A stretch of 39,662 bases of DNA, taken from NCBI GenBank assembly GCA_012515535.1, contig JAAYYF010000048.1, positions 1 to 39,662 on the forward strand, in the 5' to 3' direction. How positions within the stretch are numbered: position 1 is the first letter of the stretch; each line of letters begins with the position of its first letter. Below are positions 1 to 39,662 of this stretch, piece after piece. The position numbers and the translations under genes are program-made. Source of the DNA: Deinococcales bacterium. GTDB taxonomy: Bacteria > Deinococcota > Deinococci > Deinococcales > Trueperaceae. A model generated the notes under the pieces. That model had not been told where the DNA came from and ran no database searches. It saw only the letters and a list, made by a program, of their open reading frames with translations.

Positions 1-2735
<2,735 letters not shown>

Positions 2736-2891
2736 GATGCTCCTCCCGTCTCCGCTGGCGGCGCGCTGGCGGAGACCCGTGATAGCGCTTGTGAGGTCGC
2801 GAGCCGAGGGTGCTGGTCGGCGGCGTGGTGCGTTGCCGGCTCGGTCGCCGGTGCCCTGAGCGAGGCCGCGGGAGCCCGCGCGACAAGGCCC

Positions 2892-2907
2892 GTACAACAT
2901 CTAGTAC
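2892..2907. promoter_or_regulatory. NrdR-box-like palindrome, proximal to nrdJ
   Basis: The 16-mer GTACAACATCTAGTAC resembles the NrdR operator consensus (acaCwATATaTwGtgt), with the symmetric ends GTAC/GTAC. Its partner at 3087-3102, read on the minus strand, is identical at 15 of 16 positions. A second inverted repeat (GTACCTG, 9 nt, CAGGTAC; 2904-2926) overlaps its end. NrdR is the usual repressor of ribonucleotide reductase genes. Assignment is by similarity and position only. Confidence 0.45.
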
Positions 2908-3020
2908 CTGAGATGCTAGCAGGTACCACAGGAGGCCCTGTGGGCGGCGGGCACAGTACCCGTCGGAGCGCTCGCTGGCGCCCGAAGGGTGCGTGACCCG
3001 GGCTTCGCCGTAGAGGGAAG

Positions 3021-3048
3021 ATTATCACCGGCCGAGCGGCCGGGACAA
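3021..3048 (-). promoter_or_regulatory. Putative nrdJ promoter
   Basis: On the minus strand TTGTCC (3048-3043), a 16-nt spacer and GATAAT (3026-3021) form a good sigma-70-type promoter. Transcription would start near 3014, giving an nrdJ leader of about 280 nt. The two NrdR-like boxes flank it. Confidence 0.5.
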
Positions 3049-3086
3049 GACTTGAGCGCAACTGCTGAGCGTGGTAGGCGGGGCCG

Positions 3087-3102
3087 GTACTAGATGTGGT
3101 AC
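3087..3102. promoter_or_regulatory. NrdR-box-like palindrome, distal to nrdJ
   Basis: Minus-strand GTACCACATCTAGTAC differs from the 2892-2907 box at one base. It sits about 80 bp upstream of the predicted nrdJ start of transcription. The centre-to-centre distance between the boxes is 195 bp, much longer than the roughly three helical turns common for NrdR tandem boxes. Confidence 0.4.
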
Positions 3103-3116
3103 CTGGGGCCGCGGCG

Positions 3117-3143
3117 CGCGAGCGGCCTCTCCGGCCGCTCGCG
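3117..3143 (-). terminator. Hairpin downstream of foldase gene
   Basis: Perfect 11-bp stem (CGCGAGCGGCC and its complement) with a 5-nt loop. It follows the 34-bp palindrome and probably helps end the foldase transcript. It has no U-run. Confidence 0.5.
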
Positions 3144-3156
3144 ACGGGCGGAACGG

Positions 3157-3190
3157 AGCGGGCGGCCCCCGGATCCGGGGGCCGCCCGCT
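3157..3190 (-). terminator. Perfect 34-bp palindrome after foldase stop
   Basis: The sequence reads the same on both strands over 34 bp, centred on GGATCC (3171-3176). It lies 75-108 bp after the foldase stop codon. It would form a very stable hairpin with almost no loop and lacks a T-tract. A terminator or 3'-end stabiliser is the likely role. Confidence 0.5.
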
Positions 3191-3264
3191 GTTCGAACCG
3201 GTCCGGGGCCGCGCCAGGCCCGGTCGGGGTGACCGGGGCTAGGCGCCGCGCCGAGGGCTCGTCG

Positions 3265-5211
3265 TTACTGCGCCTCGCCCTCGGCCGGGGTCTCGTCGGC
3301 CGCGTCCTCGGAGGCGGCCGCGTCGGTACCGGGCTCGGTGACGGTCTCGGTGGCGGGCACCTCGAACGCGGCGCCGCTGGCGCCGTACTCGACGATGTCG
3401 GCCGCGGCGCGCTGCTCGGCGAGCCAGGCGCTGCGCGCCGCCTGGCGCTTCTGAGCCAGGACCGCGGCCTCGACCTGGGCGCGCACGTCCTCGAGGGGGC
3501 GCACGCGCTCCGGGATGCGCTCCGCGACCAGCACCACGAACGCCTCGCGGGTGGTGGGCGCCTCGCTGACGGCGCCGTCGCCGGCCGCGTCGTCGGCCGC
3601 CTCGGCATCGGCGGCGGGCTCCGCCGCCACCTCGGTCTGCAGCACCAGGATGTCGGAGACCTGCAGCGCGCCGCCGGGGAGGGCCTCGAAGGCGTCGGCG
3701 GCGAACAGCGCCGCGTCGATCTCGGGCTCCGTCTGGCCGGGCTTCAGCAGCCCGAGCTCGGCCACGGTGCCGCCCTGCTCGGCGGCGGCCGTCTCCACGT
3801 CGCTACCGTTCAGCAGCGCCTCGCGGAAGGCGGTGGCCGCCGCCTGCGAGCCGAAGTCGACGCGCGTGGCGACCGCTTCGGCGGGCAGCACGAACGCGGC
3901 GCGGTTCATCTCGTAGAACTCGACGATCTCCTCGTCGCTGGCGGTGGCGTCGCGGCCCACGTAGTCGAGCGCCGCCTGGGCGATGCCCGCGCGGGTGCCG
4001 AGCAGCGGCACGCCGAGCGACTCGGCGGCCTGGTAGGCCACCTCGGTGTCGATGACCTGGCTGAGCACGGTGGGCTTGAAGAGGCCTACGATGAGGTCGG
4101 CGGTCTGCGGCGACAGCGCCTGCTGGATCTGCGGGTTGGTGTAGAGCGCGGAGTCGAGGTCGACGGCGCGGATCTCGACGCCGTTCACCTCGGCCAGCAC
4201 CGGGTTGTCGAAGCTCAGCGGGCTGCCGGCCGGGAAGGTGACGTTGGCCTCCTCGCGCAGGCGGTCGAGCTCGGCCTCGACGATGCCGGTCTTCTTGGCG
4301 TTGAGGGCGTCCTCGCGGACGGCCTCGGCGACCTCCTCGAAGGGGCGCGGCGTGGCCGGGTGGTACTCCTCCACCATCACGACGTAGTAGCGGTTGTTGC
4401 TGGGGATCACGTCGGTGATGCCGGCGCCGCGCAGCGCGAAGGCGGCGTTGGCGACCGGGGTGGGCAACGCCGGCCGGCCCACGGGGCGCGGCTGCGTCTC
4501 GCCGCTGGCGGCGCCCACGGCGCCGTCGCGGTCGGCGAGGTCGAGGCTGTGCTCGCGCGCGAGCGCGGCGAACCCCTCGCCGGCGATGGCGCGCTTGCGC
4601 AGCTCCTGCGCCAGCGCCTCGTCGTCGACGACGATCTGCCGGGCGCTGACGCGCTCCTCGGTCTGGTAAGCGCTCAGGTGCGACTGGTAGAAGGCCTCGA
4701 CCTCCTCGTCGGTGACGGTGACGTCGCCTACGAGGCGCTCCTCGAACTTGGCGATGCGCAGCTGGTCGCGCAGGTAGTCGCGGAAGGTCTGGTCGGTGAA
4801 GCCGGCGCTGGCGATCAGCTGCTGGTAGGCGCGGTCGTTACGGCCGCCAGCCACCCCGCGCTCCTCGCGGAAGTCGTTGACGGCGCGGCGCACCTCGCCG
4901 CTCGACACGTTGATGCGCGAGGCGGCCTGCTGCAGCACGGCCTGGCGCACGAGCTGGTCGACCATCAGGCGCTGCAGGTCGGCACCGACCTCGCCCTCCG
5001 TGACGGAGGCGTAGAGGGCGTTGGAGCGCGCCTGCTGCACGTCGAGCTCGTGGATGTTCAGGCCGTTGACGGTCATCTGGACCGGGCCGCGCGCCGTCTG
5101 CTGGGCGCCGATCATGCTCAGGCCCGGCGTGAACGAGATCACCATGCCGGCCAGAAGCCCGATGGACACGGCCCACAGGATGATGGTTGTGGTTCTCTTG
5201 TTGAGCTTCAT
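3265..5211 (-). CDS. SurA/PpiD-like membrane-anchored peptidyl-prolyl isomerase (parvulin family)
   Basis: A 648-residue protein that probably assists folding of exported proteins. A short basic N-terminus and one hydrophobic segment (about residues 9-28) anchor it in the inner membrane, as in PpiD. Residues about 40-185 form a SurA-N/PpiD-like helical chaperone region (NGLNIHELDVQQAR, then paired helices). A parvulin-like domain follows (about 190-300: VSARQIVVDD, FAALAREHSLD, NRYYVVMVEE). A second, more divergent parvulin-like unit covers about 440-600. The acidic, Ala-rich tail looks disordered. The ATG follows GGGAGGA at a slightly long spacing. It is divergent from tRNA-Arg. Family confidence is high; whether it retains isomerase activity cannot be told, as the first parvulin unit lacks an obvious GGxLG. 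Confidence 0.85.
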   Translation of the reverse strand: MKLNKRTTTIILWAVSIGLLAGMVISFTPGLSMIGAQQTARGPVQMTVNGLNIHELDVQQARSNALYASVTEGEVGADLQRLMVDQLVRQAVLQQAASRINVSSGEVRRAVNDFREERGVAGGRNDRAYQQLIASAGFTDQTFRDYLRDQLRIAKFEERLVGDVTVTDEEVEAFYQSHLSAYQTEERVSARQIVVDDEALAQELRKRAIAGEGFAALAREHSLDLADRDGAVGAASGETQPRPVGRPALPTPVANAAFALRGAGITDVIPSNNRYYVVMVEEYHPATPRPFEEVAEAVREDALNAKKTGIVEAELDRLREEANVTFPAGSPLSFDNPVLAEVNGVEIRAVDLDSALYTNPQIQQALSPQTADLIVGLFKPTVLSQVIDTEVAYQAAESLGVPLLGTRAGIAQAALDYVGRDATASDEEIVEFYEMNRAAFVLPAEAVATRVDFGSQAAATAFREALLNGSDVETAAAEQGGTVAELGLLKPGQTEPEIDAALFAADAFEALPGGALQVSDILVLQTEVAAEPAADAEAADDAAGDGAVSEAPTTREAFVVLVAERIPERVRPLEDVRAQVEAAVLAQKRQAARSAWLAEQRAAADIVEYGASGAAFEVPATETVTEPGTDAAASEDAADETPAEGEAQ

Positions 5212-5525
5212 CTTCGGTCAGTTCCTCCCGGAGCCTCCGTCGACCCCGCGCGTGGCCGGGTCGAGCACGGGAGGCTTGCAGTGCGGACGATCGTCTCTCG
5301 GCGCCAGGCGACCGCCCGGGGTCAGGGCCGTGGTGGCCGCGTCCCTGCGTGCGGAGCGGAGCTGAGCCAGCGGGAAGGCGCCGAGGAGCACGCCCCGGAG
5401 TGTACCAGACCGCGCGGAGGCAGCAGCCAACCCAGGGTCGACCGCCCGGGTGCTGGCGCCGGACACGTCCCGCGGGCGCGGTCCACGGCCGCGCGCGGCA
5501 GCGGGCCCGGGCGCCGCGCGCGCGG

Positions 5526-5556
5526 TTGCGACCGCGAGGCACCCACCTGCTATATT
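5526..5556 (+). promoter_or_regulatory. Putative tRNA-Arg promoter
   Basis: TTGCGA (5526-5531) and TATATT (5551-5556) with a 19-nt spacer. TGC immediately before the -10 supplies an extended -10 element. Transcription would start about 28 nt before the tRNA. Confidence 0.5.
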
Positions 5557-5571
5557 GGCGGGTGCCTCGCG
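5533..5571. repeat. 12-bp perfect inverted repeat centred on the tRNA promoter
   Basis: CGCGAGGCACCC (5533-5544) and GGGTGCCTCGCG (5560-5571) with a 15-nt spacer that contains the -10 box. It could be an operator covering the promoter or a DNA/RNA hairpin. Confidence 0.7.
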
Positions 5572-5590
5572 CCACGCGGCGCCGGCTCGC

Positions 5591-5667
5591 GCGCCCGTAG
5601 CTCAGTCGGATAGAGCGTTCGCCTCCGGAGCGAAAGGTCGCAGGTTCGAATCCTGCCGGGCGCACCA
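5591..5667 (+). tRNA. tRNA-Arg (anticodon CCG)
   Basis: Cloverleaf with acceptor stem GCGCCCG/CGGGCGC, D-arm with AGCTC, anticodon stem TTCGC/GCGAA around loop CTCCGGA (anticodon CCG, reading CGG), variable loop AGGTC, T-stem GCAGG/CCTGC with TTCGAAT, discriminator A, and an encoded 3' CCA (5665-5667). All stems pair perfectly. Confidence 0.97.
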
Positions 5668-5693
5668 CCCACCCAGCACGAACACCACGGAGC

Positions 5694-6221
5694 TCACCAG
5701 ACGGGCCGCTCGGGCTGCCCGTCGCGCACCCACGGCTGCTCGACGAGGATGCCCTCGCCGCCGAACGAGCGCACCTCCACGCCCTCGAGCAGCAGCCGGA
5801 CGGCGTCGACGTCGCCCGGCTGCGTGAGGGTGTAGAAGAGCTGGTGGAGCCGCCCGATCATCATGGCGCTGCCGCCGCCGCGCTCGAACCCCATCGAGAG
5901 GTCGACCGTCAGCACGCCGTCGTCGAGGCGCGCCGAGCGCACGACCACGTCGGCGGGCACCAGCGTGCTCAGCTGGCGCTCGGCCGCGTCGTCCGAGGCG
6001 CCGGCGGCCAGCGCCGCCAGCTGCTGCCGCACGCGCTCCTCCACGCTGCCGCGCCCGAGCCGCCGGTGCACGGGCTCGAGCGTGAAGCTCGTGCCCAGGT
6101 CGCGCACCAGGTAGACCGTGGTGTCGGGCAGGCGCTGCATGGTGCGCACGGCGATGGCGCCGACCAGCACCAGGAGCAGCAGCAGCGCCAGCGCCACCAC
6201 CCGCAGCACGACGGTGCGCAC
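5694..6221 (-). CDS. GerMN-domain membrane-anchored protein
   Basis: A 175-residue protein with an N-terminal hydrophobic segment (about residues 5-26) followed by a single GerMN domain (about 35-165). The domain is recognisable from TVYLVRD at the start, the SVEERVRQQLAALAAG helix, and the VDLSMGFERGGG...LFYTLTQ stretch. GerMN occurs in spore germination protein GerM but also in many non-sporulating bacteria, including in envelope proteins near peptidoglycan enzymes; no sporulation is implied. Start is GTG at 6219-6221, with GGAGGGGGTGA just upstream. It ends facing tRNA-Arg and lies 53 bp after the malic enzyme gene on the same strand, so the two may be cotranscribed. Precise function unknown. 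Confidence 0.75.
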   Translation of the reverse strand: MRTVVLRVVALALLLLLVLVGAIAVRTMQRLPDTTVYLVRDLGTSFTLEPVHRRLGRGSVEERVRQQLAALAAGASDDAAERQLSTLVPADVVVRSARLDDGVLTVDLSMGFERGGGSAMMIGRLHQLFYTLTQPGDVDAVRLLLEGVEVRSFGGEGILVEQPWVRDGQPERPVW

Positions 6222-6274
6222 GGTCTCACCCCCTCCCGGAGGGGCCCACGGAGGCGCGCACGGAGCTCATCGCG

Positions 6275-7981
6275 TCAGGCGCGCCGGATCGGCAGGTAGC
6301 GCGGCTCCCACATCGCGCTCGCCACGGCCTCGGCCACGTCGCCCTCGATCTCCTCGCGCGCCACGCCGTCGGCGAGCGCCTGCTTGGCCACGGCCACCGC
6401 CACGTGCTTGCTGGCGCGCCGCAGCGCGTCCACCCGCGGGTAGACGGCGCCGTCGAGCAGGCGCCCCGGGTCGGTGTAGTCGGCCAGCGCTTCGGCGGCG
6501 GCGGTGAGCATGCCGTCGGTGACGCGCGCCGCACCCGTCACCAGGGCGCCCAGGCCCAGCCCCGGGAAGATGAAGGCGTTGTTGCCCTGCCCCACCACGA
6601 AGCGCTTGCCGTCCTGCTCGACGTCGGGGAACGGGCTGCCGGTGGCCACCACCGCGCTGCCGCCCGTCCAGGCGTAGACGTCGGCGGGCACCGCCTCGCT
6701 GTTGGCGGTGGGGTTGGATAGCGGGAACACGATGGGGCGTGGGCTGTTGGCCGCCACCGCCTCGACGGTGGCGCGGTCGAAGGCGCCCGCCTGGCCCGAC
6801 AGCCCGATGAGCCCGGTCGCCTGGGCGTTCGTCACCGTCTCGAGCAGGCTCGGCACCTCGCCGGCGAACTCCCAGCCCGCCAGGCGCGCGGGGTCCTGCG
6901 CCACGTCGCGCTTGTAGTCGTCGAGGCCCACGCGGTCCGCCACCAGCAGGCCCGAGGAGTCGATGACCAGCACGCGGGCGCGCGCCTCTTCGGGGCTCAG
7001 GCCGTGCTTCTCGAGGCCGAGCCGGATCTGCTTGGCCACCCCCACCCCGCCGGCGCCGGCGCCGTGGACCACGAACGTCTCGTCAACGAACTTGCGCCGC
7101 GTCATGTGGGCGCTGGCCAGCAGCCCCGCCAGCACCACCGCGCCGGTGCCCTGGATGTCGTCGTTGAGGCTCGGGAGCACGTCGCGGTAGCGGTTCATCA
7201 CGTCGAACGCCTTCTGCTTGCTGAAGTCCTCCCACTGCAGGAGCGCGTCGGGGAAGCGCTTCCTGAAGGCGGTCACGAAGCGCTCCATGAAGTCGTCGTA
7301 CGCCTGCCCCACCAGGCGCTCGTGGCGCACGCCCAGGTAGAGCGGGTCGTCGAGCAGGTCGGCGCGGTTCGTGCCCACGTCGAGCTCGATCGGCAGGGTG
7401 GTGGCGGGGTCGATGCCGGCGGCGGCGGTGTAGAGCGACAGCTTGCCGATGCAGATGGCCATGCCGCCGAAGCCCTGGTCGCCGATGCCCAGGATGCCCT
7501 CGGAGTCGGTGGCCACCGCCAGGCGCACGTCCTGCAGCGGCGCCTGCGCCAGCACCTCGTCGACCTGGTCGATGTTGTCGGTGCTGATGACCAGCCCGCG
7601 CGGCCAGCGGTAGATGAGGCTGAAGTTCTGCACCGCCTCGGCCACCGTGGGGGTGTAGATGATCGGCAGCATCTCCTCGAGGTGCTGCTCCAGCAGCGCG
7701 TAGAACAGCGTCTCGTTGCGGTCCTGCAGCACGCGCAGGTAGATGTGCTTGTCGAGCCCGGTGGTGAAGCGCCGGAAGTTGGAGTAGGCGCGCTCGACCT
7801 GCTCCTCGAGGCTCGAGACGTGCGGGGCGATCAGGCCGGTGAGCCCGAGCTCGCGCCGCTCCTCTAGGCTGAAGCCCGAGCTCTTGTTGAGGAGGGGCAG
7901 GCGCGTGATCAGGTAACCCGACAGGCTGGTGGCTAGGTAGGGGTTCCCCTGCTCGTCGACTCGTCGTTCGAACTGCTTCAT
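6275..7981 (-). CDS. maeA: NAD-dependent malic enzyme
   Basis: Oxidatively decarboxylates malate to pyruvate with reduction of NAD (or NADP), linking the TCA cycle to pyruvate. The 568 residues match the long bacterial/eukaryotic-type malic enzyme rather than the short MaeB type. Visible motifs are the N-terminal IIYTPTVAEAVQNFS and RGLVIS, the substrate/metal segment LDVGTNRADLL...YLGVRHER, the metal-binding EDF with LNDDIQGTGAV, and the dinucleotide fold VVHGAGAGGVGVAKQI. ATG at 7979-7981 is chosen because GGAG lies 9 nt upstream; a TTG five codons earlier (7996) lacks a comparable site. It follows the TPR gene by 78 bp, and a GC hairpin lies in the gap. Confidence 0.93.
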   Translation of the reverse strand: MKQFERRVDEQGNPYLATSLSGYLITRLPLLNKSSGFSLEERRELGLTGLIAPHVSSLEEQVERAYSNFRRFTTGLDKHIYLRVLQDRNETLFYALLEQHLEEMLPIIYTPTVAEAVQNFSLIYRWPRGLVISTDNIDQVDEVLAQAPLQDVRLAVATDSEGILGIGDQGFGGMAICIGKLSLYTAAAGIDPATTLPIELDVGTNRADLLDDPLYLGVRHERLVGQAYDDFMERFVTAFRKRFPDALLQWEDFSKQKAFDVMNRYRDVLPSLNDDIQGTGAVVLAGLLASAHMTRRKFVDETFVVHGAGAGGVGVAKQIRLGLEKHGLSPEEARARVLVIDSSGLLVADRVGLDDYKRDVAQDPARLAGWEFAGEVPSLLETVTNAQATGLIGLSGQAGAFDRATVEAVAANSPRPIVFPLSNPTANSEAVPADVYAWTGGSAVVATGSPFPDVEQDGKRFVVGQGNNAFIFPGLGLGALVTGAARVTDGMLTAAAEALADYTDPGRLLDGAVYPRVDALRRASKHVAVAVAKQALADGVAREEIEGDVAEAVASAMWEPRYLPIRRA

Positions 7982-8059
7982 TCCTTGCTGCTCCAACTTC
8001 GCCCTGACGGGCGCACTCGATCTACCGGCCGGTGCCCGGACCGGTGCGGGCGGAGCGCC

Positions 8060-9784
8060 TCACTCGGGCTCCGTCGGGATCCACCCGGGGTCCTGCGCTT
8101 CGGGGTCCTGCTCTCTGCTCCGTCCCGGGTCTTGCTCACCGTTCTGCTCTGCGTCCCGTTCCGGGTCCGGCTCGGCGTCCTGCGCCGCGTCGGGCGCCGG
8201 ACCCTCCGCGTCTGGGCCTGCGGCGCTCCCCTCGTCGGACGCCGCCGCGACACCAGCCAGGCGCCGCGCCTCCTGCGCGAAGAAGGCGTAGTCGTCGTTG
8301 TCGGGCTCGAGCTCCAGGGCGCGCGCGTAGGCCTCGGCGGCCGCGGCGTGGTCGCCGGCCAGGAACTCGAGCTGGCCCAGGTAGCCCCAAGCCGCCGCGA
8401 AGCCGGGCGCCAGGCGCACCGCCTCCGTGAAGCCGGCGCGGGCGCCGGCGGCGTCGCCGGCCTGGTAGGCCTCGAGGCCGGCGGCGAAGGCGGCGCCCGC
8501 CCGCTCGCCGAACTCGCGCTGCTGCCGCGCGGCCTGCAGGAACCAGCGCGCGCGCTGGTCGGCGGGATCGAGGCGCAGCACCGCCTCCCAGTAGCCCACG
8601 GCCGCCTCGGCGTCGCCCGCCTCCTGGCTGGTGCGCGCCGCCCACACCAGCGCGTCCACGAAGCTCGGCTCGCGCTCCGCCGCCGCCTCGAAGCTCGCCC
8701 TGGCGGCCTCCAGGTCGCCGGCGGCGTAGGCGCTCTGACCGGCGTAGTAGGCGTTCGCGGCCTCCACCCCCCAGCGCTGCTGCGCCTGCGCCACCTCCAG
8801 GAACCAGGCGGCGCGGGCGTCGCCGGGGTCGGCGTCCAGCACCGCCCGCCAGTAGCGCGCCGCCGCGGCCGGCCGGCCGAGCTCGAGCGCGGTGCGCCCG
8901 GCCCACACGGCGGCCTGCACGAACGCCGCGTTGGCAGCGTAGGCGCGCTCGAAGGCGGGCAGCGCCGCGGCGAGGTCGCCGGCCTCGTAGGCGCGTAGGC
9001 CCGCGCGGTAGGCGTCGCTGGCGGCGGCGCCGTACGCCTCGCGCTCGCGGCTCAGCTCCAGGAAGAAGCGCGCGCCCTCGTCGTCGGGCGCCACCTGCAG
9101 CAGGCGCTCCCAGATGCGGATCGCCACCGCGGTGTCGCCCGACTCGAAGGCGATGCGCGCCAGCCAGCGCAGCGCCTCGGGGTGGGCGCCGTCCAGCTCC
9201 AGCATGGTGAGGTAGGCGCCCTGCGCCCCCTCCAGGTCGCCGGCCTGGTAGCGGGCGAAGGCCAGCTGGCCGAGCGCTCCGAGCGCCAGCTCCAGGTCGG
9301 TGCGGAACCCGGCCGCGAGCGCCGCGGGCAGCGCCGCCGGTGGGGCCGCGCGCGCCAGCACCTCGCCCCCCTCGGTCAGGTAAGCGTCCCAGGCAGCGAA
9401 GGCGCGGCTGTGCCAGCCGGTGAGGCCGTACACGCGGGCGCTCAGCGCCAGCGCCTCGCGCAGCGCGTCGTGCGCCGGGCCGAACGCCTCGCCGGCCGCC
9501 GCCTCCCGCGCGGCGGCCACGGCGGCGTCGGCCGCCTCGATGGCCGCGCGCCACGCCGCGTCGTCGGGCGTGGGGGCGCGGCCCAGGTCGCTGGTCAGCG
9601 CCGCCACGAACGCCGCCTCGGCGCGGGCGTACGCCTCGGCCGCGGGCTGCGCCGCGGCGGGCGCGAGGGCCGTCAGCCCCAGGGCGGCGAGGAGGGCGAG
9701 GAGGGCGCGCGAGGCTCCCGGCCCCGCGGCGCCAGGCGAGCGGGCGGCCCGGCGGCCCGTCAGCGCGACCGCGCCGTGAGCCAC
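8060..9784 (-). CDS. Secreted/periplasmic tetratricopeptide-repeat protein
   Basis: About 574 residues. The N-terminus has an Arg-rich stretch and a hydrophobic, Ala/Leu-rich signal segment ending near AAAQPAAEAYA. The rest is helical TPR: at least four long units of about 85 residues, each with xYxAGDLxxAxxxFExA, a VWAxRxxxExGdxxAAxxYWxAvLxxDP, and then WFLxxAxxQ. These point to a protein-protein scaffold in the envelope. The C-terminal ~45 residues are Asp/Glu/Pro-rich and low-complexity. GTG at 9784 follows AGGAGGT and overlaps the end of the upstream gene by 25 bp, so the two are translationally linked. No catalytic domain is seen; the partner is unknown. Confidence 0.8.
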   Translation of the reverse strand: MAHGAVALTGRRAARSPGAAGPGASRALLALLAALGLTALAPAAAQPAAEAYARAEAAFVAALTSDLGRAPTPDDAAWRAAIEAADAAVAAAREAAAGEAFGPAHDALREALALSARVYGLTGWHSRAFAAWDAYLTEGGEVLARAAPPAALPAALAAGFRTDLELALGALGQLAFARYQAGDLEGAQGAYLTMLELDGAHPEALRWLARIAFESGDTAVAIRIWERLLQVAPDDEGARFFLELSREREAYGAAASDAYRAGLRAYEAGDLAAALPAFERAYAANAAFVQAAVWAGRTALELGRPAAAARYWRAVLDADPGDARAAWFLEVAQAQQRWGVEAANAYYAGQSAYAAGDLEAARASFEAAAEREPSFVDALVWAARTSQEAGDAEAAVGYWEAVLRLDPADQRARWFLQAARQQREFGERAGAAFAAGLEAYQAGDAAGARAGFTEAVRLAPGFAAAWGYLGQLEFLAGDHAAAAEAYARALELEPDNDDYAFFAQEARRLAGVAAASDEGSAAGPDAEGPAPDAAQDAEPDPERDAEQNGEQDPGRSREQDPEAQDPGWIPTEPE

Positions 9785-10272
9785 ACGACCTCCTGGCCGG
9801 CGCGCACGAAGTAGAGCAGGCGGCGACCGCCGTCGTCGCCCACGTAGACGATGCGCGTGTGCGTCTCGGGGCCGGCGGGGCCCTGCACGGTGCGCTGGCT
9901 GCGCTCCTGCTCGAAGTAGCCGGCGACGGCGAAGGCGGTGGTCACCTGCTGGTCGACGGCGCCGGCCAGCCCGACGGCGATGCCGCCGAGGGTGTACGCC
10001 TCCCAGTCGGTCCACGAACCCGCGTCCTCGACGCGCTGCAGCAGCACGTCGACGCCGGCGCCGGTGGCCCGCAGGCTGCCGCGCGGCAGGCTGACGCTCG
10101 GGTCGAACTGGGCGCTGATGGCGGTGACGGTCAGGACCTCGGCCAGCAGCTGCGCCTGCGCCAGGCCGGCGAGCGGCAGCGCGACCAGCGCGAGCGCGAG
10201 GGGGGTGAGGCGGCGCGCGAAGCGCCCCGGCACGGGGCGCGACCGTTGCGGACGTGGCTCGGGCCTACGCAT
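9760..10272 (-). CDS. Secreted protein of unknown function
   Basis: A 170-residue protein. Residues 1-18 are basic, followed by a hydrophobic stretch (LTPLALALVALPLAG) and an AQA signal-peptidase-like site near residue 36. The mature part is a compact, probably beta-rich domain with LLAEVLTVTAISAQFDP, TRIVYVGDDGG and RLLYFVRAGQEVVWL. I do not recognise a family. ATG at 10270-10272 is preceded at 7 nt by TAGACT on the coding strand and has no Shine-Dalgarno, so it is probably read from a leaderless mRNA. The TPR gene begins inside its last 25 bp, which suggests that the two products act together in the envelope. Confidence 0.65.
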   Translation of the reverse strand: MRRPEPRPQRSRPVPGRFARRLTPLALALVALPLAGLAQAQLLAEVLTVTAISAQFDPSVSLPRGSLRATGAGVDVLLQRVEDAGSWTDWEAYTLGGIAVGLAGAVDQQVTTAFAVAGYFEQERSQRTVQGPAGPETHTRIVYVGDDGGRRLLYFVRAGQEVVWLTARSR

Positions 10273-10279
10273 GTGGTCA

Positions 10280-10285
10280 AGTCTA
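10280..10285 (-). promoter_or_regulatory. -10 box of the 10272 gene (leaderless)
   Basis: TAGACT on the minus strand with 7 nt to the ATG. No clear -35 is seen. The spacing predicts transcription starting at or next to the start codon. Confidence 0.45.
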
Positions 10286-10350
10286 GCACCGGGGCCGGGG
10301 ACTTCCGCCCCCGCCCCTGGGCGGGCGCTCCGCGCGGGCATCGCGTTCGC

Positions 10351-10380
10351 TTGACCCTCCGCGCGCCCAGCCGCTACCCT
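10351..10380 (+). promoter_or_regulatory. Putative ffh promoter
   Basis: TTGACC (10351-10356), an 18-nt spacer, and TACCCT (10375-10380). It gives a leader of about 70 nt ahead of ffh. Confidence 0.6.
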
Positions 10381-10457
10381 TGAGGACGGTCCGTATCTCA
10401 CGGGTTCCCCCTCTTCTTCCCTCTCGGCGGTACGCCGCCCGAGCGCACGGAGTGACC

Positions 10458-11774
<1,317 letters not shown>

Positions 11775-11791
11775 TAAGCTGAGCGTCACGT

Positions 11792-11820
11792 TTGTGCTGG
11801 GAGCCCCTGGCGTGTAGACT
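11792..11820 (+). promoter_or_regulatory. Putative rpsP operon promoter
   Basis: TTGTGC (11792-11797), a 17-nt spacer and TAGACT (11815-11820). The predicted leader of about 79 nt runs to rpsP. Confidence 0.5.
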
Positions 11821-11905
11821 GGGGAGCTTTGAGACGCCCGTGCCTCGCGCGGGCGCTCGCCTACACCACCGACCCCGACCTTGGAGTCATGGAGGAAGTC
11901 CGAAG

Positions 11906-12214
11906 ATGGTCAAGATCCGCCTTATGCGCCTGGGCTCGATGAAGAACCCGCACTACCGCCTCGTCGTCGTCGACGGCCGCACCAAGCGTAGCGGCGACTA
12001 CATCGAGCAGATCGGCTACTACGACCCCCGCGAGACCACCGAGGAGAACCTGCGCCTCGACGTCGAGCGCGCCAACCACTGGCTCGCCACCGGCGCCCAG
12101 CCCACCGACACCGCGCTGCGCCTGCTGCAGAAGTTCGAAGGCGTCGAGCTGCCCGCCAAGCTCCAGGCCAAGCGCCGCAGCCCCTACGTCAAGCGCCAGG
12201 AAGCGCAAGCCTAA
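11906..12214 (+). CDS. rpsP: 30S ribosomal protein S16
   Basis: A 102-residue small-subunit protein that helps the assembly of the 16S 5' domain. The N-terminus [23 protein letters not shown] and the [11 protein letters not shown] stretch are diagnostic. ATG at 11906 follows GGAGGA; the open frame upstream is not part of the protein. First gene of rpsP-khpA-rimM-trmD. Confidence 0.97.
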
Positions 12215-12253
12215 GCGCGTCCTGAACCCGTCCGCCCGCTAGCCGGAGGCCCC

Positions 12254-12484
12254 ATGCCCCTCGACCTGGTCACCTTCATCCTCCAGAACCTCGTGGCCGA
12301 ACCCGACCGCCTCGAGGTCACCGCCGACGGGGACGACCGCAACCTGCGCATCGAGGTCACCTGCGCCCCCGAGGACGTGGGCCGCATCATCGGCCGCGGC
12401 GGGCGCCTGATCAACGCCGTCCGCACCCTGGCCCGCGCCGCCGCCGACGGCCGCCAGCGCGTCGAGCTCCAGCTGCTGGAGTGA
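12254..12484 (+). CDS. khpA: KH-domain RNA-binding protein KhpA
   Basis: A 76-residue protein made of one KH domain with the GxxG RNA-binding loop (IIGRGGRLINAVRTL, about residues 44-58). KhpA (YlqC) is usually located between rpsP and rimM, as here. In Firmicutes it pairs with KhpB in RNA binding and cell-envelope control; no khpB is in the window. CGGAGG precedes the ATG by 4 nt. Confidence 0.93.
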   Translation: MPLDLVTFILQNLVAEPDRLEVTADGDDRNLRIEVTCAPEDVGRIIGRGGRLINAVRTLARAAADGRQRVELQLLE

Positions 12485-12521
12485 GGCGCCCGCGGGCGCG
12501 CTCCGCCCCGTTGCACCCGTC

Positions 12522-13112
12522 ATGGCGCTAGACCCCACCGCCACCGTCCCGCCCGAGGGCTACCTGCGCCTCGGCCGCCTGGGGCGCACCTTCCAGTTGG
12601 AGGGGGCGCTGCGGCTGGCGCTCGACGCCGCCGTGTCGTACGAGGGCGAGGACGGCGCCGAGCCGGTGGGCGTGCGCGTCCTGCAGGGGGCGGGCCAGCT
12701 GTTCGTCACCGGCCTCGGGCACGCGCGCGTGCGCGAGCTGTTCGCCAGCGGCGGCAGCCTGATGCTCAAGCTCGAGGGGGTGCGCGACCGCACCGCCGCC
12801 CAGCGCCTGGTCAACGCCACCGTGTGGGTCGACCCGGCCGCGCTCGCGGCGGGGCTCGCCGAGGAGCTGGCCGCCGAGATCGCGGCCGGCGACGAGGAGG
12901 AGCGCCTGGTCGGCCTGCCGGTGCTGGTCGACGGGGCGCGCGTGGGCGAGGTGAGCGGGGCGCAGCTCGACGGCCCCAACCCGCTGGTGGAGGTCGCCCT
13001 CGACGAGGGCGCCGCGCGCGCGTTGCTGCCGCTCGAAGCGCCCTACGTGGCGCTCACCGAGGCGGGCGTGGAGCTCACCGACCCGCCCGCCGGGCTGCTC
13101 GGCCCCGGCTGA
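12522..13112 (+). CDS. rimM: Ribosome maturation factor RimM
   Basis: A 196-residue 30S maturation factor that binds S19. The N-terminal RimM domain begins [19 protein letters not shown] and the C-terminal PRC-barrel is near [18 protein letters not shown] (about residues 128-190). ATG at 12522 has no clear ribosome binding site, yet no better start lies close to the conserved N-terminus; translation may depend on coupling to khpA, 37 bp upstream. Confidence 0.93.
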
Positions 13113-13125
13113 GGCCGGCCCCTCC

Positions 13126-13860
13126 GTGCGCTTCACCGTCTACACCCTGTTCCCCGGCCTCATCGCCCCCTACCTGGAGGAGGCCCTCCTGGCGCGCGCC
13201 GTGCGCCAGGGGCTGGTGGAGGTCGAGCTGCGCGACCTGCGCCGCTTCGCCGGCAACCGCACCGGCCGAGTCGACGACGCCCCCTACGGCGGCGGCGCCG
13301 GCATGGTGATGCGCGTCGACGTGGCCGGCCAGGCGGTGGCCGAGCTGGCGCAGGACGACCCGCCGCCCGACGATATCGTCCTCCTCTCCCCCGCCGGCGA
13401 GCCGCTCACGCAGCCCCTGGTGCAGGAGCTGGCGCAGCGGCGCCACCTGGCGCTGCTGTCGGGGCGCTACGAGGGCTTCGACGCGCGCGTCGAGCGGCTC
13501 GTGACCCGCGAGATCTCGATCGGCGACTACGTGCTGATGGGCGGCGAGCTGCCGGCCCTGGTGGTGATGGAGGCGGTGGCGCGCCTCGTACCGGGCGTGC
13601 TCGGCGACGCGGAGAGCCACCAGCAGGAGTCGTTCACCACCGGCCTGCTCGACTACCCCGAGTACACGCGGCCGCCCAGCTACCAGGGGCTCGAGGTGCC
13701 TGAGGTGCTGAAGAGCGGCCACCACGGCAAGGTGGCCGCCTGGCGCCGGCTGCAGGCGCTGCGGCGCACCTTCGAGCGCCGCCCCGAGCTGCTGGAGCGC
13801 GCGCCCCTCACCGAGGAGGAGCGCGCCCTGGTAGCGCAGTGGCGGGCCGAGGCCGACTGA
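13126..13860 (+). CDS. trmD: tRNA (guanine37-N1)-methyltransferase
   Basis: Methylates G37 next to the anticodon with S-adenosylmethionine, preventing frameshifting. The 244 residues include FTLFP-type start [21 protein letters not shown], the knot motif [17 protein letters not shown], and [17 protein letters not shown], all typical of the SPOUT-fold TrmD. Start is GTG at 13126, 13 bp after rimM. Last gene of the operon; a hairpin at 13906-13931 lies between it and the convergent ompH gene. Confidence 0.97.
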
Positions 13861-13905
13861 TCACAGCCGGGCCCCGGCCCGCCACCCGCTCATCGATGGC
13901 TCGTC

Positions 13906-13931
13906 GGCCGCCCGCTAGCGGCGCGGCGGCC
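13906..13931. terminator. Hairpin between convergent trmD and ompH
   Basis: GGCCGCC (13906-13912) pairs with GGCGGCC (13925-13931) across a 12-nt loop, followed on the plus strand by CTTACT. It sits just past the ompH stop, so it could serve both genes. Confidence 0.45.
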
Positions 13932-13932
13932 C

Positions 13933-14433
13933 TTACTGCAGCGCTTCGACGCGCTCGATCACCAGCGGGGTGATGTCGAGGTCGGCGTCGGCGTAGACCA
14001 CCAGGCGCAGGTTGGCGGCCTCCACGGCGTCGAGCACCAGGGTGTAGCCGTTCTCCTGCGCGAGCTGCGCGATGATGTCGTTGACCGCCGTCACGGCCGG
14101 CTCGGCTGCGGCGTTGATCTCGTTGAGGTAGCGGTTCTGCACCGCCGTGAGCGTGGAGCGCAGCGCGCTGTAGCGGTCGCTCTCGTCGGCGGTGAGCTGC
14201 TCGCCGGCGGCGGCCTTCTGCTCGAGGGCGGCCAGGCTCTGGCTCAGCTCCTGGACCTCGGCGGCGGCCTGCTGCTGCAGCGCCTCGATCTGCGCGCCGG
14301 ACGGGTGCGCGCGGATGGCGGCCTGCGAGTCGACGTAGACCACCTTCGTGGGGCGCTGCTGGGCGGTCAGGTTGTTGGCTAGCAGCGCGACCACGAAGGC
14401 CGCACCGATTCCGAGCAGGGTGAGTCTTCTCAT
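13933..14433 (-). CDS. OmpH/Skp-family periplasmic chaperone
   Basis: A 166-residue protein with a signal peptide (residues 1 to about 25, MRRLTLLGIGAAFVVALLA...) and an OmpH fold. KVVYVDSQAAIRAHPSG starts the beta strand, a long coiled-coil hairpin runs through about residues 50-125 (ALQQQAAAEVQELSQSLAALE...), and the C-terminus returns to strand (YTLVLDAVEAANLRLVVYADADLDIT). Skp-type trimers carry unfolded outer-membrane proteins, which fits a diderm envelope. A TAGACT box lies 9 nt before the ATG on the coding strand, so the mRNA has almost no leader. It diverges from the prepilin peptidase gene. Confidence 0.85.
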   Translation of the reverse strand: MRRLTLLGIGAAFVVALLANNLTAQQRPTKVVYVDSQAAIRAHPSGAQIEALQQQAAAEVQELSQSLAALEQKAAAGEQLTADESDRYSALRSTLTAVQNRYLNEINAAAEPAVTAVNDIIAQLAQENGYTLVLDAVEAANLRLVVYADADLDITPLVIERVEALQ

Positions 14434-14442
14434 AGCGGTTGG

Positions 14443-14448
14443 AGTCTA
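14443..14448 (-). promoter_or_regulatory. -10 box of ompH
   Basis: TAGACT preceded by GG on the minus strand, 9 nt before the ATG. The predicted leader is 2-3 nt. Confidence 0.4.
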
Positions 14449-14543
14449 CCACCGTGATGATGAGAACCGCCTTCGGAAGGGCGCCCCGTGCTGACCGCTC
14501 CCCTGACCTGCTGCCACGCCACGCTGCCACCTCGCCCCACCGC

Positions 14544-15689
14544 ATGACGACCCTCCAGCTCGTCTTCGCGGGGGTGCTCGGCGCGCTCATCGGCAGCTTC
14601 GGCAACGTGGTCATCTGGCGCCTGCCGCGCCGCGAGTCGATCGTGTTCCCCGGCAGCCGCTGCCCCCACTGCGGGCACCGCCTGAGCCCCTTGGAGCTGG
14701 TGCCCGTGCTGTCGTGGCTGGCGCTGGGCGGGCGCTGCCGCGCTTGCCGTGAGCCCATCTCGCCGCGCTACCCGCTGGTCGAGGCGCTGATGGCCGCGCT
14801 CTTCGTGCTGCTGGTGTGGCGCTGGCCGCCCACCGAGCACGGCGCCGCGGTGCTGCCGCTGCTGGCGGTGGTGGCCATGCTGGTGATGGCCGCCCTCATC
14901 GACATCGACCACTTCGTGCTCCCCGACGTGCTGACCTTCGGCGCGCTGGGGGTGGCGCTGGCCGGCTCGTTCCTGGCGGCGGGGGCGCCGGGCCTGCCCG
15001 GTCCCGGCGCGGCGCTCGCGGGGGCGCTCACGGGCGCGGGCGTGCTGCTGCTCATCAACCGCGTGGGCGGGCTGGTGCTGCGGCGCTTCGCCGACACCCG
15101 CGAGCGGCTCTTCCCCTTCAGCCTCGACCAGGCCAACCTGGCCGCCGTGGTGGGCGCGCTCGGGGGCGTGTGGTGGGGCCTGGCGGCCGGCGCCGTCAGC
15201 CTGCTCGCCAACCTCCTGACGCGCCGCGTGCTGCGCCTCAGCGAGCCGCTGGTCTACGGGCTGTGGCTCGTGGCGCTGCTGCTCACCACCACCTCGTTCG
15301 CGGTGGGCACCGCGGAGGGCGTGGCCGGCAGCGTGATGGCCGCCGGCGCCTGGGCGCTGGTGGGGGCGCTCTACTGGTGGGTCCACGACCTCGTGCGGCC
15401 CGGCGCCGAGGAGGAGGTCGGCGAGGAGGAGCAGGAGCCGGTGGCCATGGGCTTCGGCGACGTCAAGCTCGCCGCCGTGCTGGGCGCCTTCCTCGGCTGG
15501 GAGCGCTTCCTGGTGGGCCTGTTCCTGGCCGTGAGCGTGGGCGCGCTCTTCGGCGTGGGCCAACGGCTGGCGGGCGGCGGCCGCGTCATCCCGTTCGGGC
15601 CGTACCTGCTCCTGGGCGCGCTGCTGGCGCTGTTCTTCGGCGACGCCATCATCGCCTGGTACTTCGGGCTGCTGGGCGTCGGCGCCTGA
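14544..15689 (+). CDS. Prepilin peptidase (type IV leader peptidase, A24)
   Basis: Cleaves the leader of type IV prepilins/pseudopilins and methylates the new N-terminus, in the inner membrane. The 381 residues begin with a transmembrane helix and GSFGNVVIWRLP. The cytoplasmic zinc loop with two CxxC pairs follows (CPHC and CRAC, about residues 38-70). The two catalytic aspartates lie in ALIDIDHFVLPD and GFGDVKLAAVLG. Several further hydrophobic helices follow. It is longer than the usual ~260-290 residues owing to a hydrophobic insertion between the two Asp motifs. ATG at 14544 is chosen at the conserved N-terminus; the upstream in-frame codons are not protein-like. No pilin gene is in the window. 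Confidence 0.92.
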   Translation: MTTLQLVFAGVLGALIGSFGNVVIWRLPRRESIVFPGSRCPHCGHRLSPLELVPVLSWLALGGRCRACREPISPRYPLVEALMAALFVLLVWRWPPTEHGAAVLPLLAVVAMLVMAALIDIDHFVLPDVLTFGALGVALAGSFLAAGAPGLPGPGAALAGALTGAGVLLLINRVGGLVLRRFADTRERLFPFSLDQANLAAVVGALGGVWWGLAAGAVSLLANLLTRRVLRLSEPLVYGLWLVALLLTTTSFAVGTAEGVAGSVMAAGAWALVGALYWWVHDLVRPGAEEEVGEEEQEPVAMGFGDVKLAAVLGAFLGWERFLVGLFLAVSVGALFGVGQRLAGGGRVIPFGPYLLLGALLALFFGDAIIAWYFGLLGVGA

Positions 15690-15696
15690 GGCCCGC

Positions 15697-15723
15697 GCGG
15701 CGCGCGCCGCCCCCGCGCGCCGC
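15697..15723 (+). terminator. Hairpin after prepilin peptidase gene
   Basis: A perfect 10-bp stem (15697-15706 with 15714-15723) with a 7-nt loop. It has no T-run but sits directly after the stop and before the argF promoter. Confidence 0.45.
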
Positions 15724-15743
15724 CGGTTCGGTATGCGCCCACG

Positions 15744-15757
15744 TGCATAGTCATGCA
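15744..15757. promoter_or_regulatory. ARG-box-like operator upstream of argF
   Basis: TGCATAGTCATGCA is an inverted repeat (TGCAT, 4 nt, ATGCA). It matches 10 of 14 positions of the ArgR consensus core TGAATAWTTATTCA and sits in the -35/spacer zone of the likely promoter. ArgR repression of arginine genes is general knowledge; the site itself is inferred. Confidence 0.4.
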
Positions 15758-15765
15758 ACTAGTGA

Positions 15766-15771
15766 TAGAGT
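15766..15771 (+). promoter_or_regulatory. -10 box of arg operon
   Basis: TAGAGT in TGATAGAGTG. Transcription would start near 15778, just before the leader hairpin, giving a leader of about 64 nt. The -35 is poor. Confidence 0.4.
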
Positions 15772-15781
15772 GTTGCGCGTT

Positions 15782-15807
15782 CGTCGCTCGCCGGCCGGTG
15801 AGCGACG
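15782..15807 (+). terminator. Terminator-like hairpin in argF leader
   Basis: CGTCGCTC (15782-15789) pairs with GAGCGACG (15800-15807); a wobble and two C-G pairs extend the stem inward. It is followed by the T-rich CTCTTCTTAC, so it looks like an intrinsic terminator in front of argF, possibly an attenuator. Confidence 0.45.
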
Positions 15808-15841
15808 CTCTTCTTACAGCCGTGAAGGCGATTGGAGCACG

Positions 15842-16789
15842 ATGGACCCGTTGCGCCTAGAGGGCCTAGCCGGCCGCGACCTGCTGTCGCTCGCCGACCT
15901 GAGCCGCGAGGAGTTCGCCGGCCTGCTGGACAGCGCCGTGACCCTCAAGCAGAACTGGAAACGTGGGGTGCGGCCGCCGTACCTCGCGCAGCGCACCCTG
16001 GCGATGATCTTCGAGAAGCCGTCGCTGCGCACGCGCACCACCTTCGACATCGCCATGTACCAGCTCGGCGGCCACGCCGTGCTGCTCGACCAGGCGTCGA
16101 TCGGGCTGGGGGTGCGCGAGACGGTGCGCGACGTCGCCACCAACCTGAGCCGCTGGGTCGACGCCATCATGGCGCGCACCCACGCCCACGCCACCCTGAC
16201 GCAGCTGGCCGAGCACGCCAGCGTGCCCGTCGTCAACGGCCTCTCCGACCTGCTGCACCCCACCCAGGCGGTGGCCGACTACATCACGCTACGCGAGCGC
16301 TTCGGCGACCTCCAGGGGCTCGAGCTCGTCTACGTCGGCGACGGCAACAACATCTGCAACTCGCACGTCAACGCGGCCGCGCTCGCGGGCGTGGCGCTCA
16401 CCGTGGCGTGCCCGCCCGGCTACGAGCCCGACGCGGCGCTGCTGGCCGCCGCCCGCGCGCGCGGCGCCTGCGTCGAGGTGGTGCACGACCCGCGCGAGGC
16501 CGCCCGCGGCGCCGACGCGCTCTACACCGACGTGTGGGTGTCGATGGGCATGGAGGAGGAGAGCGAGCGGCGGCGCCGCGACTTCGCCGGCTACACCATC
16601 ACCCCCGCGTGGCTCGAGGAGCTGAGCCCGCGCGGCGTGTTCATGCACGACCTGCCCGCCCACTACGGCGAGGAGTGCACCGAGGAGGCCGTCTACCACG
16701 AGCGCAGCGTGGTCTTCGACCAGGCCGAGAACCGCCTGCACGCCCACAAGGCCATCCTCTTCCAGCTGCTGGCCGCGGAGGCGGCGTGA
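15842..16789 (+). CDS. argF: Ornithine carbamoyltransferase (HDLP variant)
   Basis: Joins carbamoyl phosphate and ornithine to citrulline in arginine synthesis. The 315 residues show the carbamoyl-phosphate motif FEKPSLRTRT (SLRTR at 61-65), LLHPTQAVAD (HPTQ 139-142), the ornithine-side DVWVSMG (SMG 234-236), and a C-terminal FMHDLPAHYGEE. In this family the last motif is normally HCLP; here Cys is replaced by Asp270 (GAC at 16649-16651). The rest of the sequence closely resembles Thermus ArgF. ATG at 15842 follows GGAG. First gene of argF-argC-argJ; argC starts inside its stop codon. Given the operon, the role is almost certainly OTC despite the odd residue. Confidence 0.93.
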   Translation: MDPLRLEGLAGRDLLSLADLSREEFAGLLDSAVTLKQNWKRGVRPPYLAQRTLAMIFEKPSLRTRTTFDIAMYQLGGHAVLLDQASIGLGVRETVRDVATNLSRWVDAIMARTHAHATLTQLAEHASVPVVNGLSDLLHPTQAVADYITLRERFGDLQGLELVYVGDGNNICNSHVNAAALAGVALTVACPPGYEPDAALLAAARARGACVEVVHDPREAARGADALYTDVWVSMGMEEESERRRRDFAGYTITPAWLEELSPRGVFMHDLPAHYGEECTEEAVYHERSVVFDQAENRLHAHKAILFQLLAAEAA

Positions 16790-17864
16790 GCGGCCTGACG
16801 GTCGGCGTCCTCGGCGCCAGCGGCTACGGCGGCGCCGGGCTGATCGCGCGCCTCGCGCGCCACCCCGAGGTGGAGCGCCTGGCGCTGGGCTCGCGGCGCT
16901 ACGCCGGCCAGCCCGTGAGCGCCTGCTGGCCGCAGTTCGGCGGCGCCACGGCCGCGCTCGCGTTCCAGGAGAGCGACGCCGTGATCGCGGCCGCCGACGT
17001 GCTGTTCTGCGCCACCCCGCACGGCGCCACCGCGCCGCTGGTGGCGCAGGCGCTGGCGGCCGGCAAGCGCGTCGTCGACCTGTCGGCCGACTTCCGCCTC
17101 GACCCGGCCGCCTACCGCGAGTGGTACGGCGCCGAGCACCCCCACCCCGAGCTGTTCGAGCGGGCGCGCTACGGGCTGGTGGAGCTGCACCGCCACGAGC
17201 TGTCGGGCGCGCAGCTGATCGCCAGCCCCGGCTGCAACGCCACGGCGGGCGCGCTGGCGCTGGCGCCGCTGGCGGCGGCGGGGCTGACGGGCGCCAGCGT
17301 GGTGGTCAACGTGCTCACCGGCGTCTCCGGCGCGGGCCGCAGCCCGGGCGAGGCGTTCACCTACGCCGAGCTCGACGAGAACGCCAAGGCCTACAAGCCC
17401 TCGGGCACGCACCGCCACACGGCCGAGATCGAGGCAACCGGCGGCCGCGCCCGGGCCGCGGCGGCGGCCGGCGACGGCAAGCGCCTCGACTCGCGCGCGC
17501 CGTTCGAGCCGCTGCCCGTGAGCTTCACCCCCCACCTGGTGCCGATGAGCCGCGGCATCCTCGCCACCCTCACGACGCGCGTGCCCGACGGCGCCGACGC
17601 CAGCGAGGAGGGGCTGCTGGCGCTGCTGGCCGACTACTACGCCGGCGACCCGCTGGTCACGGTGCAGCGCGAGCTGCCGCAGACCAAGGCGGCGGCGGGC
17701 AGCGACCGCGCCGTGCTGAGCGCGCGCTTCGACGCGCGCACCGGCCACGCGCTGGTCTTCTGCGCCATCGACAACCTGGGCAAGGGGGCGTCGGGGCAGG
17801 CGGTGCAGGCGTTCAACGTGGCGCACGGCTTCCCCGAGACGCTCGGCCTCGCGGAGGTGGGCAC

Positions 17865-17874
<10 letters not shown>
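16786..17874 (+). CDS. argC: N-acetyl-gamma-glutamyl-phosphate reductase
   Basis: Reduces N-acetylglutamyl phosphate to the semialdehyde with NADPH, the third step of arginine synthesis. The 362 residues begin with the nucleotide-binding LTVGVLGASGYGGAGLIARL; the catalytic Cys150 is in ASPGCNATAG; PHLVPMSRGI and the C-terminal NLGKGASGQAVQAFN are typical of the family. GTG at 16786 overlaps the argF stop by 4 nt (GTGA), indicating translational coupling. argJ starts 10 nt before its end. Confidence 0.96.
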
Positions 17875-19016
<1,142 letters not shown>

Positions 19017-19037
19017 GCCCGCCGGGCGTTCGCTAGC

Positions 19038-19086
19038 GGAGGGCCCGCGCCCCGACCGCGCTAGGCGCGGCGGGCGCGGGCCCTCC
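19038..19086. terminator. Bidirectional terminator between argJ and lpdA
   Basis: A perfect 15-bp stem (19038-19052 with 19072-19086) whose loop holds a second 6-bp stem (CCGCGC/GCGCGG), followed by TTCCT. It separates two convergent genes. Confidence 0.75.
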
Positions 19087-19103
19087 TTCCTGCCCTCCCC
19101 GGC

Positions 19104-20495
<1,392 letters not shown>

Positions 20496-20605
20496 TGCTT
20501 CCTCCACGGTAGACGGGCACGGGCCGTACCGCCCGTGCGGCGGCCCAAGCGCTCTCGGTTGGGCGGGCGCCGCGAGCCTGCGCAGCGCGCCTACGCTTCG
20601 GCCCA

Positions 20606-20611
20606 AGTGTA
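20606..20611 (-). promoter_or_regulatory. Possible -10 box of lpdA
   Basis: TACACT preceded by GT on the minus strand, about 110 nt before the ATG. No convincing -35. Confidence 0.3.
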
Positions 20612-20720
20612 ACAGCGCCCACCACGGCGCGAGCCGCGCGTGAGGCCCAGGGCCGAGCCAGGCGCCGGCGGCGCGGCGGCGCCGGCCGGGAGCGGCGCTC
20701 CCCACGCGCGACCCGCGCCG

Positions 20721-20749
20721 TTGACAGCCGCGGCCCGCGCGCCTACCAT
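20721..20749 (+). promoter_or_regulatory. Promoter of leuS leader/leuS
   Basis: A perfect TTGACA (20721-20726), a 17-nt spacer and TACCAT (20744-20749). This is the best promoter in the window. The start of transcription would fall 6-7 nt further on, at the ATG of the leader peptide (20756). Confidence 0.75.
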
Positions 20750-20755
20750 GCGCGC

Positions 20756-20863
20756 ATGACCGTCACCGCTCGTCCCCGTCGCAGCCGCCCCGCGCGTCAG
20801 GCGCCGGGCCGTGGGGCGCCGGTGCTACTACCGCTCGCGCTACCTCAGGGGCCGCCGCGCTGA
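20756..20863 (+). CDS. Putative leucine leader peptide (attenuator) of leuS
   Basis: A 35-codon open frame beginning exactly where transcription is predicted to start, so it would be translated from a leaderless mRNA. Residues 1-23 contain no Leu and are Arg/Pro/Ala-rich. Residues 24-29 are L-L-P-L-A-L, coded CTA CTA CCG CTC GCG CTA; CTA is an uncommon Leu codon here. A TGA at 20861-20863 follows six codons later, and a terminator hairpin follows at 20889-20911. The design matches ribosome-mediated attenuation by charged tRNA-Leu of the gene for leucyl-tRNA synthetase. It is not a protein with its own function. The main alternative is a chance open frame in a structured leader or a T-box-like RNA. 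Confidence 0.6.
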
Positions 20864-20893
20864 GGGTGATGCCGTAACGCGCTCGCCGGCCCC
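20848..20893 (+). promoter_or_regulatory. Antiterminator pairing of leuS leader
   Basis: GGGGCCG (20848-20854) is perfectly complementary to CGGCCCC (20887-20893), whose last bases form the left arm of the terminator. A ribosome stalled at the first Leu codons would leave 20848-20854 free to pair, opening the terminator. A ribosome at the stop codon would cover it and let the terminator form. Confidence 0.5.
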
Positions 20894-20911
20894 GACCCGC
20901 CAGGTCGGGGC
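20889..20911 (+). terminator. Attenuator terminator in leuS leader
   Basis: GCCCCGACC (20889-20897) pairs with GGTCGGGGC (20903-20911) over a 5-nt loop, followed by TTCCTCGT. It lies 85 bp before leuS and 25 bp after the leader peptide stop. No gene ends just upstream on this strand that would need it, since lpdA is divergent. Confidence 0.65.
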
Positions 20912-20995
20912 TTCCTCGTGCTACCCGCCTGGCTCCCGTGACCATCGGCGAGCACGGTTCGAGGGCCGTTCTGCCCTTCGTATACTGGAGAAACG

Positions 20996-23524
<2,529 letters not shown>

Positions 23525-23544
23525 CGGCTCGTCGTCCTTCGCTG

Positions 23545-23573
23545 GCGCCGCGGGCTCTTCGGGTCCGCGGCGC
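23545..23573. terminator. Hairpin after leuS
   Basis: GCGCCGCGG (23545-23553) pairs perfectly with CCGCGGCGC (23565-23573) over an 11-nt loop, about 20 bp after the leuS stop. Confidence 0.55.
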
Positions 23574-23619
23574 TCGCGTTGGGGCATGCGTCGCCTGCGG
23601 TCCGCACGTGCGGGCGGCC

Positions 23620-23687
23620 GGGGCGGGTGTCGGGCGGCCCTTGAGCACGGCAGCGGTCGTGAGACCGGGCCGCCCGACACCCGCCCC
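23620..23687. terminator. 21-bp perfect hairpin between leuS and mreC
   Basis: Arms 23620-23640 and 23667-23687 are perfectly complementary over 21 bp with a 26-nt loop. The loop holds a small GGTC/GACC hairpin. Convergent genes on both sides suggest a bidirectional terminator, but the stem is unusually long. The palindrome CCGCACGTGCGG lies just before it (23602-23613). Confidence 0.5.
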
Positions 23688-23739
23688 ACCCCCACGCGAC
23701 GCCCCGCCCACGACGCGGGCCCGAACGGAGAACCGAACG

Positions 23740-24522
23740 CTACTGCGGCGCCAGAAGCACGACCTGCCGCAGGGTGGCGAGCTCCACCGACGGCCGCACC
23801 AGGAAGCTGTGCCGGAGGTCGTTGGGGTCCGGCGGCAGCACCTCCGCCACCTCGCCCAGCCGCACCCCCGCCGGGAAGAGGCCGCCGTAGCTGGAGGTCT
23901 CCACCACGTCGCCGACCTCCACGGGCTCGTCGAGGATGAAGCGCGTCACGCGCACCAGGCCGCCGGCGTCGCCGACCGCCACCCCCTGGCCGCCCTTGCC
24001 GCGCACCGTGACGCCCACGCGCGACTGCGGGTCGAGCACGGTGCGCACGACGGCGCTGCGGCTCGCGACCTCGGTGACGATGCCGACGAGCCCCGCGGGC
24101 GCCGTGACCGGCATGTTGCGCTGCAGCCCGGCGCTGGCGCCCAGGCCGACGCGCAGGCGCGCGACCTCGGGGCCGGTGTCGCCGCCCACCACGGGGGCGG
24201 TGGCCACCACCGCCGGCGACTGGCTGCCGCGCACCTGGCCCGCCAGCTCCAGGCGCTCCACCTCCAGCTCGAGCGCGCGCTGGCGCTGCTCGGCGAGGGC
24301 CAGCTCGGCCTGCAGCCGCGCCACCTCCTCGCGCAGCTCACGGCGGTCGACGGCGCTCTCGAGGGTGAGGCGCACGTTGACGCCGGCGCGGTGCAGCAGC
24401 TCGTGCGGTAGCGCCACGGCGGCGGTGAGGTCGGCGGGCACGCGCCCCACGAAGGCGGTCACCAGGAAGGTGGCGAGCCCCAGGGCGACGAAGACGTACC
24501 AGGCGCGCAGCAGGCTAGACAA
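23740..24522 (-). CDS. mreC: Rod-shape-determining protein MreC
   Basis: A 260-residue part of the elongasome that links MreB to cell-wall synthesis. A short N-terminus and one membrane helix (about residues 6-26) are followed by a coiled coil (about 55-95, REEVARLQAELALAEQRQ) and the paired beta-barrel domains (VTAPAGLVGIVTEVASRSAVVRTVLDP, VRGKGGQGVA). Start is TTG at 24522, overlapping the maf stop by 8 nt, with GGGGGTG upstream. maf-mreC is a common bacterial pair. mreB and mreD are not in the window. Confidence 0.9.
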   Translation of the reverse strand: MSSLLRAWYVFVALGLATFLVTAFVGRVPADLTAAVALPHELLHRAGVNVRLTLESAVDRRELREEVARLQAELALAEQRQRALELEVERLELAGQVRGSQSPAVVATAPVVGGDTGPEVARLRVGLGASAGLQRNMPVTAPAGLVGIVTEVASRSAVVRTVLDPQSRVGVTVRGKGGQGVAVGDAGGLVRVTRFILDEPVEVGDVVETSSYGGLFPAGVRLGEVAEVLPPDPNDLRHSFLVRPSVELATLRQVVLLAPQ

Positions 24523-25138
24523 GCGTCACCCCCAGGCGCCGGGCCGCCAGCACGAGGTTGGGCAGGCTCAGGCCCACGACGTTGGAGTAGCAGCCGTCGA
24601 TGCGCGCCACCAGCGCGGCGCCGCGGCCCTGCACGGCGTAGCCGCCGGCCTTGTCGAGGCCCTCGCCGGTGGCCGCGTAGCGCGCGATCTCGTCGGGCTC
24701 GAGGGGGCGGAAGGTGACGCCGCTGCGCACCAGCACGCTCTCGAGGCGGCCGCCGAGCGCCAGGGCGTGGCCGGTGAAGACCGCGTGCTCGCGCCCCTGC
24801 AGCAGCTCGATGAAGCGGGCGTTCTCGGCGGCGTCGCGCGGCTTGTTGAGGGCGCGGTCGCCGAGCGCCACCACCGTGTCGGCGGCGATCACCAGGGCGT
24901 CCGGGTGGCGCGCCGCCACCGCCTGCGCCTTGGCGCGCGCCAGGCGCTCGGCCAGCGCGCCCGGCGCCTCGCCGGCCAGGGGCGCCTCGTCGACGTCGGC
25001 GGGCTCCACCTCGAAGGTCAGCCCCAGCGCGCGCAGCAGCTCCGTGCGGCGCGGCGAGGCGCTGGCCAGCACCAGGCGCGGCAGCCCCGCCAGGGGGGCG
25101 GCCGCTTCCATGCGCTGCTCGGGGGGTTCGCTCGACAC
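24515..25138 (-). CDS. maf: Maf-like nucleoside triphosphate pyrophosphatase
   Basis: Hydrolyses non-canonical or modified nucleotides (dTTP/UTP or m7GTP type in the family). The signature LVLASASPRRTELLRALGL, VIAADTVVALGD and DKAGGYAVQGRGAALV are seen. GTG at 25138 lies 7 nt after TATCCT on the coding strand and so fits a leaderless start (207 residues); ATG at 25111 (198 residues) is the alternative. It overlaps mreC and is divergent from rpiA. Confidence 0.9.
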   Translation of the reverse strand: MSSEPPEQRMEAAAPLAGLPRLVLASASPRRTELLRALGLTFEVEPADVDEAPLAGEAPGALAERLARAKAQAVAARHPDALVIAADTVVALGDRALNKPRDAAENARFIELLQGREHAVFTGHALALGGRLESVLVRSGVTFRPLEPDEIARYAATGEGLDKAGGYAVQGRGAALVARIDGCYSNVVGLSLPNLVLAARRLGVTLV

Positions 25139-25145
25139 GCCCCAA

Positions 25146-25151
25146 AGGATA
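25146..25151 (-). promoter_or_regulatory. -10 box of maf-mreC (leaderless)
   Basis: TATCCT on the minus strand, 7 nt before the GTG at 25138. The -35 is not recognisable. Confidence 0.45.
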
Positions 25152-25194
25152 ACCAGCCGCCGCGGCGGCCATGGCCGGGCGGGGTCGCGACCGG

Positions 25195-25200
25195 TATGCT
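25195..25200 (+). promoter_or_regulatory. -10 box of rpiA-acpS (leaderless)
   Basis: TATGCT preceded by GG, 6 nt before the GTG at 25207. It is back to back with the maf promoter within a 68-bp gap. Confidence 0.5.
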
Positions 25201-25206
25201 CGTGCC

Positions 25207-25938
25207 GTGGACGAGAACCGAGACGCACGCGACAACTCCGCGCCCACCGGGGTCGAGCGCTTCAAGCGCGAGGCCGCCCTGCGCGCGCTCGCGCTGGTCG
25301 AGAGCGGCATGCTCCTGGGCCTGGGCACGGGCAGCACCGCCCGCTGGCTGGTGGCCGAGCTGGGCGCCAGGCTCGAGCGCGGCGAGCTGCGGGACGTGCA
25401 GGCGGTGCCCACCTCCCTCGAGACGGAGCGCCAGGCGCAGGCGCTCGGCATCCCGCTGGTGGAGCTCCCCGCCAGCGGCGTCGACCTGGCCATCGACGGC
25501 ATGGACGAGCTGGCGCCGGGCCTCGACGCCATCAAGGGGCTTGGCGGGGCGCTCACGCGCGAGAAGATCGTGGCGTTCGCCGCCAGCCGCTTCGTGCTGA
25601 TCGGCGACGACTCCAAGCTGGTCTCGCGCCTCGGCGAGAAGGCGCCGGTGCCGGTGGAGGTGGCGGCGTTCGGCCACCAGCGCACCGGGCAGCTGCTGGC
25701 GGAGATGGGGGTGGGCGCCACGCTGCGGCAGAAGGGCGGCGCGCCGTTCGTGACCGACAACGGCAACCTGGTCTACGACTGCCGCTTCGAGCCGGGCTTC
25801 GAGGCCCCCACGCTGGCGCTGGCGCTCGCCGAGCTGCCCGGGGTCGTCGAGCACGGCCTCTTCCTCGACCTGGCCGACGTGGCGTTCGTGGCGAGCGCCG
25901 ACGGGGTGGCCGAGCTGACGCCCGAGGAGCCGCTTTGA
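25207..25938 (+). CDS. rpiA: Ribose-5-phosphate isomerase A
   Basis: Interconverts ribose 5-phosphate and ribulose 5-phosphate in the pentose phosphate pathway. The 243 residues show GLGTGSTARWLVAELG, the loop DLAIDGMDELAPGLDAIKG (catalytic Asp pair), and the substrate segment GGALTREKIVA, plus VPVEVAAFG. GTG at 25207 is chosen because TATGCT stands 6 nt upstream; an ATG at 25171 lies before that box and would extend the protein with unlikely sequence. acpS starts inside its stop codon. Confidence 0.94.
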   Translation: MDENRDARDNSAPTGVERFKREAALRALALVESGMLLGLGTGSTARWLVAELGARLERGELRDVQAVPTSLETERQAQALGIPLVELPASGVDLAIDGMDELAPGLDAIKGLGGALTREKIVAFAASRFVLIGDDSKLVSRLGEKAPVPVEVAAFGHQRTGQLLAEMGVGATLRQKGGAPFVTDNGNLVYDCRFEPGFEAPTLALALAELPGVVEHGLFLDLADVAFVASADGVAELTPEEPL

Positions 25939-26336
25939 TCGTCGCCGTGGGCCTCGACCTCGTGGAGCTGGGGCGCATCCGTCGCGCCATGCAGGCGCAC
26001 CCGCACCGCTTCGTCAGGCGCGTGTTCCACCCCGAGGAGGTGGCCGAGCTGCGCCAGCGCATCGACCTGGTACCGGGGCTGGCGGCGCGCTTCGCGGCCA
26101 AGGAGGCGTTCCAGAAGGTGTGGCCCACGACCTTCGGCTGGAAGGACGTGTGGGTGGCGAAGGAGGGCCCCAAGCCGGTGCTGCGCTTCGCCCCCGAACT
26201 GGCGCGGGCCATGGAGGAGCAGGGGCTGCGCGCGCACCTCTCCCTCACCCACGCCCGCGACCAGGCGGCGGCGGTGGTGGTGCTGGAGCGCGCGGTGGCG
26301 CGGCCGCCCGCCGACGAGCTGCCGGGCGCCGACTGA
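25935..26336 (+). CDS. acpS: Holo-[acyl-carrier-protein] synthase
   Basis: Transfers 4'-phosphopantetheine from CoA to acyl carrier protein. The 133 residues carry AVGLDLVELGRIRRAM (metal-binding Asp) and AARFAAKEAFQKVW (Glu), and end with LSLTHARDQAAAVVVLE. Start is TTG at 25935, overlapping rpiA by 4 nt, with GAGGAG upstream. Family members have similar length. Confidence 0.93.
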   Translation: MIVAVGLDLVELGRIRRAMQAHPHRFVRRVFHPEEVAELRQRIDLVPGLAARFAAKEAFQKVWPTTFGWKDVWVAKEGPKPVLRFAPELARAMEEQGLRAHLSLTHARDQAAAVVVLERAVARPPADELPGAD

Positions 26337-26365
26337 GCCGGACCGGCCCTAGCCGGGAAGCCTGT

Positions 26366-26371
26366 TACCAT
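26366..26371 (+). promoter_or_regulatory. -10 box of rnhA (leaderless)
   Basis: TACCAT followed by GCGCCGC and then ATG at 26379. The same TACCAT followed by a GC hexamer and ATG occurs at the leuS leader. Confidence 0.45.
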
Positions 26372-26378
26372 GCGCCGC

Positions 26379-26870
26379 ATGCCGGAAGCCGCCACCGACC
26401 AGCCCGCCCCAACGACCCGAACCAAGCGCGTCGACGTCTGGACCGACGGCTCCTGCGACACCGCCAGCGGCCACGGCGGCTGGGCCTACCTGCTGCGCTA
26501 CGGGCGCCACAGCGCCACCGCCTCGGGGTACGAGGCGAACACCACCAACAACCGCATGGAGCTGACGGCCGCCGTGCGCGCCCTGGAGGCGCTGCGCGAG
26601 CCGTGCCGCGTGCGCCTGGTGACCGACAGCCAGTACCTCAAGAAGGCGTTCACCGACGGCTGGCTCGCCAAGTGGCAGCGCAACGGCTGGCGGACCGCCT
26701 CGAAGGCGCCGGTGAAGAACCGCGACCTGTGGGAGCGCCTGCTGGAGCTCGAGCAGCGCCACGAGGTCAGCTGGGCCTGGACCCGCGGCCACGCCGGGCA
26801 GCCCGAGAACGAGGAGGTCGACCGCCTGGCGCTCGCGGCGCGCGTGAACCGCCGCGGCACCGCCGGCTGA
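26379..26870 (+). CDS. rnhA: Ribonuclease HI
   Basis: Degrades the RNA strand of RNA-DNA hybrids (primers, R-loops). The 163 residues have all four acidic residues: D23 (VWTDGS), E61 (NNRMELTAA), D83 (VTDSQYL) and D148 (NEEVDRLA), plus H138 (TRGHAG). The basic-protrusion segment WQRNGWRTASKAPVKNRDLW is present. ATG at 26379 fits the TACCAT box; an ATG three codons upstream (26370) overlaps that box and is less likely. Confidence 0.95.
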   Translation: MPEAATDQPAPTTRTKRVDVWTDGSCDTASGHGGWAYLLRYGRHSATASGYEANTTNNRMELTAAVRALEALREPCRVRLVTDSQYLKKAFTDGWLAKWQRNGWRTASKAPVKNRDLWERLLELEQRHEVSWAWTRGHAGQPENEEVDRLALAARVNRRGTAG

Positions 26871-26901
26871 GCCCGGCGCCGTTGGCGGCCCGGCGGGCCG
26901 G

Positions 26902-28044
26902 TCAGGCCCCGGTACGCCGCCGCGGCAGGCGCGCGAGGCGCGCCAGCAGCTCGCGCCACGCCCGTAGCCCCACGGCCAGCGAACCAGGGTCGACCCACTC
27001 GTCGAGGCGGTGGGCGTTGCCGCCGCGGTAGACGCCGAACGCCAGCGCCGGCAGGCCGGCCGCCATGGCGGCGTTGGCGTCGGTGCTGCCTGGCGCCGCC
27101 ACCAGCTCGACCCCGACCGCCTCGTAGGCGCCGCGCGCCGCCGCCAGCAGGGCGCGGTTGTCGACGCTGCCCGCCGGGCGGTCGCCCACCTCGATCAGCT
27201 CCAGCTCGGCCTCGGAGGCGGCGGCCGCCTCCTCGATGGCCGCCAGCGCGGCGCGCTCCAAGCGCGTCAGCGCCTCGGGGTCGACGCTGCGCAGGTCGAG
27301 GTTGAAGCCGGCGCGCTCGGCGATGGCGTTGATGCTGGTGCCGCCCCACACCTGCCCGACGTTGAGGCTCGAGCGCGGCTGGCGCGGCACGTGCAGCTCG
27401 GCCAGGCGAGCGATCGCCGTGCCGGCGGCGTGGACGGCGCTCGGCGAGGGGTAGTCGCCCCACGAGTGACCGCCGGCGGCGCGGAAGCGCGCCTCGTAGC
27501 GGCGCGAGCCCACCGCCTGGTCGGCGACCGAGCCGAGGTAGCCGTCGAGCGCCACGAACAGGTCGTGGTCGGCTCCCAGGCGCGCCACCGCGTGGCGGGC
27601 GCCGCGCAGGTCGCCCAGCCCCTCCTCGCCCACCGTGGCGACCAGGGTGAGGTGCGGGCGCGGGCCGTCGCCCGGCGCCTGCACCCAGCGGGTCAGGACC
27701 GCCAGCGAGGCGGCGTTGTCGCCGAGGCCGGCGCCGACCCAACGCTCGGCGTCGCGGCGCACGCGCACGTCGACGCTGGCCTCGAAGACGCTGTCGAGGT
27801 GGCAGGCCACCAGCACGCGCGGCCCCGCGCCCGGCAGCGTGGCCACCACGTTGCCGACCTCGTCGAAGCTGGGCGTCAGGCCCGCCTCGCGCCACAGGCC
27901 CGCCACCAGCTCGCCGCGGGCGCGCTCGGCGCCGGTCGGCGCCGGCGTCTCGGCGACGCGCACCAGCAGCTCGCGCAGCGCGCCGTCGTGCTCGGCGTCG
28001 CCCGCCTGCCGCTCGCGCGCGGCCGACCTCCGTCCCACCTTCAC
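26902..28044 (-). CDS. M20-family metallo-hydrolase (peptidase/deacylase)
   Basis: A 380-residue zinc hydrolase. Visible ligands are H82 and D84 (ACHLDS), D109 (GLGDNAAS), E140-E141 (VGEEGLGD), an Asp near 163 (VALDGYLG), and a C-terminal His (GNAHRLDEW, about 350). The dimerisation domain starts near [18 protein letters not shown]. It most resembles peptidase T/carboxypeptidase-like members; the substrate cannot be told. GTG at 28044 overlaps the response regulator stop by 4 nt (GTGA), so the two are translationally coupled, which is an unusual partnership. Convergent with rnhA. Confidence 0.82.
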
Positions 28045-28712
28045 TTGTTGCCGTCTTGCAGCGTCGCGATCCCTTCGCGCAGGGCGTAGAGCGCCGCCTG
28101 GGTGCGGTTGTTGAGGCGCAGCTTCGAGAAGATCTCGGACAGGCGGTTGCGCACCGTCTTCTCGGAGACGCCCAGCGCGTCGGCGATCTCCTGGTTGGTG
28201 GAGCCCTGCGCCAGCAGGCGCAGGATGTCCTCCTCGCGCTCGGTGAGCTCGCTGATGGTGTGCTCGGGGTGGCTGGGGAGGTCCAGGTCGCCGAGCTTGT
28301 GGAACTCCTCGAGGATGGAGGCGGCCATCTCGGCGTTGAGCAGCGTCTCGCCGGCGGCTACGCGCCGGATCGAGTCGACGAGCTCGTCGGCGCCGGCGTC
28401 CTTGAGCATGTAGCCACGGGCGCCGACCTTGACGGCCTCGAAGACGTAGCGGTCCTGGCGGTACATGGTGAGGATGATGACCGGGATGTCGGGCTGCTCC
28501 GCGAGGATCGCCTTGGTGGCGGCCACGCCGTCCAGCTCGGGCATCTGGATGTCCATCAGCACCACGTCGGGGCGGGTCTCGAGCGCGTAACGCACGGCCT
28601 CGCGGCCGGTGGAGGCCTCGCCGATGACGCGGAAGTCCTCCTCGGTCTCGAGGATGCTCTTGAGGCCCTGCCGGAACATGGCGTGGTCGTCGCACAGCAG
28701 CAGGCGGGTCAT
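28041..28712 (-). CDS. NarL/FixJ-family response regulator
   Basis: A 223-residue two-component transcription regulator. The receiver domain (1-120) has the acidic pair DD at 8-9, phosphorylatable D54 ([13 protein letters not shown]), the Thr in ILTMYRQ, and the Lys in [11 protein letters not shown]. The LuxR-type HTH (about 150-215) reads [39 protein letters not shown]. No histidine kinase is nearby, so its partner lies elsewhere. The ATG is 6 nt after a TACCAT box on the coding strand and lacks a Shine-Dalgarno, so it is probably leaderless. Coupled to the downstream M20 gene. Confidence 0.94.
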
Positions 28713-28718
28713 GGGTAG

Positions 28719-28724
28719 ATGGTA
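28719..28724 (-). promoter_or_regulatory. -10 box of the response regulator gene (leaderless)
   Basis: TACCAT on the minus strand, 6 nt before the ATG at 28712. It sits 25 bp from the divergent -10 box of the dsRBD gene, so the two promoters are back to back. Confidence 0.45.
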
Positions 28725-28748
28725 GCGCAAAGGCCGGTAGCGGCGTGG

Positions 28749-28754
28749 TACCCT
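28749..28754 (+). promoter_or_regulatory. -10 box of the dsRBD gene
   Basis: TACCCT preceded by GG, the same hexamer as for ffh. Transcription would start at about 28761, at the foot of the hairpin 28762-28855. The -35 is weak. Confidence 0.4.
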
Positions 28755-28761
28755 CCGAACC

Positions 28762-28855
28762 GCAGCTGCCGGGCACGCGGCGCCGACCACGTACGCACCT
28801 CACCGCCGCACATGGCCGGTGCGCACGCGGTCGGGGCCGGGCGCCCGGCAGTTGC
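28762..28855. other. Long imperfect hairpin in the leader of the dsRBD gene
   Basis: Arms 28762-28799 and 28818-28855 are complementary over 38 positions in perfect register (no bulges). Thirty-two are Watson-Crick, one is G-U, and five mismatch (28775, 28777, 28782, 28789, 28793). The 18-nt loop is 28800-28817. The outer 13 positions pair without a break. As RNA this is a duplex of more than three helical turns, ending 89 nt before the start codon of a dsRNA-binding-domain protein. A binding or RNase III processing site is the natural inference. Confidence 0.7.
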
Positions 28856-28944
28856 ACGACCGGTCGCCGCCGCACGGCTCGACGGGCGCCGGCGAGGACC
28901 CACATGACCTACGCAAGCCGATACCCAACACCCAAGGAGGGCGC

Positions 28945-29514
28945 ATGGCCCACCCCAAAGGGCTCCTGATCGAACGGGCGCAGAAGCTCGGGCTAGAGAG
29001 GCCCGAGTTCGCCACCGTGAAGACGGGGCCAGAACACGAACCTTCGTTCCTCTCCGACGTGATCCTCGCCGGCGAGGTCCTGGGCACCGGCCAGGGCGGC
29101 TCGAAGAAGGACGCCGAGCGGGCGGCCGCCGAGGAGGCCCTGGCGGCGCTGGATAAGCGCACGCCCGGCGCCTCGTCGGGCCGTGACGCGCGCGACGAGC
29201 GGCGCGGCCGGGGCGGCCGCGCGGCCGCGAACGCGAGCTCGGACGCTGACGCCGCGGCCACCGACGCCGTGCAGCCGGCCGCCGAGGCGGCCAGCGAGGA
29301 GGACGACGAGATGGACGAGGAGTTCACGGGCCCGTGGCCGATGTTCGACGACCTCCTGGCCAGCGTGGTGGAGGTCGCCGAGCGCCGCATCGCCTCCGAC
29401 CTGCGTGGCGACGCCGCGCGCCACGCCATCCGCGACTTCTCGCTGGCGCTCTACAAGGAGCTGCTGGCCAACCTGGGCGAGGTGGTCGAGGAGGACGAGG
29501 ACGAGGACGGCTAG
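28945..29514 (+). CDS. Stand-alone double-stranded-RNA-binding-domain protein
   Basis: A 189-residue protein. Residues 4-69 form a canonical dsRBD: PKGLLIERAQKLGLERPEF (helix 1), the loop GPEHEPSF at 28-35, strands ending VLGTGQG, and the phosphate-binding GSKKDAE at 52-58 leading helix 2. There is no RNase III catalytic domain. A low-complexity acidic/Ala/Arg linker (71-125) follows, then a helical C-terminal region (FTGPWPMFDDLLASVVEVAE to LANLGEVVE) that I do not recognise, with an acidic tail. ATG at 28945 follows AAGGAGG. The leader holds a long RNA hairpin, which suggests that the protein may bind its own mRNA. Confidence 0.85.
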   Translation: MAHPKGLLIERAQKLGLERPEFATVKTGPEHEPSFLSDVILAGEVLGTGQGGSKKDAERAAAEEALAALDKRTPGASSGRDARDERRGRGGRAAANASSDADAAATDAVQPAAEAASEEDDEMDEEFTGPWPMFDDLLASVVEVAERRIASDLRGDAARHAIRDFSLALYKELLANLGEVVEEDEDEDG

Positions 29515-29539
29515 GGGTGAGGCGGCGCCGGCCCCGGCC

Positions 29540-29848
29540 TCAGCCGCCCGCGTGCCGGCGCGCGAACAGCTCGATGCGCTTCAGCTCCTGCGTGGCCTTC
29601 TCCTTCACCAGCATCTCCCGCATGGTGGGGCTGCCGGTGAAGCCCTGCGTACCGGCCATCTCGATCAGGTCGATCATCTTCGCGCCGAAGGCGCGGAGCG
29701 GGGTCACCATGTCGAAACCGGACCCCGCGCCCTCCGGGGCCGCCTCCAGGCTGACGAGGCCGTCGTCGAGGCCGGAGACGCCCGCGTGCACCGTCACGAC
29801 CACGTCGCCAGAGTCCGTTCTCACCAGGAACCGCCGGTTCTCTTCCAT
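29540..29848 (-). CDS. Small protein of unknown function
   Basis: A 102-residue soluble protein beginning MEENRRFLVRTDSGDVVVTV; then VDDGLVSLE-like strands and a C-terminal helical, charged part (TMREMLVKEKATQELKRIELFARRH). No family recognised. ATG at 29848 has GGAGG too close for normal use, but TAGCGT stands 7 nt upstream on the coding strand, fitting a leaderless start. It converges on the dsRBD gene (25-bp gap) and diverges from the antiporter gene. Coding-like composition and the promoter support a real gene. Confidence 0.6.
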   Translation of the reverse strand: MEENRRFLVRTDSGDVVVTVHAGVSGLDDGLVSLEAAPEGAGSGFDMVTPLRAFGAKMIDLIEMAGTQGFTGSPTMREMLVKEKATQELKRIELFARRHAGG

Positions 29849-29855
29849 GCCTCCG

Positions 29856-29861
29856 ACGCTA
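29856..29861 (-). promoter_or_regulatory. -10 box of the 29848 gene (leaderless)
   Basis: TAGCGT on the minus strand, 7 nt before the ATG. The -35 is unclear. Confidence 0.35.
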
Positions 29862-29914
29862 GCACTTCGGGGCGCGCCGGCCGCCCGCCCCCCTCGGCGG
29901 ACCTCCGCTTCCGG

Positions 29915-29920
29915 TAGAGT
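29915..29920 (+). promoter_or_regulatory. -10 box of the antiporter gene
   Basis: TAGAGT preceded by GG, about 40-50 nt before an AGGAGA ribosome binding site (29962-29967). Confidence 0.4.
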
Positions 29921-30005
29921 CGGGAGCGGACGCGGCCCCGTCCCGGCAGATCGCCACCCTTAGGAGACGACCCTGCAACCCTTCACCGCCGCCCCCCACC
30001 AAGAC

Positions 30006-32123
30006 GTGCTGCACCTGCTGGTGCAGGTGAGCGTCCTGCTGCTGGCCGCCCGCGCCCTCGGCGAGGTCGCGCGGCGCCTGAACCAGCCGTCGGTCGTCGG
30101 CGAGCTCCTGGCCGGCATCCTGCTCGGCCCCACGCTGCTCTCCAGCCTGGTCCCCGCGCTGGGCGCCTGGATCGTGCCGCAGTCGGCGCTGCAGGGCTAC
30201 CTGCTCGAGGTCGTCAGCCTCGTCGGCGCCGTCTTCCTGCTGCTGCTCACCGGCCTCGAGACCGACCTAGGCCTCATCCGGCGCCACGCGCGCACCGCCA
30301 TCGGCGTCTCGCTGGGCGGCATCCTCATCACCTTCTCGAGCGGCTTCGCCCTCGGGCAGCTGCTCCCCGACCGCCTGCTGGCCAGCGACGACGCGCGCCT
30401 GGTCTTCTCGCTGTTCGTGGCCACCTCGATGTCGATCTCGGCCATCCCCGTGATCGCCAAGGTGCTCATCGACCTGAACCTGCTCCGGCGCGACATCGGC
30501 CAGACGATCCTGGCCTCGGGCATGAGCGACGACACCATCGGCTGGATCCTGCTGTCGATCGTGGCCGGCCTCGCCAGCGGCGCCACCGTCACGGCCGGCA
30601 CCGTGCTCGCCACCGTGGGCAGCGTGCTGGCGTTCATGGTGGTGTCGTTCACCGCCGGGCGCTGGCTGGTGCGCCACCTCCTCAACCTCGTCCAGGACCG
30701 CCTGAACAGCCCGAACCGCCTGCTGACCCTGGTGGTGGTGCTCACCTTCGTGTGGGGCGCCATCACCCAGGCGCTGAACCTCGAGGCGGTGCTCGGCGCC
30801 TTCGTGATGGGGGTGCTGTTCGGCCAGATGCGGCGCCTGCCGGTGGCGGTGCACGAGAAGATCGAGGCGATGTCGATGGGGGTGTTCACGCCCGTCTTCT
30901 TCGGCGTGGCGGGCCTCAAGGTCGACCTGCGCAGCCTGCTCGAGCCCCAGCTGCTGCTGATCGCGGTGGTGGTGATCCTGGTGGCGTCGCTCGGCAAGTT
31001 CACCGGCACCTACCTGGGCGCGCGCTTCATCGGCGGCCGCGACCACTGGACGGCCCTCTCCTACGGCGCCGGCCTCAACGCGCGCGGCGCGATGGAGATC
31101 ATCATCGCCACCATCGGCCTGTCGCTCGGCATCCTCACGCAGGAGATGTACTCGATCATCGTGCTGATGGCGATGGCCACCTCGATCCTGGCGCCCACCG
31201 CGCTGCGCTTCGTGCTGAAGCGCGTCAAGCCCGACGAGGAGGAGACGCGCCGCCTGCAGGAGGAGGAGATGGCCGAGGGGAGCTTCGTGGCCAAGATCCA
31301 CCGCGTGCTCTTCCCCATCCGCGGCCCGCGGCCCGACAAGGAGCCCGTGCCGCGCGTCATCGAGTCGTACCTGCTCGACAAGCTGGGCGACGACCTGTCG
31401 CTGACCCTCATGAACGTGGCGCGGCCGGGCGCCAAGCAGGCGGGCCAGGCGCACCTGTCGGCCCTGGCCGACGGCTTCGAGCAGGGCGAGGTCACGCGCC
31501 GCGTGGTCGAGGCCGAGAGCGCCGCCGACGCCATCCTCGACGAGGCGCAGAAGGACTACGACCTGATCCTGCTGGGCGCGGCCGAGCGCACCAGCAGCAA
31601 GGTGACGGTCTTCAACCAGGTGGTCGACGACATCGTGCGCCTGGCGCCCTGTCCCACCATGGTGGTCAAGGGCCGCCCCGACCCCGAGCGCTGGCCGCCC
31701 AAGCGCATCCTCGTGCCGTCGGACGGCAGCGCCGGCGCGCGCAACGCCGCCGAGCTGGCCTTCACCCTCGCCAAGGGCACCACGGCGGAGGTGTCGCTGC
31801 TGAACGTGGTGATCCAGGAGAACTCGAACTACCGCCTCGACCCGAGCGGCTCGTCGCAGGAGCGGCAGCTGGCCAACGCCTACCAGATCCTGCAGTCGCT
31901 GCGCGACCTGGGCGAGGCGCGGGGGGTGCGGACGCAGACGGAGGTGCGCGTGCAGCGCGACCCCGAGACCGCCATCCTCGAGGTGGCGGACCAGCTGGGC
32001 CACGACCTGATCGTGATGGGCACCGACGTGCGCCCCGGCAGCGACCGTCTGTTCCTGGGGCCGCGGGTGGAGCGCATCCTCGACGCCTCCAAGTGCCCCG
32101 TGATCATCGTCAACGCCACCTGA
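30006..32123 (+). CDS. CPA2-type cation:proton antiporter fused to two UspA domains
   Basis: About 705 residues. Residues 1 to about 400 form the Na+/H+ exchanger membrane domain with some 12 hydrophobic helices; LNQPSVVGELLAGILLGP and the ion-binding pair SGMSDDTIGW are typical of KefB/GerN-type members. The cytoplasmic tail has two universal-stress-protein folds (about 425-550 and 555-705). The second is the better conserved (ILVPSDGSAGARNAAELA, LIVMGTDVRPGSDRLFLGP). It probably exchanges Na+ or K+ for H+, with nucleotide sensing by the Usp units. GTG at 30006 is given as start, but AGGAGA precedes an in-frame CTG at 29973, which may be the true start (eleven more residues). Confidence 0.9.
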   Translation: MLHLLVQVSVLLLAARALGEVARRLNQPSVVGELLAGILLGPTLLSSLVPALGAWIVPQSALQGYLLEVVSLVGAVFLLLLTGLETDLGLIRRHARTAIGVSLGGILITFSSGFALGQLLPDRLLASDDARLVFSLFVATSMSISAIPVIAKVLIDLNLLRRDIGQTILASGMSDDTIGWILLSIVAGLASGATVTAGTVLATVGSVLAFMVVSFTAGRWLVRHLLNLVQDRLNSPNRLLTLVVVLTFVWGAITQALNLEAVLGAFVMGVLFGQMRRLPVAVHEKIEAMSMGVFTPVFFGVAGLKVDLRSLLEPQLLLIAVVVILVASLGKFTGTYLGARFIGGRDHWTALSYGAGLNARGAMEIIIATIGLSLGILTQEMYSIIVLMAMATSILAPTALRFVLKRVKPDEEETRRLQEEEMAEGSFVAKIHRVLFPIRGPRPDKEPVPRVIESYLLDKLGDDLSLTLMNVARPGAKQAGQAHLSALADGFEQGEVTRRVVEAESAADAILDEAQKDYDLILLGAAERTSSKVTVFNQVVDDIVRLAPCPTMVVKGRPDPERWPPKRILVPSDGSAGARNAAELAFTLAKGTTAEVSLLNVVIQENSNYRLDPSGSSQERQLANAYQILQSLRDLGEARGVRTQTEVRVQRDPETAILEVADQLGHDLIVMGTDVRPGSDRLFLGPRVERILDASKCPVIIVNAT

Positions 32124-32204
32124 GGCGGCGGGGGGCTCGCGGCGTGACGTTCGGCGCGCGCCGCGGGCCGCTCCCGGGCCCGGCGCGGGCGCGAAGGCGG
32201 GGTG

Positions 32205-32915
32205 TTACAGGCTGGCCTCGTCGAGGAACTCCTGCAGCTTCTCGACGTTGACCGTGATGGGCGAGCGGCGGCGGCGCACCGCGCCGTACTCCAGCAGGCG
32301 CGCCAGGCAGTGGCTGACCGTCTCGCGGGTGGCACCGATCATCTTGGCGAGGTCCTGCTGCGTGAGGCTCAGGTCGATGACGGTGCCGCGCTCGGAGGGG
32401 GCGCCGAAGTCGTTGGCCAGGCGCAGGAGCAGGTTGGCGAGGCGCCCCGGGGCGTCGAAGGCGCCCACCTCGGCCTGCCACTGCTGCGCCTGCCACAGGC
32501 GCGTGCTCATGACCTGGATGAACTTCATGGCGATGCGCGGCTGCTGCTGCAGCAGGCGCTGGAACTCGGCCTCGGGCATGACGATCAGGGTGGTGTCGAC
32601 CACCGCTTCGGCCTGGTTGGGCCGCCGCTCGCTCTCGAGCAGCAGCAGCTCGCCGAAGATGTCGTACTTGCCGAGCAGCCCCAGGATCATCTCCTTGCCG
32701 TTCGGGAAGTACATGGAGATCTTCACCATGCCGTCGCGCACGAAGTAGAGCGCGTCGGCGGGGTCCTCCATGTGGTAGATGATCTCGCCGGCCGCGAAGC
32801 GCTTGTACGGCGTGATGCGGGCCATCTGCTCGATCTCGTCGGGGGTGAGGTCCTCGAACAGCTCGGTGTTCTTCAAGTGCCATACGAGGCTCGGGTACTG
32901 ACTGGCTTCGGTCAT
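32205..32915 (-). CDS. Crp/Fnr-family transcription regulator
   Basis: A 236-residue regulator with an N-terminal cyclic-nucleotide-binding-type beta barrel (about 15-135, including GEIIYHMEDPADALYFVRDGMVKI and GKYDIFGELLLLE), a dimerisation helix (MKFIQVMSTRLWQAQQWQ) and a C-terminal winged HTH (LTQQDLAKMIGATRETVSHCLARL). No FNR-type cysteine cluster is seen. The barrel has GELLLLES where cAMP-binding proteins have GE(x)nRS/T, so the ligand is unclear. The recognition helix has RETVSH, with His202 where Crp-type proteins have Arg. ATG at 32915 follows GGGAGGGG. A TACATT box (32990-32995, minus strand) is a possible -10. Convergent with the antiporter gene. Confidence 0.92.
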   Translation of the reverse strand: MTEASQYPSLVWHLKNTELFEDLTPDEIEQMARITPYKRFAAGEIIYHMEDPADALYFVRDGMVKISMYFPNGKEMILGLLGKYDIFGELLLLESERRPNQAEAVVDTTLIVMPEAEFQRLLQQQPRIAMKFIQVMSTRLWQAQQWQAEVGAFDAPGRLANLLLRLANDFGAPSERGTVIDLSLTQQDLAKMIGATRETVSHCLARLLEYGAVRRRRSPITVNVEKLQEFLDEASL

Positions 32916-33085
32916 CAAGCGCCCCTCCCAGGCAGCGGACACACCTGTCGCCGTGCCCTAGCGGCGACCGCCTTGGGTTCAGATGCCCCAATGTACGACG
33001 TTTCGCCCCTCCGGATGCCCTGGCGGGGCGTCGGGGCCGGACTCATCTCCTGCCCGCGCGCGCCGCGGGCCGCGCCGTGGCAGCC

Positions 33086-34168
33086 CTACGGCTGCGCGTC
33101 GCCCTGCTCGACCCGCAGCGCCTCGCTGAGGCGCATGAGCCGCAGGTACTCGTCGAGGCTGCGGTAGTCGCCGACCCGCAGGCCGTCGACGAACAGCGTC
33201 GGGGTACCGGTGAGGCGCAGGTCCTGCACGGCGTTCTGGTAGCTGGCCTCCACCAGGTCGGTGAAGCGGCCGCTGCGCAGGCACATCGCCAGCCCGTCGG
33301 CCGGCAGGCCAGCTTCCTGGGCGATGGCCACGAACGTCTCGACGGGGTCGTTGAGCCGCCCCCAGCGGTCGAGCTGCGCGAAGAGCGCGTGGTGGTACTC
33401 CCAGAACGCAGCCTCGCCCGCCGCCGCGTCGCCGGCGAGGCGCGCCGCCTCGGCGACGCACTCGTTGGCTTCGGCCGCCGCCGCCGCGTTCGGGTGGATG
33501 CTCTTGAGGGGGAAGTGGTAGACCTCGAAGCGCACGTCGCCGCGCGGCAGAAGCTCCTCCTCGATCAGCGGCAGGCCCTCGCGCGCGAAGCTGGCGCAGA
33601 ACGGGCACTGCAGGTCGGTGAACTGGCGCACCACGTAGCGCGCGTCGGCGGGCCCCAGCACGTGGGCGGGCGGCCCGAACAGCTCCTCGGCCACCACCTG
33701 CGGCTCGAAGCGCACGCGCGCCGCGCCGTCGGCCTCGGCCGGCAGGTCGACGTACATCAGGTACTCGACGACCTCGATCGGCACCTCGCCGGCGCCCCGC
33801 AGGTCGGAGGCGCGGCTGCGGAAGAAGTCGGCGACCGGACCCGCGATGTCGGCGCCGTAGCCGCTGGCGGCCCCCACCAGGGCGCCCAGGAAGCGGATGT
33901 TGGCGTCGTTGAGGACCCCTTCGGCGCTGACGCCCACCGCCACGCCGTCGACCTCGTGCAGCTGGAACGTGAAGCCGGCGGCAGCGCGGTAGCCGTCGCC
34001 CTCCGGGGCGGGCTCCGGGGCGTAGTCGGCGAGCCGCTCCAGCACCGTGGCGGGCTCGTTGCCGATCTGCGCGAAGGCGGCCGGCAGCAGCGCCAGCAGC
34101 AGCGCCGCCAGCAGGCGGTACACGGCCGAGGCGCGGGTCAGGGGGCGGCGGGCACGGTCGGGAAGCAT
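33086..34168 (-). CDS. DsbA-like thioredoxin-fold oxidoreductase with N-terminal extension
   Basis: A 360-residue exported protein. Residues 1-36 are a signal peptide (basic N-terminus, YRLLAALLLALLPAAFAQ). A region of about 130 residues with no recognisable family follows. The DsbA/thioredoxin domain (about 165-350) has the redox motif C188-P-F-C191 in FTDLQCPFCASF, an inserted helical subdomain, and the cis-proline loop TGTPTLFVDG. It probably makes or reshuffles disulfides in envelope proteins. ATG at 34168 has AGAGGA 7 nt upstream; a GTG two codons earlier is too close to that site. Confidence 0.88.
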   Translation of the reverse strand: MLPDRARRPLTRASAVYRLLAALLLALLPAAFAQIGNEPATVLERLADYAPEPAPEGDGYRAAAGFTFQLHEVDGVAVGVSAEGVLNDANIRFLGALVGAASGYGADIAGPVADFFRSRASDLRGAGEVPIEVVEYLMYVDLPAEADGAARVRFEPQVVAEELFGPPAHVLGPADARYVVRQFTDLQCPFCASFAREGLPLIEEELLPRGDVRFEVYHFPLKSIHPNAAAAAEANECVAEAARLAGDAAAGEAAFWEYHHALFAQLDRWGRLNDPVETFVAIAQEAGLPADGLAMCLRSGRFTDLVEASYQNAVQDLRLTGTPTLFVDGLRVGDYRSLDEYLRLMRLSEALRVEQGDAQP

Positions 34169-34189
34169 CGGCACGTCCTCTCTGCGTCG

Positions 34190-34195
34190 AGTCTA
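34190..34195 (-). promoter_or_regulatory. -10 box of the DsbA-like gene
   Basis: TAGACT preceded by GG on the minus strand; the leader would be about 15 nt and carries the ribosome binding site. Confidence 0.4.
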
Positions 34196-34249
34196 CCGGT
34201 GGCCCGGCGGCCCCACAAGGCGCGCGAGCCCACCGCCGGGCGCCCCGCC

Positions 34250-34750
34250 CTAGCGCGCCTCGGCCGCGGCCTCCGTCAGGCTCACGCGTCGCCCGCCGGT
34301 GGCGCGCTCCAGCTCGGCCACCTCCACCTCCATCAGGGCGTCGACCGCGCCGCCGCCGCCGAACACCGCGCCGCTCGCGGGCAGGCTGGCGTCGTCGAGC
34401 AGCGTGGCGAGCGGCCGCGCGTGTCCGAAGGGCGGCATGGCGCCCACCGGGAAGCCGGTGATCTCGAGCGCCTCCTCGGCGGTGGCGAACCGGAGCTCCT
34501 TGCGGTTCACGCCGAGCGCGCGGGCCAGGAGCGGGTAGCGCACGCGCCCCTCCCCCGCCGCCACCACCAGCAGCGGCTCGCCGCGCGCCAGGAACACCAG
34601 GCTCTTCACGATGCGCTCGGGCGTGGTGGCCACCGCCGCCGCCGCGTCGGGCACGGTGGGGGTGGGCACGTCGAGGCGGTGGAGGCGCGCCGCCACGCCC
34701 TGCGCGCGGCAGTACGCCTCCAGGTCGCTGGGGCTCAGGCGCGCGCTCAT
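34250..34750 (-). CDS. YbaK/ProX-type aminoacyl-tRNA deacylase
   Basis: A 166-residue editing-domain protein that in related families hydrolyses mischarged tRNA (Cys- or Ala-tRNA-Pro). Typical features are RIVKSLVFLARGEPLLVVAAGEGRV (with the conserved Lys), a central ALGVNRKELRFATAEEALEITGFPVGAMPPFGH, and a C-terminal VFGGGGAVDALMEVEVAELERATGG. ATG at 34750 overlaps the carboxypeptidase stop by 4 nt (ATGA), so it is translationally coupled. Substrate specificity is not readable. Confidence 0.88.
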   Translation of the reverse strand: MSARLSPSDLEAYCRAQGVAARLHRLDVPTPTVPDAAAAVATTPERIVKSLVFLARGEPLLVVAAGEGRVRYPLLARALGVNRKELRFATAEEALEITGFPVGAMPPFGHARPLATLLDDASLPASGAVFGGGGAVDALMEVEVAELERATGGRRVSLTEAAAEAR

Positions 34751-36261
34751 GGCTCGAGGCCGTAGAGGGCGCCGAACTTGCGGCTCAGGTACGCTAGGTA
34801 CGGCTCGGCGTCGAGGCGGGCGCCGGTGGCGCGCTCGAGGAGCTCCTGCGGCTGGTAGCGGCTGCCGTGGCGGTGCACGTGCTCGCGCAGCCAGCCGAGC
34901 AGGGGCGCGAGCTCGCCGACGCGCAGCTGGGCGTCCAGGTCGCCGAGCGCCGCCTGCGCCGCCTCGTAGAGCTGCACGCTCATCAGGTTGCCGAGCGCGT
35001 AGGTGGGGAAGTAGCCGATGAGGCCCACCGACCAGTGGATGTCCTGCAGGCAGCCGAGCAGGTCCGAGGGCGGCGTGACGCCCAGGTACTCCCGGTAACG
35101 CTCGTTCCAGGCGCCGGGCAGGTCGCGGGTGTCGAGGTCGCCCTCGAGCAGCGCCAGCTCCAGCTCGAAGCGCACCAGCACGTGCAGGTTGTAGCTCACC
35201 TCGTCGGCCTCGGTGCGCACCAGGCTGGGCTCGACGCGGTTGACGGCGGCGTGGAAGCGCTCGAGCGGCACGCCGGCCAGCTGCGCGGGGAACGCCGCCT
35301 GCAGCCCCGGGTAGGCGCCTTCCCAGAAGGCGAGGCTGCGCCCCACCAGGTTCTCCCACAGCCGCGACTGCGACTCGTGCAGCCCGAGGCTGGCGCCGTG
35401 GGCCAGGGGCGTGCGCGCGAACGCCGGGTCGATGCCCTGCTCGTAGAGCGCGTGCCCCACCTCGTGCAGCACGCTGAACAGGCCGTTGGCCAGGTCGTCG
35501 CGCACGTAGCGCGTGGTGATGCGCACGTCGCCCAGGCCCATCGACTCGGCGAACGGGTGGATGGTCTCGTCGAGACGCCCGCGCTCGAAGTCGTAGCCGA
35601 GCCGCGCGGCCACGGCGCTGGCGTAGGCGTGCTGCTCGGCCTCGGGGTAGTCGAGGGCCAGCATCGTGGCGTCGGGCCGCACGCCGCTGGCGCCGATCGC
35701 GGCGAGCAGCTCCGCCTGCCGCGTGCGCAGGGGGGCGAACAGCGCCTCCAGCTCGGCGGCGGTGGTGCCGGGCTCGTACTGGTCGAGCAGCGCGTCGTAG
35801 CGGCGCCCGCCGTGGCCCACGGCGTCGGCCTCCTCGCGCTTGAGCTCGAGCATGGCCTTCAGCTCCGGCTCGAACAGCGCGTAGTCGTCGGCCTCGCGCG
35901 CCCGCACCCACGCCTGGCGCGCGCTGCTGCTGCGGCGCGCCAGCTCCTCCACCAGGCGCCGGGGCAGCTTGGTGGCGCGGTCGAAGGCGCGCCGCGCCTC
36001 GCGCACCATCGCCCGCTCGGGGCTGGCCGGGTCGAGGCCGGAGCCCTCCAGCTCGGCGAGCAGCTCGCCCATGCGCGGGCTCGTCAGGCGCTCGTGGTGC
36101 AGGGCGCTGAGGGTGGCCATGACGTGGCCGCGCCCCTCGGCGCCGCCGGGCGGCATGTAGGTGTCCTGGTCCCAGCCCAGGAGCGCCGACGCCTTGCCCA
36201 GGTCGTGGAGCAGCGCGGCCTCGCGCCGGAACTCGTCGAAAGCTTCACGCGTGTCTGGCAT
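34747..36261 (-). CDS. M32-family metallocarboxypeptidase
   Basis: A 504-residue zinc carboxypeptidase of the Thermus/Pyrococcus type, which removes C-terminal residues with broad specificity in the cytoplasm. It has HEVGH at 266-270 (zinc ligands and catalytic Glu267), a downstream Glu ligand near 296 (GLHESQSRLWENLVGR), and the family segments LLGWDQDTYMPPGGAEGRG near the N-terminus and GYFPTYALGNLMSVQLYEAA. Length is normal. ATG at 36261 follows GGAGGA. First gene of a two-gene operon with the YbaK-type gene. Confidence 0.95.
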   Translation of the reverse strand: MPDTREAFDEFRREAALLHDLGKASALLGWDQDTYMPPGGAEGRGHVMATLSALHHERLTSPRMGELLAELEGSGLDPASPERAMVREARRAFDRATKLPRRLVEELARRSSSARQAWVRAREADDYALFEPELKAMLELKREEADAVGHGGRRYDALLDQYEPGTTAAELEALFAPLRTRQAELLAAIGASGVRPDATMLALDYPEAEQHAYASAVAARLGYDFERGRLDETIHPFAESMGLGDVRITTRYVRDDLANGLFSVLHEVGHALYEQGIDPAFARTPLAHGASLGLHESQSRLWENLVGRSLAFWEGAYPGLQAAFPAQLAGVPLERFHAAVNRVEPSLVRTEADEVSYNLHVLVRFELELALLEGDLDTRDLPGAWNERYREYLGVTPPSDLLGCLQDIHWSVGLIGYFPTYALGNLMSVQLYEAAQAALGDLDAQLRVGELAPLLGWLREHVHRHGSRYQPQELLERATGARLDAEPYLAYLSRKFGALYGLEP

Positions 36262-36282
36262 CCGTCCTCCGTTGCTGGCGCG

Positions 36283-36288
36283 ACTCTA
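36283..36288 (-). promoter_or_regulatory. -10 box of the carboxypeptidase gene
   Basis: TAGAGT preceded by GG on the minus strand, about 21 nt before the ATG. Confidence 0.4.
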
Positions 36289-36337
36289 CCGCGGCCCCGC
36301 CCGCCGCGCCCACCCGTGAGCGCCGTTAGGAGCGTGG

Positions 36338-36343
36338 TATCTT
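36338..36343 (+). promoter_or_regulatory. -10 box of the dynamin gene (leaderless)
   Basis: TATCTT preceded by GG, 6 nt before the ATG at 36350. No Shine-Dalgarno is present in between. Confidence 0.45.
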
Positions 36344-36349
36344 CCCCCC

Positions 36350-38080
36350 ATGATCGAGCTGCCGGACAGCGTCCACGACCTGGTGGCACGGGAACGCCAG
36401 CTGCTCACCGACCTGCTGGTCCTCCTCGGCAAGCTCGAGGCGGAGCCGCGCGACGTGGACGACGTGCGCACCGCCCTCGCCGACCTGGGCGGCCTGTTCA
36501 TGCTGGTGGTGGCGGGCGAGTTCAACGCCGGCAAGTCGAGCCTCGTGAACGCGCTGCTCGGCGAGAAGGTGATGCCCGAGGGCGTCACGCCCACCACCGA
36601 CCGCGTCACGCTCATCACCTACGGCGAGGAGCCCAGCGAGCAGGCCGACGGCCCCAACGTGGTGCGCCGCACCTACCCGAACCCGCTGCTCGACGCGGTG
36701 GCGTTCGTGGACACGCCCGGCACCAACGCCATCGTCGCCAAGCACCAGGAGCTCAGCGAGCGCTTCGTGCCGCGCGCCGACCTGGTGCTGTTCGTGACCA
36801 GCGCCGACCGCCCCTTCACCCAGTCGGAGCGCACCTTCCTGGAGCTGATCGCCTCGTGGGGCAAGAAGGTGCTGATGGTGGTCAACAAGATCGACATCCT
36901 GAGCGCCGACGACGAGCGCGCCAAGGTGCTCGAGTACGTGCGCGACCACGCCCGCGACACCCTGGGCGTGGCGAGCGTCGAGGTGTACGGCGTCAGCGCC
37001 CGCCACGGGCTGGCGGCGCGCCTGGCCGGCGACGAGGCGGGCTACGCCGCCAGCGGCATGGTGCCGCTCGAGAACGCCATCGCCGCGCGCCTCGGCACCG
37101 ACCGCGTGAAGCTCAAGCTCGCCTCGCCCCTGGGGGTGGCCGCCCACGCCGCCGAGCAGTACCGCCAGGTGCTCGACAACCGCCTGGCGCTGCTGCAGGA
37201 CGACAGCACCACGCTGGCCGAGATCGAGCGCCAGCGCAAGCAGTTCGACCGCGACATGCACCGCGACCTCAAGCTCTACGTGGCGCGGCTCAAGCACGTG
37301 CTGCAGGAGATCGAGCGCCGCGGCGAGGAGTTCTTCGACGAGACCATCCGCCTTGGCAGGCTGCCCAAGCTGCTCAACGGCGAGCGCGTGCGCGAGGAGT
37401 TCCAGGCCCGGGTGGTGGGCCGCGCCGAGAACGAGATCGACTCGGCGTTGCACGACCTGGTCGACTGGTTCATCCAGCGCAACCTGCAGCTGTGGGAAGA
37501 CGTCATGAAGTACCTCAACGAGCGCCGCGCCGCCGAGCAGGCGAACGTGATCGGCGAGGTGGGCGGGCGCTTCCAGTACGACCGCCAGGCGCTGCTGCGC
37601 GGCCTGCGCGACACCGCCGAGGACGCCCTCGAGGCGTACGACCCCAAGAGCGAGGCGGGCCGCCTGGCCGAGCGCCTCCACGGCGCCGTGGTGCAGACGG
37701 GCCTGATGGAGGTCGGCGGGCTGGGCCTGTCGGCGGCGTTGGTGGCGCTGATGACGGGCGCCGCCTTCGACATCACCGGCATCGCGCTGGGCCTGACGGT
37801 GATGGGGGCGGGCCTGCTGGTGCTGCCGGGCCAGAAGCGCCGCGCCAAGCGCGAGCTGCGCGCCAAGATGGTCGAGCTGCAGGGGCTGCTCGAGAGCAGC
37901 ATCGTGAAGCAGTTCGAGCTGGAGCTGTCGCGCTCGCAGGAGAAGCTCACCGGCGCCATCAGCCCCTACACGCGCTTCGTGGGCGCCGAGCTCGAGCACC
38001 TGCACGACCTGAAGGCCGAGCTGGAGCGCACCGCCGGCGACATCGAGGGGATGCGCCGCGAGGTCGAGGCGCTGCGCTGA
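36350..38080 (+). CDS. Bacterial dynamin-like GTPase
   Basis: A 576-residue large GTPase. G1 is GEFNAGKSS at 56-64, a Thr-rich switch I (PTTDR), G3 DTPGTN from 121, and G4 NKID from 179. Long helical stretches follow (about 270-440; stalk/neck). A hydrophobic hairpin of two segments (about 450-490) looks like the membrane-inserting paddle of bacterial dynamins, and the C-terminus returns to coiled coil (LEHLHDLKAELERTAGDIEG). It probably remodels or protects the inner membrane. Bacterial dynamins often come in pairs; only one is present here. Confidence 0.88.
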   Translation: MIELPDSVHDLVARERQLLTDLLVLLGKLEAEPRDVDDVRTALADLGGLFMLVVAGEFNAGKSSLVNALLGEKVMPEGVTPTTDRVTLITYGEEPSEQADGPNVVRRTYPNPLLDAVAFVDTPGTNAIVAKHQELSERFVPRADLVLFVTSADRPFTQSERTFLELIASWGKKVLMVVNKIDILSADDERAKVLEYVRDHARDTLGVASVEVYGVSARHGLAARLAGDEAGYAASGMVPLENAIAARLGTDRVKLKLASPLGVAAHAAEQYRQVLDNRLALLQDDSTTLAEIERQRKQFDRDMHRDLKLYVARLKHVLQEIERRGEEFFDETIRLGRLPKLLNGERVREEFQARVVGRAENEIDSALHDLVDWFIQRNLQLWEDVMKYLNERRAAEQANVIGEVGGRFQYDRQALLRGLRDTAEDALEAYDPKSEAGRLAERLHGAVVQTGLMEVGGLGLSAALVALMTGAAFDITGIALGLTVMGAGLLVLPGQKRRAKRELRAKMVELQGLLESSIVKQFELELSRSQEKLTGAISPYTRFVGAELEHLHDLKAELERTAGDIEGMRREVEALR

Positions 38081-38089
38081 GCCAGGCGG

Positions 38090-38095
38090 TAGACT
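38090..38095 (+). promoter_or_regulatory. -10 box of pheA (leaderless)
   Basis: TAGACT preceded by GG, 5 nt before the ATG at 38101 and within 10 nt of the dynamin stop. Confidence 0.4.
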
Positions 38096-38100
38096 CGCGG

Positions 38101-38946
38101 ATGCCAGCGGAGAACCACGTGCGTATCGCCTACCAGGGCGTCGAGGGGGCCTTCAGCGAGGAGGCGGCGGCGCGCTTCGCGCCCGGCGCCGAGACGGTCG
38201 GCTTCCCCACCTTCGAGGAGGCGTTCGCGGCGGCCGCCAGCGGCGCCTGCGACTACGCCTGCCTGCCGGTCGAGAACAGCATCGCCGGCTCCATCAACCA
38301 GACCTACGACCTCCTGACCGACTCGGTGCTGAACGTGGTGGGCGAGCAGGTCGTGCGCGTGCACCACAACCTGCTGGTGAAGCCCGGCACGCGCCTCGCC
38401 GACGTGCGGCGCGTGTACAGCCACCCGCAGGCGCTGGCGCAGTGCCAGCGCTTCATCCGCGAGCACGGCCTGGAGGCGGTGACCGACTTCGACACCGCCG
38501 GCGCCGCCAAGCTGCTGGCCGCCAACGGCGGTGAGGGCCGCGCCGCCATCGCTAGCCGCCGCGCCGCCGAGCGCTACGGCCTGGAGGTGCTCGCCGAGCG
38601 CATCGAGGACCTGCCGTTCAACTACACGCGCTTCTTCGTGCTGGGCGCGGCCGAGCCGCCGGCGCCGCGCGGGCCCAGCAAGAGCTCGCTGGTGCTGGCC
38701 ACGCGCCACCGCCCAGGCGACCTGGTGGCGTGCCTCGAGGTGTTCCCGCAGCACGACATCAACATGACCAAGCTCGAGTCCCGGCCCCGGCGCGACAAGC
38801 CGTGGAGCTACCTGTTCTACGTCGACATCGAGGGCCACATCGACGAGCCGAACGTGGCCGCCGCCATGACCGCCCTGATGCGCAAGGCCGCCTTCGTGAA
38901 GTTCCTCGGCAGCTACGCGGCGGCGGAGCCCGTGGAGGTGGGCTGA
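38101..38946 (+). CDS. pheA: Prephenate dehydratase
   Basis: Converts prephenate to phenylpyruvate in phenylalanine synthesis. The 281 residues start RIAYQGVEGAFSEEAA, include PVENSIAGSINQTYDLL and the catalytic NYTRFFVLG (TRF motif), and end with a regulatory ACT domain (SSLVLATRHRPGDL, the ESRP motif in KLESRPRRDKPWSYLFYVDIEGH). There is no chorismate mutase domain, so this is the monofunctional type, expected to be feedback-controlled by Phe through the ACT domain. The S4 gene starts 1 bp after its stop. Confidence 0.96.
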   Translation: MPAENHVRIAYQGVEGAFSEEAAARFAPGAETVGFPTFEEAFAAAASGACDYACLPVENSIAGSINQTYDLLTDSVLNVVGEQVVRVHHNLLVKPGTRLADVRRVYSHPQALAQCQRFIREHGLEAVTDFDTAGAAKLLAANGGEGRAAIASRRAAERYGLEVLAERIEDLPFNYTRFFVLGAAEPPAPRGPSKSSLVLATRHRPGDLVACLEVFPQHDINMTKLESRPRRDKPWSYLFYVDIEGHIDEPNVAAAMTALMRKAAFVKFLGSYAAAEPVEVG

Positions 38947-38947
38947 C

Positions 38948-39181
38948 GTGACCCAGGAGCAGGAGCGCGACGACGCGCCCAGCATGCGCCTCGACGACGT
39001 GCTGAAGTTCTTCGGCATCGCGTCCACGGGCGGCCACGCCAAGCACCTGATCCAGTCGGGGGAGGTGCGCGTGAACGGCGAGGTCGAGACGCGCCGCAAA
39101 CGACGCGTGCGGGACGGCGACTCGGTGGAAGTGGGCGACGAGGCGTTCGTCGTGGAGCTCGTCCCGGACCCGGAGGGGTGA
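38948..39181 (+). CDS. Small S4-domain RNA-binding protein (YaaA/YbcJ type)
   Basis: A 77-residue protein made of one S4 RNA-binding fold: MRLDDVLKFFGIASTGGHAKHLIQSGEVRVNGEVETRRKRRVRDGDSVEV. Related small S4 proteins act in ribosome assembly or have unknown roles. Start is GTG at 38948, with GGAGGTG upstream inside pheA, so the two are tightly coupled. Confidence 0.88.
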   Translation: MTQEQERDDAPSMRLDDVLKFFGIASTGGHAKHLIQSGEVRVNGEVETRRKRRVRDGDSVEVGDEAFVVELVPDPEG

Positions 39182-39185
39182 GCGG

Positions 39186-39204
39186 CGGGGCCGCGGCGGC
39201 CCCG
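39186..39204. terminator. Hairpin between the S4 gene and the Uma2-like gene
   Basis: CGGGGCC (39186-39192) pairs with GGCCCCG (39198-39204) over a 5-nt loop in the 30-bp gap between convergent genes. No T-run. Confidence 0.5.
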
Positions 39205-39211
39205 GGGCGCC

Positions 39212-39662
39212 TCACGCCGCCTCCAGCGCCACCACCGCCACGCCGGGCAGCGCCCGCAGCGGCAGCGCCTCGCCCGGGTACCAGAGGGTGCGCGAGCGGT
39301 AGGCGCCCGCCCACGGCGAGCGGTACGCCTCGGTCCAGCCGGAGCGCACGTCGATGACCCACACCTCGGCCACCGCCGCGGCGGCGTAGCCCGCCAGGCG
39401 CCGCACCACCGCGCCGCGGTCGGGGAGCGCCTCCACCGCCAGCAGCAGCGCCGTGGCCTCGACCGAGGCGTGCGCCGGCAGCGCACCGCCGAAGGCGCGG
39501 CGCGCGCCCGCCACCAGGCCCAGCGCCGGCCGCCACAGGTCGTAGGGCCCCACGCGCACCAGCGGCGCGGCGAGCGGCGCGGCGCCGCCGGGCCGCGTGG
39601 CCGCCTCGCGCAGGCGCGCGTGCAGCGCGGCCAGCGCCACCGCCCCGCCCGGCCCCGGGCGC
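39212..39662 (-). CDS. Uma2-family (restriction-endonuclease-fold) protein, 5' end beyond window
   Basis: The C-terminal ~150 residues of a protein read in from beyond the right edge. The segment with VEALPDRGAVVRRLAGYAAAAVAEVWVIDVRSGWTEAYRSPWAGAYRS follows the Uma2 pattern (K/R-xxxYaxAGvxEyWivDl...veVyR). Uma2 proteins have a PD-(D/E)XK nuclease-like fold, and their biological role is mostly unknown. Here the usual Lys of the active-site helix region and the ExxSPS segment are degenerate (SVEATALLLAVEAL), so activity is uncertain. A GTG at 39640 is possible as a start, but the expected N-terminal ~60-80 residues are lacking, so the frame most likely continues past the window. Confidence 0.6.
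   Translation of the reverse strand, partial: RPGPGGAVALAALHARLREAATRPGGAAPLAAPLVRVGPYDLWRPALGLVAGARRAFGGALPAHASVEATALLLAVEALPDRGAVVRRLAGYAAAAVAEVWVIDVRSGWTEAYRSPWAGAYRSRTLWYPGEALPLRALPGVAVVALEAA

Follow-up and report, generated by a model that had tools for sequence, protein, structure and literature searches.

Autoregulation of Escherichia coli RNase III (rnc) through the leader of its own mRNA was reportedly described by Bardwell in 1989, and the rncO element of the same enzyme is said to have been treated by Matsunaga in 1996. The locus considered here resembles rnc in the hairpin that precedes the coding region of a dsRBD protein and in the feedback proposed to run through the protein's own substrate, whereas the rnc protein cleaves its leader and the protein encoded here has no nuclease domain. 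A related case, as far as it is summarised in a review (PMC7509114), is the stem-loop sensor in the 5' UTR of E. coli RNase E (rne). The common ground is a conserved leader stem-loop and possible sensing of its own level by a protein of RNA metabolism; RNase E, however, acts by cleavage, and it belongs to another protein family and another RNA. According to the same summary, the 5'-terminal stem-loop of E. coli ompA stabilises its mRNA (Emory 1992, via PMC7509114). Here too the mRNA is predicted to open with the stem, but the role in stability is shown for ompA, whereas the present case combines a predicted leader with an unusually long stem that is found at one gene only (congener genome, see below). 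On the protein side, the dsRBD fold and the RNA-contact motifs are shared with TRBP, Xlrbpa, DRB4 and HYL1, from which our protein differs in being bacterial and in its make-up of a single dsRBD, followed by an acidic linker and by a predicted helical hairpin at the C-terminus that Pfam does not recognise. We found no report in the literature of a stand-alone dsRBD protein in Deinococcota. The locus would represent a known kind of control, in which an RNA-binding protein regulates itself through its leader, and the unusual part would be the setting: the dsRBD stands alone, and the bacteria lack RNase III.

The window, i.e. the whole stretch of DNA that was analysed (39.7 kb), contains between a divergent response regulator gene and the gene of the dsRBD protein an inverted repeat with two 38-nt arms and an 18-nt gap (table 1). 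The 38 arm positions comprise 32 Watson-Crick pairs, one G-U pair, three A-C and two other mismatches, which recovers exactly the 33 paired positions and the three A-C mismatches counted in an earlier, sequence-only reading; its distance of 89 nt from the end of the hairpin to the ATG of the dsRBD gene was obtained as well. That reading had also placed the hairpin far beyond the other intergenic regions, terminators excepted, and no other inverted repeat in the window scored as well. RNA folding of positions 28749-28947 gave z = -4.80 on the plus strand and -4.35 on the minus strand, and none of 200 dinucleotide shuffles folded as well on either strand. Among the Rfam covariance models run over the window only a tRNA scored above the gathering score, and the hairpin matches no known family. 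Two simple roles were rejected: sequestration of the Shine-Dalgarno sequence AAGGAGGG, because the hairpin is predicted to fold without pairing to it, and termination, because the hairpin lies between two divergent genes and a U-run is absent.

Table 1. Positions of the features at the dsRBD locus, numbered from the first letter of the window
Feature	Position	Strand	Details
NarL/LuxR-type response regulator, divergent	28041..28712	-	PF00072 + PF00196
-10 element TACCAT of response regulator	28719..28724	-	6 nt from regulator ATG
Extended -10 promoter element of dsRBD gene	28746..28754	+	TGGTACCCT; motif TGnTAnnnT
Predicted transcription start	28761..28762	+	first hairpin base pair; 7 nt after -10
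Leader hairpin, predicted 5'-terminal	28762..28855	+	arms 28762-28799 / 28818-28855
Recurrent internal defect, 5' side	28775..28777	+	A28775.C28842 + G28777.G28840, 14-16 bp from stem base
Shine-Dalgarno sequence of dsRBD gene	28934..28941	+	AAGGAGGG
Stand-alone dsRBD protein, 189 aa	28945..29514	+	dsRBD residues 4-69; C-terminal helical hairpin 132-180

The dsRBD call made from the sequence was confirmed by a match to Pfam dsrm (PF00035; E 2.6e-14, 54 bits against a cut-off of 23) and by the fold predicted with AlphaFold2, in which the pLDDT is above 90 over most of the domain and for which the best Foldseek match among solved structures is 1di2, a dsRBD-dsRNA complex. The domain has the alpha-beta-beta-beta-alpha order, the GPxH loop and the KKxA helix of dsrm members, and the motifs of dsRNA binders are kept, the GPxH loop as GPEH and the KK/KRxAE helix as SKKDAE. 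The NCBIfam RNase III model TIGR02191 matched exclusively with its dsRBD part (positions 152-218 of 219). The canonical dsRBD and the acidic linker are followed by a conserved C-terminal segment (window positions 29304-29514), in which FxGPWPxF...LYK...LGEVVEED is conserved, no Pfam match is present and two helices are predicted; judging from the model, this helical hairpin is a possible dimerisation domain. Homologues of the protein occur in 46 of 61 relatives, and 48 of the 61 genomes of the order contain one dsRBD each, which is the sole dsRBD wherever it is present.

Almost all bacteria possess RNase III, Deinococcus being the textbook exception (PMC8708148), and Deinococcus radiodurans is known to lack the enzyme (PMC8708148, PMC3531473). 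The RNase III domain PF00636 was detected in none of the 61 genomes of the order in a search that recovered it in 8 of 14 control genomes, and PF14622 had no match in the window's own genome. This agrees with the published absence from D. radiodurans and extends it beyond Deinococcus to all searched genomes of the order. One family of the order (f4), which we take to be Thermus-like, apparently lacks any dsRBD too. Since the RNase III domain is missing from all 61 genomes, self-cleavage of the leader as in E. coli is excluded, and any feedback must therefore act by binding. The analogy with RNase III drawn in the sequence-only reading consequently stands in one part, a structured leader before the protein's own dsRBD gene, and falls in the other, that of self-cleavage.

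The window belongs to the Trueperaceae (Deinococcota). Hairpins are present at the equivalent place in most high-GC members of this family, where the structure is retained while its sequence differs: four groups (A, B, C and D) are unrelated in sequence, a fifth (E) is a weaker hairpin at one locus, and the groups roughly track the tree of the regulator. Group A, which comprises the genus of the window and two more, has 13 identical base pairs at the base of the stem and a variable middle; the stem reaches up to about 45 pairs in group C; and in group D it has 17-19 Watson-Crick pairs and lies immediately 5' of the Shine-Dalgarno sequence. From the end of the stem to the start codon there are 12-17 nt in group D and 36-134 nt in groups A, B and C. 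In the low-GC members of the family and in the outgroups the long hairpin is absent at the locus, and because several relatives retain the dsRBD protein without it, a feedback loop would be clade-specific.

Compensatory changes, whose absence in relatives would have refuted the sequence-only reading, were found in alignments of six sequences each, evaluated with shuffle statistics that ignore relatedness: 6 pairs and 9 cells in group A (2.7 and 3.3 after shuffling) and 10 pairs and 11 cells in group C (3.0 and 3.1), values that were reached in 0 of 500 shuffles in either group. Alignments slid out of register pair far less than the true register in both groups. The compensatory changes give good, but not final, support for a selected structure. 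All arm alignments of groups A and D share a G.G mismatch about 16-18 bp into the stem, counted from its base; in groups B and C a bulge of 2 nt takes a comparable position. The contig of L030 / L047 (G018:C172) breaks off within the hairpin, of which it retains the 3' arm alone; the stem may break assemblies, and in two genomes without a match to the dsRBD protein (G027 and G034) the gene might be missing through the same break.

The position of the hairpin in the transcript was judged from the promoter. The hexamer TACCCT (28749-28754) is preceded by TG, together forming the extended -10 element TGGTACCCT, and the distance from the end of this element to the stem base is 4-7 nt in all 18 loci of groups A, C and D. 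Because this is the usual spacing of a start site, the dsRBD mRNA should begin with the stem in these three groups, and the dsRBD mRNA most likely has the hairpin at its 5' end, as the sequence-only reading had predicted from TACCCT with a start near 28761. The promoter motif of group B and of group E / locus L014 stands 76-163 nt 5' of the stem. With respect to the strand, the plus-strand RNA is more stable than the minus-strand RNA in 19 of 23 hairpins, the window's own hairpin being the opposite, and G-U outnumber A-C combinations by 47 to 26 when cells are counted (leaning to the plus strand) and by 29 to 21 when distinct positions are counted (p = 0.32), so that the strand is not assigned from this comparison.

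The rarity of the hairpin was assessed in the complete one-contig genome of a congener, of which 2.52 of 2.92 Mb (86%) were scanned. The homologous hairpin ranks second by score among 89; within the top 12 of these its 37-nt arms are the longest (next 29 nt) and its energy of -66 kcal/mol is the lowest (others -24 to -52), and its score of 19.5 exceeds the maximum of 16.0 in random sequence of equal size and dinucleotide content. The same 2.52 Mb contain 475 extended -10 sites (TGnTAnnnT) on both strands, and a long 5'-terminal stem follows just one of them, that of the dsRBD gene (score 23.5, next 12.5). The covariance model of group A found one site per genome and none elsewhere in 39 family genomes. 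A dispersed repeat or mobile element was rejected, as DNA and covariance-model searches both led to a single site per genome; a second match of 23 bp in the window's own genome falls in an apparent coding region and is without an inverted repeat. The hairpin is a real feature, it is selected, and it is sited at one gene. Elsewhere in the window, the second-longest short-loop hairpin (23610-23697; 31-nt arms, 87% complementary) lies between mreC (23740-24522, minus strand) and the next feature of that strand.

What function does this structure perform? We somewhat favour the view that the hairpin is a non-cleaving cis operator, bound by the dsRBD protein and limiting the synthesis of that protein. 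By binding the 5'-terminal duplex of its mRNA, the protein would lower its own expression through a translation block or altered mRNA decay, leaving the RNA uncut. In group D the bound protein would adjoin the Shine-Dalgarno sequence; in groups A-C it would be placed 36-134 nt upstream and might act via mRNA decay or, more speculatively, via oligomerisation through the C-terminal helices. On the one hand, the length of the stem, its retention in groups of unrelated sequence, the compensatory changes, the placement of the -10 element, the single site, the status of the protein as the sole dsRBD, its fold and dsRNA-binding motifs and the adjacency in group D all speak for an operator. On the other hand, the distance of the stem from the ATG in groups A, B and C, the unsequestered Shine-Dalgarno sequence, the several relatives that have the protein but no long hairpin, the remote promoter motif in group B and L014 and the count of G-U and A-C by distinct positions speak against it. 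The transcription start, the binding of the protein to the leader and the negative sign of the feedback are what we infer.

As RNase III is absent, free duplex RNA in the cell could titrate the dsRBD protein off the leader, whose state could then reflect how much protein there is relative to cellular dsRNA. Only tentatively is this extended to a circuit of dsRNA homeostasis, in which the sole dsRBD would coat or chaperone dsRNA and the 5' duplex would read the free protein, so that synthesis tracks the dsRNA load. For duplex RNA in cells without RNase III, the locus directs attention to a dsRNA-binding protein that stands alone and is conserved across the family and beyond, and suggests that a cis-encoded RNA structure could measure the activity of such a protein. 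It is unusual for a 5'-terminal duplex to be this long and to occur at one gene only, the covariation indicates selection, and the proposed feedback is directly testable.

The main rival, which we regard as rather unlikely, is that the 5'-terminal stem merely stabilises the mRNA against decay that depends on the 5' end (RNase J or pyrophosphohydrolase), after the manner of E. coli ompA, the dsRBD protein being uninvolved. The predicted transcript starts with the stem, RNase J is encoded in the genome and requires an accessible 5' end (PMC3997798), and 5'-terminal stem-loops are known to stabilise mRNAs (PMC7509114), all of which would suit such a role. However, a short 5' stem would probably suffice for this purpose and the present one is much longer, and it is found just at the sole dsRBD gene. 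A general stabilising device would be expected at more genes, since many would profit from it, yet in the congener the other sites of the 475-member set have no comparable stem.

It is improbable that the hairpin is itself the product, a stable duplex RNA acting in trans as ligand, cofactor or decoy of the dsRBD protein, with the gene expressed by read-through. The compact duplex has its own promoter motif, its structure is better conserved than its sequence, and there is no RNase III to degrade it; but no terminator-like U-run follows the stem, a good Shine-Dalgarno sequence and ATG lie at a modest distance downstream, and in group D the stem directly adjoins the ribosome-binding site.

Even less probable is an element acting as DNA, namely a cruciform between divergent promoters or an inverted repeat to which the divergent response regulator would bind. 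Its location between two such promoters would fit, as would the stem base GCAGCTGC, which is palindromic by itself and invariant within group A, and the lack of a significant difference between G-U and A-C by distinct position. Binding sites of response regulators are, however, far shorter than the 35-48 bp of the arms, the hairpin sequence is unrelated between groups although the regulator is 76-90% identical in most loci, and most of the hairpins (19 of 23) are more stable as plus-strand RNA.

That the structure belongs to a minus-strand RNA, either a leader of the regulator or an antisense RNA, is very unlikely: the window's hairpin is slightly more stable on that strand (-77.6 against -75.0 kcal/mol), but the -10 element of the regulator lies between the hairpin and the regulator's start codon, at 5-7 nt from the latter in most loci, and its position would exclude the hairpin from the regulator mRNA, contrary to the minus-strand option that the sequence-only reading had kept. 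The regulator mRNA is predicted to be leaderless, as are the mRNAs of about 60% of the genes of Deinococcus deserti, such mRNAs being common in Deinococcus (PMC9031893). The regulator is divergent from the dsRBD gene in nearly all loci of the family and also in another family of the order (f3), and a functional link between the two genes is possible. The spacer between them is usually 60-350 bp long; at one locus (L010, G014:C367) it extends to 790 bp and is AT-rich (31% GC).
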